Shown here: positions 1 to 64,000 of the stretch, piece by piece
How the letters are laid out: every line of letters begins with the position of its first letter
Position numbering within the stretch: position 1 is the first letter of the stretch
Assembly: GCF_027923385.1 (NCBI RefSeq)
Contig: NZ_BSEC01000007.1
Location: forward strand, 1 to 64,000
From: Methylocystis echinoides
GTDB lineage: Bacteria > Pseudomonadota > Alphaproteobacteria > Rhizobiales > Beijerinckiaceae
Direction: 5' to 3'
Length of the DNA stretch: 64,000 nucleotides
Made by a program: the position numbers and the translations under genes
The notes under the pieces: generated by a model
Seen by the model: the letters and a program-made list of their open reading frames with translations, nothing else
Databases searched by the model: none
Told to the model about the DNA's origin: nothing

Positions 1-104
1 AGGAGGTGGCCCTCAGCCGGGAGAATTTGCCCGAAGCGCGCGCCCAGGGCGGCCCGTAGGTCCTTGGCTTGGCTAGTCTTCTCCGTAATGATCACTGTCG
101 CCAT
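1..104 (-). CDS. DNA topoisomerase IA (TraE/TopB-like), N-terminal part only
   Basis: Only the first 34 codons lie in the window; the gene runs off the left edge. The ATG is at 104 on the minus strand and the product begins MATVIITEKTSQAKDLRAAL, the Toprim start typical of plasmid type IA topoisomerases (VIITEKxxQA, with the conserved Glu in ITEK). Enzymes of this family relax or decatenate DNA and are common on conjugative plasmids (TraE of IncP). The gene is divergent from the exonuclease gene at 308. Family call is from the N-terminal motif alone; the catalytic tyrosine domain is not visible. Confidence 0.75.
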   Translation of the reverse strand, partial: MATVIITEKTSQAKDLRAALGARFGQILPAEGHL

Positions 105-307
105 GGGGCCGCCGAATCAGAATGCCTGCCGCAAGCCTAGCGCAAGGTTTAGAACAAATACAGAACACCGAAGAGGGGGAGCCGACGGCCAGGTGGCCGA
201 CCCAATGGTCAGTGGTAGAGTCAGCGCGGCGGTTGTCCCGACGGCCTTGATCCGAGGCATGGCCGCTGCTTTTGGCAAGCGTCGCCGTTCCCCAACGGGG
301 CTGATCC

Positions 308-1099
308 ATGACCGCGCTAGTTGTCTTCGATATTGAAGCTGTTCCCGATCTTGAGGTCGGCCGGCGTCTGCTCGGCCAGCCGGAAGACGCGCCCGACGCC
401 GACGTCAGGCGCATGCTCGGGGAACGCTACGCGCGCGATGGCCAGGATCCGACGACCGCCTTCTTGAAGACGCCGATGTATCGGATCGTCTCTATCGCCG
501 CCCTCTATGCGAAGCGGGAAGAGGGGGGCGGCCCGTGGACTTTGAGCCAGTTCGGTAGTCGATCGATCGCCGAGAGAAGCGAGGCTGAATTGTTGCTCGG
601 CTTCGTCAAAAGCCTGCCGGTAGACGGACGCGGCACGGGCCCCGTGCTTGTGACTTTCGGCGGCAACGGTTTCGACCTTCCATTGCTACGTTACCGGTCG
701 TTCGCTCTCGGAGTGCCTCTGCCTGGGCTCTACAATGGGGGCCGTCGAAACTATTGGCATCGCTTCGGCCTGGATCACATCGACCTATGCGACGTCCTGT
801 CGACTTACGGCGCATCGACCAAGCCCAGTCTTGCCGAGATGGCGGCGTTGGCGAACATTCCCGTAAAGATCGGCGGCGTCGACGGCAGTCAGGTTGAGGC
901 GCTCGTAACAGCGGGTCAGCTAGCCGAGGTGGCAGACTATTGCTTGACTGACGTCATCGCTACTTATTGTGTGTTCCTCCGCTATGAAATGGCGCGCGGC
1001 GATCTGAGGCAAGCCCATTTCGACGCGTCCATGGACAACCTTCGGTCAACCATTCAGAGGCACATTGAGCAGAGGCCGCTCCTGTCAGCGTTCCTCTAA
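308..1099 (+). CDS. PolB-like DEDDy 3'-5' exonuclease
   Basis: 263 aa. The sequence shows the DEDDy exonuclease pattern: FDIEAVPD supplies Asp8 and Glu10, NGFDLPLLRYR supplies Asp123, and YCLTD supplies Tyr211 and Asp215. This matches the predicted 3'-5' exonucleases related to the proofreading domain of DNA polymerase B (DNA_pol_B_exo2 family), which occur as stand-alone proteins without a polymerase domain. Expected role is trimming single-stranded DNA 3' ends in repair or plasmid processing; substrate is not known from sequence. It is divergent from the topoisomerase gene and faces the zinc-ribbon/RecD2 pair. Full length, no sign of damage. Confidence 0.85.
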   Translation: MTALVVFDIEAVPDLEVGRRLLGQPEDAPDADVRRMLGERYARDGQDPTTAFLKTPMYRIVSIAALYAKREEGGGPWTLSQFGSRSIAERSEAELLLGFVKSLPVDGRGTGPVLVTFGGNGFDLPLLRYRSFALGVPLPGLYNGGRRNYWHRFGLDHIDLCDVLSTYGASTKPSLAEMAALANIPVKIGGVDGSQVEALVTAGQLAEVADYCLTDVIATYCVFLRYEMARGDLRQAHFDASMDNLRSTIQRHIEQRPLLSAFL

Positions 1100-1153
1100 C
1101 ACGGAGGCCTGCTATCGTTTGGTCCGGGGGATTTGAATTCTCGGAGCAGCGGC

Positions 1154-1501
1154 TCATTTCAACGGCATGACTTGGCTCAAGTCCCAGAATGTGCCGCGCC
1201 AGTTGGAGATCTGGCCCTCGTTGCCACATGCGTGACAGCGCCAGACCACAAGACCTGTTTCAGTGAGACTGATGTCGACGGCGCTATCTTTCGGTTTGCG
1301 GCATTTGAAACAGGTCGGCCGAGGCGCGTCGTCCGGCCGCTTTTTGTTGGAGGCGTAAGCGACCGCGGCGGTCGCGAAACCCGCGATCTTGCGGCCCGGG
1401 CCTTTGTCGATGGCGATTGCGCCTTTGGCGTCCAGATAGTGGTTCAAGGAAATCACATACATCAATCGTGAGTCTCCGGTTTCCATTTCTTTAGATCGCA
1501 A
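1154..1501 (-). CDS. small zinc-ribbon protein of unknown function
   Basis: Up to 115 aa. Two CxxC knuckles (Cys64/Cys67 and Cys89/Cys92) separated by 21 residues predict one zinc ribbon; the rest is not recognised. The start is uncertain: Met6 and Met14 are also possible. It begins only 9 bp after the stop of the RecD2-like helicase gene on the same strand, so it is probably cotranscribed with it and may assist the helicase or bind nucleic acid. That partnership is inferred from position only. Confidence 0.6.
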   Translation of the reverse strand: MRSKEMETGDSRLMYVISLNHYLDAKGAIAIDKGPGRKIAGFATAAVAYASNKKRPDDAPRPTCFKCRKPKDSAVDISLTETGLVVWRCHACGNEGQISNWRGTFWDLSQVMPLK

Positions 1502-1510
1502 AGCCGTAGA

Positions 1511-3730
1511 TCATGCCACGCTCATCGGCGGGATCGAGGAGCATGGCTTCGCGAGCCATTCCCGAAGTTTTGTCCAGCGCCGACGACCGGACACATTCTT
1601 CACCGCGATCGCCACCGCTTTGGCCTGGCCGACTAGCACCACCAGTTTTTTCCCTCGCGTTATCCCAGTGTAAATCAGATTGCGCTGGAGCATGGTGTAA
1701 TGCTGCGTCATGACGGGAATGACGACAGCTGGATATTCGGACCCTTGAGACTTGTGGATTGTCGCGGCATAGGCAGGAACAAGCGTATCGAGTTCGCCGA
1801 ACTCGTATGTGACGGAGCGGCCATCGAAATTCGCTGTGAGCTCTCCCGTGTCAGCGTCGAGGTCCTCTACATAACCGACGTCGCCATTGTAGACCTCTTT
1901 GTCATAGTCGTTCTCGATCTGCATGACTTTGTCTTTGGGCGCGAATGTCCAACCAAAGCGCTCCACTTTCTTCTCGCCTGCAGGGTTTAGCGCGGATTGA
2001 AGTTCGACATTCAGCGAGCGAGCGCCGACGCCGCCACGGTTCATCGGACAAAGAACCTGAATGTCGCGGATCGGATCAAAACCGAAACGTTCTGGTATGC
2101 GACGTTTCACGAGATTGACGATCGTGGATACGGCTTTTTCGGGCTCTGCCGCTGCGACGAAATAAAAATCGCTGTCACTTGGCGGTCGCCTGAGATCCGG
2201 CACGATCCCCTTATTGATGTTATGGGCCGCCAGGATGATCCGGCTCTGGGCCGCCTGCCGAAATACTTCAGTCAGGCGCACAACGGGAACGGCGCCAGAC
2301 TGAATGATGTCGGCGAGGACCTGTCCAGGGCCGACAGAAGGCAACTGGTCAATATCACCGACAACCAGCAATGCAGCGTCATCGGGCAAGGCCTTGAGCA
2401 GCGCTTGCATCAGCATCACGTCGACCATGGAGGCTTCGTCGACGACGAGCAGTTCGCAGTCGATCGGGTTGTCGTCGTTCTTCTTGAACCCGCCGTTTTT
2501 TGGATCGACTTCGAGGAGGCGGTGAATCGTCTTTGCCTCGAAGCCCGTCGCCTCCGTCATGCGCTTTGCGGCGCGGCCAGTGGGCGCGCAAAGAAGAAGC
2601 TTGACGCCCTTCGCCGCCAGAATGCGCAGGATGGAGTTGACGATCGTTGTCTTTCCGACGCCCGGACCGCCGGTGATGACGAGGACCTTCGTCATCAAAG
2701 CCAGGCGAATGGCTTCATTCTGGCGTTCCGCCAGCGCCAAACCGGTTTTCTGCTCGATCCAGGGGAGGGCCTTGGTTGGATCGATCCACGGCCACGGCAG
2801 CTTGCCGTTCAGGAGAGTCTGCAACCGCTGGGCAATCGTCTGTTCGGCGCGGTAGAGGCCGGTCAGAAAAACGCAATCGGTCTCGGCTACCTGGTCTCGC
2901 ACGACGACGCCTTCGCCAAGCTCCAGGTCCAAGGCCGTCCGAACCAACTGTTGGGGGACTTCGAGGAGTTCTCCCGCGAGCGGCAGCAGCTTGTCGATTG
3001 GCAGCCCGCAGTGGCCTTCATCCATCGCTTCGGTGAGGGCGTAGGAAATTCCCGCGCGCACGCGGATCATCGCAGTCTTCTCGATGCCGAGTTTCATGGC
3101 GATGGCGTCCGCCGTCTTGAAGCCGATCCCGCGAATATCGCGGGCGAGGCGATAGGGGTTCTCCGTCATCACCTGCACGGCGTCGGCGCCATAGGTCTTG
3201 AAGATCCGGACAGCCCGCGCGGTGCCGACGCCGTGACTGTGAAGGAACACCATGATCTCCCGCACGACTTTTTGTTCGGCCCAGGCCGAAACGATGCGCT
3301 GGGCCCGGATCGGGCCAATGCCGTCGACCTCTTTCAGCCGATTGGGCTCGGCTTCAATGACGTCGAAGACCCTGTCGCCGAATGCCTTGACCATGCGCTT
3401 GGCGTAGGCCGGCCCGATTCCCCGGATCATCCCGGAGGCGAGATATTTCTCAATTCCCTCGGCGGTCGTTGGGGCCGATGTTTTCAGGAACCGGGCCTTG
3501 AATTGCTGGCCATGGTTTCGGTCGTTGACCCACTCGCCAGTGACCGTGATCCATTCCCCAGCGGAAATCGTCGCGGCGTGGCCGACGACGGTGACAAGGT
3601 CGCGATGACCGCGCGCCTTCACGCGCAAGACGCAGAAGCCATTCTCCTCATTGTGGAACGTCACGCGCTCGACAATTCCGGCGAGAACCTCTCCGGCTCG
3701 CTCTGGCGGGGTGCGTTGTGGGGCGGTCAT
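1511..3730 (-). CDS. RecD2-like ATP-dependent DNA helicase
   Basis: 739 aa, normal for the RecD2/TraA-type superfamily 1B helicases that act without RecBC. Domains in order: N-terminal OB-fold (about 15-85), helix-hairpin-helix motifs (about 98-118, 133-150 and 198-212, each with GIG), a Walker A GGPGVGKTT near 353-361, Walker B VVDEASMVD near 430, and C-terminal motifs including TIHKSQGSEY for the UvrD-like C domain. Expected activity is 5'-3' unwinding coupled to ATP hydrolysis in repair or plasmid DNA processing. It leads a two-gene unit with the zinc-ribbon protein. A 639-residue antisense frame across it is a GC-bias shadow. Confidence 0.92.
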   Translation of the reverse strand: MTAPQRTPPERAGEVLAGIVERVTFHNEENGFCVLRVKARGHRDLVTVVGHAATISAGEWITVTGEWVNDRNHGQQFKARFLKTSAPTTAEGIEKYLASGMIRGIGPAYAKRMVKAFGDRVFDVIEAEPNRLKEVDGIGPIRAQRIVSAWAEQKVVREIMVFLHSHGVGTARAVRIFKTYGADAVQVMTENPYRLARDIRGIGFKTADAIAMKLGIEKTAMIRVRAGISYALTEAMDEGHCGLPIDKLLPLAGELLEVPQQLVRTALDLELGEGVVVRDQVAETDCVFLTGLYRAEQTIAQRLQTLLNGKLPWPWIDPTKALPWIEQKTGLALAERQNEAIRLALMTKVLVITGGPGVGKTTIVNSILRILAAKGVKLLLCAPTGRAAKRMTEATGFEAKTIHRLLEVDPKNGGFKKNDDNPIDCELLVVDEASMVDVMLMQALLKALPDDAALLVVGDIDQLPSVGPGQVLADIIQSGAVPVVRLTEVFRQAAQSRIILAAHNINKGIVPDLRRPPSDSDFYFVAAAEPEKAVSTIVNLVKRRIPERFGFDPIRDIQVLCPMNRGGVGARSLNVELQSALNPAGEKKVERFGWTFAPKDKVMQIENDYDKEVYNGDVGYVEDLDADTGELTANFDGRSVTYEFGELDTLVPAYAATIHKSQGSEYPAVVIPVMTQHYTMLQRNLIYTGITRGKKLVVLVGQAKAVAIAVKNVSGRRRWTKLREWLAKPCSSIPPMSVA

Positions 3731-3976
3731 GGGATGGGCGTTCTGGTTGACGAAGCCGGCAGATTAGCGTCAATCCGCAATCGCTTACAGCTACGCCAGC
3801 CACGACTCTTTGACCGAAGCATCCGCCGAGCCATGACGGGCGGGCGCGCGATGCCGGTGGCGCAATACTTCGCGCGCGATTCAAGGCCTATTTGCCAAGT
3901 TGACGCACCGTGGTGACAGTCACGGCTACCGCGCCTATGTAAGACCTGCATTTTACCAGAAGTGGGAGGATTGAGC

Positions 3977-4183
3977 ATGAAACTTTCGGCGCGTAACGTT
4001 CTCGAAGGGACCGTCAAGGAAATCAAAAAAGGCGCAACCACCGCTCACGTTCTCATTGACGTGAAAGGCATCACAATCACCGCGTCAATCACTAACGAGT
4101 CGGTGGACGAACTCGGCTTGCACGTCGGCGGCAAAGCCAAGGCTATCATCAAGTCTTCCGAGGTGATTGTCGGAGTTGATTAA
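3977..4183 (+). CDS. molybdenum-pterin binding protein (Mop/TOBE domain)
   Basis: 68 aa, one TOBE/Mop domain: begins MKLSARNVLEGTV, then GATTAHVLIDV and a C-terminal SSEVIVGVD, the usual molbindin pattern. Such proteins assemble as oligomers and bind molybdate or tungstate in the cytoplasm, acting as storage or buffering proteins. The ATG at 3977 is chosen over an upstream GTG at 3962 because GGGAGG lies 7 bp before it. No molybdate transport or cofactor genes are nearby, so it is a lone cargo gene. Confidence 0.88.
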   Translation: MKLSARNVLEGTVKEIKKGATTAHVLIDVKGITITASITNESVDELGLHVGGKAKAIIKSSEVIVGVD

Positions 4184-4208
4184 CAGCCACCAAGGGATCG
4201 GCCGGCCG

Positions 4209-4370
4209 ATGAGAGATAGTGAGCCTGGGGCCTGGTTTTACTTCAAGCCCTCGGCGGCCGGGCTTGCGCACGCGTTCACAGCGGCGCCCCCTACTAAACG
4301 AAAGGGCCCGCCGATCAGCGCGCGCATCCAGGAAAGCCAGAAACTCGCTTCCGCGATCAAGCGACGCTAA
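4209..4370 (+). CDS. small hypothetical protein
   Basis: 53 codons from the ATG at 4209 (an in-frame GTG lies at 4167, inside mop). The product is basic and Pro/Arg-rich at its C-end, with no recognisable domain. It runs just downstream of mop and could be cotranscribed. Its end overlaps the opposite-strand gene at 4367 by 4 bp. It may be a chance frame. Confidence 0.3.
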   Translation: MRDSEPGAWFYFKPSAAGLAHAFTAAPPTKRKGPPISARIQESQKLASAIKRR

Positions 4371-4585
4371 TTTAGCGTCTCTCCACGAAGACCGATCTCC
4401 GTCGGGAAGGGCGGCAACTGCCCGTAGGTTGCGGCGGCTGTAAGCGCTCCCGCAGCGATTTCGCCCATTCGATCGAGAAGATCAACCGACCGAGCGACCG
4501 GACTCGGTCGAGTTGTCGTCAAGTCTACAATCTCCGTCAGCGCCTCGGTGAGGATTACGAGTTGAGCAGCGGCGTCGTTCGTCAT
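4367..4585 (-). CDS. hypothetical protein, 72 aa
   Basis: The product is mostly helical, with a Thr/Ala-rich N-terminal half (LVILTEALTEIVDLTTTRP) and a hydrophobic IAAGALTAAATYG stretch too short to be a confident membrane segment. No family is recognised. It has its own ATG and an AGAGGT sequence upstream as a possible ribosome site, and an AT-rich promoter-like stretch at 4600-4670. Considered plausible from codon use and isolation, not from homology. Confidence 0.4.
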   Translation of the reverse strand: MTNDAAAQLVILTEALTEIVDLTTTRPSPVARSVDLLDRMGEIAAGALTAAATYGQLPPFPTEIGLRGETLN

Positions 4586-4800
4586 AAGCGACCTCTCAGA
4601 ACTCTTACTCTTTTAAGTATGAGGCAAAACCAGCGTCCCCCTGCAACAATATACTACATCTATCCTCAACAAATGGGGAATGGGAGCAAACGCCATGCGA
4701 AGGCGTGACTCGTAGAGCCGAACGCTCGCAGCCCACAGGAACGCTCCAGACGCCTTCAGCTTTCCGTCTCGTAAGGAAGGTTGTTCGACGCACTTGATCG

Positions 4801-5466
4801 TCAGGCTGCGAGGCCTCCCTCGTCTTGCTTTCCGCCCCTCGCTACGATCATGAGAACGTCATCAGCGAGCGGCCGCTGCAGCCGGAGCGCCTCCTCGGCG
4901 GGCGCGGTCATCCAAAGGTCAATTTCCTCCCGCTTCGTCAAGATGACAGGCATCGCCTTCGGATGAACCGCGCCGACGAGCTTGTTGGCTTCTGTCGTCA
5001 GAAACGCGAAGAGGTCGTTCGTCGTCTCGCCTTCCTTCACTTTGCGCACCGAGGTCCACCGAGTCCAAATTCCGGCGAAGAACGCGAGTGGCCGCGTCTC
5101 GTCGAGGGCGAACCAGACCGTCGGATGCGTGCCGTCGGGGAGCGCCTCGTTTTCTGAGAAGCTGGTGAAGGGCACGATGCAGCGGTTCTCGAGCCCGAGC
5201 CAACCCCGCCAATGCGGAGACTTGACGTTGCGGACATTGGTGACGCCGGAATCGCACTTCCTCCCCTTCAACGCGAAGACAGGTGATGGCATCCCCCATC
5301 GCGCCAGGGTCAATTCGCGCCCGTCGGGGCCGTTTCGAATGAGCGGCGCTGCGTAATCGGGGAAGATAGCGGGGAAGGGCGGCAGATTGCCGGTCCGATC
5401 ATGCATCGCGCGGGCCATCTCGCGGATCGCTTGTTGCCCCTTGGTCATCGAATACAGGTTGCACAT
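4801..5466 (-). CDS. SRAP (YedK/HMCES-like) abasic-site protein
   Basis: 221 aa. Begins MCNLYSMT, exposing catalytic Cys2 after methionine removal; NVRNVKS (near 77-82), FTSFSE (Glu105) and AVHPKAMPVIL (His168) match the other active-site positions of SOS-response-associated peptidases. Family members form a thiazolidine crosslink with abasic sites in single-stranded DNA and shield them. Plasmid copies could protect single-stranded transfer intermediates. It starts 12 bp after the stop of the UvrD-like gene, so the two form one unit. The Tyr-Trp after the catalytic Glu in many homologues is replaced here. Confidence 0.9.
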   Translation of the reverse strand: MCNLYSMTKGQQAIREMARAMHDRTGNLPPFPAIFPDYAAPLIRNGPDGRELTLARWGMPSPVFALKGRKCDSGVTNVRNVKSPHWRGWLGLENRCIVPFTSFSENEALPDGTHPTVWFALDETRPLAFFAGIWTRWTSVRKVKEGETTNDLFAFLTTEANKLVGAVHPKAMPVILTKREEIDLWMTAPAEEALRLQRPLADDVLMIVARGGKQDEGGLAA

Positions 5467-5478
5467 GGGGCCTTCCCC

Positions 5479-7542
5479 TTATCGCCACATGGCGCGCATT
5501 CTGGCGCCGACATCCACGCGCATCCGTCTTGCGCCCTGCCGCTCGCCCGAGGCGGACGAAGCCCGCGGCCACGTCACGCATTCGAAATGGCGCAGCAAAG
5601 CTTCTGGGATGAAGCGCGTTCGCGACGCATACACGTGGCGATCGCCTTGCGGGTGCTGTCCATGGGTGAAAAAGCGCTGTGGCGTGATGAGATGCAGATT
5701 GTCCTTCGCCCGCGTCATGGCCACATAGAGCAGCCGCCGCTCCTCTTCGATTTCGGCCGTCGATCCAGCGCCGAGGTCCGAGGGGATGCAGCCGTCGACG
5801 ACGTTGAGGACGAAGACCGATTTCCATTCCTGTCCTTTGGCCGAATGGATGGTGGACAGGATCAGATAATCCTCGTCGAGAAGCGGCGCGCCGGCCTGGT
5901 CGCTCGTGGCGTCCGGCGGGTCGAGCGTCAATTCGGTGAGGAAGCGCTCCCGCGAGGGGTAACCTGCCGCCATCTGTTCGAGTTGCAGGAGGTCGGCCAG
6001 GCGCGTCGCCGCATCTTCGTGAATGCGCTCGAGATGCGGTTCGTACCAGTGGCGGGCGCTTGCGATTTCGGCGGGCCAGCCGGCCTTGCCCGTGCGCAAA
6101 TACTGGAGCGTTTCGACAAACCCAGCCCAATCATCGCCGGAGCGCGGCGGCGCGGGGATTTCCGAGAGAGAGGACAACGGGTCGGGCTGCTCCGCTATCA
6201 GGTCGAGGACTCGTTGCGCCGACGCCGGACCGACGCCCGGCAGAAGCTGCATGAGGCGAAAGCCGGCGACGCGGTCGCGCGGATTCTGCGCAAACCGCAG
6301 CAGGGCGAGCATGTCCTTGACGTGGGCGCTGTCGAGGAATTTTAGGCCGCCGAACTTGACGAAGGGAATGTTGCGGCGGGTCAGCTCCAGTTCAAGCGAG
6401 CCGCTGTGATGAGAGGCGCGGAACAGCACCGCCTGTTGTTTCAGGTGTGCGCCGATCTCCCGGTCCTCCAAGACGCGCTCGACGACGTAGCGGGCCTGGT
6501 CGGCCTCGTCGGGCACGGTGACGAGCCGAGGCTTTTCCCCTGATTGGCGTTCCGTCCAGAGGTTCTTGGTGAAACGCTCGCTCGCGAGATCGATCACGCC
6601 GTTCGCGGCGGCGAGGATCGGTTCCGTCGAGCGATAGTTGCGGTCGAGCGTGACAATGTCGGCGGGAGGGGTGAAGGCGTTGGGAAAATCGAGGATGTTG
6701 CGCACGGTCGCGGCGCGGAAGGAATAGATCGACTGAGCGTCGTCGCCCACGACGGTGAGGCCGCGCCCTTCGGGCTTCATCGCCAGCAGGATCGAGGACT
6801 GGAGGCGGTTCGTGTCCTGATATTCGTCGACAAGGACGTGATCGAACCTTCCGCCAATGTCCTCCGCGAGCGCCGGCTCGCCCAGGGTCTGCGCCCAATA
6901 GAGCAACAAGTCGTCGTAATCGAGAACGTTCTGCGCCTGCTTGGCCTCGACATAGGCTGCGAACAACTCGCGCAGCTGAGCGCTCCAACCAGCGCACCAA
7001 GGAAAGAAACTTTCGAGAACGTCGTCGAGCGGCAGCTCCTCGTTGACGGAGCGGGAATAGATGGCGAGGCAAGTTCCCTTGGTTGGGAAGCGGCTCTCCG
7101 TCTTCGAGAAGCCGAGCCCGTGCCGAACGAGATTCATCAGATCGGCGGCGTCCTCCCGATCATGGATTGTGAAATCGGGGTTAAGCCCAATCTCACCGGC
7201 GTACTCGCGCAACAGGCGAGCGCCGACCCCGTGAAACGTCCCCGCCCAGGCGAGCCCGTTGGTCAGGATCCCGGCGCTGGCTCCCAACGCCTCTGCGCAG
7301 ATGTGCTCGACGCGCCGCGTCATCTCGGCCGCCGCCCGACGGGAGAAGGTCATCAGCAGGATGCGACGCGGATCGGCGCCGTTGACGATCAGATGCGCGA
7401 CGCGATGGGCGAGCGTGTTAGTCTTGCCTGACCCAGCCCCTGCGATGACGAGGAGTGGCCCGCCCGGCGCACAGCTCTTTTCGATGACGCCGTGTTCGAC
7501 GGCCTGCCGCTGTTTAGGGTTGAGTTTTTCGAGGTAGGCCAC
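5479..7542 (-). CDS. UvrD/PcrA-like superfamily 1A DNA helicase
   Basis: 687 aa. Q-motif region LNPKQRQAVEHG, Walker A AGAGSGKTNTL (about 35-45), AAEMTRRV, Walker B VDEYQDTN, motif III GDDAQSIYSFRAA, TIHSAKGQEWKSVFV and VAMTRAKDNL are all present in order, so the ATPase core is intact. Expected activity is 3'-5' unwinding in repair or plasmid replication. It is upstream of and probably cotranscribed with the SRAP gene, a pairing that points to handling of damaged single-stranded DNA. Long antisense frames over it are shadows. Confidence 0.93.
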   Translation of the reverse strand: MAYLEKLNPKQRQAVEHGVIEKSCAPGGPLLVIAGAGSGKTNTLAHRVAHLIVNGADPRRILLMTFSRRAAAEMTRRVEHICAEALGASAGILTNGLAWAGTFHGVGARLLREYAGEIGLNPDFTIHDREDAADLMNLVRHGLGFSKTESRFPTKGTCLAIYSRSVNEELPLDDVLESFFPWCAGWSAQLRELFAAYVEAKQAQNVLDYDDLLLYWAQTLGEPALAEDIGGRFDHVLVDEYQDTNRLQSSILLAMKPEGRGLTVVGDDAQSIYSFRAATVRNILDFPNAFTPPADIVTLDRNYRSTEPILAAANGVIDLASERFTKNLWTERQSGEKPRLVTVPDEADQARYVVERVLEDREIGAHLKQQAVLFRASHHSGSLELELTRRNIPFVKFGGLKFLDSAHVKDMLALLRFAQNPRDRVAGFRLMQLLPGVGPASAQRVLDLIAEQPDPLSSLSEIPAPPRSGDDWAGFVETLQYLRTGKAGWPAEIASARHWYEPHLERIHEDAATRLADLLQLEQMAAGYPSRERFLTELTLDPPDATSDQAGAPLLDEDYLILSTIHSAKGQEWKSVFVLNVVDGCIPSDLGAGSTAEIEEERRLLYVAMTRAKDNLHLITPQRFFTHGQHPQGDRHVYASRTRFIPEALLRHFECVTWPRASSASGERQGARRMRVDVGARMRAMWR

Positions 7543-7801
7543 GGGCGGCGCTCGCGAATCGGGGGAGGGCAGGGGGCTGAGTGAACCACAATTCGCGTTT
7601 TGTTCGCAACGCCTCCACGCTAGGAAATTGGACGCTCTGCGGCTTCGCTTCGTCGACGCGCCTCGAAGAGCGGGACTTCAACTGGGGGGCTCCTTCTCCT
7701 TTCCCAGGAAAATCCGGCGGCGCAATCAACGCCTCCCGATGCTCACCGGTAAGTTCGCCAGCGCGGCCATTTGCACCTCGTTTCCGGTGTCGAACAAAGA
7801 A

Positions 7802-8062
7802 TTATGTGCCCGGAATCGCGAGGACTGGCATGACCTCCACGCTGTCGCCCGGAAAGATCGCGAAGTGCGGGTGGTTTTCGAACATTTTGGCCGCTTCTTC
7901 GGGAGACGCCGCGCGCACGACCGTGAACGCGCCGAGCGCGTTGCTGATGTCCTCGATGCCGGTCGGGGAAACCTTCTTCGTCTTGCCAAGCGGGCCACCC
8001 ATCATGACGATGTCGGCCTTGTGTTTTTCAGCCCAGGCATGCCAAGCGGCCATGCAATTCAT
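7802..8062 (-). pseudogene. YCII-related domain protein, N-terminally shortened
   Basis: 86 aa. The body (WHAWAEKHKADIVMMGGPLGK, then GAFTVVRAASPEEAAKMFENHPH and SVEVMPV) matches YCII/DGPF-type small proteins, which usually have about 20-35 more residues containing the first beta strand before this point. That first strand is missing here and no joined frame was found upstream, so I treat it as a truncated remnant. It could also be a genuine shorter variant starting at the ATG at 8062. No partner genes. Confidence 0.5.
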
Positions 8063-8215
8063 CGCTCGTTGATTTCTGGCTGCCCCAGCTCGGCCAGAAT
8101 CGGAGATTTCTCATCTACGAACGAGCGCGATCTCGCCCTAAGACGCTATGCGGCGGGGAACATCTCGCCTTTCCTGCAAGACAGCAAGCCGTCCATCTCT
8201 GTGGAAAAGAGTCGC

Positions 8216-9133
8216 TCAAAGCCCCAGAAACGGAATCGCAGGTGACAGCGCCGCCGCAAAATCGCGAAGGAATTTGGCGACATGCGCCCGTTCAGTAATC
8301 GTCAGGAGCCCCGCCTTGTCGGCGCGCGTGAAAGGGATGTTCTCTGCGTCCAATTTTGCGAATGTTCCAGCGGGCAGAGAAGGGAATTCTATTTCGACGC
8401 CGCCGGAAGCCAGCAGCTTTTCGCGGGTCTTGCCACCTTTTGCCAAGCCTTTGGCATCGGTGAAGCCGTACCAGAAGGGGAAGTCGCTCGGCGGCCTTCC
8501 GTGTTTGAGATTGATGACGGCAACATGGTCGGCCCTGTCGCCGATCAGGCTGAGCCAACGTGCGACCGATTGCGCCGCGCCCACGTCAGGGGAAATAACA
8601 TGGAAAACCGTCAATTTGTAACTGTGCGCCTCGAAGGCATCGAGAAGGCCGTCCAGCCCTTCGCCGCCATCGACAATCCGCGTGAGGTCGGCCAGGAGGC
8701 CGCCCGCGAGATCATGAACGTAGAGCTTTTCGCCTGACTCGATGGAATCCAGAAGAATGTTCCGTTCATCATCGGCCCGACCATTGTAGTAGCCGATGCC
8801 TTCCACGGGATTTTGGACGCGCTCGATAGCGCCATTGGCGTCCCGGGTGCCGAGAACCCGCGCCGTTGCGCCTACACTGCCATCGGCGTCATAAGCGGCG
8901 ACTCGCTTTCCTTTGGTACGAAGATAATCGACCAGCGTCCGCGTGAACACGGACTTGCCTACGCCGCCCTTCTCATTGGCGACGAGAGCCACGCGCTTGA
9001 CCGCGGGAGGTAAGGCGGCAGCCCGAGGGCGGGCTTTGAGTTCGGCAGCAGTTGTCGCCATGTCCGAGAGTCCTTTCCCGTCAGGGATGATCGCGGGGAT
9101 TAGCTGGGACGCCAATTCCTGCTCGTTAGACAT
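8216..9133 (-). CDS. ParA/MinD-type ATPase, possibly TraL-like transfer protein
   Basis: 305 aa from the ATG at 9133 (the longer frame runs into the upstream gene). Deviant Walker A NEKGGVGKS at about 53-61, then AYDADGSVGATARVLG as switch I and YVHDLAGG as Walker B-like. It is divergent from true partition ParA proteins. Its start overlaps the end of the small DNA-binding protein gene by 8 bp, the arrangement of traK-traL in the IncP Tra1 region, where TraL is a ParA-like ATPase. Role in transfer is inferred from architecture and context; an orphan partition ATPase is the alternative. Confidence 0.75.
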   Translation of the reverse strand: MSNEQELASQLIPAIIPDGKGLSDMATTAAELKARPRAAALPPAVKRVALVANEKGGVGKSVFTRTLVDYLRTKGKRVAAYDADGSVGATARVLGTRDANGAIERVQNPVEGIGYYNGRADDERNILLDSIESGEKLYVHDLAGGLLADLTRIVDGGEGLDGLLDAFEAHSYKLTVFHVISPDVGAAQSVARWLSLIGDRADHVAVINLKHGRPPSDFPFWYGFTDAKGLAKGGKTREKLLASGGVEIEFPSLPAGTFAKLDAENIPFTRADKAGLLTITERAHVAKFLRDFAAALSPAIPFLGL

Positions 9134-9590
9134 CGTAATCGAAACGATGCCCCAGAACGTCCTTCGCAGTCCTGCGATTTTGTGCCAGAGGCTTCGTCGA
9201 CAATAGTGAAGGCGCCGTCGCCATCTTTGCCGTCGCATCGGCAGTCCTCGAAGCAGATTTGACGGTGCCCGCCTTTGCTTCCGTGTCAATGACGGCTTTG
9301 TTCTTGCGGCGATGGGTTGTCTGAGCGCGAGCCTCGTTGATGTACTTGACTAACGTGGCGGCGGCGATGGTGAAGCCATTTTCCCGCATGATCTCGGCAA
9401 GCTCCGCGCTGGTATATCCCTTTGCGCGGAAAGCGAGCAGATCCGGGAGCAATTGGGCGACTGCGGTTTTGAGGAGACTGCGAGAGCGCGTGCGTTTCCT
9501 CGGCGGCGCCGAGCGCAACGCCGAGCGCAATGCAGACACCTTATCAGAGGGCGGGTCGCTCGCTTCGGCTTTGGCTTTTGCATTCCTCAT
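9126..9590 (-). CDS. small basic DNA-binding protein, possibly TraK-like
   Basis: 154 aa. A basic N-terminal part (APPRKRTRSRS) is followed by a helix-turn-helix-like stretch KGYTSAELAEIMRENGFTIA and a short conserved-looking tail ending HRFDYDV. The layout resembles IncP TraK, an oriT-binding protein with SGYALVTIWEHMRETG in its middle and a PTGFTFNP tail. It is translationally coupled to the ParA-like gene. The similarity is by eye and short, so the TraK label is an inference. Confidence 0.6.
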   Translation of the reverse strand: MRNAKAKAEASDPPSDKVSALRSALRSAPPRKRTRSRSLLKTAVAQLLPDLLAFRAKGYTSAELAEIMRENGFTIAAATLVKYINEARAQTTHRRKNKAVIDTEAKAGTVKSASRTADATAKMATAPSLLSTKPLAQNRRTAKDVLGHRFDYDV

Positions 9591-9895
9591 GGGTCGCCCG
9601 TTTTTAAATCGACCTTTGCAATGTCGACCCTTCCAGTCTCAATTGGATTCCACCCTGACGACCATCTTTATTGAACATTGTTTCAACCGAATCAGATTAT
9701 TACACGTGCGATAGCTTCATTCCGCTTTGCGACATGATCGGGGCGACTGTGATGAGTGAGGCGTCTTTCAGGGAGCGGACGCAAGTTGTTCCTGATGCCT
9801 CTGGGACTCGCACCGCGGCCGGCCAGGGCGCGACCGTCGTTGCCGCTAGACCGACTCCTGCGCGGCAAGACGTGACCTCCAAGGCAGGGATGGTG
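9591..9895. other. gene-free stretch upstream of the TraK-like gene
   Basis: About 300 bp between the TraK-like gene and the end of the luxR gene, which is transcribed towards it. It carries a short direct repeat, CGACCTTT then CGACCCTT, at 9610-9632 just upstream of the TraK-like start, a place where an autoregulatory site could lie. No convincing gene or terminator was found. Confidence 0.4.
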
Positions 9896-10735
9896 CTATG
9901 GCAGCAACTCTTGACGAAGGGCGAGGGCGACGGCGTGCGGCAGAGTCGATGCGCCGAGTTTCTTCCGGCCATTGTCGAGATGAAACTTCACCACCCGCGG
10001 CGTGACCCCCAAAATCGTCGCCATCTCTTGCATCGTCTTGCCCGCAGACGCCCATCCCAAGCACTGCCGCTCTCGGATTGTCAGCGAGGCGCTGTCCCCG
10101 GCGGACTCCGCTGGCTCGGACATTCTGGCCTTTACGTGAGCATGGTAAGTGAAGCCCATCATTTGCAGCAGATTGTTGGAGTTTTCCGCGAGACGCTCGA
10201 ACTCGGAAACGCGGTCGTCAGCTGCTAACGTGAACGCGGCGAAGCGGCCGTAACCGGCAGCAATCGGGACGGTCACCCCAGCCCGAATGTCGAAGGCAAG
10301 GGCATCAGCAAAGAAACGGCGTTCACACGCCGACCTGGCCTCCGCGCTATCGCGCGCGTCCCAGGTAAATGCAGGGCCGATCCTGCGCGCCTGGCGCAGG
10401 ACAGGATCGATTTCTTGATATTGCTCGCCGCGATAGCGATCCAACCAGCGCTTTGGAAAGGACGTCAAAAGGGTAGGGAGGCCGTCCCCTCCTTCAAAAT
10501 AACAGAACCACTGAAAACCGAGCGCCCGCGCAGCGCCTTCTCCGACGCGATGGAATTCATCCATGGTGTTCGCAACGTACACCGCGTCAATGAACTCACG
10601 AAATGCTCTTTCAGCCTGTTTCATTCGGCTTCCGACAGCAGAAAAAAGTTCTAGGATTTCCTGCCGCCTCGATGAGTCACGCAAGATAGGAGCGGGACCG
10701 TCTATTGTCGCGATAGGGCGATATTTGGGCGGCAA
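9896..10735 (-). CDS. LuxR/TraR-type acyl-homoserine-lactone-responsive regulator
   Basis: 279 aa from a TTG at 10735 (GGGG lies 7 bp upstream); Met38 (ATG at 10624) would give the more usual 242 aa. The autoinducer-binding domain keeps all six residues invariant in TraR/LuxR with exact spacing: Trp97, Tyr101, Asp110, Pro111, Trp125, Gly153. The C-terminal LuxR helix-turn-helix is intact (LTIRERQCLGWASAGKT, then VVKFHLDNGRKKLG). No luxI-type synthase is present in the window. It is divergent from the virB operon and has a palindromic lux-box-like site 20 bp upstream, so it probably controls transfer, as TraR does on Ti plasmids. Confidence 0.9.
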   Translation of the reverse strand: MPPKYRPIATIDGPAPILRDSSRRQEILELFSAVGSRMKQAERAFREFIDAVYVANTMDEFHRVGEGAARALGFQWFCYFEGGDGLPTLLTSFPKRWLDRYRGEQYQEIDPVLRQARRIGPAFTWDARDSAEARSACERRFFADALAFDIRAGVTVPIAAGYGRFAAFTLAADDRVSEFERLAENSNNLLQMMGFTYHAHVKARMSEPAESAGDSASLTIRERQCLGWASAGKTMQEMATILGVTPRVVKFHLDNGRKKLGASTLPHAVALALRQELLP

Positions 10736-10754
10736 GAGTTTTCCCCAAAGGCGT

Positions 10755-10772
10755 CCTGTCTGAAGTGACAGG
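10755..10772. promoter_or_regulatory. lux-box-like palindrome between luxR and virB1
   Basis: An 18-bp dyad, CCTGTC-N6-GACAGG, with perfect 6-bp arms, lies 20 bp before the luxR start codon and about 210 bp before virB1. Size, symmetry and place fit a LuxR-family operator. The same arms recur once more at 31663-31680 before parA. Confidence 0.65.
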
Positions 10773-10983
10773 TTACATCCCTAATCCTCCTGCTGCATTG
10801 CTCCCGCACGTTGAGTCCGTAGCCGGAGACCGATTCGGACATGAATCTGACCCTCGCGTCCCTTTTTGAATCTTCCTGCTCTGCCGGCGTTTGCGTGAAG
10901 CGCTTCACCCGACCGAGAGCAAGCCGCCAATAAAAAACGCGGCACGCCAAAATCTCATTCGATGTTTTGACCGAGGACTCGAC

Positions 10984-11553
10984 ATGGACGCCGCTGCTTT
11001 TGCCGCTCTTCTCGAACGCTGCGCGCCAGGAGCAGCCGCTAAACCGCTGACCGCAATCGTGCGCCAAGCGAGCGCATTCGAGCCGCTGCTGATCACCATT
11101 GAGGGGAGGAAGCCGATCCACATTCAGGCCGCCAGCCTCGACGAAGGCGTTCAGCTGGCGACTGAAGCGACGGTCACCGGGCAAAATGTGCGCCTTGGTC
11201 TCGCTCAACTCGGTTCCGATGAACGGAAGCGAGCTGGGCTGACGATCTCAGCCAGCTTAGACGCTTGCAAACATGTCGCTGGGCTTCAAGCATTGTACAA
11301 TGCGCGACTCGAGGCGGCGCTTACAAGAGCGGGTGATCCAGAGAAGGCGGCAGCATCCGTGATCGCGAGCTTTCTCAGCCATTCTTCCCACGTCGCGCCT
11401 GATGCTCCTTCGCGCCCAAGCACTGTCGAGCCTGAAAGCGGAGGAGCAGCCGTGGAACAATCTCGGGTCGAAACTCAGCCCACCCAGCCGCCTACGAGCC
11501 TCGACGTTTATCGCTCCGGACGCGGCGCTTCGTTGTTCGTCTACGAGCGCTAA
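10984..11553 (+). CDS. virB1: VirB1-like protein lacking the catalytic glutamate
   Basis: 189 aa from the ATG at 10984. First gene of the T4SS operon. The N-terminal half aligns with VirB1/LT lysozyme-fold transglycosylases (ALLERCAPGAAAKPLTAIVRQ, then VRLGLAQLGSDERKRAGLT), which cut peptidoglycan to let the apparatus through. In the normal motif (TESGFDPL) the Glu is catalytic; here the stretch reads QASAFEPL with Ala29 at that place, and the downstream Tyr-Asn motif is absent too. No Sec signal is evident. The protein is therefore probably not an active transglycosylase but may keep a structural role. The C-terminal 50 residues are Pro/Ser-rich. Confidence 0.7.
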   Translation: MDAAAFAALLERCAPGAAAKPLTAIVRQASAFEPLLITIEGRKPIHIQAASLDEGVQLATEATVTGQNVRLGLAQLGSDERKRAGLTISASLDACKHVAGLQALYNARLEAALTRAGDPEKAAASVIASFLSHSSHVAPDAPSRPSTVEPESGGAAVEQSRVETQPTQPPTSLDVYRSGRGASLFVYER

Positions 11554-11618
11554 GAAACCATACCCGTCGTTTTTTCAACCTCCACGCAGCGCGTCGCGCG
11601 CCTAATCCGGAGTTTCTG

Positions 11619-11912
11619 ATGCCTTCTCTTCGTAAGTCTTCGGCGTTCTTTTGCATAACCCTCGTTCTCAGCATTGGCCTCATGGAGCCGGCGTTTGCGC
11701 AAACGGCCAATCTCGAGGGCGTGTTGCAAAACATCGTCAATATGCTGACCGGCAACGTCGCGCGCCTGTTGGCGACGCTCGCGGTCATCATCGTCGGCAT
11801 CGCCTGGATGTTCGGCCATCTCGATCTGCGCAAGGCCGCCTATGTCGTGCTCGGGGTCGCCATCGTCTTCGGGGCTTCCGAGGTAGTTTCGACTCTTACC
11901 GGGGGGCACTGA
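11619..11912 (+). CDS. virB2: VirB2 major pilin
   Basis: 97 aa. A signal peptide with a likely cleavage after AFA at residue 27 is followed by two hydrophobic helices (LLATLAVIIVGIAWMFG and AAYVVLGVAIVFGASEVV) separated by a short polar loop LDLRKA, the standard TrbC/VirB2 pilin plan. The mature subunit of about 70 residues builds the conjugative pilus. It stops 2 bp before virB3. Confidence 0.9.
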   Translation: MPSLRKSSAFFCITLVLSIGLMEPAFAQTANLEGVLQNIVNMLTGNVARLLATLAVIIVGIAWMFGHLDLRKAAYVVLGVAIVFGASEVVSTLTGGH

Positions 11913-11914
11913 GG

Positions 11915-12250
11915 ATGGAGCCGTCTCGCCTCACGGAAGACACGCTGTTTCTCGCCTGCACGCGCCCAGCGATGATCGCTGGGGTCACCATGGAGGCGAT
12001 GGCGTTCAATATGATTTTTTCTTGCATCCTTTTCCTTGCAGCAGGCAGCATCCTCTATGGCTTGGTCGCGCTGCCCATCCACGGCGTCAACCGGGTTATC
12101 TGCCGGCACGATCCCAATATGTTCCGCATTCTTCTCGCTTGGCTCGAGACGCGCGGGCGGATGCGCAACGCGGCGTTTTGGGGCGGCTCCTCTTGCACGC
12201 CGCTACGCCTCGTCCGGCCGTATCGAGCGAAGGGCTTCGCCCATGCGTAA
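11915..12250 (+). CDS. virB3: VirB3 inner-membrane T4SS protein
   Basis: 111 aa from the ATG at 11915 (RBS GAGG). Starts with the short polar segment LTEDTLFLACTRPAM typical of VirB3, then one or two membrane segments (about 20-50: VTMEAMAFNMIFSCILFLAAG and YGLVALPIHGVN). VirB3 works with VirB4 at the inner membrane in pilus biogenesis. It overlaps virB4 by 8 bp, indicating translational coupling. Confidence 0.85.
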   Translation: MEPSRLTEDTLFLACTRPAMIAGVTMEAMAFNMIFSCILFLAAGSILYGLVALPIHGVNRVICRHDPNMFRILLAWLETRGRMRNAAFWGGSSCTPLRLVRPYRAKGFAHA

Positions 12251-14609
12251 GGCTGTTGTTAAGGCGCGAGAGCTCGAGCCGGATGTCTATCTGCCGTTTG
12301 TGCGACATGTGAACGAGACTGTCATCAGCCTCTCGACGCGCGCCTTGATTACGCTGATTAAGCTCGACGGCGTCTCCTTCGAGACTGCGGCGACGGCCGA
12401 CATCAATGATCTCCACGCCAAGCTCAATCTGACCCTGCGCAACATCGCGGACGAGCGTCTGGCGCTGTGGACGCATCTCGTGCGCCGACGCTCGCTGGAA
12501 TATCCGCAAGGCCAATTCCGTTCGCCCTTCGCTGCGGCCCTCGACGCGCGTTATCGCGCAAGGCTCCAGAACGAACGGCTCTTTCGCAACGAGCTTTTCC
12601 TCACGCTCGTCTGGCATCCGGGACGCGCCACGACCGACGCCGCCGCAGATTTCCTCAAACGGCTAGGCCGGGCAGCCGGGGTGGCCGCGGAGGTTGACGC
12701 CGACGCCTTAAAGCGGCTTGGCGACGCCGCGCGCGACATAAGGGCGGCGCTCGACCGGTATAGCCCGCGTCCGATGGGTTTGATCGAGCGCCATGGCGTC
12801 GTCTTCTCCGAGCCGATGGAGCTCCTGCATGCGCTGATCTCCGGCGAATGGCTGCCGACGCCCTTGCCCCAGGGGCCGATCGGCCCGGCGCTTTACACCA
12901 ACCGGGTCATCTTCGGACGCGAGGCCCTGGAAATCCGCCGCAGCGGCGAGTCGCGCTTCGCTGGCATGTTCGGGATCAAGGAATATCCAGCTTCAACCAA
13001 GCCCGGGTTGTTTAACGGCCTGCTCTCCTTGCCGTTCGAGTTCGTCCTGACGCAATCCTTTGCTTTCCTGTCGAAAGCCGACGCAAAGACGGTTTTGACG
13101 CGCAAGCAAAACCAGCTCGTATCGGCGCGGGATCCGGCCGCTTCGCAGATAGACGAGTTGAGCGACGCCCTCGACGACCTCGAGTCGAACCGCTTCGCGC
13201 TCGGCGATCATCACCTCTCGGCGCTCGTCTATGCCGAGACGCCAAAGCAGCTTGCCGACCACATGAGCCTGGCGCGGCGTGCGCTCGCCGACGCCGGGGC
13301 GGTGGTCGCACGCGAAGACTTAGGCTTGGAAGCGGCCTATTGGGCGCAGCTCCCCGGTCTCTTCAAATACCGCGCGCGCGCCGGCGCGATCACGTCACGC
13401 AATTTCGCGTCCTTTTCCCCCTTCCACACCTATCCGACCGGCAAGTCCGACGGTAACCATTGGGGGCCGGCGGTCGCAATGCTCGAGACCGCGTCGGGCT
13501 CGCCTTTCTATTTTTCCTTTCATCACAGCGATCTCGGCAACACCTTCATCTGCGGCCCCTCGGGGTCGGGCAAGACGGTCGTGCAGAATTTCCTGCTGTC
13601 GCAGGCCGAGCGACTCGGGGCCTCTTATGTCTTCTTCGACAAGGATCGCGGCGCGGAAATTTTCGTGCGGGCCGCCGGCGGGACGTATCTCACGTTGCGC
13701 AACGGCGTTCCGACTGGCTGCGCGCCGCTGAAGGCCCTGGAGCTCACGCCAGTCAACCTTTCCTTCCTTGGAGAGCTGATCCGCAAGCTGGTCACGCCAG
13801 ACAACCGGCCGCTGACGGTCGCCGAAGAACAAAGAATCGATTCGGGGCTGCGCGCGCTCGGCAGGCTTCGGCCCCACGAGCGATCCCTTGGGGCCTTGCG
13901 GGCCTTTCTCGGCCAGCAGGACCCGGAAGGGGTCGGCGCAAGACTCGAACGCTGGGAGCGCGGCGGTCCGCTTGGCTGGGTCCTCGACGGCGACAGGGAC
14001 GAGATCGGCCTCGATGCTCATTTCATCGGCTTCGACATGACCGACCTTCTCGACCATCCAGCCGTGCGCACGCCGGTCATGATGTACCTCTTCCATAGGG
14101 TCGAGCGGCTGATCGACGGACGGCGCCTCATCATCGACATTGACGAGTTCTGGAAAGCGCTCGGCGACGACGCCTTCCGCGATCTCGCCAACAACAAGCT
14201 GAAAACCATCCGCAAGCAAAACGGCGTGATGGTGTTCGGCACCCAATCTCCGCGCGACGCGCTCGCTTCGCCCATCGCCCACACCATCGTCGAACAATGC
14301 CCGACGCAAATCTTTCTGCCCAATGCGCGCGGGACCAGAGCCGACTATGTCGACGGCTTTCATCTCACCGACGCCGAGTATCGCCTGATCAAGGAGGAGC
14401 TCGCTCCAGAGAGTCGGCGTTTCCTTGTCAAGCAGGGACACAATTCCGTGGTGGCGAAGCTTGAATTGACCGGCTTCGACGACGACCTCGCGATCCTCTC
14501 GGGGCGCACCGAAACCGTCGAGCTCCTTGATCGAATTCGCGCAGAAGTTGGCGATGATCCCGCCTGCTGGTTGCCGGTTTTTCATGCCGAGAGAAAGAAA
14601 AGCAGATGA
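12243..14609 (+). CDS. virB4: VirB4 T4SS ATPase
   Basis: 788 aa from the ATG at 12243, normal for VirB4. Walker A CGPSGSGKTVVQNF at about 436-449, Walker B IIDIDEFWKAL, and the downstream VMVFGTQSPRDAL motif are intact. The N-terminal half (CagE/TrbE/VirB N domain) includes the FNGLLSLPFEFVLTQSFAF segment. The protein energises pilus assembly and substrate transfer at the inner membrane. It overlaps virB3 and virB5 (ATGA at 14606), so the operon is tightly coupled. Confidence 0.95.
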   Translation: MRKAVVKARELEPDVYLPFVRHVNETVISLSTRALITLIKLDGVSFETAATADINDLHAKLNLTLRNIADERLALWTHLVRRRSLEYPQGQFRSPFAAALDARYRARLQNERLFRNELFLTLVWHPGRATTDAAADFLKRLGRAAGVAAEVDADALKRLGDAARDIRAALDRYSPRPMGLIERHGVVFSEPMELLHALISGEWLPTPLPQGPIGPALYTNRVIFGREALEIRRSGESRFAGMFGIKEYPASTKPGLFNGLLSLPFEFVLTQSFAFLSKADAKTVLTRKQNQLVSARDPAASQIDELSDALDDLESNRFALGDHHLSALVYAETPKQLADHMSLARRALADAGAVVAREDLGLEAAYWAQLPGLFKYRARAGAITSRNFASFSPFHTYPTGKSDGNHWGPAVAMLETASGSPFYFSFHHSDLGNTFICGPSGSGKTVVQNFLLSQAERLGASYVFFDKDRGAEIFVRAAGGTYLTLRNGVPTGCAPLKALELTPVNLSFLGELIRKLVTPDNRPLTVAEEQRIDSGLRALGRLRPHERSLGALRAFLGQQDPEGVGARLERWERGGPLGWVLDGDRDEIGLDAHFIGFDMTDLLDHPAVRTPVMMYLFHRVERLIDGRRLIIDIDEFWKALGDDAFRDLANNKLKTIRKQNGVMVFGTQSPRDALASPIAHTIVEQCPTQIFLPNARGTRADYVDGFHLTDAEYRLIKEELAPESRRFLVKQGHNSVVAKLELTGFDDDLAILSGRTETVELLDRIRAEVGDDPACWLPVFHAERKKSR

Positions 14610-15322
14610 ACTTAGCCTGTTATAAAGTCCGCGCGATCATGATCGCCGCACTGCTGCCCGGGTTGCCTGCCGGCGCCCAGGTCGTGTTCGATCCGAGTGT
14701 GTTTGCCCGCCAGCTCGACCAGCTCGTCGAAATGAAAAAGCAGGTCGACTCGCTGACGTCCCAGCTCCAGGTCGCCCGCGACCAGCTGAGTGAAGCCAAG
14801 CGGCTTTATGACAGCGTCAACAAGCTGACCAACGCCAACGACATCGGCGCGCTGCTCAATACGCCGCAGTTTCGCAAAGTGCTGCCGCAGCAGTTCTCGG
14901 AAATTGAGAAAGTGGTTGCGGGGCAGGGCGGTGGCAGCTTCGCGAGCGCGGTCGATCAATATCTCACCCAGAACCGCGCCTATGCCGGCAATGGCGCAAA
15001 CTCCTACTACCAGAGCGAGCTGGACCGTATTGCCCGAGAGACGGGAGCCAAGCACTCGCTCGGCCAAGCCGCTTATGACACGGCTTCGCAAAGGATCGAC
15101 GCTCTGGAAGAGCTACGCAAGCGCATCAGCTCGGCGAGCGACGCGAAAGAAGTGCTCGATCTCTCCGCGCGGCTGCAAGCTGAACAGGCCCTGCTGCAAA
15201 ACGACGTTCTCCGCATGCAGGGTCTCGCCATGATCCAGCAAGCGCGCAGCGACATGGATTCGCAGCGAGAGCGCGAAAAGCAACGGCAGATCGTCGACGA
15301 AATGAAGGCGGCGTTGAAATGA
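14606..15322 (+). CDS. virB5: VirB5-like minor pilin
   Basis: 238 aa. A hydrophobic N-terminal signal (AIMIAALLPGLPAGA) precedes a long alpha-helical periplasmic domain beginning VVFDPSVFARQLDQLVEMKKQVDSL, the TrbJ/VirB5 signature. VirB5 sits at the pilus tip and helps mating contact. It overlaps both virB4 and the entry-exclusion gene by 4 bp. Confidence 0.88.
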   Translation: MNLACYKVRAIMIAALLPGLPAGAQVVFDPSVFARQLDQLVEMKKQVDSLTSQLQVARDQLSEAKRLYDSVNKLTNANDIGALLNTPQFRKVLPQQFSEIEKVVAGQGGGSFASAVDQYLTQNRAYAGNGANSYYQSELDRIARETGAKHSLGQAAYDTASQRIDALEELRKRISSASDAKEVLDLSARLQAEQALLQNDVLRMQGLAMIQQARSDMDSQREREKQRQIVDEMKAALK

Positions 15323-15606
15323 AGCGATCGGGTCTCCTTTTTCTTTCCTGTCTCATTAGCGCCGCGCTCGCCGGCTGTGGCGACGACCAGCGATCTAACG
15401 CGCCTTCCTCACCGGGCGTTTCCCGGAAACAATCGCCCCCGGCAATGACGGTTTCCTGGTTTATCGAGCATCGCGGTGAATTGCAGGCAACGCTGAAGGC
15501 CTGCCGCGATAATCCCGCAGAGCTGGCGAAAGCATCTGACTGCGTCAACGCCAGCGCGGCGCGGGACAAGATCACCGTGCAAGAAATGAAAGACGCGTTG
15601 AAATAG
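15319..15606 (+). CDS. eexN: EexN-type entry-exclusion lipoprotein
   Basis: 95 aa. Lipoprotein signal with lipobox LAGC (Cys19), then the short conserved block TVSWFIEHRGELQATLKACRDNP with DCVNA, seen in EexN proteins placed between virB5 and virB6 in MPF_T systems. EexN proteins block entry of a like plasmid into a cell that already holds one. Position between virB5 and virB6 supports the call. Confidence 0.85.
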   Translation: MKRSGLLFLSCLISAALAGCGDDQRSNAPSSPGVSRKQSPPAMTVSWFIEHRGELQATLKACRDNPAELAKASDCVNASAARDKITVQEMKDALK

Positions 15607-15618
15607 GAGTCGCCTACA

Positions 15619-16581
15619 ATGGCCGTGAACGTCTTTGACAGCTTCCTGCACGAGTTCGAGCAGCCCATCACGAATTTCGTGTCGACCTCGGCGGGCAACC
15701 TCGCATCTTACGTCAACGGTCCCTTGCGCGTCGCCGTCATGCTCTACGTGATCCTTTACGGCTTCGCCGTCATGCGCGGCGCGATCACCGAGCCGATCCT
15801 CGATTTCGCGTTTCGCGCCATGCGCGTTGTCGTCATCGTCTTGCTCGCCACAAACTCCTCAGCCTTCCAGCAATATGTTGCCGGCCTCTTCTTCGATTCT
15901 CTCCCCAAGGAAATCGGCAACGCCATCGCCGGCTCAGGCCTCAACGTCAATTCCGGGGCCCCCTTCGATCAATTGCTCTCCAAGGGGATCGACGTCGCCA
16001 ATAAAATCTACGACCAGGCAGGCTTGACCAATATCGCGCCGGCGCTGATCGCCGCCATTCTTCTGGTCTTTGTCGCAATTGGCTCATTATTGCAGTTTGC
16101 GGTCCTACTCTACGCCAAGATCGGCTTAGGAATTGTCATCGCGCTTGGCCCCGTCTTCATCGCCCTTGCTCTCTTCGACGCGACGCGCCCCTTTGCGGAA
16201 AGCTGGCTCCGCCAGGTCGTCAATTTCGTGATCCTGCTCGTGCTCGTTGTCGCTCTCGTCGGGTTAATGCTCAGCGCGGTCAGCGGGTTCATCGATAAAT
16301 TCGGCACAAATGCAGCGACAACCGGAGAAATGCTGGTGGGCGCGGTGGCGATTAGCGCCGTGCTCGGTCTTTCCGGGCATATCGCGCTGCAACTGCCGTC
16401 CATCGCCGGCGGGCTCGCCGGCGGGGGCGCGTCGCTTGCAAGCCGTCTCGTGACGCGGACGCTCGTCGCCAATGCCGCAGCAGCGGCGGCGGGGGCCTAC
16501 GCCGGCGCGCGCTGGTCGGCAAACCGCAGCCTCGCTGCGATGACGGTCCGTAAACAAGGCGGCAGCATCGAGCGGGCCTGA
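15619..16581 (+). CDS. virB6: VirB6 polytopic membrane protein
   Basis: 320 aa with at least five strongly hydrophobic segments, among them VAVMLYVILYGFAVM, VVVIVLLATNSS, LIAAILLVFVAIGSLLQFAVLLYAKIG and FVILLVLVVALVGLMLS, and the VirB6/TrbL loop ending in a Gly/Ala-rich tail. VirB6 forms part of the inner-membrane channel. A GGAG ribosome site lies 7 bp upstream. No damage seen. Confidence 0.9.
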   Translation: MAVNVFDSFLHEFEQPITNFVSTSAGNLASYVNGPLRVAVMLYVILYGFAVMRGAITEPILDFAFRAMRVVVIVLLATNSSAFQQYVAGLFFDSLPKEIGNAIAGSGLNVNSGAPFDQLLSKGIDVANKIYDQAGLTNIAPALIAAILLVFVAIGSLLQFAVLLYAKIGLGIVIALGPVFIALALFDATRPFAESWLRQVVNFVILLVLVVALVGLMLSAVSGFIDKFGTNAATTGEMLVGAVAISAVLGLSGHIALQLPSIAGGLAGGGASLASRLVTRTLVANAAAAAAGAYAGARWSANRSLAAMTVRKQGGSIERA

Positions 16582-16649
16582 TCAGCGGATTTAGCCAACA
16601 AGAGGCGGGGGCGATTAGCCCGTTCGAACTTATTGGAGGTCGAGGATAA

Positions 16650-16979
16650 ATGCGGCGTTATTTGCTTATATTGTGCGTGATGGGCTGGCCGCTTAGCGGC
16701 TGCGCGAGCTTCTATAGCGCACCGCCCACTTGCGATGGTCTCACGCGACGTCCTCTCAACCGCTCGCTATGGGACTGGCAAACCGGAACGGCCCTCATCG
16801 GGCCGCAAACTCTCGGCGCCCTTCGCACGGCGCCGCTCCACATCGCCGAGGCGAGCAGATTGAAGGGCACGCCTGCGACAAGTCCCGCGGCGGCGGCGGG
16901 TTCCCTGGCTGGGGGGCAGACCGCTGCGGGCCGAGGCGTCGACTTCGCCTCCTATCGCTCTTGCGGCAAGGAGGGCTGA
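16650..16979 (+). CDS. virB7: VirB7-like outer-membrane lipoprotein
   Basis: 109 aa. Signal peptide with lipobox LSGC (Cys18) then [19 protein letters not shown], a block found in short lipoproteins of VirB operons at the virB7 position. VirB7 anchors VirB9 in the outer-membrane core. It is longer than Agrobacterium VirB7 and has an Ala/Gly-rich tail. Stop is 2 bp before virB8. Confidence 0.75.
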
Positions 16980-16981
16980 AG

Positions 16982-17653
16982 ATGGTTCGCCCTGATGAGC
17001 TGCAAACCTATTTCGACAACGCGCGCCGCTGGGAGCAGGACCTCTTGCTCACCGCCCAGCGCTCCAAACGGATCGCCTGGTTCGTCGCCGCCGGGGCTTG
17101 TGTCTTGGCGGTCGTCTCCGTCGGCGCGGTCGCGGCGCTCGCACCCTTGAAGACAGTCGAACCCTTCGTGATCCGCGTCGACAATTCTACCGGCATCATC
17201 GAAACCGTCGCGGCGCTCACTCAGACGCCCGCGCGGTACGACGAAGCCGTCACCAAATACTTTCTCGCGAGCTATGTGCGCGCCCGCGAGGGCTATAGCG
17301 CCGCAGAAGCCGAGATTAACTTCCGAACCGTCTCGCTGCTCTCGGCCCCGGCCGAACAGGCGCGTTTCGCGGCCTGGTATCGCGGCTCCAACCCAGAGAG
17401 CCCGCAGGTTCGCCATGGCCGCTTCGGCGTCGCTAACGTGCGCATCAAGGCCATCTCGCTCTTAAGCGACACTGTCGCCTCGGTTCGCTATCTCGCCGAG
17501 AGCCGCAAGGGGGAAGAGACGCGCGTCACCCATTGGATCGCGACTTTGAGCTTCTCCTACGTCAACGCGCCGACGTCGTCGAGCGATCGCCTCGTCAACC
17601 CGCTGGGCTTCCTCGTCTCGGAGTACCGCGCCGATCCGGAGGTTTTGCCATGA
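16982..17653 (+). CDS. virB8: VirB8 inner-membrane assembly factor
   Basis: 223 aa from the ATG at 16982. Short cytoplasmic N-end, one membrane helix ([23 protein letters not shown], about 34-56), then the NTF2-like periplasmic domain starting [16 protein letters not shown], with the YVRAREGY motif. VirB8 nucleates the T4SS through contacts with VirB9 and VirB10. It overlaps virB9 by 4 bp (ATGA at 17650). Confidence 0.93.
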
Positions 17654-18492
17654 GGCGCGGGGGTCTGCTTTTCATGCTGGCGCTCGCCTGTGCGGCCCCA
17701 GCTGCAGCGTTACAGCAGCCGGCGGCCGGGCAACGCGATGCGCGGGTGCGCATGGTGGCCTATGATCCAGCCAATGTGGTCAAGATCAACGGCGTCATTC
17801 GAGCCTCGACGCAAGTGGTCTTCGCCGACGATGAAGAAATCGCGCATGTAGCGATCGGCGACACGATCGCCTGGGAAGTGGCGCCCGCGGGGTCGATCCT
17901 GTTCCTTAAACCCCGCGAGAAGCATCCGCCGACGAATCTGCAGGTTGTCACCACGCGGGCTGACGGGCGCAAGCGCTCCTACCAGTTCGAGCTGTCGATT
18001 TCCGAAAGCTCTCTTGCCGAGGGCTACTTCGTTGTGCGCTTCGCTTACCCGGGCGACGAGATCGAGCGCCGGCGCTTTGAGGCCGCAGCTCGCGGCGCCG
18101 AGCGCGAAGGGACGATGATCGAGCAGGCTTTCGACGCCTCTCGCGCGGATGGGCCGCGCAACTGGCGCTTCTCGGCGCAAGGCTCGATTGATCTCGAGCC
18201 AGAAGCCGTCTTCGACGACGGCAAGGAGACGAGTTTCCGCTTTGCTGGAAACCGCGAGATCCCGGCGATTTACCTCATAGCATCCGACGGATCTGAGACG
18301 CTCGCGGCAAAGGACGTGCGTGGCGAGATTGTCGTTGTCCATGCGACCGCGCGGGAATTTAGGCTGCGCAAAGGCGGCGACGTTCTCTGCGTCTACAACG
18401 AAGCCTTCGACCCTGTGGGCTTCAACCCCAGCACGAACACGATGAGCCCGGATGTCGCGCGGCTGCCGAAAGCCCCGATCAGGCGCCGATAA
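17650..18492 (+). CDS. virB9: VirB9 outer-membrane core component
   Basis: 280 aa from the ATG at 17650. Sec signal ([15 protein letters not shown]) and the VirB9/CagX pattern: [18 protein letters not shown] near the start, [26 protein letters not shown] central strands, and a C-terminal [17 protein letters not shown]. Together with VirB7 and VirB10 it forms the ring spanning the outer membrane. It is coupled to virB8 and ends 15 bp before virB10. Confidence 0.93.
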
Positions 18493-18507
18493 GTGAGAGG
18501 TTAAGAG

Positions 18508-19653
18508 ATGACCGAAGCCCAGACCGACGCCCTGCCGGGCGAGCGCGGCATTAGCCCGGTAGCAGGCGGCAACGACGATAGGGCGCGCGCGACGCTCCAA
18601 CGCGGCGTCGGGGCCGTGGCTTTGACCGTTTTCGCGGCGCTGATCATCTGGGGAACATGGAAGGGCGAAAGGAAAGCAAACGACCCCGCTCCCAATAAAT
18701 TCATGATCCGCCAGGCGGCAGCCTTCGAGCCAGCGCGCGAGCCGCCGGCGCCCAAACCTGCGGATGTCACTGGCTCCATTCCCCTCCCTGCGCCGGCGGC
18801 GTTGACGTCTTCGGTCCCTGATCAGTTGATGGAGAGCGCGCGGCGCGCGCCGGTGCTCGCCTATAACCGGCCGCTCCAGACGCGGGCGGCCCAAAATCCG
18901 CTGACGAACGAGCTCGGTCCTTATCCCAACGGGTCAGGGGAACCGGGGCCGCGCAACGAGCTCCTCGACAAATTGCAGCCGACCCCGCTCGAGGGTGTGC
19001 GCGCCTCCCGCCTCCCCAATCGAAATCTCCTTGTCGCCCAAGGAACTCCTATTCCCTGCGTGTTGGAGACGGCGATGTCGTCGGACGTTCCGGGCTTCGT
19101 CTCATGCGTCGTCTTGCGCGACGTAATGTCCGATTCGGGTAATGTCGTGTTGATGGAGAAGGGCACTCAAATCGTTGGCGAATACCGCGCCACTGTTCGG
19201 CGCGGCTCGCAGCGCCTGTTCGTGCTGTGGACGCGCGCGAAAACACCGACGGGCGTCATCGTCGCGCTCGCCTCGCCCGGAACCGACGCGCTCGGCCGCG
19301 CTGGTTTCGACGGCGAGATCGACACGCATTTCTGGCAGCGCTTCGGCGGCGCGCTCCTGCTGTCGGTTGTCGGCGACGCCGCCGCGATCGGTCGCCAGCA
19401 GCTGCAATCGAACGATATCCAGATCGTCAACGCACCCGGAGCCATGAACACAGGCGCGGCCGTCGCCGTTCAGAACTCGATCGACATTCCCCCGACCCTG
19501 ACCAAGAACCAAGGCGAACTGGTCAATGTGCTCGTCGCGCGCGATCTCGATTTCTCCTCCGTCTATCGGCTTCGACGCATCGTAACGCCCCCTCCGCCAT
19601 TCGAGCGCCCTACGCCAGGCGCTGCCGCGCCCGCATTGGTGACCAAGCCATGA
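18508..19653 (+). CDS. virB10: VirB10 energy-sensing core protein
   Basis: 381 aa. Cytoplasmic N-end, one membrane helix (VGAVALTVFAALIIWGTW, about 33-51), Pro-rich linker (about 75-95), then the C-terminal TrbI/VirB10 domain with NLLVAQGTPIPCVLETAM and MEKGTQIVGEYRATVRRGSQRLFV. VirB10 bridges both membranes and senses ATP use by VirB11 and VirD4. An AGAG site precedes the ATG; it overlaps virB11 by 4 bp. Confidence 0.94.
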   Translation: MTEAQTDALPGERGISPVAGGNDDRARATLQRGVGAVALTVFAALIIWGTWKGERKANDPAPNKFMIRQAAAFEPAREPPAPKPADVTGSIPLPAPAALTSSVPDQLMESARRAPVLAYNRPLQTRAAQNPLTNELGPYPNGSGEPGPRNELLDKLQPTPLEGVRASRLPNRNLLVAQGTPIPCVLETAMSSDVPGFVSCVVLRDVMSDSGNVVLMEKGTQIVGEYRATVRRGSQRLFVLWTRAKTPTGVIVALASPGTDALGRAGFDGEIDTHFWQRFGGALLLSVVGDAAAIGRQQLQSNDIQIVNAPGAMNTGAAVAVQNSIDIPPTLTKNQGELVNVLVARDLDFSSVYRLRRIVTPPPPFERPTPGAAAPALVTKP

Positions 19654-20681
19654 CACCCGCAGGGATCAGCGAGCGTAGCGGCGCCCACCTTGTGCTCGAG
19701 CGCTATCTCGAGCCGTTGGCCTCCTATCTTTCGGACCAGAGCTTGACTGAGATTGTCGTCAACCGCCCCGGCGAGATCTTCGTCGAAGGCCCCGGCGGCT
19801 GGGCGCGGCATGAGGCCGCGACGCTGACGCAGGAGCACCTTCTGCATCTCGCCACCGCCGCGGCGGCCTTCACCAAACAGGATGTCAGCGCTGAGCGGCC
19901 GATCGTCTCAACGACGCTTCTTGGCGACGAGCGTTGCCAGATCGTCCTGCCGCCGGCGGTTGCCGGAGGGACGGTGAGTCTGACGATCCGCAAGCCCGCA
20001 GCGCTGACCATGTCGCTTCGCAAGCTCGAAAAGGAGCGCCTATTCGACGACGTGCGTGCCGCGAGCGAAGAGCTTTCCGCCGACGAGCATCGCCTGCTCG
20101 CCCTGAAGGAAGCCGGCAAATGGCGGGAATTCCTGGAGCTTGCGGTGCACACCCGGCGCAATGTCCTCATTTCCGGGGCCACGGGCTCCGGCAAAACGAC
20201 GCTCTCCAAGGCGCTGATCGCGGCGATCCCGGAGGAAGAACGGCTCATCGCCATCGAAGACGCGGCCGAGCTCGTTATCCCGCACGCAAATTGCGTGCGG
20301 CTTCTTTACGCCAAGGACGGGCAGGGGCTCGCGAAGGTCGGCCCGCGCGAACTCCTTGAATCCTGCCTGCGCATGCGCCCCGACCGCATTCTGCTGCAGG
20401 AGCTGCGCGACGGAACGGCCTTCTTCTATCTTCGAAATGTGAATTCCGGCCATCCCGGCTCGATCACCACGGTGCACGCCGACAGCGCGCGGCTCGCTTT
20501 CGAGCAATTGACGCTGCTGGTGAAAGAGAGCGCGGAAGGGCGCGACCTCCATCGCGACGATATTCGATCGCTCCTTCTGCTTCTCGTCGACGTCGTCGTG
20601 CAAATGCAAAAGCGCGACGGCCGATACCGCATCACGGAAATCTATTATGACCCCGTTCGCAAACGCGACCACGCCCGTTAG
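19650..20681 (+). CDS. virB11: VirB11 secretion ATPase
   Basis: 343 aa from the ATG at 19650. Walker A SGATGSGKTTLSKAL near 173-187, Asp box EDAAEL, Walker B RPDRILLQELRDG and the His box SGHPGSITTVHAD identify the hexameric traffic ATPase. It drives pilus assembly and substrate passage at the cytoplasmic face. It overlaps virB10 by 4 bp and virD4 by 35 bp. Confidence 0.95.
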   Translation: MTPAGISERSGAHLVLERYLEPLASYLSDQSLTEIVVNRPGEIFVEGPGGWARHEAATLTQEHLLHLATAAAAFTKQDVSAERPIVSTTLLGDERCQIVLPPAVAGGTVSLTIRKPAALTMSLRKLEKERLFDDVRAASEELSADEHRLLALKEAGKWREFLELAVHTRRNVLISGATGSGKTTLSKALIAAIPEEERLIAIEDAAELVIPHANCVRLLYAKDGQGLAKVGPRELLESCLRMRPDRILLQELRDGTAFFYLRNVNSGHPGSITTVHADSARLAFEQLTLLVKESAEGRDLHRDDIRSLLLLLVDVVVQMQKRDGRYRITEIYYDPVRKRDHAR

Positions 20682-22593
20682 GGCGGCGGCCCTCGCGGCA
20701 CTCGCCCTCGCCGCCCTGGCGCTATTTCTCATCACTGCCTCGAATGTGCTGCTGCTGGGCCTTCGCGCGCATGACGGCGGTTTCCATCTTATAGAGATCG
20801 TCAGCAGCTGGCTGCGTTACGGCGCCGACAAACGCCTCGATCGATGGCTGATGCTGTCGACTCTCGCCGGCCTCGTCGTCGCCTTCGGTGTGCTCGGCGC
20901 TGTATTGCGTCGCCGTCCGTTGCCCCTTCACGGCAAGGCGAGCTTTGCGAGCGAGCGTGAGATCGCGGAGGCGGGCCTGCGCTCCCAGCAGGGGTTGCTG
21001 CTCGGACGCAAAGACGGAAGGCTTTTGTGTTTCGGGGGGTCGGAGCACGTTCTCGTCTACGCCCCGACCCGCACCGGCAAAGGCGTCGGCTACGTCATTC
21101 CCAATCTGCTCAACTGGCCAGACTCGGTTGTCGTGCTCGACGTGAAGAAGGAGAACTGGGAGAAATCCGCAGGCTTTCGCGCTGCGCATGGGCAGGAGGT
21201 TCATCTCTTCGACCCGCTCGACGAGAACGGCCGCACCGCCCGCTATAATCCGCTTTCCTATGTGCGCAGCGAGCCGGCGGACCTTTACGACGATCTGCAA
21301 CGCATTGCCGTCATGTTGTTTCCCGCTGAGAGCCGCGGCGATCCCTTCTGGTTCGAAGCCGCCCGCTCGGCGTTCGTGGCGATCGGCGGCTATGTCGCCG
21401 AAACGCCGGGCTTGCCTTTCACAATCGGGGAAATCCTGCGCCAGCTCTCCTCGACCAATGACATCAAGAAACATTTCGAGAAAATCATCGCCGCTCGGAA
21501 ATCCGGGCCTTCGCCGCTCTCCCGCCATTGCGTCACCGCGCTCAACGACTTTCTCGCGGCTTCCGAGAACACCTTGAACTCGGTGCGCAAGACGGTGACG
21601 GCGCGCCTCGGGCTGTGGCTCAATCCGCGCATCGACGCCGCCACGGCGGGGAATGATTTCGACTTGCGGTTTCTGCGCCAGCGGCCGATGTCGATTTATC
21701 TTGGGGTGACGCCCGACAATCTCGACCGTTTGAGCCCGCTCCTCAATCTGTTCTTCCAACAGACGATCGACCTCAACACCCGCGAATTGCCGGAGCAGAA
21801 CCAGAAGCTCAACCGCAGGCTGCTGTTGCTCTTGGACGAATTCGCCGCGCTCGGCAATGTCAGCGTGCTCGCGAAGTCGGTCGCGTTCCTCGCCGGCTTT
21901 AACGTCCGTCTCCTGACGGTCATCCAGAGCCCGTCGCAGCTGCGCGCAATCTATGGGCCGGACCTCGCCAAGAACATCATGACAAACCACGCCGTCGAGG
22001 TGGTGTTCGCGCCGAAGGAACAGGACGTGGCGAACGAGCTTTCCGAGCGCATCGGCTATGATACGGTCAAAGCCTCGAGCCGCAGCGGGCCGAGGGGACT
22101 GGCGATGCGGGCGACAAGCGAAACTGTCTCCGAGCATCGCCGCGCTTTGATGCTGCCCCAGGAATTGAAGCTGCTGCCGAAATCCAAGGGGATTCTCCTC
22201 ATGGCCGGCGTTCCGCCGATCGTCGCCGACAAGATCGTCTATTACAAAGACAAGGCGTTCCTGGCGCGCGTGCTGCCAACGCCTGTCCTGGAATTGCCCA
22301 AGAGCCGTTCCACGGCGCTGCTCGACGCCGAAATCAGGGAGCTTCGTTCCGAGGTCGCCGAGCTGCGCGCGGTCTTCCAAACGCGGCCCTTGAGCGATGC
22401 GGAAATCGCCGATCCGTCGACCATTCCCACCGACGCGACTTTTGACTTCGGGGACGTGGACATCGATCTCGAAGGGCTGTCTGAGGAGGAAATGAAGGCC
22501 TGGACCCTGAACTATATCGATGCCCAGGCGATCGAGACGGGACGGCGCTCGAGCCGCACGCCGAGAGGGGAGCGACATGAGCGACACGGCTGA
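20647..22593 (+). CDS. virD4: VirD4/TraG-type coupling protein
   Basis: 648 aa. Two N-terminal membrane helices (about 10-38 and 70-90), Walker A YAPTRTGKGVGYVIPNLLNW near 138-157, VVLDVKKENWEKSAGFR, Walker B LLLLLDEFAALG and FNVRLLTVIQSPSQL. It recruits the relaxase-DNA complex to the channel. A C-terminal acidic region may bind substrates. It overlaps the LPD7 gene by 17 bp. A 686-residue antisense frame over it is a shadow. Confidence 0.95.
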   Translation: MTPFANATTPVRAAALAALALAALALFLITASNVLLLGLRAHDGGFHLIEIVSSWLRYGADKRLDRWLMLSTLAGLVVAFGVLGAVLRRRPLPLHGKASFASEREIAEAGLRSQQGLLLGRKDGRLLCFGGSEHVLVYAPTRTGKGVGYVIPNLLNWPDSVVVLDVKKENWEKSAGFRAAHGQEVHLFDPLDENGRTARYNPLSYVRSEPADLYDDLQRIAVMLFPAESRGDPFWFEAARSAFVAIGGYVAETPGLPFTIGEILRQLSSTNDIKKHFEKIIAARKSGPSPLSRHCVTALNDFLAASENTLNSVRKTVTARLGLWLNPRIDAATAGNDFDLRFLRQRPMSIYLGVTPDNLDRLSPLLNLFFQQTIDLNTRELPEQNQKLNRRLLLLLDEFAALGNVSVLAKSVAFLAGFNVRLLTVIQSPSQLRAIYGPDLAKNIMTNHAVEVVFAPKEQDVANELSERIGYDTVKASSRSGPRGLAMRATSETVSEHRRALMLPQELKLLPKSKGILLMAGVPPIVADKIVYYKDKAFLARVLPTPVLELPKSRSTALLDAEIRELRSEVAELRAVFQTRPLSDAEIADPSTIPTDATFDFGDVDIDLEGLSEEEMKAWTLNYIDAQAIETGRRSSRTPRGERHERHG

Positions 22594-23596
22594 CGCGCAA
22601 GGCGACTTTGTGATCGAGCGCGTCGCGGATGCTGGCGACGATCGCCAGGGGGGCGAGCTGCGGGCGGCGCGGGACGCCAACAAGCGCGATCCTGGCCTTG
22701 AATCGGCGGGCGACGCGCCGCCTCCCGAAAAGGCGTCGCCAATGGCGCGCGAGGACGGCTTCCCTGATCGCGTCCGCCGCAAATATTACGTGGTCGCCGA
22801 GGAGCGGACGAAGGAGGGAGCGGCTCTCAATGCGCGCGTCTACGCCGACGAGCGCGGCGAATATCTCGCCTTCAAGGCTACGGAAGACCGGCTCACGACA
22901 CGCCTCGCCTCGGCACAGGTGATCCACGACATGATCGCCGTCGCGGAACACCGTAACTGGCAGGTTATCCACCTTCGCGGATCGGTGGAATTCCGGCGCG
23001 AAACTTGGTTGGAGGCGAGCGCTCGCGGAATAGAGGTCAAGGGTTATGAGCCGACCGAAATCGACCAGCAGGCGCTGGCTTCCCGGCGTGCGGCTCGGGA
23101 ACGCGCAAATCCGCGCCCGCCGGAATCGTGGGACCGTTCGAATCCCGATAGAGCGAAGCGCGGCGATCGGTTCGATTCGCGCAACAGCGCCGACCGGGAC
23201 CGGAATAACCTCACAGTGATCGACAACGCCAACGGCAAACCGCGCGCCGATCGGCGCCAGGTCCCGCAGGAAGGGTGGCCGGCGCGGGCAGAAAAATTCC
23301 GCGCCGCGGATCGGAAGGCGGCGGCGCGAGACGCCGACCTCGTCGCAGCACAATCACAGCTCGTGATTGTCGAAAAAGCTCTCGCACGCGCCTTCCCTCG
23401 CGACCCGCAGGCGCGGGAAAGAATCTTGGAAGCGGCGAAGGAGCGGATCGCCCAGCACCTCGAGCAAGGACGCTCTTTCGAGCGAGCGACGGTCAGGGAG
23501 CGAACGTCGGAATTGCGCCGACCGCGAAACGAGAGGGGCGAGGCCCGTCGAAACCTTGAAGAGGTCCGGGACAGAACCCGTCAGCGGGAACGGTGA
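22577..23596 (+). CDS. stand-alone LPD7-domain protein
   Basis: 339 aa. Residues about 60-165 form an LPD7 domain (RRKYYVVAEERTKEG, YLAFKATEDRLTT, ASAQVIHDMIAVAEHRNW, SVEFRRETWLEASARGIEVKGYEPTE), normally the C-terminal domain of large MOB_P relaxases. The tail is highly charged and probably coiled coil (about 235-339). Here it is a separate gene translated with the coupling protein, while the relaxase at 28098 lacks LPD7. It may act with the relaxase as the missing half, or be packaged as a substrate. Function itself is unknown. Confidence 0.8.
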   Translation: MSDTADAQGDFVIERVADAGDDRQGGELRAARDANKRDPGLESAGDAPPPEKASPMAREDGFPDRVRRKYYVVAEERTKEGAALNARVYADERGEYLAFKATEDRLTTRLASAQVIHDMIAVAEHRNWQVIHLRGSVEFRRETWLEASARGIEVKGYEPTEIDQQALASRRAARERANPRPPESWDRSNPDRAKRGDRFDSRNSADRDRNNLTVIDNANGKPRADRRQVPQEGWPARAEKFRAADRKAAARDADLVAAQSQLVIVEKALARAFPRDPQARERILEAAKERIAQHLEQGRSFERATVRERTSELRRPRNERGEARRNLEEVRDRTRQRER

Positions 23597-23617
23597 CGCG
23601 CGCAACGCGCGCTTCTC

Positions 23618-23890
23618 TTATTCTTTGGATTTTCGAGAAACGCGCTTCGCCCCCGGCGCAGGCTGCAGGCGCCCGATCAGCTCCGCGGGCGCGACCCGCA
23701 AGGCGCAGGCGAGATCGATGAATTCGATCACATCGAGCCGCCGCTCTCCGCCTTCGACTTTCGCCACGAAGGATTGCGACTTTCCGAGCCGTTCGGCAAC
23801 TTGCGCTTGGGTAAGCCCAGTCGCGCGTCGAGTCTCGACCAGCAATGCCAATAGCTGGCGCTGGCGAGGCGATCGAAGCGTTTTGGACAT
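23618..23890 (-). CDS. XRE-family helix-turn-helix regulator
   Basis: 90 aa, one Cro/CI-type domain at about 10-68: LALLVETRRATGLTQAQVAERLGKSQSFVAKVEGGERRLDVIEFIDLACAL. The basic tail is short. It converges on the LPD7 gene and is divergent from the hypothetical gene at 24059. Two dyads at 23928-23963, 40-70 bp upstream of its start, are likely its own operators. Confidence 0.9.
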   Translation of the reverse strand: MSKTLRSPRQRQLLALLVETRRATGLTQAQVAERLGKSQSFVAKVEGGERRLDVIEFIDLACALRVAPAELIGRLQPAPGAKRVSRKSKE

Positions 23891-23927
23891 CGATGCAAAG
23901 ACGGGCTCGAGAAAAGCGAGCTCGTGC

Positions 23928-23963
23928 GATAATCCGGTTTTGGAATTATCCCATTTTGGGATA
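23928..23963. promoter_or_regulatory. two overlapping dyads, likely XRE operators
   Basis: TATCCCA-TTT-TGGGATA at 23947-23963 is a perfect 7-bp dyad. It overlaps an imperfect dyad, GATAATCC then GGAATTATC, at 23928-23950. Both lie between the XRE gene and the divergent gene at 24059, in a local AT-rich stretch, fitting an autoregulatory switch. Confidence 0.55.
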
Positions 23964-24058
23964 TCCAGGGTCCGGCAGTCCGTTCGGACCGCGGCCGTTA
24001 AAGTTTTCTAAAGCCGAACTACTTCTATTGGATCGATCCATCCGGCTGGGACGAGAAC

Positions 24059-24439
24059 ATGAGCGAGAAGGCCGATCTTGAGAGGAAAGCCATCCAAGCC
24101 CTGCGGAGCTACCGTGAAGCGCTGGCTCGGGCCGAGGAGCTAGAACAGGAAGAGGCTACAGCGCGCAAGGAGGTTTTCGAGCGTTTGAATCGTTTAGAAA
24201 TCTCGAAAGGACAGGTCGACGTTTCAGCTTTGAGGTGGGAAGTAATCGCTGCCGGCCAGGCAGCCATTTCCAGATTGAGTGAAATCCGCGCCGCCTTGAG
24301 CGAGGCCACGGCGAAACTCGATTCGGCATACCGCGTCGTGGCCGCCTTGGATCAGGAGCTTGGCTCCATTTCGGGTGTGGAGAAGGGCAAACAAAACCCG
24401 CTGGAAACCGGATCCGAAGAAAGCACAGACATCGTCTGA
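24059..24439 (+). CDS. hypothetical coiled-coil protein, 126 aa
   Basis: Almost wholly helical with heptad-like spacing (YREALARAEELEQEEATARKE, then LSEIRAALSEATAKLDSAYRVV). No family recognised, no signal peptide or membrane segment. GAGAA precedes the ATG. It is divergent from the XRE regulator and may be its target. Confidence 0.55.
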   Translation: MSEKADLERKAIQALRSYREALARAEELEQEEATARKEVFERLNRLEISKGQVDVSALRWEVIAAGQAAISRLSEIRAALSEATAKLDSAYRVVAALDQELGSISGVEKGKQNPLETGSEESTDIV

Positions 24440-24625
24440 CCTTTTCCTGTCCCGCTGAGGTTGGGCAATTGAGCGTCCCGCCTGCCAGGAACCGCGCGCC
24501 GCGCAGATCCCTGAGTTTCAGGTTGAGAGAAGAGCTCCCGATGAGGGTCTGCTTTGGGGCCAGAAGCAGACAAGCCTTGTGCCAACCATTCACGCGGAAA
24601 TCGCCTCCGCAACCCGCCTTGACGC

Positions 24626-25441
24626 TCATCCTTCGACGAAGGTGGAAAGCGCGTCAGGCGCCGCGATCATCAGGGCGCCGCCGACCGTCAAAATGACCGC
24701 TGTGACCTGCGCCAATAGCCTCGCCCGATGCAGTGTCTTCTCTGCGAAGACGACGAGGGTCACGGTGGCCAGCACGGCGAGGTTCATCATGCCGAGCGGG
24801 AACATGATGGCGCACAGGAGCCAGCAGCATCCCAGGCAATAGGCGCCGTGAATTACGCCCATCATCACGGCTCCGTTCACCCCATCGCGCCAGGAAGTCA
24901 TGATGAAGCTGAGGGGCGTCCTGCACTTGGAGAGGCACATGTCCTTGATCGGGGTCAGCTGGTAGAGGCCGGCCGCAACAAGGATTGCGCCGCCGAAGCG
25001 GTTCATCGTCTCCGCCGAGAACGCCGCGCGGGAAGCGAAGGCCTCGAAGGCGATCGCGCCAATGTAGGCGGCGATGCCCGACAGCAGCCAGACGACCATG
25101 TATCCGGCGAGGAACGCCCACGTCGCCACAAAGGCCTGGCCATGTCGGCGCTTGCTCTCCTGCGTCTTGTGAAAGGTGAGCAACATCGGCGCGGCGGTGG
25201 GAAACATCATCGCCACGGTCATCGCCATCCACATTGTGACGAACAGCGGCGCCTGCATCCCCATGGTTGGCGCGGCCATGGGCGAACCAGGGTGGTGGTG
25301 TATCCCGGCCCCGTGCCACGCGAGCCAAGCCCAGGCCCCTGAACAAAACATGATGAGCAGGCCCAGAATGACGTTTCGTTGCGCCCCAATCGGATCTATC
25401 CGCGCCTTTTCCATTTCGACGGCCGCCGTCAGTTCGACCAT
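24626..25441 (-). CDS. DUF2182 membrane protein (putative metal-binding)
   Basis: 271 aa with about seven hydrophobic helices. Typical DUF2182 features: WHGAGIHHH near the first helix, MWMAMTVAMMFPTAAPMLLTF, a CLSKCRTPLSF loop and HGAYCLGCCWLLCAIMFPLGMMN. The His- and Cys-rich loops suggest metal contact, but the function of the family is not established. Its start overlaps the end of the DUF1326 gene by 13 bp, a pairing often seen for these two families. Confidence 0.85.
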   Translation of the reverse strand: MVELTAAVEMEKARIDPIGAQRNVILGLLIMFCSGAWAWLAWHGAGIHHHPGSPMAAPTMGMQAPLFVTMWMAMTVAMMFPTAAPMLLTFHKTQESKRRHGQAFVATWAFLAGYMVVWLLSGIAAYIGAIAFEAFASRAAFSAETMNRFGGAILVAAGLYQLTPIKDMCLSKCRTPLSFIMTSWRDGVNGAVMMGVIHGAYCLGCCWLLCAIMFPLGMMNLAVLATVTLVVFAEKTLHRARLLAQVTAVILTVGGALMIAAPDALSTFVEG

Positions 25442-26052
25442 TCGATCGGCGCGTAGTGGCCGTTTCGACCTGCATTGTTCCAGTTCATGCCATGGTCGAC
25501 ATAGCTGTTGCCGTCGCGGCCGACGGCGAGGGCGATGCGCTCAGGGGCGACGGGATGGCCGCTCGTCGCCCAGATTTCGCCGCTTGGATGCAGTCCCTTC
25601 AGCGGGTCGACGGCCATGGCGAGCACTCCGGGAATTTCGACGGAGCGCGACTTGCCATCGATCGCATATTTGATCGCGGCCTTCTTCACGCCGAGATGCG
25701 TTCCGACCAGCGGCGCAAAGGCCGCCATCGGCCCGCCTTCGGCCCCGCCGAAGATCGCTCCGATCGCGGCGGTCTGTTCGTCGCTCGCGCGCTCGTCGAG
25801 ATAGACGGCGAGGGTCCAGTCGCCTTCCGCCATGGGGCCGGGCGCGTGGGCCGCGAGCGCGACATTCAACCCATCGAGCGCGACGTCGCCATAGTTGCCC
25901 GAGTCGATATGAAACGCCATCACGACGTCGCAGAATCCCTGCGTCGGCTGCTCGGCCATGGCCTTGGCCGAGAATACGCACGGGCAGACAATGTTGCAGT
26001 TGCAATTTTCGAAATAGTCGCCGACGAGACGCCATTTCTTCTGGGAGGTCAT
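25429..26052 (-). CDS. DUF1326 domain protein
   Basis: 207 aa, one DUF1326 domain over nearly the full length. The N-terminal motif FENCNCNIVCPC carries four cysteines in a pattern that could hold a metal. No signal peptide. Overlaps and precedes the DUF2182 membrane gene, with which it probably forms a functional pair. What the pair does is unknown; a metal or redox role is inferred from the Cys motif. Confidence 0.87.
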   Translation of the reverse strand: MTSQKKWRLVGDYFENCNCNIVCPCVFSAKAMAEQPTQGFCDVVMAFHIDSGNYGDVALDGLNVALAAHAPGPMAEGDWTLAVYLDERASDEQTAAIGAIFGGAEGGPMAAFAPLVGTHLGVKKAAIKYAIDGKSRSVEIPGVLAMAVDPLKGLHPSGEIWATSGHPVAPERIALAVGRDGNSYVDHGMNWNNAGRNGHYAPIEWSN

Positions 26053-26092
26053 GTGTGTCTCCTTGCATCGGGGGCCGCACGACGATCTGTCG

Positions 26093-26839
26093 TCAGAACG
26101 GCTCCTTGAATGGCCTCAGGTCGAGTTCATGCGTCCAGACGCTGCGTGGCTGGCGATGCAGCGTCCAATAGACGTCCGCGATGTCGTCGACGGCGAGCAG
26201 ACCGTCGGCGCCCTTGGAGCGGACATATTCGGCGAAGTTGGTCGCGGCGTAGTCGCCCTCGATTACGCCGTCGATCACGACATGAGCGACATGGACGCCC
26301 TGCGGGCTGAATTCGCGCGCCAGACCCTGCGCCACGGCGCGCAATCCCGCCTTGGCCGCGCCGAAAGCGAGGAAGGGCGGACGGGCGCGCATCGAGGCCG
26401 TCGCGCCGGTGAAGAGGATCGTGCCCTTCCCGCGCGGGGCCATGCGGCGCGCCGCCTCACGGCCGACGATAAAGCCGCCGAAGGTGTTCTGGCGCCAAAG
26501 GCGCTCGAAGAGTTCCGGCGTCGTCTCCAGCGCGGAGGCGGCGACATTGCTCCCGACGTTGTAGGCAACTAGCTCGACGGCGCCGTCACTATCGGCTTCG
26601 TCGAACAGGGCGGCGACGCCCGCCTCATTGGCGGCGTCGGCGACCTTAACGGAAACGGCGCCGCCGGCCGCCGTGATTTGCTCGGCGACGACGCGCAGGC
26701 GCTCGGGGGTGCGGCCTGCAATGGTGACTCGCAGGCCTTCCCGCGCGAACCGCCTCGCCAGCGCGGCGCCGAGACCTGTCTCGGCGCCTACACCAATCAC
26801 AACCGCGTCGCCTTTGGGCGAAGCCTTTTCATTCCTCAT
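26093..26839 (-). CDS. short-chain dehydrogenase/reductase with Tyr-to-Phe change
   Basis: 248 aa Rossmann-fold SDR. Cofactor motif GVGAETGLGAALARRF (about 16-31), NNAG-position reads NVGSN, and Ser149 is present. The catalytic YxxxK is FGAAK (Phe159, Lys163), so the usual proton-donor tyrosine is absent. Some SDR subfamilies carry this change and may work with altered chemistry or as binding proteins. It lies 41 bp from the DUF1326 gene and 32 bp from the DUF938 gene, on the same strand. Confidence 0.85.
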   Translation of the reverse strand: MRNEKASPKGDAVVIGVGAETGLGAALARRFAREGLRVTIAGRTPERLRVVAEQITAAGGAVSVKVADAANEAGVAALFDEADSDGAVELVAYNVGSNVAASALETTPELFERLWRQNTFGGFIVGREAARRMAPRGKGTILFTGATASMRARPPFLAFGAAKAGLRAVAQGLAREFSPQGVHVAHVVIDGVIEGDYAATNFAEYVRSKGADGLLAVDDIADVYWTLHRQPRSVWTHELDLRPFKEPF

Positions 26840-26870
26840 GATCTCTCGATCCTCCGCGGCGGCTATTTCC

Positions 26871-27530
26871 TTAAGCGCGTCCGAAGAGGAGGATGAGGTT
26901 GTTCGCGGGCATGTCCACGATTCTCTTCAACGCGATGTTATGAGCGTTGGCGGCCTTCTCCAGGTCCTTCACGTCCTTGAGGCCCCATTCGGCGACCTTG
27001 GGCGCGAGAATCTCCTGATCAAAGGCCGCGTTCGACTCGGTCGTATATTGGCCGCCCACCTTGAACGGGCCATAGATCGCAACGAAACCATCCTTGGTGA
27101 GGACGCGTTCGGCGACCTGGGCGATGCCGTCGCAGATGGAGACGGGCGCGACCTGGAAAAGATTGACGACGAAGATCGCGTCGTAGAGCCGCTCGTCGGC
27201 GCTGGGCCATGTGTCTGGCGCGGTCAGATCGATCTTGATCGGATCGGATATATTGCCGTTGCCATGCTCGGCGCGCTTCTTCTTGATCGCCTCAAACACC
27301 TCGACGTCATAGTCAGAAGGCTGAAACGTCAGCCCGGGAAAATGCGGCGCGAAAAAGTTGACGTGATTGCCGGAGCCGCTCGCGAGCTCCAGCACATTTC
27401 CGCTCTTTGGGAATATATCCTTGAACACGGTCAGAATTGGATCACGATTGCGATTTCCGGCCCAGGCGACATAGGGGCTGAGCGGATGCGGATCAATCGG
27501 CGGGCGGTCTGTGGGCACATTGACGGTCAT
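26871..27530 (-). CDS. DUF938 SAM-dependent methyltransferase-like protein
   Basis: 219 aa from the ATG at 27530. The glycine-rich SAM loop reads VLELASGSGNHVNFFAPHFP, followed by FQPSDYD and DAIFVVNLFQVAPV, typical of DUF938. Substrate is not known. It is the first gene of the four-gene minus-strand cargo block (DUF938, SDR, DUF1326, DUF2182). Confidence 0.87.
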   Translation of the reverse strand: MTVNVPTDRPPIDPHPLSPYVAWAGNRNRDPILTVFKDIFPKSGNVLELASGSGNHVNFFAPHFPGLTFQPSDYDVEVFEAIKKKRAEHGNGNISDPIKIDLTAPDTWPSADERLYDAIFVVNLFQVAPVSICDGIAQVAERVLTKDGFVAIYGPFKVGGQYTTESNAAFDQEILAPKVAEWGLKDVKDLEKAANAHNIALKRIVDMPANNLILLFGRA

Positions 27531-28097
27531 GGCGATCCTCCTCGTTTTTATGCTTTTCTCGGGAGCGCGGACGGAAATTCGGCTCCGTCTTTGCCAGCGC
27601 GTTGGCGCGAGCATGGAAACCCCTCACACAAACCCTCGCGTTGAGGACGAACCCCCATGCGCGAAGCCTTGCTGTGTGAGAGCCTTTCCAGGGCCCCTGA
27701 CCCGACCGGGTCTTACCTTAGCTTTCCATCGAACCGCGACCGGGTCTGTGACTTTGTCATTGAGGTAAATCAACTTTTCCGCCGATGTTCGGCCACATTC
27801 GAGCGCCTTAACGTCTTGCCGAAGCGTGAAGACGGGCTGTGACGCTTCGAAACTCTGCTCAGGGTGTGCGCTTCCTCTCTTCCCGCGGAATGCAACGCAT
27901 ATATTGGAATTGCCGTTTCGGCGCTGAGGACGGGAGGGTCGGCTCTGGTAGAGGCGATCTTGCAGACTTCTTGGACTGGGCTTGGCCATAACTATCTCCT
28001 TGGAATAAAGGGCGTCTTCTCGGTCAAAAGCGCCCCCTACGACCAAAGGAGGTTTGGGCCATACGCATTCGCCGACAGCTCGAAAGCCGCGCTCGGC
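27531..28097. other. 567-bp stretch without a confident gene
   Basis: It must hold the promoter of the DUF938 block. A minus-strand frame at 27624-28046 (140 codons) has low-complexity, Arg/Ser-rich composition and no family resemblance, and I do not accept it as a gene. An RNA or structured element was not seen. Confidence 0.4.
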
Positions 28098-29171
28098 TTA
28101 CTTGCCCTTTTCATCCTTTTCGACGTCTGCGCGCCGAGCAGGTTCGATTTCGCGCGCCATATCCCTCCGGCGGCTCTCGGCGAACTCCGCCAACTCCTTT
28201 CTCAGCGCGTGCCGCCTTGTCTCGATCGCCGGCATGCCTCGCACGAATTCGCGGATTTGCCGTGCGAGCGCGTGGTCTGGCGCTTGCCCTGAGCGCTCGA
28301 GTTCCGAGGCGTAATCCAGATAGCGCCGCCGGATCGCTTCCTGTCGCCCCCGTATTTGCTTTTCCCACGGGCGGTCCTCGCCCGTTCCCTCTCGCGCTTC
28401 ACGGAGAACCTCTTCCCGCGCCCGCCGATCGACATAGGGCGTGATCTCCCGCTTGCGGAGAGCCAGCACCGTCCCGCGGTCTGCCTTGCGCACCCTCCCG
28501 CGGGTGCGCCGGGGCGTCGCCTCAGCCACAATTCCGCGTAGCCGGAGCTCCCCAGCAAATCGCTCCCGCCAGACTTGGAGATCCGCCTTACGCGGATTGA
28601 GGCGTTTGCCATTGTAACCGAGCGAGCGAACTGTCAAATGAACGTGAGGATGCTTATCCTCCAGATGTTGCACGAACACGAAATCGTGATTGCCGCTGAA
28701 AGTTTCGATGGCCAACGCTCGAGCGGCGTCTTTCACGGCGACTGGGTCGGTCCCCGGCGGCATGGAGAGAATGATATTGATCGAAAGCGAGCCGTCACGA
28801 CGGCGCCTGTCGTCGAGAGCGGCGTCATCCGCCCACCGGCTTTGCAAGTCCTTCAATCCCACCCGCCCTGCCAATAGCGCGCCCTGCTCCGTTTCACCCG
28901 CGAGTTCGCCGCTGCGGGTGATGTATTCGAGGTGTGAGCTTAGATGCTCCACGCTCTTCGTGCGGCCGGTGATCTTCACCATCACCTCCGGCGCTCGCTT
29001 GACGATGCGCTCCAATTTGCCGCGCATCGCAGGAGTCAGCTGCCCCGGCGCTGCGGCATCGGGAGCCTCCCACTCCGCGGGCCGCGGCCGCCGGATGGGG
29101 GTTTGCCAGACATAGGAGATGGCGGGCAGTTCCGAGAGGTCTCCCTCTTGCGGCGGGCGCCGACGGCTCAT
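28098..29171 (-). CDS. VirD2-like MOB_P relaxase
   Basis: 357 aa from the ATG at 29171. The nicking tyrosine is probably Tyr83 in SSHLEYITRSGEL, aligned with Tyr29 of VirD2 (NQLEYLSRKGKL). The metal-binding motif is HLEDKHPHVHLTVRSL (His169, His174, His176, His178), and SINIILSMPPGTDP matches VirD2 motif II. The last 130 residues are charged helices; no LPD7 domain follows. It nicks oriT and leads the strand to the coupling protein. Its ATG overlaps the stop of the mobC-like gene (ATGA). Confidence 0.92.
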   Translation of the reverse strand: MSRRRPPQEGDLSELPAISYVWQTPIRRPRPAEWEAPDAAAPGQLTPAMRGKLERIVKRAPEVMVKITGRTKSVEHLSSHLEYITRSGELAGETEQGALLAGRVGLKDLQSRWADDAALDDRRRRDGSLSINIILSMPPGTDPVAVKDAARALAIETFSGNHDFVFVQHLEDKHPHVHLTVRSLGYNGKRLNPRKADLQVWRERFAGELRLRGIVAEATPRRTRGRVRKADRGTVLALRKREITPYVDRRAREEVLREAREGTGEDRPWEKQIRGRQEAIRRRYLDYASELERSGQAPDHALARQIREFVRGMPAIETRRHALRKELAEFAESRRRDMAREIEPARRADVEKDEKGK

Positions 29172-29686
29172 CGGCCTACCTCCCAATAGCCGGCATTCTC
29201 GTCGAAGACTCGCCGCAACTGGCAGAGAACGCTTTCAACAACAGCTCTCGCTTCGCAAATATCGGCCAAAGCAGGCTCGATCGCGCTGCCCTGTTGAACG
29301 CCGGCGTTCGCCGCGCGTGCGATCTGGTTGATGTTGCCGCCGATCCGATTGAGTTCGCGGACGATGGCGCGCAGCGCTTCACGCTCGTCGGGAGAAGGCT
29401 GCACTGATGATCCCAGTCGCGATCGCACAAGGGCAACGATCCAACCGGTCCGCGTCATGCCGCGCCGATGCGCAATTTCTGCAAGCTGGCGCATTTCGCT
29501 CTCGCGCAACCGCAGCGTGACCTTCTCGGGCCTGCCAATGGGCAATGGAGCTGCGCTGGGAGCGCGCACGTCGAGCGCCTCGGCGATAAGGCGGCGCAAT
29601 AGCGCCGATTTGCCGCCCTCATTTGCAGCGAGAGCCGCCAACCGCGCCGCCACGTCGTCGGGAATGCGGAGCGAGATCAAGGCCAA
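29168..29686 (-). CDS. MobC-like relaxosome accessory protein
   Basis: About 172 aa from a TTG at 29686; a second TTG lies at 29680. Start upstream of this (29728) would run through the oriT repeat. Residues 1-40 (ALISLRIPDDVAARLAALAA, then SALLRRLIAEAL) look like a ribbon-helix-helix; the C-terminal half has the MobC signature LNRIGGNINQIARAAN. Such proteins bind the oriT repeat and help the relaxase open the strands. Coupled to the relaxase gene. Confidence 0.85.
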   Translation of the reverse strand: MALISLRIPDDVAARLAALAANEGGKSALLRRLIAEALDVRAPSAAPLPIGRPEKVTLRLRESEMRQLAEIAHRRGMTRTGWIVALVRSRLGSSVQPSPDEREALRAIVRELNRIGGNINQIARAANAGVQQGSAIEPALADICEARAVVESVLCQLRRVFDENAGYWEVGR

Positions 29687-29703
29687 TAGCCGTCTCCCAA
29701 ACC

Positions 29704-29740
29704 GCGATGTATTACATCGCTGGCGCAAAGCCTATCCTGC
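29704..29740 (+). other. oriT: predicted oriT core: inverted repeat plus nic site
   Basis: A perfect inverted repeat GCGATGTA-T-TACATCGC (29704-29720) is followed after 10 bp by CCTATCCTGC (29731-29740). CTATCCTG^C is the nic consensus of the IncP/Ti (MOB_P) relaxases, with the cut expected between 29739 and 29740 on the plus strand. The site lies directly upstream of the mobC and relaxase genes, as expected. Confidence 0.85.
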
Positions 29741-29837
29741 ACTAGAAACGCTTCAAACGCCTTTCGTTCGGCCCACAATCGGCAGTCTCGATTTCTACAG
29801 AAAGGAGCGTATCGACTCGGCGCCGACAAAGTGACCC

Positions 29838-30806
29838 TCAACATGGCGCGATCTCTTCTATGCGCAGCTCGGAAACTGGAACCTCTTCGGTCTCACCAGT
29901 TTCGAAAAAGCGCACAGCCGCGAAACGGCTCCCATTGTTCGCGGGCGCATCGGTGAGCAGGCGGCCTAGGCGACCGCCGTGCTGCACCAGGATCGAAATG
30001 GCGGACTTGCTCCGGCGCTGCTCGCGGGGGCTACGCGGACGTGGTTTCGGGTCGAGCTCTTTCTGCGCCGTCGTCGGAGCATCCAAGCTGACGCTATCAA
30101 TGCCCGCAGTGGCGAATGGATTGTCACTTGACGTTTCCACATCCGGCAAAGATACGGAACTACGCAAGTCGCGCGCGATCCCGCGGGCCTGCGCGTCAGT
30201 GAAGCTATCCTGCGCTGTACACAAACGCACGATTGCTCCCGGCCGGACGCGCCAGGCCTGGTAGAGTTCGTAGACGGCGCGGATCGAGGAGGTGTGGAGC
30301 TTCTCTTGCAAGAAGCCAGGCATTCTTGGGATGACGGCGAAACGTGAGACCCAGTCCCTCGGTTTGCCGAGCTTGCGAGCAAGATCGCTCTGCTTTTCTC
30401 CCGCGTCTAGGCGCGCGAGGATGAAGGAAGCGATTTCGGCGGCCGCGAGATCGTCACGCTGGATGTTTTCGATAATCTGTGCGTATCGGTTCGGCACTCC
30501 TCCCTCTTGGACAATTGCGGGAACGACGTCGAGGCCCGCGAGCCGCGCCGCGCGATATCGGCGCGCCCCCATGGTGATGAGGTAGCGCCCCGAAACCTCA
30601 GCGGGCCGGACGACGACAGGCTGCAATATGCCCACCAGCCGGATCGAGTCCGCGAGCTGGACAAGTTCGTCTTCGTTGAAAACGCGCCGGGGCTGGCCGT
30701 CGTCTTCGTCTATTTTGGACAACGGAATGAGGAGAGGACGGCCATCCATGCCAGCGCCCGCAGCAGCCGCGTCGGCGAGCTCTTTGAAACTGAGGTCGAG
30801 AGCCAT
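29838..30806 (-). CDS. ParB/KorB-like partition and regulatory protein
   Basis: 322 aa. ParB N-domain with LIPLSKIDEDDGQPRRVF, the GARRYRAARLAG box and IIENIQRDDL; helix-turn-helix KQSDLARKLGKPRDWVSRF near 137-155; C-terminal SH3-like dimer domain (SILVQHGGRLGRLL, then EEVPVSELRIEEI) like KorB of IncP. KorB both partitions and represses transfer genes. It starts 10 bp after the parA stop. The GTGGTTYRAACCAC palindromes near parA are candidate targets. Confidence 0.9.
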   Translation of the reverse strand: MALDLSFKELADAAAAGAGMDGRPLLIPLSKIDEDDGQPRRVFNEDELVQLADSIRLVGILQPVVVRPAEVSGRYLITMGARRYRAARLAGLDVVPAIVQEGGVPNRYAQIIENIQRDDLAAAEIASFILARLDAGEKQSDLARKLGKPRDWVSRFAVIPRMPGFLQEKLHTSSIRAVYELYQAWRVRPGAIVRLCTAQDSFTDAQARGIARDLRSSVSLPDVETSSDNPFATAGIDSVSLDAPTTAQKELDPKPRPRSPREQRRSKSAISILVQHGGRLGRLLTDAPANNGSRFAAVRFFETGETEEVPVSELRIEEIAPC

Positions 30807-30816
30807 TTGATCCCCC

Positions 30817-31557
30817 TCAGCCCAGGCGCTCGGCGATGTTGGCCAACACCGCCCGGATTTCCCGGCCGGCGTCCTGGGCCGAGCGCCTTTTCAGCGCCCA
30901 CACCGGCAACCGCTCGGCGACCGCCTCCGCATAGCCGTCACGCGCCACGATGTGGCCGGGAAACACGTATTTGCCAGCATCTCGAAGAAGCTGTTCGAGG
31001 TGCGCGCGCTGGCGGGGCGACTTTGTGTTAAAGAGCGACGGAAGGAGGCCGAGAAAGGTTGCGTCGGATCGACCGTATCGCTGTTGAACTCCAATGAAGG
31101 TTTGCAGCAAGCCCTTCACGCCCTTCACCGAGTAATCCTCGAGATAGATTGGCGAAACCACATGCGTCGCGGCGACGAGCGCGGCGACGCTCCGCAGCCC
31201 GAGAGATGGCGGCGTGTCGATGACACACGCGTCGAAGTGTTCCCCCGCCACCGCGAGGTTATTTCTCAGCGTCAGTATCGTGGATGTGTCGCCGCGATCG
31301 ACATCTGTCAACGAAGTGTCAGCTGGCGCAAGCGTGAGGCAATCGCCGCTCGCGCCAATCCGCGCCGAGGGCCTAAACAACTCCGCCGCCGAGGCGCTCC
31401 CTGCATGGCGCGCGAGAGTGTCGGTGGCATTGCCTTGCGCGTCCAAGTCGACGATCACCACACGTCGACCGCCTTCCGCTAGATACCAGGCGAGATGCAC
31501 CGCAAGCGTCGTCTTGCCGACGCCTCCCTTCTGGTTGTTGATCACGATCGTCTTCAT
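30817..31557 (-). CDS. parA: ParA partition ATPase
   Basis: 246 aa from the ATG at 31557; an upstream in-frame extension covers the promoter region and is not accepted. Deviant Walker A NNQKGGVGKTT (7-17), switch I VIVDLDAQGNATDTL, Walker B CVIDTPPSLG. It drives plasmid segregation with the ParB encoded next. Upstream within 320 bp are a CCTGTC-N6-GACAGG dyad and three GTGGTTYRAACCAC palindromes, so it is probably tightly regulated. Confidence 0.92.
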   Translation of the reverse strand: MKTIVINNQKGGVGKTTLAVHLAWYLAEGGRRVVIVDLDAQGNATDTLARHAGSASAAELFRPSARIGASGDCLTLAPADTSLTDVDRGDTSTILTLRNNLAVAGEHFDACVIDTPPSLGLRSVAALVAATHVVSPIYLEDYSVKGVKGLLQTFIGVQQRYGRSDATFLGLLPSLFNTKSPRQRAHLEQLLRDAGKYVFPGHIVARDGYAEAVAERLPVWALKRRSAQDAGREIRAVLANIAERLG

Positions 31558-31607
31558 GCGGTCGGTCACCTTCGAGATGGACCGCCGTTCGGGGCGGTCG
31601 CCGAACT

Positions 31608-31621
31608 GTGGTTTGAACCAC
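31608..31621. promoter_or_regulatory. GTGGTTYRAACCAC palindrome, copy 1
   Basis: GTGGTTTGAACCAC, 51 bp upstream of the parA start. Perfect 6-bp arms around a TG centre. First of three in 280 bp. Confidence 0.65.
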
Positions 31622-31662
31622 GGCCCGACCGGCTTGATGGCGTGGCTGGCTGTTGGAGTCGT

Positions 31663-31680
31663 CCTGTCACAATAGACAGG
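31663..31680. promoter_or_regulatory. lux-box-like palindrome upstream of parA
   Basis: CCTGTC-ACAATA-GACAGG, with the same 6-bp arms and spacer length as the site at 10755-10772 by luxR. It lies 106 bp upstream of parA and just past the end of the DUF736 gene, so the LuxR-type regulator may act here too. Confidence 0.6.
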
Positions 31681-31709
31681 GCGATCAAGCCTCACCGACA
31701 ACGTCTCCT

Positions 31710-32228
31710 TCAAAGCGGACGAGGTCGACTCAGTCCAAGCTTATTTTTCGTGAATTTTGCACAAAGGCGGAAATCAGCCGAAAGAAAATAGGCGCCGCGT
31801 ACAGCGTGGTTCAAACCACGGACGACTTCGCGGGGTCCCCAAATGGTGCGTTTCTTCGGCAACCGGCCAAGCCGTGGTTCGAACCACGGCATTTGAACGT
31901 TCAGTCGCTCGCCACTCGCCTTTCGGCCCCGCGACCAGACCAGGCTGTAGCCGTCGCCATCCTCGTCGTCGAAGAGATTGGCGTAGATCGGAGCAGTGAA
32001 GCTCGGATCGTCGAGTTTAAGCGAGAGATAGTCGCGGCCCTCAGTCGAGCGCTTCGTCCAGGCGGCGCCGATTTCAGCTCGGCCGACAAACACGCGGTAG
32101 CTCGGGGCGTTCTCGTTGGCGCGGTTCGTTTCCGGGATGATGCGGACGCCGCGGGCCTGGACGCTGAGGGTAACGATTTCGCCCTGGAATTCAGCGCCGG
32201 ACTTTTTGAAAGAGCCGATGTTCGCCAT
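31710..32228 (-). CDS. DUF736 protein with an unusual C-terminal tail
   Basis: 172 aa. Residues 1-104 are a normal DUF736 domain (MANIGSFKKSGAEFQGEIVT, AENAPSYRVFVG-like NENAPSYRVFVGRAEIGAAW, DDPSFTAPIYANLF, YSLVWSRGR). Most family members end about here, but this frame continues 68 residues through two palindromic operators and towards the parA promoter, so the tail may be non-functional read-through. DUF736 proteins are typical of alphaproteobacterial plasmids and ICEs; function unknown. First gene of the parAB-mob unit. Confidence 0.85.
   Translation of the reverse strand: MANIGSFKKSGAEFQGEIVTLSVQARGVRIIPETNRANENAPSYRVFVGRAEIGAAWTKRSTEGRDYLSLKLDDPSFTAPIYANLFDDEDGDGYSLVWSRGRKASGERLNVQMPWFEPRLGRLPKKRTIWGPREVVRGLNHAVRGAYFLSADFRLCAKFTKNKLGLSRPRPL
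31806..31819. promoter_or_regulatory. GTGGTTYRAACCAC palindrome, copy 2
   Basis: GTGGTTCAAACCAC, the exact reverse complement of copy 1, located inside the 3' part of the DUF736 reading frame. Confidence 0.62.
31871..31890. promoter_or_regulatory. GTGGTTYRAACCAC palindrome, copy 3 (perfect 20-mer)
   Basis: GCCGTGGTTCGAACCACGGC is a perfect 20-bp palindrome and the strongest of the three sites. It too lies in the DUF736 frame, where it encodes MPWFEPRLG of the unusual tail. Confidence 0.68.
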
Positions 32229-32420
32229 GATAATCTCCTGTTGATCTGCTGTCTCGAGCCCGCGACCATCGCGGCCTCGATGGGGCTTCGCAGACGAAGA
32301 CGGTTCGCCGACGCACCCGCAGGGCCGCAGCAGCGCGAAGGACGGCGGAGAAGCGACTTTCTTGTCTCGAGAGGAATGACGCTGCAGGCGTCAGGGGAAG
32401 AAAGTCGCTTCCCCGCTGTT
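32229..32420 (-). promoter_or_regulatory. structured leader of the DUF736 gene (leader A)
   Basis: From the gene outward: CTCC (RBS complement), a hairpin CCGCGA-CCA-TCGCGG at about 32270-32284, then the block GCGCGAAGGACGGCG, then a long inverted repeat with 14-bp perfect arms (32350-32363 and 32398-32411; 19 bp with one mismatch if extended) enclosing a small dyad GACGC-TGCAG-GCGTC (32378-32392). The same plan with different arm sequences precedes the DUF2493 gene. Confidence 0.5.
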
Positions 32421-33242
32421 GCGTCTCAGGCGATCGAGGCGGAGCCGGTCTTCGGCCAGATGTAGCCAAGAAAGAGGTCGCTTTGGTCGTGCTGGGCTCG
32501 ACAGTGATCACTCAGGAGAGATTGGCGCATGGTAGGAGGCAAACGCCGGCAGGAAGCGCGGTCGATCTCGGACCTGCATGTACCTGGAAAGTCCCCTCGC
32601 ATATCCGTTCACTGACGGGCGGCGCGTCGCCCGGAGGCTTCGGAGATCGGCGCGCGTCCGGCGGCCCGCGTCGATACGCAATGACGCCATTTGCAAATGG
32701 CCTCAGCGTTTTAACGCGCGCTGGGCGGGGGCTCGTCTCGCTAGACGTGCGGCTGAGTGTCTTGCGGCGGCGGGAGCCAACGGCGACATGCCCGGGTTGC
32801 TCAGCTGTCGCCAATTGGCCGTTTGCAGAGCTTCACCCACCAGAGTATCGCGCCTGATGGAGGCGTGCCACGTTGTCCTTTCGACGAAAATCCAAGAAAT
32901 CTCTTGCAAGCGGCGCCGGCGTCAAAAACATCGCGACGCCAGCTGCAAACGATGTCATCAACATCGAGAAAACTAGGGCGTTCAAAATGGGCTTTCTAAA
33001 CATCTGCAAGGGATAAGAGGCAGCCGAGGCTTTCGCAATTTCGCATATTGACGCAGTGAAAAAGTTTTATGCTCCTCAAAATCTCATTCGCTCATGCATC
33101 CTCAGCCACGCATGCAATCAAAATGTTGCTGTCTCGGAAGAGAGCGGCTCAAGAAATGGACCCCGCACTCTGGTTGAGGTGAAAGACAGCAGCTTTGCAA
33201 GGAGTGGATGAGGCCCCTTCGACAGAGATAAAAATGAACGAG
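32421..33242. other. about 820 bp without a confident gene
   Basis: No frame here has family resemblance. A stretch at 32880-33015 reads coding-like in one plus-strand frame (short, open at its 5' side) and may be a remnant. AT content rises near 33000-33120. The region might hold an origin or the promoter of leader A; no iterons were found by eye. Confidence 0.35.
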
Positions 33243-33262
33243 GGCGGCGCTCATGCGCCGCC
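33243..33262 (-). terminator. intrinsic terminator-like hairpin after the DUF2493 gene
   Basis: GGCGGCGC-TCAT-GCGCCGCC, perfect 8-bp stem overlapping the stop codon region at 33251. On the minus strand it is followed by CTCGTTCATTTTTATC, a T-rich stretch about 9 nt later. Confidence 0.55.
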
Positions 33263-34189
33263 GTCCTGGAACTTCCACACGGGGATGCCGAGCTTGCGCG
33301 CCTTGTCGGCAAGATTCGCGGAGACGCCCGAACCGGGAAAGACGATAACCCCGATCGGAAGCGTTTCGAGGATCTGATCGTTCCGCTTGAAGGGAGCCGC
33401 CTTGGCGTGGCGCGCCCAGTCCGGCTTGAACGCGATCTGCGTGACTTCGCGAGCATTCGCCCAGCAGGAAGCGATGAGTTCCGCCCCCTTGGGCGAACCG
33501 CCATGCAACAGCACCATGCCAGGATGTTTGGCGAGAGCCTTGTCGAGACGATCCCAGATCGCGCGGTGGTCGTTGAAGTCGAGCCCGCCGGTGAAGGCGA
33601 TCCGAGGCCCGGCCGGCAGGAGAGGCTCGGACTCTATCCGGCGCTTGGCGGCGAGAAAGTCACGGCTGTCAATCATGGCGGCGGTCAAGGACCGATGGCT
33701 CACCTTGGAGCCCGAGCGGGGACGCCAGGACGAGCCGGTGTGCAATTCGAAGGCGTCGGCGGCTTGGTCGCGGAAGAGCTCCAGGCTGTCTCGGCGCTCG
33801 AGGAGCGTTTGGCCTTCGCAGATCAGGCGCTCGAGCTCCACCGAGCGGATTTCCGAGCCGTCCTGTTCCTTTTGGCTGCGCCGCTGCGCCTGCTCATTGT
33901 CGTCGAGTTCTCGCTCGACGCGAAGGACCGCCCGGTGGAAGAGGTTGACCGTGGACCAGAGCAGCTCCTCGAGATCGGGCTCGAGGCGCGTGTCGGTCAG
34001 TGTCGCCAGGAGGGCGTCGAAGATGTCGGCGACGGCGCCGGTGATTGCCGAGGCGTCGGGCAGCGGCCGGGGGTCGGGCTCGTCGTGGAACGGACGGTAG
34101 CCGTAGAGTTGAAGTTCAGCAAGAACGCGCTCGGTCGAGGACGCGGCAGGAATTGTCTCGAAGCCCTGGTCGTTGGGATTGGTCGTCAT
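33251..34189 (-). CDS. DUF2493 (SLOG/YspA-like) protein
   Basis: 312 aa from the ATG at 34189. The C-terminal 120 residues form the DUF2493 nucleotide-binding-like domain: RIAFTGGLDFNDHRAIWDRLD, VLLHGGSPKGAELIASCWA, and VIVFPGSGVSANLADKARKLGIPVW. The N-terminal part is helical and charged. SLOG proteins bind nucleotides or nucleic acid; the role of this plasmid family is not known. Preceded by leader B. Confidence 0.87.
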   Translation of the reverse strand: MTTNPNDQGFETIPAASSTERVLAELQLYGYRPFHDEPDPRPLPDASAITGAVADIFDALLATLTDTRLEPDLEELLWSTVNLFHRAVLRVERELDDNEQAQRRSQKEQDGSEIRSVELERLICEGQTLLERRDSLELFRDQAADAFELHTGSSWRPRSGSKVSHRSLTAAMIDSRDFLAAKRRIESEPLLPAGPRIAFTGGLDFNDHRAIWDRLDKALAKHPGMVLLHGGSPKGAELIASCWANAREVTQIAFKPDWARHAKAAPFKRNDQILETLPIGVIVFPGSGVSANLADKARKLGIPVWKFQDGGA

Positions 34190-34380
34190 TGGCGCTCTCC
34201 TTCGTCGGATCGGCCGCGACCCTCGCGGCCTTCGTGGCGACAAAAGGCGGCGGGCGGGACCGGCTGGCACCGGCGCGAAGCGACCGGCCGCAGCGTAGCG
34301 AAGGATGGCGAAGCGCCGGCTATTTTGCTTCGCGATGTAAAGCGCCCGTAGGGCGCGACGGAAAATAGCCGGCCGCAGCC
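34190..34380 (-). promoter_or_regulatory. structured leader of the DUF2493 gene (leader B)
   Basis: Same order as leader A: CTCC, hairpin GGCCGCGA-CCC-TCGCGGCC at about 34210-34229, block GTAGCGAAGGATGGCGAAGCG, then a 12-bp perfect inverted repeat (GCCGGCTATTTT at 34315-34326, complement at 34362-34373) enclosing GCGCCC-GTA-GGGCGC. Arm sequences differ from leader A but pairing is kept. The rest of the 333-bp gap, to 34522, shows no gene. Confidence 0.5.
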
Positions 34381-34522
34381 ATTGCCAAGCCGGCGCGCCC
34401 GACGCAAGGGTCGTCCTCTCAGAAGGCCGGGACTGCGGCTGGCTCCGACAAAAGGAAAGAAGGCGATTGGCGCGATCGCGCGAGGGCGGGGGATCGGGGG
34501 CTCGTTTCGTCGCAAGGCCAGG

Positions 34523-35566
34523 TCACCGCGCAGGACTCATGAACCGGCTCATGTCCTGGGGGGCGAGTTGGTCTCTGATCGCCGCGTGAACCCGGGCCTT
34601 GCAACGGCTGCGGAGATCGTCGTTGAAGTCGCCAAGTTCGGGGGTGAGAACGACGGCCTCGATCCCCTCGGCGGTCGCGCGGTCGATAAGCGTCACTGAT
34701 GCCCTTTCGCCGGCGGTGTCATTGTCGCGCAGGACATAGAGGCGGCGCAGTCCTTTCGGGAACAGGATGGCCGCGAGATGCCTGGAAGAGAGGGCCGCGA
34801 TCATTGGCATGCTGGGCAGAAGACATCGAACCGAGAGCACGGTTTCAATCCCTTCGCCAGTCGCCATCACGTCGAGCGGCGCGCCAAACCGGACGCCATT
34901 GCCGAGCAGCTCCCCCATGGCGCGTCGTGGGGAGGCGATCGGCGCCTTGCCGCGCCCCGATTTGTCGAGCCATGTGCGATGCACTCCGGTGATCTTGCCC
35001 TTAAGGTCGGTGACCGCCGCGATCATCGCGGGCCAGGTTTCAGGGGCCGACGTGTCCCCGGATCGGTAGTAGCAGCGTGAATGAAAACGGAGGCCTTCGA
35101 GATTCTGCGGCGTTGCGATCCCCCGATGATGCAGATAACGCTCCGCCAATGTGCCGGCGATCGGCCGTGACAGGGCGAAGAGACGACGCGCCGAATCTGG
35201 AGCGCCTGTCGGCCGCTGTCTGCGATCGAGTCTTTGCTTCGGCCGTGGATCAGCGCGTGGCAGTCTGAGAAACCGCCGCGCTTCGTCGAGGACGTCGGCA
35301 AAATTGTTCAAGCCAGCACTCTCGCGAATGATGTCGAGGAGGTCGCCGAACTCATTCGTCGAGGCATCTGTCCAGTTCCCTGCAGCGCCCTTGCCGCTCT
35401 CTGGACCCGTCAATCGAACGAACAGGCTGCGGCCCGGCGTATTGCGGGCGTCGCCAACGATCCAGTAACGGCCATGGGGGCGCCCGTTCGACAAATAGTG
35501 CCGACAGACCCCCTCGGCGTCCTGCGCAAGGCGGCGCGACAATTCCGACGCGACTGAACTCGACAT
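34523..35566 (-). CDS. Toprim-domain primase-like protein
   Basis: 347 aa from the ATG at 35566. N-terminal region with CRHYLSNGRPHGRYWIVGDARN, typical of plasmid TraC-like/DUF7146 proteins, then a Toprim domain: MATGEGIETVLSVRCLLP carries the Glu and RLYVLRDNDTAGERAS the DxD. A zinc finger is not evident. Such proteins may prime complementary-strand synthesis after transfer. It follows the large ParB-like gene, separated by a terminator. Confidence 0.85.
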   Translation of the reverse strand: MSSSVASELSRRLAQDAEGVCRHYLSNGRPHGRYWIVGDARNTPGRSLFVRLTGPESGKGAAGNWTDASTNEFGDLLDIIRESAGLNNFADVLDEARRFLRLPRADPRPKQRLDRRQRPTGAPDSARRLFALSRPIAGTLAERYLHHRGIATPQNLEGLRFHSRCYYRSGDTSAPETWPAMIAAVTDLKGKITGVHRTWLDKSGRGKAPIASPRRAMGELLGNGVRFGAPLDVMATGEGIETVLSVRCLLPSMPMIAALSSRHLAAILFPKGLRRLYVLRDNDTAGERASVTLIDRATAEGIEAVVLTPELGDFNDDLRSRCKARVHAAIRDQLAPQDMSRFMSPAR

Positions 35567-35581
35567 GGAATCGCCTCCAAG

Positions 35582-35612
35582 AAAAAAGGGCCCGCCATTG
35601 CTGGCGAGCCCC
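35582..35612 (-). terminator. rho-independent terminator after the large ParB-like gene
   Basis: On the minus strand GGGCTCGCC-AGCAAT-GGCGGGCCC is followed at once by TTTTTTC. Strong GC stem with one mismatch and a T run; it sits 25 bp past the stop at 35637 and just before the Toprim gene start. Confidence 0.8.
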
Positions 35613-35636
35613 ATGTGCAGTTGACCTCGTGAAGGT

Positions 35637-37775
35637 CTACTCGGCGGCGACGCTTTGAGCGTCGTCGACCGGCTCGGCATCCTCATCAGGCGCGACAATT
35701 TCGTCGAATGCAGGATCGCCTTCCGTTGCTGCACCGTCTTCGACCGCTGCGGCTTCCTCTGGCGCTAAAGGAGAACTCCCTTCCAATGAGGCCTGCGACC
35801 AACGGCCCGGGGTGCGCAGCGGCTCGGGCAGCCAGCCGGCGCCGGTCAGAAGCGTTTCCGCTTCCCGCGCCATATCGCCCTTCTTGAGCGCCTCGATCCG
35901 TCGGGCGACATCGGCGCCTTTCGCCTCCCGAACCGCCTGGAGGATGCGCGCCTTGGTGATTCGTCCGAGGAAATTGTCGACCGTGGGCGTCCACCCCGTC
36001 GCCGCGACGTCGAGAGAGAGCGTCGAGGCGAGACGGTCGGCATGGGCGATCGCCCTCGGCCGGCGGCTCCAGGGCTCGTGCACGGCGTTCAGGGTCAACG
36101 AAACACAATGCGCGAATAGACGCTGGCGCGTATCGGCGTCGAAGGTCGTCAGCGCATCCCACAGGTCTTGCGGCTCCGCCGGCAATTGCTGGGACCAGTC
36201 GAGATGGCGGACGTCGACCTTTGCCGCGAGCGGGGTGTCAGAGAGTCCCGGCGCCTGGGCGCCGAAGGTGACGTTCTTCGCGTCGAGTTCGAGGCAGGTG
36301 TCCACGGCATAGCGATAGAAGAGCCGCAGGCACATGGCGTGGAGAGCCGAGAGGTATGCGATCGCCGGATCCTTGCCGACCGCCTCGCGCAGCGCCAGCG
36401 TGCGATAGGCGGTCAGTTCGCTGAGCAATTTGTCAGGCAGGGGCCTCATCCCCTCATCCTCCTCGTCCGCAGCGGCCGCGGATCGCGCGTTTGCGCTCTC
36501 GTCGGGTTCGCAAGAAGACGAGACCGAGGTCTCCGCACGCGCGGCGTAGGTCGCCGCGGCCTCGGTCTGGACCTCGGGAGTCTCGGGCTCTTCGATGGGC
36601 GCTTCGTCCTCCGGCCGCACATAGCCGCGCTCGACCCGCAGACGCCCGCTCCCATCGATGCTGACAAAGACGCCGGCGCGGGCGATCTCCTCGGGGGCGT
36701 AGAGAACCAGGCGATCCTCGAAAGCTTCGAGCGCCGCCTCAATCTCGGAGAGACGCGCGTCGACCTCCTCCGGGATTTCGTCGGCCTCCGAATAGGCCGC
36801 TTCCAATTGTTCGGCTTCGTTCCGCAGCGCCTCGCGGGTCGCGGCTTCCTCTTCAGTCAACGACTGGCGTTCGCCCAGAAGGTGACGAAGCCCATAGCTA
36901 TGGCCGTAGGGGAAGTCGATCGCCGTCTCCACCCATTTCCAGCCTTCCGCCCGAATGGGCTCGGCGTCGCGCGCGAGCTTCTCGGCGACAAGCCGTTCAA
37001 GCAGGGGAACGTCCTGGAGCCAGCCGCCGTCGTCGCTCTGGAAGAGGTCGCGCATGATCGGCCCGCCGGCAGCCTTGTATTCTTCGGCCGCATAGAGCGC
37101 CCGTTTGTCGGAGGCCCGCACCGTGTCCTCGGTGAGCAGCCGGCGGATCTGATAGGCTTCCTTGTTGTAGGAGCGCTGGATCGCCTCCCAGACCTGCTCC
37201 TGGCGCTCATGGTCGGGATTAACCGTGAAGGCCATCAGCTGGTCGAGGGTCATGCCGTCCTCAGCATAGACGTCGAGAAGCTGGGGCGACACCGAGGCCA
37301 GCCGCAGGCGCTGTTTGACGACGGCGACGCTGACGAAGAAGGCGGCGGCGATCTCCTCCTCGCTATTTCCTTTCTCGCGCAAGGTCAGGAACGCCCGGAA
37401 CTGATCGAGCGGATGCAGCGGCGCGCGCTGGACATTTTCGGCAAGGCTGTCCTCTTCCGCGATTCCGTCTGTCCGCACGACGCAAGGGATAGGGGCGTTG
37501 CGGGCCAGGCGCTTCTGCTTCACGAGAAGCTCAAGCGCCCGGTAACGGCGCCCGCCCGCGGGGATTTCGAACATGCCCGTCTCGGCGCCCTGGTCGTCGA
37601 CTACCGGCCGCACGGTGATGCTCTGCAAGAGCGTGCGACGGGCAATGTCTTCCGCCAGCTCTTCGATCGAGACGCCGGCCTTGATCCGCCGCACATTCGA
37701 CTGAGATAGCACCAGCTTGCTGAACGGAATATCGCGCGACGCGCTCAGCTGGATTTTCTGGACCGATTTTGTCAT
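35637..37775 (-). CDS. large ParB-like nuclease-domain protein
   Basis: 712 aa from the ATG at 37775. ParB N-domain (LVLSQSNVRRIKAGVSIEEL, PAGGRRYRALELL, EEDSLAENVQRAPLHPLDQFRAF) and a helix-turn-helix region (NSEEEIAAAFFVSVAVVKQRLRLASV). The remaining 500 residues are acidic and partly coiled, with an acidic end (about 690-712). These long ParB-like proteins occur on alphaproteobacterial plasmids and ICEs beside DUF932 and DUF2493 genes; a role in DNA processing rather than partition is suspected. Ends in a terminator. Confidence 0.88.
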   Translation of the reverse strand: MTKSVQKIQLSASRDIPFSKLVLSQSNVRRIKAGVSIEELAEDIARRTLLQSITVRPVVDDQGAETGMFEIPAGGRRYRALELLVKQKRLARNAPIPCVVRTDGIAEEDSLAENVQRAPLHPLDQFRAFLTLREKGNSEEEIAAAFFVSVAVVKQRLRLASVSPQLLDVYAEDGMTLDQLMAFTVNPDHERQEQVWEAIQRSYNKEAYQIRRLLTEDTVRASDKRALYAAEEYKAAGGPIMRDLFQSDDGGWLQDVPLLERLVAEKLARDAEPIRAEGWKWVETAIDFPYGHSYGLRHLLGERQSLTEEEAATREALRNEAEQLEAAYSEADEIPEEVDARLSEIEAALEAFEDRLVLYAPEEIARAGVFVSIDGSGRLRVERGYVRPEDEAPIEEPETPEVQTEAAATYAARAETSVSSSCEPDESANARSAAAADEEDEGMRPLPDKLLSELTAYRTLALREAVGKDPAIAYLSALHAMCLRLFYRYAVDTCLELDAKNVTFGAQAPGLSDTPLAAKVDVRHLDWSQQLPAEPQDLWDALTTFDADTRQRLFAHCVSLTLNAVHEPWSRRPRAIAHADRLASTLSLDVAATGWTPTVDNFLGRITKARILQAVREAKGADVARRIEALKKGDMAREAETLLTGAGWLPEPLRTPGRWSQASLEGSSPLAPEEAAAVEDGAATEGDPAFDEIVAPDEDAEPVDDAQSVAAE

Positions 37776-37870
37776 TGTTTCAACTCCGCGACGGGCGACC
37801 GAGAGCCTCTCTCTCGACCTCCACCTCGTCACGAAGCGCAGCGCCGCCCTCGAACTCTAAAGGGCGACGC
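37776..37870 (-). promoter_or_regulatory. leader of the large ParB-like gene (leader C)
   Basis: TCCGCGACGGGCG at 37785 is followed by CGAGAG-CCTCT-CTCTCG (6-bp stem) and CTCGTCAC. About 50 bp closely resembles the leader of the DUF932 gene. A further dyad CGCCGCCCT to AGGGCGACG lies at about 37850. Confidence 0.45.
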
Positions 37871-37943
37871 CGCAAAGAACTTAATCGGGTAGGGAGCCGC
37901 CGCGACAGCTGCAGGCTGCGTGCAAGCGGTGCAACGACAAATA

Positions 37944-39140
37944 TCACTGGGCGCGATCGAAGAGCTTCTTGGCGCGCGCCTCGAAATCGAGTCGCGCATC
38001 CTGGTGGCTCTTGCCCCGCGCGACAGCCGTTATGCCCTGCACGAAATCGAAGACGCTCTCTGGCTTGCGGCCTGCCTCGGCGAGGACTGTCTGGATAATC
38101 TTCGCCGTCTCGGCTTTCGAGAACCCACGCTTGCGCAGGAATTCCGTGCGGTCGTCGTCATTGCGGGCAACGATCCGCTGCCGCGCCGCCTTGACGCCGT
38201 TGACGAAGGGCAGCGGCGAGGAATTGGCGAAGCGGGTCAACGCCGGCGCCGCCTCATGCGCAAAACGCGCCGCCGCGTATTTGGAGTGGCGGATCGTGAT
38301 CTCCTCGAAATCCTCAACGCCCCAGAGATTCCGGTTCTGGCACACGGCGCGCAGATAGAAGCTGGCAATCCCGAGCGTCTTCGCGCCCACCTCTGAATTC
38401 CAGCAGTAGAAGCCTCGAAAGAAGAGATCTGGCGAGCCGTCGGGGAGATGGCCGGCTTCGATCGGATTGAGATCGTCGACCAGGAAGAGGAAGACGTCCC
38501 GATCCGACGCATAGAGCGTCGTCGTCTCCTCCGTGACGTCGACATTGGGATTGTAGATTCCGGTCGACCAGTCGAGCACGCCTGGCACCTTCCAACGTGT
38601 GTCGCCCGTACCGTTTCCGGCAATCCGCTGCACGGCGGAGACGAGCTCATGGTCATAGATCCGGCCATAGTCAGGGCCGGTCACCGCGCGCAATTCGACG
38701 CGACTGTTTTCGACCTCGAGCGTCTTGACCTGCTCGGGGCGATGGGAGGTCAAGCCATATTGCAGATTGATCCCGGCGAGCGGGGCTGGAAGCTGCCGAA
38801 GGTAGGCCGCCGGCGCGCCGATGAGGCTTGCGAGCTGGCTAAAACTCCAATGGGTCATGGCGGCCGGACTGTCGGAACCCGGCAGTTGAAGTGAAAGCCG
38901 TTCGGCGTCGTCGCGGCTGGCTTCCACTCGGATTGCGGCGCTCTCGATCGTCCTCGTCCGGCTGCGCTCAGTCCGGCCACGCACGGCGGCGAACAGATCC
39001 GACAGGGACAGGTATCGCTCATCCGAAGGTCGAGAAAACCACTCTGACGACACGCGGCCAATACGCTCGCCGCGGCTTGCGTCCACCTTGTAGCCGCCAC
39101 CATGGCCCCGAGCCGAATCCAAAATCTCCACCTGGGTCAT
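37944..39140 (-). CDS. DUF932 domain protein
   Basis: 398 aa. DUF932 body: FSQLASLIGAPAAYLRQLPAPLA, LRAVTGPDYGRIYDHELVSAV, TTTLYASDRDVFLFLVDD and FYCWNSEVGAKTLGIASFYLRAVCQN. Related to phage and plasmid proteins of unknown function, some annotated as phage-plasmid-like. Starts with a leader like that of the ParB-like gene next to it, so both may be controlled together. Confidence 0.88.
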   Translation of the reverse strand: MTQVEILDSARGHGGGYKVDASRGERIGRVSSEWFSRPSDERYLSLSDLFAAVRGRTERSRTRTIESAAIRVEASRDDAERLSLQLPGSDSPAAMTHWSFSQLASLIGAPAAYLRQLPAPLAGINLQYGLTSHRPEQVKTLEVENSRVELRAVTGPDYGRIYDHELVSAVQRIAGNGTGDTRWKVPGVLDWSTGIYNPNVDVTEETTTLYASDRDVFLFLVDDLNPIEAGHLPDGSPDLFFRGFYCWNSEVGAKTLGIASFYLRAVCQNRNLWGVEDFEEITIRHSKYAAARFAHEAAPALTRFANSSPLPFVNGVKAARQRIVARNDDDRTEFLRKRGFSKAETAKIIQTVLAEAGRKPESVFDFVQGITAVARGKSHQDARLDFEARAKKLFDRAQ

Positions 39141-39200
39141 CGATCGTCTCCGCGACGGGCGCCGAGAGCCTCACTCTCGGACCTCAACCCGTCACCGACC
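39141..39200 (-). promoter_or_regulatory. leader of the DUF932 gene (leader D)
   Basis: TCCGCGACGGGCG at 39150 is followed by the perfect hairpin CCGAGAG-CCTCA-CTCTCGG and by CCCGTC, which can pair with the GACGGG before it. It matches leader C over about 50 bp. No gene is seen between it and the CusA remnant at 39316. Confidence 0.48.
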
Positions 39201-39315
39201 TCTCGTCCGCACTCTCACTCTCAGGCTTCTCCGTTTTTCCCTAGGGCTATATGATGCGAGCGGGACTAGCTGAATCCAAGCAGAGAGAATTTAGGCCGGG
39301 TGGCACGTTCTGTGC

Positions 39316-40239
39316 GACCCTCTCGAAGGCCGGGAGCGCTACGGGGTCAATGTGCGCTATCCGCGGGATTTCCGGTCGAGCCCGAAAGCAATCGCCAGCG
39401 ATGTGCTGATCACGCTGCCGGGCGGGGGGACGATTCCGCTCGGCGAGGTCGCCAAGGTGGAATTGGTGCGGGGGCCAACGGCGATCCGCACTGAGAACGG
39501 ACAGCTTGCGGTCTATATCTATGTCGATGTGCGCGACCGCGATATCGGCGGTTTTGTAACCGAGGCGCGGCAGGCGGTCGCCGATGCGATCGAATTCCCC
39601 CCGGGCGCCTACGCCGTCTGGAGCGGCCAATTCGAATATCTCGAACGCGCCGAAGCGCGCACGAAGATCGTCGTCCCCGTCACGCTCTTCATCATTTTCC
39701 TGCTGCTCTATCTGAACTTCCGCAAGATTACCGAAACGCTGATCGTCATGCTGTCGCTGCCTTTCGCACTGGTCGGCGGCGTCTGGCTGATGTGGCTGAT
39801 GAATTTCAACATGTCGGTCGCGGTCGGGGTCGGATTCATTGCGCTGGCCGGCGTCGCCGCCGAAACCGGCGTCATCATGCTCATCTATCTCGACGCCGCC
39901 ATGCATGAGGTAGCAGCAAAACGCGCCGCCGAAGGGTAAGTCTTTACCAAGGCTGATGTGCGCGAGGCGATCATGCTCGGCGCGGTCGAGCGCGTGCGGC
40001 CCAAAATGATGACGGTCATCGCCATTATGGCCGGCCTCGTGCCCATCCTTTGGAGCACGGGCGCCGGTTCCGAGGTCATGCAGCGCATCGCCGTGCCGAT
40101 GATCGGCGGCATGGTGTCATCCACGATTCTGACGCTGGTCGTGATCCCCGCCATTTATGCCCTGATCAAAGGCGTCGGCTTGCCCAGCGGCGAGGGCGAG
40201 GCCAGCGCCGCGCCGAACAAGGCGCGCCGGGCCGATTGA
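39316..40239 (+). pseudogene. CusA/CzcA-type RND efflux pump, C-terminal remnant
   Basis: The reading frame starts abruptly at DPLEGRERYGVNVRYPRD and keeps CusA hallmarks: GGTIPLGEVAKVEL, membrane segments VPVTLFIIFLLLYLNF and FALVGGVWLMWLM, and [20 protein letters not shown] with [23 protein letters not shown] stop at 39937-39939 splits it in the same frame. About two thirds of the roughly 1040-residue pump is missing at the 5' side. Metal or silver efflux function is lost. Confidence 0.88.
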
Positions 40240-40279
40240 CAGAAAGCGCAGCGCATCAACTCAACCAAGGGAGGCCATT

Positions 40280-40402
40280 ATGAGAAAAGCGATCGGAGGA
40301 AATCTTATGCTGCTGCCCGCGACGTTCGGGCTGGCGTTAGGCGCGGCGGCCTTAAACGCGCCGATGCCTGTTCCGCCCAGACTTTTCCATCAGAATTCTT
40401 GA
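40280..40402 (+). CDS. short signal-peptide ORF, probably a truncated periplasmic gene
   Basis: 40 codons with a strong GGGAGG ribosome site 6 bp before the ATG. The product is essentially a signal peptide (MLLPATFGLALGAAALNA) followed by 15 residues, then TGA. Its place right after the CusA remnant suggests the start of a periplasmic metal-resistance protein whose body was lost. Confidence 0.4.
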   Translation: MRKAIGGNLMLLPATFGLALGAAALNAPMPVPPRLFHQNS

Positions 40403-40472
40403 TAATACAAAAGACGACAGTTCTGGGAGGTGACTTCACGAAGAATGGTCGAGAATATCGAGCACCGGGCAT

Positions 40473-40605
40473 GCTGGGGTCGGGACGGCGCTCAATCTCG
40501 GGCTCGTCCTGATGGAATTGTTGTTTGGGTTCCTGTCGAATTCGCTCGCCCTTATTTCGGATGGCGTGCACAATTTTTCTGATGTTCTCGGCCTGCTCCT
40601 AGGCC
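40473..40605 (+). pseudogene. cation diffusion facilitator (CzcD-like), N-terminal fragment
   Basis: The frame reads TALNLGLVLMELLFGFLSNS then LALISDGVHNFSDVLGLLLG, the first two helices of CDF transporters with the SDGVHNFSD metal-site motif (usually DxxHNxxD). Homology stops sharply at about 40605, where an IS end begins. The rest of the gene is missing. Confidence 0.75.
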
Positions 40606-40779
40606 GTGTGGACGGATTCCCGCAAGCTTCTGATTTAGGGGGTACACGAATCGCATTTTCTCTGATTCATAGGGTGCCGGCGTATTGGAGGGCCGGCAAT
40701 GCTGACAGGAATGCGAGAGGAGGATTGGGCCACGGTCCTGACGGTGTTTAAGGCGACACGAGGGGGCTGCCCTTTTTAG
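40606..40779 (+). mobile_element. IS fragment with transposase N-terminus
   Basis: After the CDF break the sequence changes character. An ATG at 40699 opens 26 codons, MLTGMREEDWATVLTVFKATR..., which resemble the start of IS5-type transposases (EEDWxxVL). The frame ends at a TAG at 40777. Family assignment is tentative. From 40780 to 40954 nothing was recognised. Confidence 0.45.
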
Positions 40780-40954
40780 TCGCCCGGACTCCTGCGCGCC
40801 AGGATCACTAAGAGAAGCGCGAGGCTGCCGGGGAGGGCAGAGGCGAAAACGCAGCGGAGTGGCAATCTTGTCCCAGAGGAGTCCTGCGACAATTCTGGCG
40901 ATAAGTTGCAACAGGCCACGGTCGTGCTGAACGGCTGATACCTCTGGCCCGCAG

Positions 40955-43606
40955 TCGTATTTGCGCGTCTGTCCTTTCAGTCGCGGCGAATATCGGTCTG
41001 TCGCGAAGATTGCGACGGAGGAGGCAATTGGGATGGATCGTGGCCACGCAATCGTTGCAGCCATGATCGAGGCCCTTCGAACTCGTGGCATTTTGTTGCC
41101 CGCAGCGACAATTTTGGAACGCCTGGGCCTGGCGGCTCGCGCACGCGCTCGAAAGCAGGCACACAAGAATCTTGTCGAGGGATTGGAACTGCGGGCCGTC
41201 GCCGCGCTGGAGGCGTTGATCGTGGTCAGCGACAGTAGAGATCGCACTGCGCTCGCGTGGCTTCGTGATTGGCCCGAAGCGCCGACCCAGAAGAACCTTG
41301 TTGGCGTCGTCGAGCGCTTGCAATTTGTTCGAAGCCTGGGCATCGGGGCAGATCGCGAGCAACGGATTCATCGCGCGCGCTATAGGGCGATCGCCAAGGA
41401 AACAACTATTCTCAGCGCCCAGCATCTTTCGCGATTAGACCCCACGCGCCGACTGGCGACTCTGGTCGTGTTCGCCCGCGAGACGGAAGCGATCCTCACG
41501 GACGCGGCGCTGGTCATGTTCGACAAGATGCTTGGCGGCGTCTACCGTCACGCCGAACGCGTCTACAGAGAAAATGTTGTCCATCGAGCGAAAGCGCTCG
41601 ATGCGTCCGCGCGTGCGTTGCTCCACCTGGCGAAAGCCATGTTGGCGGCGAAGGAGTCTGGAGAGGACCAGGATGCGGCTGTTGAACGATCGCTTGGTTG
41701 GGGACGCCTGAAGGCGCTTGTCGCTGAAACAGAAATTGTCGTCACAAACACGCGCGAAGATAATCTGACCGAAATCGTCGAAAGATATCCGACGGTGCGC
41801 CGGATGATACCGGTCCTGCTCAACGCATTTGTATTCCGCTCATGGAAGGCAAACGACACATTGCTCGACGCGCTTGATTTGTTGCGTGGACTTTATGTAG
41901 CGCGGTCGAGACACCTCCCGCAGCGCCCGCCCATGGCGTTTCTGAAAGCGACATGGCGCAAGCTCGTTGGACGAGGCCCTACATTTGACCGTCGGGCATA
42001 TGAGGTCGCTGTAATGATGACGCTACGCGACAGTTTGCGGTCCGGAGACATTTGGGTCGAAGGCAGCCGTGCATTCCGCGCCTTCGGCGATTTTCTTTTG
42101 CCGCCCGAGGCATTTGTTGCGCGGCGCCAAGAGGACGAATTGGGACTGGCTGTCCCGGATCGCTTCGATGACTGGATCACGGAGCGGACTGCTTTGCTTG
42201 AATCGCGGCTCAATGAAATCGACGCGCTCGCGTCTTCAGGCAAGCTTGTCGAGGCGGCTATCACCTCAGAGGGGCTATCGATCAGTCCCATTCGCAAAGG
42301 CGAAAGCGACGAAGTAGACGATGTCGCGCGGCGACTCTACGGCATGCTGCCGCGCCTGCGGATCACCGAGCTGCTCGCCGAAGTCAATGGTTGGACAGGA
42401 TTTGCCGAGCGCTTCGGTCATCTGCGGACCGGCGCGCCGCCCGAGGAAAATATCGGGCTGATGACGGCGTTGCTTGCGGACGCCACCAATCTCGGCCTCG
42501 CCCGAATGGCGCGAAGCTCCAAAATATTCAGCCATTCAAAATTGCTTTGGATTGCGGAATGGCACATTCGCGACGAAACATATCAGGCGGCGCTGGCATG
42601 CTTGACCGAAGCAATACATTCGCAGCCGTTCACAATGGTCTGGGGTGACGGCGGCGCATCATCGTCGGATGGACAATTTTTCAAGGCAGGCGGGCATGGC
42701 GAAGCCCGCGCCGATTACAACGCCAAATATGGCTTCGAGCCGGGCGTCAAGTTTTATACGCATATCTCCGATCGCTACGCGCCGTTTCACACCAAGGTCA
42801 TCGCCGCCAACGCCAGCGAGGCCGCACATATTCTCGACGGCCTGCTTCACCACGAATGCTCGCTGGATATCCGCGAGCATTACACCGACACGGCGGGCGC
42901 CGTCGATCACGTATTCGGTCTCTGTCATCTCACGGGATTTAGATTCGCGCCGCGCATTCGAGATCTTGCCGATCGCCGCCTCTATGTTGCGGACGCTCGT
43001 GCCACCTACGCATCTCTCGACCCGATGATCGGCGGCGCTATCGACTTTCGTGTCATTGCCGAAAACTGGGATGAGACGTTGCGCCTCGCGGCGTCAATCA
43101 AAGCTGGGACCGTTGCGCCGTCCATCCTGATGCGTCGACTCGCGGCTTACCCCAAACAGAATGCGCTGGCGAAGACACTTCGGGAAATAGGCCGGCTCGA
43201 ACGCACGCTCTTTACCCTCGACTGGATCAGCGACCCGGCTCTGCGGCGGCGAACGAATGCCGGCCTCAACAAAGGAGAGGCGCGGAACGCGCTCGCCAGG
43301 GCGGTGTTCTTTCATCGCCTTGGCGAAATCCGCGACCGCACCTTCGAAAATCAACGCTACCGGGCCTCTGGCCTCAATCTCGTGGTGTCGGCCGTCATTC
43401 TGTGGAATACGGTCTATCTCAGCCACGCCGTTGCTGAACTCCGCTCCAGCGGAGAACGGGTCCGTGACGATTTGCTCCCTCATATCGCGCCGCTCGGCTG
43501 GGAGCACATCACCTTCAACGGGGACTATGTCTGGCCGACCGAGCCGCTCCAAAACGCCTTCCGGCCCCTCAGAAATCCGCGGTCCGAGCTACTCGATGCG
43601 GCTTAG
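40955..43606 (+). pseudogene. tnpA: Tn3-family transposase, 5'-truncated
   Basis: About 880 codons, against about 990 for complete Tn3-type TnpA; roughly the first 110 residues are gone and the open frame merely starts at a GTG/ATG-like codon. The DDE core is intact: VWGDGGASSSDGQFF, HYTDTAGAVDHVFGL, and FHRLGEIRDRTFENQ with SGLNLVVSAVILWNTVYL. It is probably not expressed from its own start, but the catalytic part could still be made if fused. Confidence 0.88.
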
Positions 43607-43639
43607 AGTACAATTTTGGGAAGATTCTGCGCTGACCCC
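40955..43639 (+). mobile_element. Tn3-family transposon remnant with intact right end
   Basis: The right terminal repeat is a 38-bp sequence at 43602-43639, reading outward-in GGGGTCAGCGCAG... and ending ...CTCTAAG, the exact length and end bases (GGGG, TAAG) of Tn3-family repeats. It overlaps the tnpA stop. The left end, the tnpA 5' part and any resolvase are missing. Confidence 0.8.
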
Positions 43640-43991
43640 AGTTTCGGCGATCAGGGTAATCGCCGGTCCCATCGTTAAATCCCTAGCGCGCCCGAGCCGT
43701 GGGAAGAAAATGTGTAAAGTTTCGCGCTTGATCACATACGCCTGATGAATTCACTTGCGCTTGTGGTTACGGATGCGGAAATGTCGCAGGGCGGTGTTGC
43801 AGGCGGCATGCGCCCGACGAAGACAACCGCGTCATTTCGCCGACCGCGGCTTTGTCCAGCTTTCCATATGCACCCCATGCGGCGACACATTCAAAGCGGT
43901 CAGCTCGGTTGGCCGGATAATAAATCGCTTGCACTCTGGCCCGACTGTTGACCGGCGCGATGTGGGCGGCCTCATCATTGACGGCAAGCCC
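43640..43991. other. 350-bp stretch without a recognised gene
   Basis: Lies between the Tn3 right end and the defence island. Several short open frames cross it, none with family resemblance. It may be decayed mobile DNA. Confidence 0.4.
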
Positions 43992-44681
43992 TCAGCTACT
44001 CGAATATTCGTCCTTGTTTTCCTTTTTGTCTTGCGATGCCAAGAAATGGAGTGCGACGGCATTCTCCGTGCGCTCAAAGTGACCCAGATAGTCGTTGGGA
44101 GCCACCGCGTCGGGACACGGATCGGTCTTTCCATATTCAATAAGAAAGTCCCGAAGCAAAGGAAATGTCTCGCTGGAGATGGGCTCGTCCTTCTGACGAA
44201 TGAGCCGAGTTACCGCGTAGGCGGGGTATAGAGTGCTCAGTTTTTCCGATGAGAATGTGGGATGGCCGCTCTGCACCGAGTTGGCGATCAACACGGTGCG
44301 TATGCACCAACTCACGCGTCGCTGCACAAGCTTATCGTCGAATTCGGCGCCAAACCGGACGATCAACCAGCCAAGATCGGCGGCCGCTCGAATTTCTTTC
44401 TCGTAGTTTGATCTCTGTCTAAATGAACTCTTGATATTTTCAAAAGGAACCGGGGAGCCCGTGAGGAGAAGGCCCTCTCGTATGATGTGCAGCACGAAAA
44501 GATCGCCGTTTTTCGACTTATCGATCATCACGTGGAGCGGGTAAAACGAGAGCGATACCGAGCCGACCTTAACCTGTCTCGTATGCCCGTCAGCAGTGAT
44601 AAGCAAAAGATCTATGTCAGAGCGCGTGTCATTGTCTGCGCGCGCTCTGCTTCCGAACAAAACAAGAGATGATATCGACAT
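43992..44681 (-). CDS. MNT-like nucleotidyltransferase
   Basis: 229 aa. Polymerase-beta-type nucleotidyltransferase core at the N-end: LVLFGSRARADNDTRSDIDLLLI, with the GS and DxD motifs. The rest is helical and resembles proteins where the NTase is followed by a HEPN-like region, though the HEPN RxxxxH motif was not found. It begins 8 bp after the capW-like gene stop, so it is expressed under that regulator's promoter. It is not the CD-NTase of the CBASS operon. Role unknown; an AMPylating or antitoxin-like activity is possible. Confidence 0.75.
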   Translation of the reverse strand: MSISSLVLFGSRARADNDTRSDIDLLLITADGHTRQVKVGSVSLSFYPLHVMIDKSKNGDLFVLHIIREGLLLTGSPVPFENIKSSFRQRSNYEKEIRAAADLGWLIVRFGAEFDDKLVQRRVSWCIRTVLIANSVQSGHPTFSSEKLSTLYPAYAVTRLIRQKDEPISSETFPLLRDFLIEYGKTDPCPDAVAPNDYLGHFERTENAVALHFLASQDKKENKDEYSSS

Positions 44682-44689
44682 GAGTGGAG

Positions 44690-45604
44690 CTATGTTGCGC
44701 GTTGCGCGCGGGCTAAAGCCTGCCTGGACATCTCGCGTGACGTGTCGCGAGCTTGCGCTACCTGATCCTTGTTTTTTAGGACGATCTGTTGCTTTAGCGG
44801 GTCGAGTGCCCCTCCGGGCACATCGAGATTGTATTCGTTGATGAGATAGAATGCCAAGCTTAGACGAATCGGCATGGTCAAGGCGTTGTCGACCATGTTG
44901 TATTCAACGACGACCGCCTTCTGTCGCTCGGGTGTCAGTTCAGGATTTGGAATTATGACGAGATCAATTAAATGATTCCATTCATAATCTAAGGAGAAGT
45001 CGACTTCTGCTTCGCCGGAAACAGAGGTGCTTCCGATTCGACTGAGGTGGTAGTCCCGAAAATCATTATGTTCGCGCGACCACGCCCTGACGTACCAGCG
45101 GCCAGCACTGTGCGCGAGTGCGTGAGGTGCGATGTTTCGGGCGCCATGGGGTGCACCCGTCATGGATTGATACGCGATCTCGATTTCCTGCTTCAGACGA
45201 ATGGCGTCGAGCACCCCCAATAGGATCGCCGGCTCGGTGTTGCGTCTCGGCAATGAGACGACCTCGTACGACGGGAGACCGTCGAACCAAGTCTCATCCT
45301 TGGTCATCCATCCATTCTTGAGCGCGACCATTCTGAGGAGGTGTCGGTCCGCGCTGTTGGCGGTGAAGACTGGGCGGAACGAGGGAAGCCTCGTGTAACG
45401 CTTCAGCGCGACGTCATAATCCATGTTGCCCGGAGCGAGCTGTTGATAAAGTTGCACGTCGCCGGATGCCTGCTGAACCGAAATCCCGAAGAGCTTCGCG
45501 ATGTCCGGGCGGCTCACTCGGCCTTCCCAAAACAATCTAAAGTCAATGAACTCAAGGCGTTGCCTTACGTTCCACTTGAGTATCTGTTCCGACTCGTCTG
45601 CCAT
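44690..45604 (-). CDS. capW: CapW/BrxR-type WYL-domain transcriptional regulator
   Basis: 304 aa. N-terminal winged-helix region (VRQRLEFIDFRLFWEGRVSR, PDIAKLFGISVQQASGDVQLY), a WYL domain (IAPHALAHSAGRWYVRAWSRE, YHLSRIGSTSVSG) and a C-terminal extension. CapW and BrxR are defence-island repressors of this plan. It is divergent from the CBASS operon with 175 bp between, the usual position, and is followed by the MNT-like gene. Confidence 0.9.
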   Translation of the reverse strand: MADESEQILKWNVRQRLEFIDFRLFWEGRVSRPDIAKLFGISVQQASGDVQLYQQLAPGNMDYDVALKRYTRLPSFRPVFTANSADRHLLRMVALKNGWMTKDETWFDGLPSYEVVSLPRRNTEPAILLGVLDAIRLKQEIEIAYQSMTGAPHGARNIAPHALAHSAGRWYVRAWSREHNDFRDYHLSRIGSTSVSGEAEVDFSLDYEWNHLIDLVIIPNPELTPERQKAVVVEYNMVDNALTMPIRLSLAFYLINEYNLDVPGGALDPLKQQIVLKNKDQVAQARDTSREMSRQALARAQRAT

Positions 45605-45652
45605 GCCACCATCCTACTTTTTTTGATTTGTAGCAGCAATCGCTCAAATAAG

Positions 45653-45681
45653 TTGACGTGTTTTTCAGGCTAGGGTAAAGA
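45653..45681 (+). promoter_or_regulatory. sigma-70-like promoter of the CBASS operon
   Basis: TTGACG at 45653-45658, 17-bp spacer, TAAAGA at 45676-45681, about 100 bp before the CD-NTase start. The surrounding 45605-45700 stretch is AT-rich and should also hold the CapW operator; a clear palindrome was not seen. Confidence 0.45.
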
Positions 45682-45779
45682 AATTGGAAACGGTGCCGTC
45701 GCGGTTTGGATTAACCAGATCGACGCCGACGACCGACGAAGAGCGAGCCTCCGACGAATATTCCGACGGGAACTGATTG

Positions 45780-46973
45780 ATGTACCACGATAGAAATATG
45801 CTCGCCCGTTTTCAGGTCTTCACTCTCCTCGAGAGGATCTGCCAAGAGCTTGATTTGACCGAGACGCAGCATGAACAGGCGAAAAAGAGCTACGAGGCCG
45901 TCGGCGAATGGCTGGCGGCTGCGTCCGATCCGCTGCTCGTCGGGATGGCGATCCGCCCGCAGGGGTCAATGGCGCTTCGGACGGCTGTCAAGCCGATTTC
46001 GGAGTGCGAGCACGACGTTGATCTCATCAGTTTCGCGCCTCGGTACTCGGTGGCGGCTCCGCCCGGAATCTTGAAGCAAGCCATTGGAGCACGTCTCAAG
46101 GACAACGGGACCTACGCGCGCCTATTGGAGGAAAAGCCGAGGTGCTGGCGGCTGAACTACGCCGGTGAGTTCCACTTGGACATTACGCCGTCGATCCGCA
46201 ATCCCGACTGCGTCAACGGAGGAGAACTGGTTCCGGAGAAAGGGAAAAGCGCATGGAAAGCGACCAATCCTGAAGGATACAGGAAGCTTTTCGAACGTCG
46301 CGGTGCGCTTCAACCGCGCCTGCGCCTGACCGAACTTGCGAAAGACTCGGTACGCGCCCGTGCCGACAGCGTCGCTCCGCTCCCTGAGCGCAGCGTGTTC
46401 AAGAGCGTCCTGTGCCGCATCGTGCAGATCTGCAAAAGGCATCGTGACGTCTATTTTTCGGAAAGAGATTCGTCGCTCGCGCCCATCTCGGTTATCATCA
46501 CCACGCTTCTCTCGCGTAGCTATGAAGCCTGCGTAAAAGACACCATTTACGACAGCGAATTCGACGTCCTGCTGGATGTGATCACGCGCATGCGGGATCA
46601 CATTAATCAGTTCGGCTCGCCCGAGAGGCCGTGGATCATCACGAACGAGACGACGAAAGGGGAGAATTTCGCCGAAAAATGGAGCGCCAACCCTGCGCTC
46701 CCGGTAGCTTTCTTTGAATGGCACAAGCGCGCTGTAGCGGACATCGTGTCCTTGAAAGCAGTAGAGGGGCTGGATCGAATCCAAGAGTCGCTGACTCGGT
46801 CGTTCGGAAGCAGGCCGGTGAAGAAGGCTATGGACGCCTTCACGCAGGATGTTTCTAAGGCGCGCAATGCTGGGGTCCTGTCGGTGGCGCCGGTCGCGGG
46901 GCTGACGAGCAACACCGCCGCCGCGCACGGTGGAACCTCCGTGAAGAAGAATACTTTCTACGGAGGCCGGTAA
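45780..46973 (+). CDS. CBASS cyclic-oligonucleotide synthase (CD-NTase)
   Basis: 397 aa from the ATG at 45780 (a TTG at 45777 is also in frame). Active-site motifs: PQGSMALRTAVKP (GS at 62-63), EHDVDLISF (Asp79, Asp81) and FHLDITPSI (Asp134). These define a cGAS/DncV-like enzyme that makes a cyclic nucleotide after phage infection. The C-terminus ends KKNTFYGGR, like the Gly-ending tails to which CBASS E2 proteins attach. First gene of the operon; its stop abuts the E2 start (TAAATG). Clade and product are not decided by eye. Confidence 0.9.
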   Translation: MYHDRNMLARFQVFTLLERICQELDLTETQHEQAKKSYEAVGEWLAAASDPLLVGMAIRPQGSMALRTAVKPISECEHDVDLISFAPRYSVAAPPGILKQAIGARLKDNGTYARLLEEKPRCWRLNYAGEFHLDITPSIRNPDCVNGGELVPEKGKSAWKATNPEGYRKLFERRGALQPRLRLTELAKDSVRARADSVAPLPERSVFKSVLCRIVQICKRHRDVYFSERDSSLAPISVIITTLLSRSYEACVKDTIYDSEFDVLLDVITRMRDHINQFGSPERPWIITNETTKGENFAEKWSANPALPVAFFEWHKRAVADIVSLKAVEGLDRIQESLTRSFGSRPVKKAMDAFTQDVSKARNAGVLSVAPVAGLTSNTAAAHGGTSVKKNTFYGGR

Positions 46974-47429
46974 ATGCGTCCGGGCCTTCGTCCTACCCTG
47001 AGTCCTAGCCAACAACTTCTTTTGCTTAGGGCCAGCAAGACTTTCTCCGGATCCGGCGAAGTCCGGAGAGAACGCTTGGTATGGACTTGCGAGATAGCGC
47101 CTACGGCCATGAGCAGGTCATATCGCCTCCAGATCGAATACTCCCGCGGCGGCGCGCCGCGAGTTTACGTTGTCGCTCCCAATCTAGTGGAACTCGCTGG
47201 CGGCCAACCGCTTCCTCACGTTTACGGCGCTGACGAGGAACAAAGACTCTGCGTGTACCATCCGCGTTTGAGGCAGTGGAGCGCCAATTTGGCGTTGGTT
47301 GCGACCGTCCTGCCTTGGGCCGTGCTTTGGCTTTTCTATTTCGAGGATTGGCTGCGCACTGGCGTCTGGAACGGCGGCGGAGAACATCCCGATGGCCAAA
47401 AAGACGATTACGACGAGGCTCCTGAATAA
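46974..47429 (+). CDS. cap2: CBASS E2-like protein (type II-short Cap2)
   Basis: 151 aa with the UBC-like pattern of stand-alone bacterial E2 proteins: YRLQIEYSRGGAPRVYVVAP, LPHVYGADEEQRLCVYHP with the probable catalytic Cys93, then LPWAVLWLFYFEDWLRTGVW and GGGEHPD. No E1 or JAB gene is present, which defines the short type II layout. In studied systems the E2 conjugates or holds the CD-NTase C-terminus to set its activity. Directly coupled to the CD-NTase gene. Confidence 0.85.
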   Translation: MRPGLRPTLSPSQQLLLLRASKTFSGSGEVRRERLVWTCEIAPTAMSRSYRLQIEYSRGGAPRVYVVAPNLVELAGGQPLPHVYGADEEQRLCVYHPRLRQWSANLALVATVLPWAVLWLFYFEDWLRTGVWNGGGEHPDGQKDDYDEAPE

Positions 47430-47488
47430 AAAAGTCCGCAGTCGAGCGGCGAATGGTCCGCGGCAACCATCCCGACAAGGAACAATGA

Positions 47489-48589
47489 ATGTCCTACGAA
47501 CAACCCGTCCTCCCGCGGTCTGCGGGCTCAATCCCTGCGCGCCGCGTGCAACAGAGTTGGCCGGCTGACCGGGACTTTCGCATCCTCTCAATCGATGGAG
47601 GGGGCATCCGCGGGGTGTTCCCCGCCGGCGTACTTGCGGATTTTGAGGCGACCTTGGGTGCCGACGCGTCCATCGTGGAATACTTCGACCTCGTCGCCGG
47701 CACTTCTACGGGCGGAATATTGGCTCTCGGATTAGGGGCCGGCAAGTCGGCCCGTGAGATTCGCGATCTTTACATGCACAGGGGACCGCAGATTTTCCCG
47801 CCCGTGTGGGACAACGCTGCGGGGCGGATATGGAAGTTTATCCGCAACAACTTCATCAATGCGGCCTTTCACCGATACAACCGGCTCGCATTGGAGCGCA
47901 CTCTTCAGGAGTTCCTGGGCGAAAAGCTTTTGGGGGAATCGAAAGTTCGTCATGTGATCCCATCATTTGATGGGCGCTTCAGCGAGGTCTTCCTGTTCAA
48001 GACTCGGCATCACGCAGATTACGAGCAGGATTGGCGGCGTAAGATGGTCGAGGTTGCGCTCGCGACGTCAGCGGCGCCGACGATTTACCGAGCGCTCGAC
48101 ACGGGCGGATTCAGACTGATCGACGGCGGCGTATGGGCTAACAATCCGCTGATGCTCGCCGTTATCGAGGCGATGGTCTGCTATGACGTGCCGCCGGAGC
48201 GCATCAAAATCCTGAGCATAGGCTGTGGACAGGATCCATTTCGCGTGACGAGGCGAATGGCGGTCGGGGGACTCTTTCATTGGCGTGGCGTGATCGGGGC
48301 AGCGATGCACGCTCAGTCTCTTGCCGCGACAAACCAAGCCAGACTGCTCCTTGGGCCGCAAAACGTCGTTCGTATCGACCCCGCGATCACCGGGGCGCCG
48401 ATCGAACTCGACGACTATCGACGAGCGATGGACGAGCTGCTGCCGGCAGTGGCCGGTGCTGTAGCTGCTCATCGTGATCGGGTTTGCTCGATGTTCCTTG
48501 CCCAGAAAGTCGCACCCTTTGTTCCTGTGCCGACGCCGTCAGGCATGGACGTGCGCCGCGCCATCGATGAGGCCGCGGTAGCTGGCTGA
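47489..48589 (+). CDS. capV: CapV-type patatin-like phospholipase effector
   Basis: 366 aa. Patatin motifs in order: oxyanion loop SIDGGGIRGVFPAGVL (about 34-49), nucleophile elbow GTSTGG with Ser73, and IDGGVWANNPL carrying the catalytic Asp. CapV proteins degrade membrane phospholipid when bound by the cyclic nucleotide, killing the infected cell. Last gene of the CBASS operon, 59 bp after cap2. The outer ISL3 element starts 110 bp downstream, leaving the operon whole. Confidence 0.92.
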   Translation: MSYEQPVLPRSAGSIPARRVQQSWPADRDFRILSIDGGGIRGVFPAGVLADFEATLGADASIVEYFDLVAGTSTGGILALGLGAGKSAREIRDLYMHRGPQIFPPVWDNAAGRIWKFIRNNFINAAFHRYNRLALERTLQEFLGEKLLGESKVRHVIPSFDGRFSEVFLFKTRHHADYEQDWRRKMVEVALATSAAPTIYRALDTGGFRLIDGGVWANNPLMLAVIEAMVCYDVPPERIKILSIGCGQDPFRVTRRMAVGGLFHWRGVIGAAMHAQSLAATNQARLLLGPQNVVRIDPAITGAPIELDDYRRAMDELLPAVAGAVAAHRDRVCSMFLAQKVAPFVPVPTPSGMDVRRAIDEAAVAG

Positions 48590-48767
48590 TCTGGTAAAGT
48601 CGGGCCACTGCTCGGCGGAAATCATGTGCTCGCGCGGCCGCGGGCTCGTAGCGCGTATAGCGCTGTATTTAAAGAGCACTGTCACGGTACGTCTAAATAG
48701 GGTCTGTTTCACTCTCGGTGCAAGGGCCGGAAATTGCGCGCTCTCTTGAGGCGCGGCATGTTGCGGG

Positions 48768-49354
48768 ATGAAAAAGTCAGCGCAGTGGGCGCCCTCGCCA
48801 AATTTGACGATCCTGACGGTCGAGCGGGATGAGACGAGTTGGGTAGTTTCGTTGAGGGGCGGCGGTCACGCAATATGCCCGGTTTGTCAGGTTCGATCGC
48901 GTTCTCGGCATAGCTCATATCGACGAACACTTCGCGATCTTCCAGCGCAAGGCACGCCTGTAGAAGTTCAGGCGCAGATGACGCGCTGGCGTTGCCGAAA
49001 TGACCGATGCGAGCGGCGAATCTTTGCCGAGCGCATTCCAGGGCTTGCAGCGCCGTTTGCGCGCCGAACCACGCGCCTTGCGGGCATTGTGCGACTTTTC
49101 GGTCATAGTGCTGGTGGACGCCCGTCAGAACGGCTGATGGCGCGCCTTGCCATGCTCGTAGGCCACTGCACCATCCTAAGAGAGGTGAAGCGAAGCGCGC
49201 AAACCTATGCGAACGCGGCGCTGGTCAGAGTGGCGGGCATCGATGATTGGGCGTGGAAGAAAGGTATGAACTACGGAACGGTGGTCGTTGATCTCGAGCG
49301 ACGACAGGTGGTGGACGTGCTACCAGACCGTTCGGCCGCTTCCACCGCCGAGTG
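48768..49354 (+). pseudogene. ISL3 transposase, N-terminal part
   Basis: Starts MKKSAQWAP and carries the ISL3 zinc finger (CPVC, then CRNDRCERRIF) and the DDE-domain start VRVAGIDDWAWKKGMNYGT with LERRQVVDVLPDRSAASTAEW. The frame breaks at the IS256 insertion after AEW and continues at 53437 as LRRHPEIEV. Both halves are otherwise well kept, so the insertion is fairly recent. Confidence 0.9.
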
Positions 49355-49387
49355 GAGCTATGACCGAATTTGGGTGATGGGCGCTGA

Positions 49388-50451
49388 TCAAGCGGCGCGG
49401 TTTTCTCTGGCGTCGCTGCTTGCAACGCCATCGACGAATTTGACGCCTTCGATGAGCCGGGGCAACTGATTTGCTCCTTTCAATCTGCGCCAGGTTTTTG
49501 ACGCCGCCCGAATGAGCGTGAAGACCATGATCTTCACCGTCTTCTGCGAGAGAGCGCCCTTGGTGCGCACCGTCCGATGCCGGACGGTGGCAAATACGCT
49601 CTCGATTGGATTGGACGTTCGCAGGTGATCCCAGTGCTCTGCGGGGAAGTCGTAGAACGCCAGCAATGCTTCTTCATCCTTGGTCAGGCAGGCGACGGCC
49701 CGAGCGTATTTGATCCCGTATTTTTCGTTGAAGAGGTTTATCGCCGCGCGCGCCGCGGCCTTGGTTTCAGCGTGATGGATCTCCTGCAGATCGGCTTTGA
49801 CCGCCGCCGCCATGGACTTCGGGAACTTGCCCAGAATATTGGAGATCTTGTGAAACCAGCAGCGCTGATGCCGCGTGGCTGGATAAATCTCGTCCACTGC
49901 TTTCCAGAACCCCAAAGCGCCATCGGCAACCGCAAGTTCGGGGGAGATTGTCAGGCCCCGCGCCTTGAGATCGACAAGTAACTCACGCCAGCTTTGCGCG
50001 CTTTCCCGGGCGCCCACATGAAAGCCGATAAGCTTTTTGCCTTCGGGCGTGGCGCCGATGATAACGAGGATGCATTCGGCCTCCGGCTCCATCCGCGCCT
50101 GTAAATAGACGCCGTCCGCCCAGATGTAGACATAGCGGCGAGCCGAGAGATCCCGGCGTTGCCAGCGACCATGCTCCTCCTGCCAGGCCTCGATCAGACG
50201 AGCGATCACGCCCGGCGACAGGTTCGGGGCCTCTGGGCCGAGAAGGGCCGTCAGCGCCTCCTGAAGGTCGCCCATCGAGACGCCCCGCAGATAAAGAACC
50301 GGCAACAAGGCGTCGAGGCTGCGCGACCGGCGCGCCCATCTGGGCAGAATGTTCGAACTGAAGCGAACTTTCGCCGACGCCGGCACATCGGCGGCGCGGT
50401 CCCGCACCTTTTGCCGCTGAACGGTTATCGGCCCGATCCCGGTCTGGATGA
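49388..50451 (-). pseudogene. IS256 (mutator) transposase, C-terminal part
   Basis: Reads RRIIQTGIGPITVQRQKVRD onward and contains the mutator-type DDE core: YVYIWADGVYLQARMEPEA, LAVADGALGFWKAVDEIYP with RHQRCWFHKISNIL, and TSNPIESVFATVRHRT. The first 68 or so residues lie at 53122-53332, beyond the IS21 insertion. Confidence 0.9.
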
Positions 50452-50499
50452 TGCGGCGCGGCGATCAGGATGAGAATCCAGCGTCAATCACGATGAGAA

Positions 50500-50560
50500 C
50501 GCCGATGGGGGTGGTCCTGAGGGAGGGCGGAGCCCGACCTTAGGACCACCCCCATCGGCG
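50500..50560. repeat. long hairpin upstream of istA
   Basis: CGCCGATGGGGGTGGTCCT at 50500-50518 and its perfect complement at 50542-50560, 23-bp loop. It lies 40 bp before istA. It could attenuate outside transcription into the transposase genes. Confidence 0.7.
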
Positions 50561-50590
50561 GGCGCGCTTCACGCGCCGTCTGGCGGTTGA

Positions 50591-52147
<1,557 letters not shown>

Positions 52148-52157
52148 GAGCCGCGGC

Positions 52158-52982
52158 ATGAGCGACGCGACGATGTCCATTGACGCCGCGCGCGTCGAAC
52201 TCCTCCTCAACGAGTTGCGGCTGCCCGGCGTCAAGGCGATCTGGCCAAAGATCGCCGCACAATCCGACAAGGAAGGCTGGCCCGCCGCCCGTTTCCTGGC
52301 CGCGCTTGCGGAGCACGAAGCCGCCGATCGCACCCGTCGCCGGATCGAGCGGCACATGGTCGAGGCGCGACTTCCCGCCGGCAAAACCCTCGCCGCGTTC
52401 GACTTCGAGAGCACGCCGATGGTGTCAAAGGCGCAGGTGATGGCGCTCGCCGGCGGCGACGTCTGGCTCAAGGCGGGGGCCAATCTCCTGCTTTTCGGCC
52501 CGCCCGGGGGCGGAAAGAGTCATCTGGCGGCGGCGATCGGGCTCGCCCTCGTCGAAAACGGCTGGCGCGTCTTGTTTCAGCGCACCACCGATCTCGTCCA
52601 GCGCTTGCAGACCGCCCGCCTCGGGCTGGCGCTCGAAGCCTACATCGCCAAACTCGACCGCTACGATCTGCTCATCCTCGACGACATTGCCTATGTCTCA
52701 AAGGACCGGGACGAGACCAGCGTCCTGTTCGAGTTGATCGCCGCGCGCTACGAACGACGCTCGCTGCTCATCACCGCAAATCAGCCGTTTGGCGAATGGG
52801 GCCGGGTCTTTCCAGACCAGGCCATGACGCTCGCAGCGATCGATCGCCTCGTCCACCACGCCACGATTCTGGAGATGAATGTCGAGAGTTATCGCCGAAA
52901 GGCTGCACTCGATCGCAAGCGCGGCCCCGGCAGAAAACCGATCCACGCCACGCCGCGCGAACTCGAAAACGCCGCTGATTGA
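52158..52982 (+). CDS. istB: IS21 helper ATPase IstB
   Basis: 274 aa from the ATG at 52158 (GGAG 12 bp before). DnaC/DnaA-type AAA+ protein: Walker A LLFGPPGGGKSHLAAAIG near 108-125, Walker B YDLLILDDIAYVS, sensor LLITANQPFGEWGRVFPD. IstB assembles on target DNA and activates IstA. Intact. Confidence 0.95.
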   Translation: MSDATMSIDAARVELLLNELRLPGVKAIWPKIAAQSDKEGWPAARFLAALAEHEAADRTRRRIERHMVEARLPAGKTLAAFDFESTPMVSKAQVMALAGGDVWLKAGANLLLFGPPGGGKSHLAAAIGLALVENGWRVLFQRTTDLVQRLQTARLGLALEAYIAKLDRYDLLILDDIAYVSKDRDETSVLFELIAARYERRSLLITANQPFGEWGRVFPDQAMTLAAIDRLVHHATILEMNVESYRRKAALDRKRGPGRKPIHATPRELENAAD

Positions 52983-53121
52983 CGCGCGCCGCCCATCCTG
53001 ATTGTCGCTCCGCGTCAATTACCGCTTGCCAAGCAGCGCGCCAGCGACAATCATTCAAAAATCCGGCTGCCGCTTCTCATCCAGATTGACGCGCCGTTCT
53101 CATCCTGATTGTCGCCCCATA

Positions 53122-53332
53122 GGATGACCCGTTCTGGCCCGACGCCATGCCGCACAACACGTTGGCGGCCATCAGGCAGCCGCTCGTGGGAAAACATCTC
53201 GACGAAACTGTCTGCTTCAGCCTTCAGCGCGGCTGCAAGCATACGCTGCGCGCCTTCTCTCGCGATCTCTGTCAGCGGGTCCGAAACCAAGCCAGGCTGG
53301 CGCAGGTGGATGATCGTGCTATCGTCCTTCAT
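53122..53332 (-). pseudogene. IS256 transposase, N-terminal part
   Basis: From the ATG at 53332: MKDDSTIIHLRQPGLVSDPL, then ALKAEADSFVEMFSHERLPD and RHGVGPERVI, where the IS21 end cuts in. Continues at 50451 on the far side. Confidence 0.88.
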
Positions 53333-53436
53333 AGGCGTATCGCTCCATTGGAGGTTCTGGCAGGCTTCAGCACCCGCCACGATACGCCGCCTTCTCAGGC
53401 CCCATCACCCATTTTCAGCCATAGCTCCGCCGAGTG

Positions 53437-54547
53437 GCTCAGAAGGCATCCGGAGATCGAAGTGATCAGCCGCGACCGCGCCGGACTCTACGCCGAGGGC
53501 GCACGCGTAGGAGCCCCGCAAGCGCGCCAGGTTGCCGACCGCTTCCACCTGCTGCAGAACTTTCGGGATGCGGTAGAAAGGCAGCTGATCTATCCGGGCG
53601 GGCCGGTACGGAGAAGCAGCGACGGCGCTGCGGAAAAATCTCATTCCCGGAGAGTTTCCCGCGGCGCGCATCGGCATTTTGCAGAGCGAGCGGCCCGTGC
53701 TGCGCAACTAGCCAAATTTGCTGAAATCAGGGCTCTTTACGAAAATGGCGAAAGTATCACCGCGATCGCGCGCGCATTGGGCCTCGGGCGACGGCGTGTT
53801 GAGCGCTGGTCGCGTTTCATCGTCCTGCCCGAACGCAACGCGATGGAACCGAAAGCATGCACGCCTGCCCACTTCGAAGCGCTCCTATCGCGACGCTTTA
53901 CCGAAGGAGCCACATCCGTGAGGCTCCTGTTCGGGGAGATAAAGCAACAGGGGTATACGGGCTCCTATAGTCATCTGGCGCGGTTCATCGCGCCATGGAA
54001 AGACGCCGGCCGACCGCTCGACTTTATCGTCGAGACGCCCCTCGATCCTGCGTCGCCAGCATCGTCGTCGTCTTCAGCCTGCGGTCTTCCTGCGGCAACT
54101 CCTGCGCCAAGAATTGATCCAACGACCGGTCGTCACATCTCGCCGCTCACCGCAGCGGCGCTTTGCGTCAAACCAAGGGGACAAATGACGAGCCGCCAGT
54201 TGGCCGTCGTCGATGCTCTGAAGGCGGGGTCGGAGGAGTTTACCACGATGCGTCAGCTGGCGATGCGGTTTCGCGCTCTGTTTCGCGGCGGCTCCCTGGA
54301 AAAGCTGGACGAGTGGCTACGCGATGCGTTTTCTTGCGGCATCTACATGCGACGCTTTGCGAAGACATTGCGGCAAGACAAATGTGCGGTGCAGAACGCT
54401 GTGACGGACCCGTGGAGCAACGGACAGACAGAGGGTCAGATCAATCGATTGAAGACGCTCAAGCGGTCGATGTATGGTCAAGCCAGCATTGAACTGCTTC
54501 GCGCGAGGATGCTACCGCTTCAGGAATGCGACTTGCACCGAGAGTGA
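53437..54547 (+). pseudogene. ISL3 transposase, C-terminal part
   Basis: Resumes LRRHPEIEVISRDRAGLYAE and carries the remaining DDE motifs: QVADRFHLLQNFRDAVERQL and NAVTDPWSNGQTEGQINRLK, with a helix-turn-helix insert (ESITAIARALGLGRRRVERW). Stops at 54547 inside the right terminal repeat. Confidence 0.9.
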
Positions 54548-54728
54548 AACAGACCCCGCTTTCCTGCAGAGTGACACTTGGACCTCAAACCGATCGGCGC
54601 TTGAAGGATCACTCCTGGACAAGGCGACGTCACCAGGCATGAGACGCCACGCGACGGCGGCCCGGCGAACAGCAATTCTGTGACCTATCTCTGAGATCAG
54701 ATATTCCCAAGCCAAAAGACTCCTGACA

Positions 54729-55310
54729 CTAGCAGCCACTGTTGTGATGGGCGTGATTAAATTTTTTTCTATACCACAGCCAAAAACCGCCAAAGCCGCT
54801 GATGGATAGGAATGAAGTTGCGATTAATTCACGGATAGACGTCTCGCCAACCGTGAACCCGAAAGTTGCATTGTATTCTTTTGATCCATTTTGATCCTTC
54901 GCTCTAATAAGAGCAATATAGCTCCCTCGTTCCAAGAAATTGTGTTCGTATGTAAGCGTCCCGGTGCTGAATTTTGCGGGAGGGAGATATGCCTCAAGTG
55001 ATCTTTCATCTAATACCATCTCGCTGTCCATGTTTCCAGTAGCCTTAATTAGACGAAGCTCAATGGTCATATCACGCAGCTCATCTTGCATAGAGTCGAT
55101 TACGATTATCGTCGGACCAGTTTCCGGAATTTCCTCGCAAAATTGATTTCGAGACTTTAGCGGCTGGTAGAATGTAAAGGTAAGGACATCAGGACCTATC
55201 TTTGTAACGCATTGCTCTATCTGCTGGATCGGGCCCCCCGTTACCTGCTGAGCTTCGACCGGCGTTTGAAGCCAGATTGCGGCGACGAAGGCGAGTAGCA
55301 ATCTCATCAT
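54729..55310 (-). CDS. secreted, C-terminally anchored protein, possibly PmoD/AmoD-like
   Basis: 193 aa from the ATG at 55310. Sec signal (LLLAFVAAIWLQTPVEA), a periplasmic domain of about 140 residues, one membrane helix near the C-end (ELIATSFLSISGFGGFWLWY) and a His-containing tail. Conserved-looking segments are FCEEIPETGPTIIVIDSM, ELRDMTIELRLIK and TGTLTYEHNFLERGSYIALI, with Cys and several Met residues. Topology matches PmoD/AmoD proteins linked to copper handling for methane and ammonia monooxygenases, but I cannot prove membership. It starts 8 bp after the ftsH stop, in the pmoC-ftsH unit. Confidence 0.6.
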   Translation of the reverse strand: MMRLLLAFVAAIWLQTPVEAQQVTGGPIQQIEQCVTKIGPDVLTFTFYQPLKSRNQFCEEIPETGPTIIVIDSMQDELRDMTIELRLIKATGNMDSEMVLDERSLEAYLPPAKFSTGTLTYEHNFLERGSYIALIRAKDQNGSKEYNATFGFTVGETSIRELIATSFLSISGFGGFWLWYRKKFNHAHHNSGC

Positions 55311-55317
55311 CGTTCTT

Positions 55318-57306
<1,989 letters not shown>

Positions 57307-57412
57307 AATGCACCTCTTAGACGTTGATCCGGCCTGCGCTCTTGCTATGCTTGGTGGTCTCACTAGTTCTTTAGTCGCTGAAAATCGGATCGTGGGCTAA
57401 CGGTCATTAAGT

Positions 57413-57443
57413 CCCCTCTCGGCTTGAGAACTGCCGAGAGGGG
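57413..57443 (-). terminator. strong hairpin between pmoC and ftsH
   Basis: CCCCTCTCGGC (57413-57423) and its perfect complement (57433-57443) with a 9-bp loop. No T run follows on the minus strand, so it may protect or process the pmoC mRNA or cause partial termination, giving more pmoC than ftsH transcript. Confidence 0.55.
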
Positions 57444-57522
57444 CGAATCCCTGGAAGCAAGAGACACATTCCCCGCGTTGGACTTTCGTTAGGAGGTCCG
57501 ATGTCAACCCGGGGAACGGGCA

Positions 57523-58296
57523 TTACTCGCCAGTAAGAAGGGCGACGCCTTCCTTGCCAAGGAGGCGATGGACGTTCATCAGAAGCTGCAACACGACGCC
57601 GAAAACGCCGAGCGCCATCCATCCGAAGAACACGAAGCCCCAGTGCAGCGGCGCCACGAACAGTTCTTCCATGAACCAGAAGGTATGGCCCCACTCGTTC
57701 AGGCCAACGTTCGGAATGATCATGAACGGGCCAATCGACACGATCAGATATGCGAGCGAGTAGCCCTTCGAGAAGTACGGAATCCGTGTCTTCGCATGGA
57801 AGAAGCAGCCCACTGCCAGGATCGAGTAGATCGGGTAGCTCATGTAGAATTCGATGATATGCGACGGGGTGAAGTCGGTGTCGCGAATCACCGTCATATG
57901 CCAAGTGCCGTCTTGCTCGGTGAAGAAGGAGGCACCCCAATAAATGGCTGCCGCGTAGACAACGAGCCATTTCACGTTGTCGACGATGGCGCGCATCTCC
58001 TGACGCGGCGTCACGGTCGACATGTCACGAACACGAGTCTTCCACAGATAGCCAGCGAGGGCTAACCCGGACATGAGCTCCAGAGGAATTTCCGTCCAAA
58101 GAATGCTCATCCAGTAGGTTTGGAATTCGGGCGCAAAAGAGTCAAGACCAGCACGCCAGCCGTAGATCTGTTCGTAAATTCGAACGATCAGATAAAAGCT
58201 GTTGAGGAGCGCAAGTCCAATCCAAAGTCCCCTGAGGTCAACGATCGGCTTGGCTTCGTCAGCCACGCCCACCGCAGTCTGCGTTGATATGCTCAT
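57523..58296 (-). CDS. pmoC: particulate methane monooxygenase subunit C
   Basis: 257 aa from the ATG at 58296 (GGAG 9 bp before; the longer frame is not accepted), normal length for PmoC. Several membrane helices. Copper-site residues are present: Asp129, His133 and His146 (DGTWH, TPSH), equal to Asp156/His160/His173 of M. capsulatus, and Asn200, His204, His218 (NEWGH, LHWGF), equal to Asn227/His231/His245. PmoC is part of the membrane complex oxidising methane to methanol. No pmoA or pmoB follows, so it must work with subunits encoded elsewhere or serve under stress. Confidence 0.95.
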   Translation of the reverse strand: MSISTQTAVGVADEAKPIVDLRGLWIGLALLNSFYLIVRIYEQIYGWRAGLDSFAPEFQTYWMSILWTEIPLELMSGLALAGYLWKTRVRDMSTVTPRQEMRAIVDNVKWLVVYAAAIYWGASFFTEQDGTWHMTVIRDTDFTPSHIIEFYMSYPIYSILAVGCFFHAKTRIPYFSKGYSLAYLIVSIGPFMIIPNVGLNEWGHTFWFMEELFVAPLHWGFVFFGWMALGVFGVVLQLLMNVHRLLGKEGVALLTGE

Positions 58297-58384
58297 TGTT
58301 GATCTCCGTTTTCCCGGGGGGAAACGTTTCCTCCGGTGACGCAAATGTCCTCGACTTTGCAATTGATTGCAGCTAGTCTGGTTT

Positions 58385-58400
58385 GACAATAATGATGCCA
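58385..58400 (-). promoter_or_regulatory. sigma-54-like promoter candidate for pmoC
   Basis: On the minus strand TGGCATCATTATTGTC matches the -24/-12 pattern TGGCAC-N5-TTGC except GT in place of GC. It would give a leader of about 77 nt to the pmoC ATG. Weak by itself. Confidence 0.3.
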
Positions 58401-58402
58401 AG

Positions 58403-58443
58403 TCTGCCAGCGCATCTGCCAGATTCGATACAAAGTTTGCCAA
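58403..58443. promoter_or_regulatory. direct repeats in the pmoC-regulator intergenic region
   Basis: TCTGCCAG at 58403 and 58415 and TTTGCCAA at 58436: starts 12 and 21 bp apart, roughly one and two helical turns, as for AraC-family binding sites. They lie just before the GlxA-like gene and behind the pmoC promoter candidate. Confidence 0.5.
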
Positions 58444-58458
58444 TCATTGGGGCGTGCG

Positions 58459-59454
58459 ATGGATGTCGTAGTTCTTGGCTACCGCAACTGCATCGGATCG
58501 GCGTTTCTTGGCGCTTCTGACTTGCTCACGATGAGCCTCCGGATGCTCGCAAAGTCGACCAAGCCGCTCCCATTCGAGGTTGTCACCGCCAGCTTCAGCG
58601 GTGAGCCATTCCAAGACGGAAACAAAAGGCGCCTAGAGGTCGCCAAAGGCCTCGAGTCGATCAAATCCTCCGGTGCGATCATAGTTCCGGGATACATCTG
58701 TGATGGAACAAATCGACTCGATCTCTCACCTGAGATCGGCGCAATCGCAGCATGGTTGAGGCATCAACACGCACTTGGAGCCACCGTGTGCGCCTCTTGC
58801 AACGGAGTTTTGGTTCTTGGACAAGCTGGCCTTCTAGACGGAAGGCGGTGCACAACCACGTGGTGGCGTCACGACGATTTAAAAGGCCATTTTCCTCGCG
58901 CACAGGTTGTCTGGGGCGCGTCTCTTATCGAAGATAATCGTATCGTCACCGCCGGCGGTCCGTTGTCGTGGATCGATCTTTCGCTACGGGTCATTCGCTC
59001 CCTTTGCGGCGATGATGCCGCGAAAATGGCGGCAGATTTCACGGTTGTCGATACCACGCCGTCCACTCAGACGGTTTATATTCCTCCTGGTCATTTAGCC
59101 GCGTCCAACCAGTTCTTGCTGGAAGCAGAGCGCGCCATTCGCCAGGCTGGCGACGCGCCGCTAACGGCTCGGCAACTCGCCGTCGCACTTAATTCCTCAG
59201 AAAGAACTCTCCATAGGCGTCTAAAAGAAATTTCTGGAGAGACGCCCAAAAGTTTTATCGATCGGGTGCGCTTTGAGAAGGCGCGGACGTTGCTTGAGAC
59301 GACAGCACACTCAATCAAGGAACTGGCGCAGACATCAGGATATTCGGATCAAGCCAGCTTTCGTCGCGCTTTTCTGCGGTATTCAGGAATGACCCCCGGC
59401 GCCTATCGGACATGGATAAAGGCCCGAAGTGGGGGCGCGCCGAAAACACACTAA
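58459..59454 (+). CDS. GlxA-type (DJ-1/PfpI plus AraC) transcriptional regulator
   Basis: 331 aa from the ATG at 58459. N-terminal DJ-1/PfpI-like domain (DVVVLGYRNCIGSAFLGASD, GAIIVPGYICDG, GATVCASCNGVLVLGQAGLL with Cys at the elbow), C-terminal AraC double helix-turn-helix (LTARQLAVALNSSERTLHRRL and HSIKELAQTSGYSDQASFRRAF). Divergent from pmoC, with direct repeats between, so it probably controls the pmoC block and itself. Ligand unknown. Confidence 0.9.
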   Translation: MDVVVLGYRNCIGSAFLGASDLLTMSLRMLAKSTKPLPFEVVTASFSGEPFQDGNKRRLEVAKGLESIKSSGAIIVPGYICDGTNRLDLSPEIGAIAAWLRHQHALGATVCASCNGVLVLGQAGLLDGRRCTTTWWRHDDLKGHFPRAQVVWGASLIEDNRIVTAGGPLSWIDLSLRVIRSLCGDDAAKMAADFTVVDTTPSTQTVYIPPGHLAASNQFLLEAERAIRQAGDAPLTARQLAVALNSSERTLHRRLKEISGETPKSFIDRVRFEKARTLLETTAHSIKELAQTSGYSDQASFRRAFLRYSGMTPGAYRTWIKARSGGAPKTH

Positions 59455-59506
59455 AGAGTCGAATCTTATAGCTACTAGAAGAAGCACATCAGTCGGAGCA
59501 AACGTA

Positions 59507-60169
59507 GTGTCTGTTCGAATAGACGCCTTTGATGCCTTCGGGACTATATTTGACGTGCAATCCGCGACCCTCAGTTATCCAGACGTCCTCGGGCACAAAG
59601 CGGATCAGCTTGCTTTTCTCTGGCGCGCGAAGCAGCTCGAATATACCTGGGTCTCAAACAGCCTCGGGCGTTACGAGCCGTTCGACGTGCTGACCGCCAG
59701 AGCATTGGATTTTGCTCTTGAAACTCTCGGCTTTGGCGCGAACCATTCCATTCGAACGGAACTTCTCAAAGCGTATGTACGGCTGGCAATATTTCCTGAC
59801 GTACTCCCAGCACTCGAGCGCTTGAAATCAGCTGATCGCAAGGTGGTGATATTTAGCAATGCTCCCCGACGGATGCTAAAGGACTCGTTGGCGGGCTCGG
59901 AGATCGGTCATATGATCGACGAAGTCGTTTCGGTTGAGCAAGCGATGGTCTTTAAGCCAGACCCAAGAGCTTATGCTCTCCTGGATCGATGGCGAAAGGA
60001 TCCGAGTGAGCTTGTATTTTATTCATCAAACCGATGGGATATTGCGGGGGCGGCGTCGTTTGGGCTGCGGGCCATTTGGATTAATCGAAGACGCAGCGCG
60101 GATGAGTATCTCGATTTAACTCCAGCTGGTGTCTCCGAGACGATGATTGGCGCTGTCTCAATGACGTAA
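59507..60169 (+). CDS. haloacid dehalogenase, type II family
   Basis: 220 aa from a GTG at 59507 (CGGAG 9 bp before). HAD motifs: IDAFDAFGTIFDV with nucleophile Asp9, IFSNAPRRML, KPDPRAYALL with the conserved Lys, and FYSSNRWDIAGAASFGL. The SSNxWD segment is typical of (S)-2-haloacid dehalogenases, which split C-halogen bonds in short haloacids. It follows the GlxA-like gene by 52 bp and may be cotranscribed. Substrate not proven. Confidence 0.87.
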   Translation: MSVRIDAFDAFGTIFDVQSATLSYPDVLGHKADQLAFLWRAKQLEYTWVSNSLGRYEPFDVLTARALDFALETLGFGANHSIRTELLKAYVRLAIFPDVLPALERLKSADRKVVIFSNAPRRMLKDSLAGSEIGHMIDEVVSVEQAMVFKPDPRAYALLDRWRKDPSELVFYSSNRWDIAGAASFGLRAIWINRRRSADEYLDLTPAGVSETMIGAVSMT

Positions 60170-60402
60170 CAAGCGCAATTCAACAGTCCGCGATTTCGGC
60201 GATTCCCGCTATGTAGCGCAACACTATACCACCACCAGGAAACACCTACCTTCTTTGCCTCAATCGCGAAGCCTGTCCCGCGCCCGTAGTTTTTCCGTAA
60301 GTCCGTATGCCCGTTTCTGCGATGTAGTCGCTCGCCCTATTCTGCGCATCCGAGGGCTTGCTCGGGTGGAGCCGAGCCGCGCCTCACGCAGGAGGGCAAG
60401 CC
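60170..60402. other. flank of an IS110-type element, no gene
   Basis: GC-rich stretch ending in GGAGGGCAAGCC before the IS110 start codon; probably the left part of that element. No gene found. Confidence 0.4.
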
Positions 60403-60486
60403 ATGGGCCATTGTGCAGAAGTTTTTGTCGGCATTGACGTCGCCAAGACGCGGAACGCGATCGCTATGGCGCGACAATCAGCGTGA
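60403..60486 (+). pseudogene. IS110-family transposase, N-terminal fragment
   Basis: 27 codons, MGHCAEVFVGIDVAKTRNAI..., the exact start seen in IS110 transposases (GIDVAK with the first catalytic Asp). A TGA ends it, and an IS66 copy begins 16 bp later, so the rest is lost or displaced. Confidence 0.75.
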
Positions 60487-60584
60487 GAGGCCTTATTGAC
60501 TGTAAGCGGTGCGAGCGGTACACCTCGTAAAATTCTAATCGGCGGGCGATCCTCTTCGCATGATTTGGGGGTGAGGAGGATTGG

Positions 60585-61025
60585 ATGGATCATTCCATGC
60601 TTGAAGCCATGCATGAAGGCAGAACGTATCAGCGGGTGGAGGTGATCACCGGGAGCCGGCGTCGGCGCAGTTGGGCGTCGGCAGAGAAGGCCCGGATCGT
60701 CGCCGAGAGCCTGGCGCCGAACGCGAACATATCGGATGTCGCTCGACGCAACGGCGTGAGCCGTGGACTATTGACGGTCTGGCGCCGACAGACCCGGGAG
60801 GCGCTAAAGACGCCCGACCATGTATCGCTGTTCGCAGCGGTGCGGTTGAGAGGTGACGAGGAACGGCGGGGCAACGCCGCCGCGATTGACGAGGAGAACG
60901 AGGCGGCCTCAGTCGCGTCCTGCGCGATCGAGATTTCGATGGGGGATGCGACGATCCGTGTCCCGAAGGGCGCGGACGGCGCGACGGTCGATGCAGTGAT
61001 TTCGGCGCTGCGTCGCTCGCGATGA
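60585..61025 (+). CDS. tnpA: IS66 accessory protein TnpA
   Basis: 146 aa. Helix-turn-helix of the IS66 OrfA type (SWASAEKARIVAESLAPNA, ISDVARRNGVSRGLLTVWRR) and a C-terminal domain ending DGATVDAVISALRRSR. Needed with TnpB for transposition. Overlaps tnpB by 4 bp. Identical to copy 2 at 63516-63956. Confidence 0.9.
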   Translation: MDHSMLEAMHEGRTYQRVEVITGSRRRRSWASAEKARIVAESLAPNANISDVARRNGVSRGLLTVWRRQTREALKTPDHVSLFAAVRLRGDEERRGNAAAIDEENEAASVASCAIEISMGDATIRVPKGADGATVDAVISALRRSR

Positions 61026-61378
61026 TCTCCATCGGCGCGCAGCGACGCGTGTTTGTATCGACGCGGCCAGTCGATTTCCGTAAGGGTGTACACGGTCTCG
61101 TCGCGCTCGTGGCGGAAGATTTGAAGTGCAATCCTTACTGCGGCGATGTCTATGTGTTCCGCGCCAAGCGCAAGGATCGTCTGAAGCTCCTCCTCTTCGA
61201 CGGCTCGGGAACAGTGCTGGCGACCAAGTGGCTGGAGAACAGCGACTTCGCTTGGCCGCCGGTACAGGACGGCGTGATCGCTCTGACACCGACGCAGTTC
61301 GCGATGTTGTTCGATGGCTTGTCGGAATGGGCGCGGATCGTGCCGAAGGCGGTGACGAAGCCGAATAAAACGGCGTGA
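61022..61378 (+). CDS. tnpB: IS66 accessory protein TnpB
   Basis: 118 aa of the IS66 Orf2 family: RVFVSTRPVDFRKGVHGLVA, YVFRAKRKDRLKLLLFDGSG and WPPVQDGVIALTPTQF. Function not defined biochemically. Coupled to tnpA. Confidence 0.92.
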   Translation: MISIGAQRRVFVSTRPVDFRKGVHGLVALVAEDLKCNPYCGDVYVFRAKRKDRLKLLLFDGSGTVLATKWLENSDFAWPPVQDGVIALTPTQFAMLFDGLSEWARIVPKAVTKPNKTA

Positions 61379-61428
61379 CATAGCTGCATTCGCTGGAGCT
61401 CCCGCGGGCGCGGTGGTACATTCACATC

Positions 61429-62991
61429 ATGGCGCTTCGCTCCACGCCCCTTCCATCGGATCCGGCTCTGCTGACGGAGCTGGCGCTCGCGCTCGAAGCG
61501 GAAAACGAGACGCTGCGGACAACGATCGTGACGCTGAAAGCGCTGATTTTTGGCGCGCGCTCCGAGCGCTTTGCCGGGCTGGGCTCAGAGCAACTCGCGC
61601 TCGACCTTTTGGATGATCGCGCCGAGGAGACGCGGAAGACGGCGGCGGGGAACGACGACGTTCCGCCAGGCGAGCCAGCCAGAAACACACCACGCAAAAA
61701 GGCCGAGCGCAACATTGGGAAGCTGCCCGAGCATCTTCCCCGCTGCGAGCGCGTGATCGAGCCGGCGACGACGCTGTGTCCCTGCTGCAAAGGAAAAATG
61801 CATCGCATCGGAGAGGATGTGAGCGAGGCGCTCGACCGCGTTCCGGCCGTGCTGCGTGTCTTGCGCACGATTCGGCCCAAATATGCGTGCCGGGCTTGTG
61901 AAAGCGCAGTCGTGCAGGCGCCAGCGCCGGCGCAATTGATCGAAGGCGGCATGGTCTCGACGGCGCTCGTCGCCCATATTGCCGTCGCCAAATACGGCTG
62001 GTTGTCGACCCTCTACCGTCAGACCGCCATCCTTGCCGGCCAGGGCGCCGTCGTCGATCGGCAGACGCTGGCGCGCTGGATGAAGCGGACGGCCTGGATG
62101 CTGAAGGGGCTCTATGATCTGCAATTGGCGGTGATGCATCGCTGTCCGCGGCTCTTCTGCGACGAGACGCCGATGCCTGTGCTGGCGCCCGGGCATGTGA
62201 AGCTCCGACAGTTCTGGGCGCATGCGACCGACGACCGCCCGTGGGCGGGACCTGCTCCGCCTGCCGTCGCCTATGTGTTCGCTGGAGGCCGCAGCAAGAA
62301 GGAGATCGCATCGCAGCTTTCCGGCTTTACAGGGATCTTGCAGGTTGACGGCTACGCCGCCTACAAGGCTCTGGTTAAAGACGAGCGCGCCGAGAGCCGC
62401 ATCACGCTCGCCTTCTGCCTCACTCACGCACGTCGCAAGTTCGTCGCGGTGTTCAAGACGACGAACTCGCCATTCGCCAAAGAGGTCATCGAGACGATCG
62501 CAATGGTCTATGCGATCGAGAAGCGCATTCGCGGCAAAAGCGCCGACGAGCGGCACGCTATCCGGCACGTGGAGACAAAGCCGATCATGGAGGCGCTACA
62601 CGCCCGCTTGGTCGTCGTGCGCGATGGACTGTCGCAAATCTCGCCGCTGACCAAGGCGATCAACTACACGCTCGCTCATTGGAGCGGACTGACGCGCTTT
62701 CTCGGTGACGGCCGCATCGAGCCGGACACCAACATCGTTGAGCGCCCTATTCGCTCGATCGCCATCGGCAAACGCAACTCACTTTTCGCCGGCGACAATG
62801 GCGGCGCAGAAACATGGGCGATCCTCTCTTCGCTGATTCAGACGGCGAAGCTCAATGGCGTCGATCCGGAGACGTGGCTCGCAGATGTGCTGGAGCGCAT
62901 GGTCTCCGGCGCGACGACCAACAACCAACTCGCCGAGCTTCTGGCGTGGAACTGGAAAGCTGCGCGTGAACAAGGCAAATCGGCGGCTTGA
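61429..62991 (+). CDS. tnpC: IS66 transposase TnpC
   Basis: 520 aa. Leucine-rich N-end, zinc-finger-like CPCCKGKMH and CRACES, then the DDE core: CDETPMPVLAPG, LQVDGYAAYKALV with CLTHARRKFVAVF, and RIEPDTNIVERPIRSIAIGK; C-terminal IS66_C segment LADVLERM. Complete. Confidence 0.94.
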   Translation: MALRSTPLPSDPALLTELALALEAENETLRTTIVTLKALIFGARSERFAGLGSEQLALDLLDDRAEETRKTAAGNDDVPPGEPARNTPRKKAERNIGKLPEHLPRCERVIEPATTLCPCCKGKMHRIGEDVSEALDRVPAVLRVLRTIRPKYACRACESAVVQAPAPAQLIEGGMVSTALVAHIAVAKYGWLSTLYRQTAILAGQGAVVDRQTLARWMKRTAWMLKGLYDLQLAVMHRCPRLFCDETPMPVLAPGHVKLRQFWAHATDDRPWAGPAPPAVAYVFAGGRSKKEIASQLSGFTGILQVDGYAAYKALVKDERAESRITLAFCLTHARRKFVAVFKTTNSPFAKEVIETIAMVYAIEKRIRGKSADERHAIRHVETKPIMEALHARLVVVRDGLSQISPLTKAINYTLAHWSGLTRFLGDGRIEPDTNIVERPIRSIAIGKRNSLFAGDNGGAETWAILSSLIQTAKLNGVDPETWLADVLERMVSGATTNNQLAELLAWNWKAAREQGKSAA

Positions 62992-62998
62992 TCCGCCG

Positions 62999-63432
62999 TC
63001 AACGCAACAGGTTCGGCTCGCTCGCCGTTTCCGCGTCCCGCGTGTCCGAGCAGATTGACTCTTTGATCAGCCGCTCCGTCGTCTGCTCGAAATAGATCCA
63101 AAGGTCCGTGTGCAGGTCGGAAAATTGCCGCCATACGACGGTGTCGAAAAAGCGCCGCGGCGCTCTCACCATGATCGTTGTGCGGCGTTGCCGCGGATAG
63201 CGGAAGGGACGCACGCCGTAGCGTCGGCACAGAGCGACGAACAAACGCACCGACCATTCGTCCGGGCAGGGTGAACTTCATCTCGACGGGAGGATCGCTG
63301 CGCGCCGCCTCATCGAGCTTTGCCCTCAACCGATCGGCCGCTGCGCCGGCCGCCTCGCGCTCGCTCGCGCTCGTCGAGCCAAAATACAGCGCTTCGACTT
63401 TCTTTAGTCGCTCGCGAAGCTGGTCCTCGATC
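62999..63432 (-). pseudogene. conserved alphaproteobacterial hypothetical gene, broken
   Basis: The minus-strand reading, IEDQLRERLKKVEALYFGS, SDPPVEMKFTLP, then WSVRLFVALCRRYGVRPFRY and FFDTVVWRQFSDLHTDLWIYFEQ, forms one protein only if a single extra base near 63262 is removed. The 5' end is cut by IS66 copy 2 at 63433. Family resembles plasmid-borne DUF2786-like proteins; function unknown. Confidence 0.6.
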
Positions 63433-63515
63433 GTAAGCGGTGCGAGCGGTACACCTCGTAAAATTCTAATCGGCGGGCGATCCTCTTCGCATGATTTGGG
63501 GGTGAGGAGGATTGG

Positions 63516-63956
63516 ATGGATCATTCCATGCTTGAAGCCATGCATGAAGGCAGAACGTATCAGCGGGTGGAGGTGATCACCGGGAGCCGGCGTCGGCGCA
63601 GTTGGGCGTCGGCAGAGAAGGCCCGGATCGTCGCCGAGAGCCTGGCGCCGAACGCGAACATATCGGATGTCGCTCGACGCAACGGCGTGAGCCGTGGACT
63701 ATTGACGGTCTGGCGCCGACAGACCCGGGAGGCGCTAAAGACGCCCGACCATGTATCGCTGTTCGCAGCGGTGCGGTTGAGAGGTGACGAGGAACGGCGG
63801 GGCAACGCCGCCGCGATTGACGAGGAGAACGAGGCGGCCTCAGTCGCGTCCTGCGCGATCGAGATTTCGATGGGGGATGCGACGATCCGTGTCCCGAAGG
63901 GCGCGGACGGCGCGACGGTCGATGCAGTGATTTCGGCGCTGCGTCGCTCGCGATGA
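63516..63956 (+). CDS. tnpA: IS66 accessory protein TnpA, copy 2
   Basis: 146 aa, identical in sequence to the product of 60585-61025, with the same SWASAEKARIVAESLAPNA helix-turn-helix. Overlaps the start of a second tnpB by 4 bp. Confidence 0.9.
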   Translation: MDHSMLEAMHEGRTYQRVEVITGSRRRRSWASAEKARIVAESLAPNANISDVARRNGVSRGLLTVWRRQTREALKTPDHVSLFAAVRLRGDEERRGNAAAIDEENEAASVASCAIEISMGDATIRVPKGADGATVDAVISALRRSR

Positions 63957-64000
63957 TCTCCATCGGCGCGCAGCGACGCGTGTTTGTATCGACGCGGCCA
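63953..64000 (+). CDS. tnpB: IS66 accessory protein TnpB, copy 2 (partial)
   Basis: First 16 codons only, MISIGAQRRVFVSTRP, identical to the start of the copy at 61022. Continues past the window end. Confidence 0.85.
   Translation, partial: MISIGAQRRVFVSTRP

What the first reader, a model, noticed from the sequence alone, without database searches (positions are those of the whole stretch)
57523..59454. Lone pmoC with ftsH, a PmoD-like candidate and a divergent regulator on mobile DNA
pmoC has all six copper-ligand positions intact but lacks pmoA and pmoB. It is followed by a membrane protease gene and a secreted anchored protein, and faces a GlxA-type regulator. Lone pmoC/amoC copies are known to matter in methanotrophs and nitrifiers, but this four-gene grouping on a conjugative backbone suggests a portable module for replacing or repairing the PmoC subunit under stress.
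Basis: partly seen in the sequence, partly recalled or inferred. Interest (0 to 1): 0.75.

Follow-up and report, generated by a model that had tools for sequence, protein, structure and literature searches.

The report
Plasmid-borne pMMO subunit-C supply module
A plasmid of a methane-eating Methylocystis-type bacterium carries a spare gene for one subunit of the methane-oxidising enzyme next to a membrane protease gene, a copper-protein relative and its own regulator; related bacteria keep matching sets, and some viruses carry the same subunit gene together with a protease, which hints at an upkeep system for the enzyme.

Summary
It is not a broken pmoCAB copy (79% nt, 86% aa to the operon PmoC; separate PmoC clade). 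The complete set occurs at 5 loci in 4 genomes. Already in print: lone pmoC with ftsH (Methylocystis SC2, Rockwell), PmoD near lone pmoC, plasmid and phage pmoC. Not found in my searches: (1) a GlxA regulator group at these loci, with TGGC direct repeats 21 bp apart in 17 of 19 divergent promoters and 0 of 59 pmoCAB promoters; (2) a LOV photosensor fused to the regulator of the chromosomal ftsH-pmoC version, 9 of 9 diverging from ftsH; (3) FtsH in 9 of 19 alpha-type pmoC phage records. Best reading: regulated PmoC supply plus PmoC-directed proteolysis; every functional step is inferred. 'Stress' is unproven, and proteomics of a plasmid PmoC in SC2 points the other way. The PmoD lacks the CuA ligands.

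The parts
57523..58296 (-). pmoC, lone class-B PmoC isoform, 257 aa, all six copper-ligand positions kept
55318..57306 (-). ftsH, 662 aa membrane AAA+ zinc protease; catalytic parts nearly invariant, membrane/periplasmic part divergent
54729..55310 (-). pmoD paralogue (signal peptide and C-terminal TM read by eye); two cysteines kept, CuA Met and His replaced by Val and Thr
58459..59454 (+). GlxA-type AraC regulator (DJ-1/PfpI + HTH_18), 331 aa, divergent from pmoC
58385..58442 (-). predicted regulator operator: TGGC direct repeats (one pair 21 bp apart) and a TGTC in the pmoC/glxA intergenic region
59429..60169 (+). haloacid dehalogenase-type hydrolase ORF following the regulator; present at all 5 complete loci

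Best explanation
The module is a self-regulated PmoC supply-and-turnover cassette. The GlxA-type regulator binds TGGC direct repeats between the divergent genes (inferred) and switches on pmoC-ftsH-pmoD (inferred). The PmoC made enters pMMO in place of the operon PmoC (inferred). FtsH, with a diverged membrane/periplasmic recognition part, extracts and degrades unassembled, damaged or displaced PmoC (inferred). The membrane-anchored PmoD paralogue helps with copper handling or assembly without making a CuA site (inferred). Shown: gene content, conservation, clades, repeats in the promoter region, loss of the CuA ligands. Inferred: every functional step.
For: FtsH lies on the same strand within 1 kb of 10 of 39 lone pmoC loci in the genus, against 0 of 32 pmoA-bearing (operon) copies (Fisher p 0.0015, relatedness not corrected). 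The pairing arose at least twice: L123 of another genus cannot be joined to the Methylocystis pmoC-linked FtsH (AU p 7.7e-130). Methylocystis pmoC-linked FtsH, G215 apart, forms one clade away from housekeeping FtsH (100/100, 11 rows). The AAA and protease parts are 240/245 and 199/210 identical to the chromosomal pmoC-linked FtsH, the membrane/periplasmic part only 69/155. Class-A lone PmoC is aa-identical over the aligned length to operon PmoC in 6 of 8 genomes, as expected if it must fit the same enzyme. The regulators form one group, with a shared 21-bp-spaced repeat. FtsH occurs in 9 of 19 alpha-type pmoC phage records.
Against: No expression, binding or degradation data. Many GlxA-pmoC loci have no FtsH (L056, L061, L067, L072, L079, L099, L103 with flanks held), and L040-L042, L106 and the M. 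rosea plasmids keep only a stretch matching the FtsH C-terminal part. One lone PmoC without FtsH (G089, L063) is also identical to its operon copy, so that identity is not special to ftsH-linked copies. Three GlxA genes co-directional with pmoC (L107, L112, L211) show no 21-bp pair upstream of pmoC or of the regulator. Once phage rows are added the order of the FtsH groups is uncertain. In SC2 a plasmid-borne PmoC was high in normal medium and dropped at high ammonium. pmoC and ftsH are 216 bp apart; co-transcription is assumed (no terminator-like site lies between them, and no promoter-like site was found in the pmoC/glxA gap; both scans were at or below chance).
Confidence: 0.43

Rival explanations
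1. Isoform swap without repair: class-B PmoC is an alternative subunit that tunes pMMO (for example to ammonium, oxygen or copper supply). FtsH and PmoD only help its assembly or clear excess.
For: Class-B PmoC is a separate conserved clade (14 rows, SH-aLRT 97, quick tree), 82-87% identical to operon PmoC in the 9 pairs compared, often without FtsH. Plasmid PmoC3Ps in SC2 is abundant in standard medium and falls at high ammonium (its class was not checked).
Against: Does not explain the recurrent FtsH pairing nor why the lone class-A PmoC stays the same as the operon copy.
Confidence: 0.3
2. Folding sensor: lone PmoC plus FtsH senses whether pMMO is assembled properly (speculation of the SC2 genome authors).
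For: Proposed in PMC3794950; a regulator gene sits next to the pair.
Against: Lone PmoC keeps all copper-ligand positions, and class-A copies match the catalytic subunit residue for residue in 6 of 8 genomes, more than a sensor needs.
Confidence: 0.12
3. Plasmid or IS cargo with little function: a module captured between insertion sequences and kept by chance.
For: Flanked by IS66- and IS21-type ORFs (names recalled); some of the carrying plasmids share a partition block.
Against: Open pmoC, ftsH, pmoD and regulator frames at 5 loci, repeats in the promoter region, and chromosomal counterparts across the genus. The PLSDB table lists no ftsH on the M. iwaonis plasmids, but the frame is open for 659 aa.
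Confidence: 0.1

Closest known systems
Monocistronic pmoC with ftsH in Methylocystis sp. SC2 and Rockwell (PMC3794950; passages read)
   Same: Lone pmoC next to ftsH: ftsH upstream of a pmoC identical to the operon copy in SC2, ftsH downstream (the window's order) of two of four lone pmoC in Rockwell; a further lone pmoC lies on an SC2 plasmid
   Different: The passages read mention no GlxA regulator, operator, LOV domain or PmoD at these loci. I did not see the Rockwell loci, so a Rockwell copy may be of the window's type
PmoD/AmoD copper proteins, CxnC class (PMC6189053; sections 10-11 and passages read)
   Same: Two invariant cysteines and a periplasmic domain; PmoD genes near lone pmoC are reported
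   Different: The paper reports Cx7MxHxnC or Cx8MHxnC PmoDs near some lone pmoC; this one has neither motif
pmoC-phages (PMC7674155; passages read)
   Same: Mobile DNA carrying pmoC alone, without pmoAB
   Different: The main text names no FtsH, protease or peptidase (supplements not seen); here FtsH was found in 9 of 19 alpha-type pmoC phage records
Photosystem II D1-FtsH repair cycle (PMC4949578; abstract read)
   Same: Working analogy only: FtsH removes one damaged membrane subunit and new copies replace it
   Different: PmoC and D1 are not known to be related (recalled); no degradation shown here
AmoC3 stress subunit of Nitrosomonas europaea (Berube and Stahl 2012; seen only as a citation; not held)
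   Same: Lone divergent C subunit with a proposed special role
   Different: No FtsH, PmoD or GlxA partner known to me; not searched

Membership tests
PmoC/AmoC (PF04896) | Full-length match over the curated cut-off | tested here: met
   349 bits against a cut-off of 26.7
PmoC/AmoC (PF04896) | Six CuC/CuD ligand positions kept | tested here: met
   alignment to chains 4phz and 3rfr; which residues are ligands is recalled
FtsH | AAA with Walker A, HExxH zinc site, M41 domain, N-terminal FtsH_ext | tested here: met
PmoD | Two invariant cysteines (CxnC) and homology to 6cpd | tested here: met
PmoD | C-terminal transmembrane helix and signal peptide | tested here: inconclusive
   read by eye; no prediction run
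PmoD, CuA-forming subclass | Cx7MxHxnC motif | tested here: not met
   Met to Val and His to Thr; the 10 other PmoDs beside lone pmoC of this genus and the named contigs (L039-L042, L077, L078, L096, L106, L107, L112) also lack Met and His at those places
GlxA-type AraC regulator | DJ-1/PfpI domain followed by HTH_18 | tested here: met
LOV photoreceptor (chromosomal counterpart only) | Cysteine motif GRNCRFL and match to solved LOV domains | tested here: met
   9 of 9 sequences; best hits are blue-light photoreceptor chains, tested with the L028 domain
LOV photoreceptor (chromosomal counterpart only) | Flavin binding and light response | not testable with these tools
   needs purified protein
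Repair cycle like PSII D1-FtsH | FtsH degrades the subunit that the module supplies | not testable with these tools
   needs a degradation assay

The most novel reading that the evidence does not exclude
Methylocystis runs a pMMO upkeep cycle that works like the photosystem II D1-FtsH cycle: PmoC is the sacrificial subunit, a PmoC-adapted FtsH removes it, and lone pmoC genes resupply it. On the chromosome a LOV-GlxA regulator couples the cycle to blue light or flavin redox state; plasmids and phages carry portable versions.
Probability: 0.25. Interest if true: 0.9.

Novelty: new variant of a known kind. Interest (0 to 1): 0.62.

Why it matters
Lone pmoC/amoC genes have no agreed role that I know of. 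A regulator group tied to them, repeats in their promoters, the LOV fusion and phage FtsH turn a loose speculation into tests that a cultured Methylocystis can answer: what induces the module, whether FtsH turns over PmoC, and whether damage to pMMO is repaired by subunit exchange. pMMO is a main enzyme of the biological methane sink, so its upkeep is of general interest.

Tried and rejected
Recent fragment of pmoCAB: rejected; nt identity to the operon copy 563/714, no operon flanks, separate PmoC clade.

All pmoC-linked FtsH of one origin: adding L123 is rejected (AU p 7.7e-130; with L087 as well 1.5e-101), adding L087 alone is not (p 0.10) (the groups were named after the tree was seen).

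Phage FtsH derived from the pmoC-linked FtsH: the first tree hinted so, but holding the phage rows with the housekeeping rows gave a slightly higher likelihood, p 0.59; left open.

pmoC-FtsH association in phages picked by DNA polymerase: 12 records of 30 kb or more: both 3, pmoC only 2, FtsH only 1, neither 6; not significant (p 0.22). FtsH phages without pmoC are common: 13 of 16 records of 30 kb or more that came from the FtsH scan and were not in the pmoC set. FtsH is therefore not bound to pmoC in phages.

Operator controls that were not clean: a pair in the opposite orientation (GCCA) upstream of 6 of 18 other lone pmoC loci; pairs upstream of 2 of 9 other GlxA genes (L077_843 and L210, the latter not next to pmoC); none upstream of the co-directional cases L107, L112, L211. 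The pmoCAB control used exact TGGC/GCCA only. Seven further divergent regions (L041, L042, L078, L099, L106, L173, L176) were left out of the count as near-copies and not examined.

pmoC in annotated phage records (INPHARED): no match. SC2 plasmids by accession: not held. No fold prediction and no protein-database search was run.

Full report
What is there. On the minus strand lie pmoC (57523-58296), ftsH (55318-57306) and pmoD (54729-55310, starting 7 nt after the ftsH stop); divergent on the plus strand is a GlxA-type regulator (58459-59454), followed by a haloacid dehalogenase-type ORF (59429-60169). PmoC matches PF04896 over its full length, and the ligand-bearing blocks align to solved pMMO PmoC without change at the ligand places (which residues are ligands is recalled). 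FtsH has the family's domains and motifs. The third protein is a real PmoD homologue (6cpd, E 2.7e-21) that keeps both cysteines but has Val and Thr where the CuA ligands Met49 and His51 stand; it falls in the CxnC class, whose one tested member bound copper without forming a CuA site (PMC6189053 section 11).

The genome. The window is the first 64 kb of a 97-kb contig of a 5.3-Mb genome, in the same genus as G177, whose contigs C4 and C5 have the lengths of Methylocystis iwaonis plasmids pSS37A-Re-3 and -4 (83,290 and 80,096 bp). It has 7 pmoC and 4 pmoA: two pmoCAB operons, two pxm-type A-B-C operons, the window copy and two lone chromosomal copies. The plasmid has T4SS, relaxase and ParA/ParB-type genes. 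The best matches of the T4SS part among plasmids are Bradyrhizobium records (38% of the query, 76% identity); a partition block is shared with the M. iwaonis plasmids (89%).

Census. Of 248 genomes drawn from the family, 32 have a pmoC match. Of the 123 matches outside the own genome I fetched 113 neighbourhoods and left out 10 short or partial matches. With 7 own loci (and window) and four contigs out of 13 loci of a regulator scan (the other nine were not methanotroph contigs), tblastn of the module genes covered 124 pmoC loci: 59 with pmoA in the stretch (operons, pxm included) and 65 without ('lone'; a few may be contig-end cases). In the genus: 39 lone loci and 32 operon copies. FtsH of over 400 aligned residues on the same strand within 1 kb: 10 of 39 lone, 0 of 32 operon. 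A GlxA relative within 3.5 kb: 19 of 39 lone. A PmoD on the same strand within 3.5 kb: 7 of 39 lone, 9 of 32 operon. Two more linked cases fall outside that count: L028, where 5.3 kb including a transposase-like ORF (name recalled) splits ftsH from pmoC, and G017 contig C4, where pmoC ends within 190 bp of the contig end and ftsH-pmoD begin at base 62, as on a circular plasmid (circularity inferred).

Three kinds of lone pmoC in the genus. Class A: ftsH-pmoC on the large contig, followed by a DUF1269 gene in 7 of 8; PmoC is aa-identical over the aligned length to the operon copy in 6 of 8 genomes and differs by 1 or 2 residues in the other two. A further lone copy without FtsH (G089) is identical as well. 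Class B: pmoC next to a GlxA regulator; PmoC forms one clade of 14 rows (SH-aLRT 97, quick tree), 82-87% identical to operon PmoC in the 9 pairs compared. The complete set regulator | pmoC-ftsH-pmoD stands at 5 loci in 4 genomes: window, G017:C4, both M. iwaonis plasmids, and a Hyphomicrobiales MAG contig, L039. The PLSDB table shows no ftsH on the M. iwaonis plasmids, but the frame is open for 659 aa. M. rosea plasmids and contigs L040-L042 and L106 have regulator | pmoC-pmoD with only a stretch matching the FtsH C-terminal part. Seven other loci have the regulator and pmoC without FtsH or PmoD, three have PmoD without FtsH. Class C: strongly diverged lone PmoC, 47-56% to the window copy. The block C7:54.75-60.2 is shared as a unit by the complete loci.

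FtsH. Methylocystis pmoC-linked FtsH, class A except G215 plus class B, forms one clade (100/100, 11 rows) apart from the housekeeping copies of the same genomes. The pmoC-linked FtsH of another genus (L123) is a separate origin (AU p 7.7e-130); G215 cannot be decided (p 0.10). With phage rows added, the order of classes A and B and the housekeeping copies is not settled. The window FtsH differs from the class-A copy mainly in its first 155 residues (69/155 identical, against 240/245 and 199/210 in the AAA and protease parts) and in the tail (6/52), which would fit a changed recognition part (inference).

Regulators and operator. The GlxA genes at these loci form a group with subclades that largely follow the locus type; GlxA genes not next to pmoC (L036, L041, L055, L077, L106) fall inside it as well, and more distant relatives are common on other plasmids. 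A search with the chromosomal regulator in the 248 genomes gave 9 full-length GlxA-LOV proteins, all in this genus (16 genomes listed; at most 6 candidates per genome were scored). All 9 diverge from ftsH at 169-183 bp (some ftsH are cut by contig or locus ends), and all 9 have the GRNCRFL motif; the domain of L028 matches solved LOV photoreceptors. Among 19 divergent intergenic regions (12 facing pmoC, 7 of the 9 facing ftsH; seven near-copies left out), TGGC pairs exactly 21 bp apart occur in 17, and in 19 if TGTC is allowed (the shuffles tested TGGC only). The best spacing in 300 shuffled sets reached at most 3 of 19. The regions are related, so this is not a probability; but the window regulator and the LOV type are only 50% identical. 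None of 59 pmoCAB upstream regions (300 bp) has an exact pair, nor do the class-A loci without the regulator (L068, L076, L087). Not clean: 6 of 18 other lone pmoC loci have a pair in the opposite orientation, and the three loci with a co-directional regulator have none.

Phages. A viral-contig scan with PmoC gave 110 relatives, of which 80 were kept. 11 of 80 loci carry FtsH on the same strand downstream of pmoC (one cut by the contig end; three of the 11, L224, L226 and L227, look like one phage), with an Hsp20 and a peptidase gene between them in L226. No PmoD or GlxA match was found in the 80. In the 27 pmoC records of 30 kb or more, FtsH occurs in 9 of 19 alpha-type records (PmoC over 80% to the window's) and 0 of 8 of the other type (58-61%) (Fisher p 0.026, phage kinship not corrected). 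In the 12 records that hold both, match starts lie 3-4 kb apart in 5 and 10-37 kb apart in 7. In INPHARED 244 of 50,697 records have some match to phage FtsH, 23 over 80% or more of its length (some look like bacterial contamination). Against: FtsH phages without pmoC are common (13 of 16), and the polymerase-picked set shows no significant association (p 0.22).

Literature. pmoC-ftsH adjacency in SC2 and Rockwell and a plasmid pmoC in SC2 are published (PMC3794950, passages). Plasmid PmoC3Ps in SC2 had an LFQ of 5.8e7 at 1 mM ammonium, against 1.8e8 for PmoC1, and fell by 4.8 log2 units at 50 mM (PMC9600857, passages). A lone pmoC of M. bryophila rose (LFC 3.9) under ambient against low O2 (PMC12319191, passages); its class was not determined here. 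Searches for pmoC with ftsH, with phage, for lone pmoC under six names, pMMO with FtsH, LOV with methane monooxygenase, and blue light with methanotrophs listed nothing that, by title, abstract start or the passages read, reports the regulator, the LOV link or phage FtsH with pmoC. Most listed papers were not opened, and only open-licence papers are held.

Verdict. A real, conserved, plasmid-borne variant of a known but unexplained pairing. The turnover reading fits best; the stress reading is unproven.

Noticed in passing
L028:13789-15255 (chromosome C1): GlxA-type regulator fused to a LOV domain, divergent from ftsH; 9 full-length copies found in the genus
   Followed up: yes
L226, L240, L245, L251, L268 and other viral contigs: Phage pmoC loci with FtsH downstream; an Hsp20 and a peptidase gene lie between in L226
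   Followed up: partly
window 44690-48589: WYL-domain regulator, SMODS/CD-NTase and patatin-like phospholipase genes: looks like a CBASS-type defence set on the plasmid (name recalled)
   Followed up: no
contig C7:67869-68819 (L036:7873-8823): Second GlxA-type regulator on the plasmid; its counterpart on M. rosea and one M. iwaonis plasmid lies next to an antibiotic biosynthesis monooxygenase gene
   Followed up: partly
L028:15972-17513: Autoinducer synthase and LuxR-type regulator close to the chromosomal GlxA-LOV gene
   Followed up: no
C1:3518333 and C3:126418: Two pxm-type A-B-C operons in one genome, on contigs C1 and C3
   Followed up: no
window 60585-61025 and 63516-63956: Two 146-aa ORFs with the same translation, looking like repeated copies of an IS66-type element beside the module (name recalled)
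   Followed up: no
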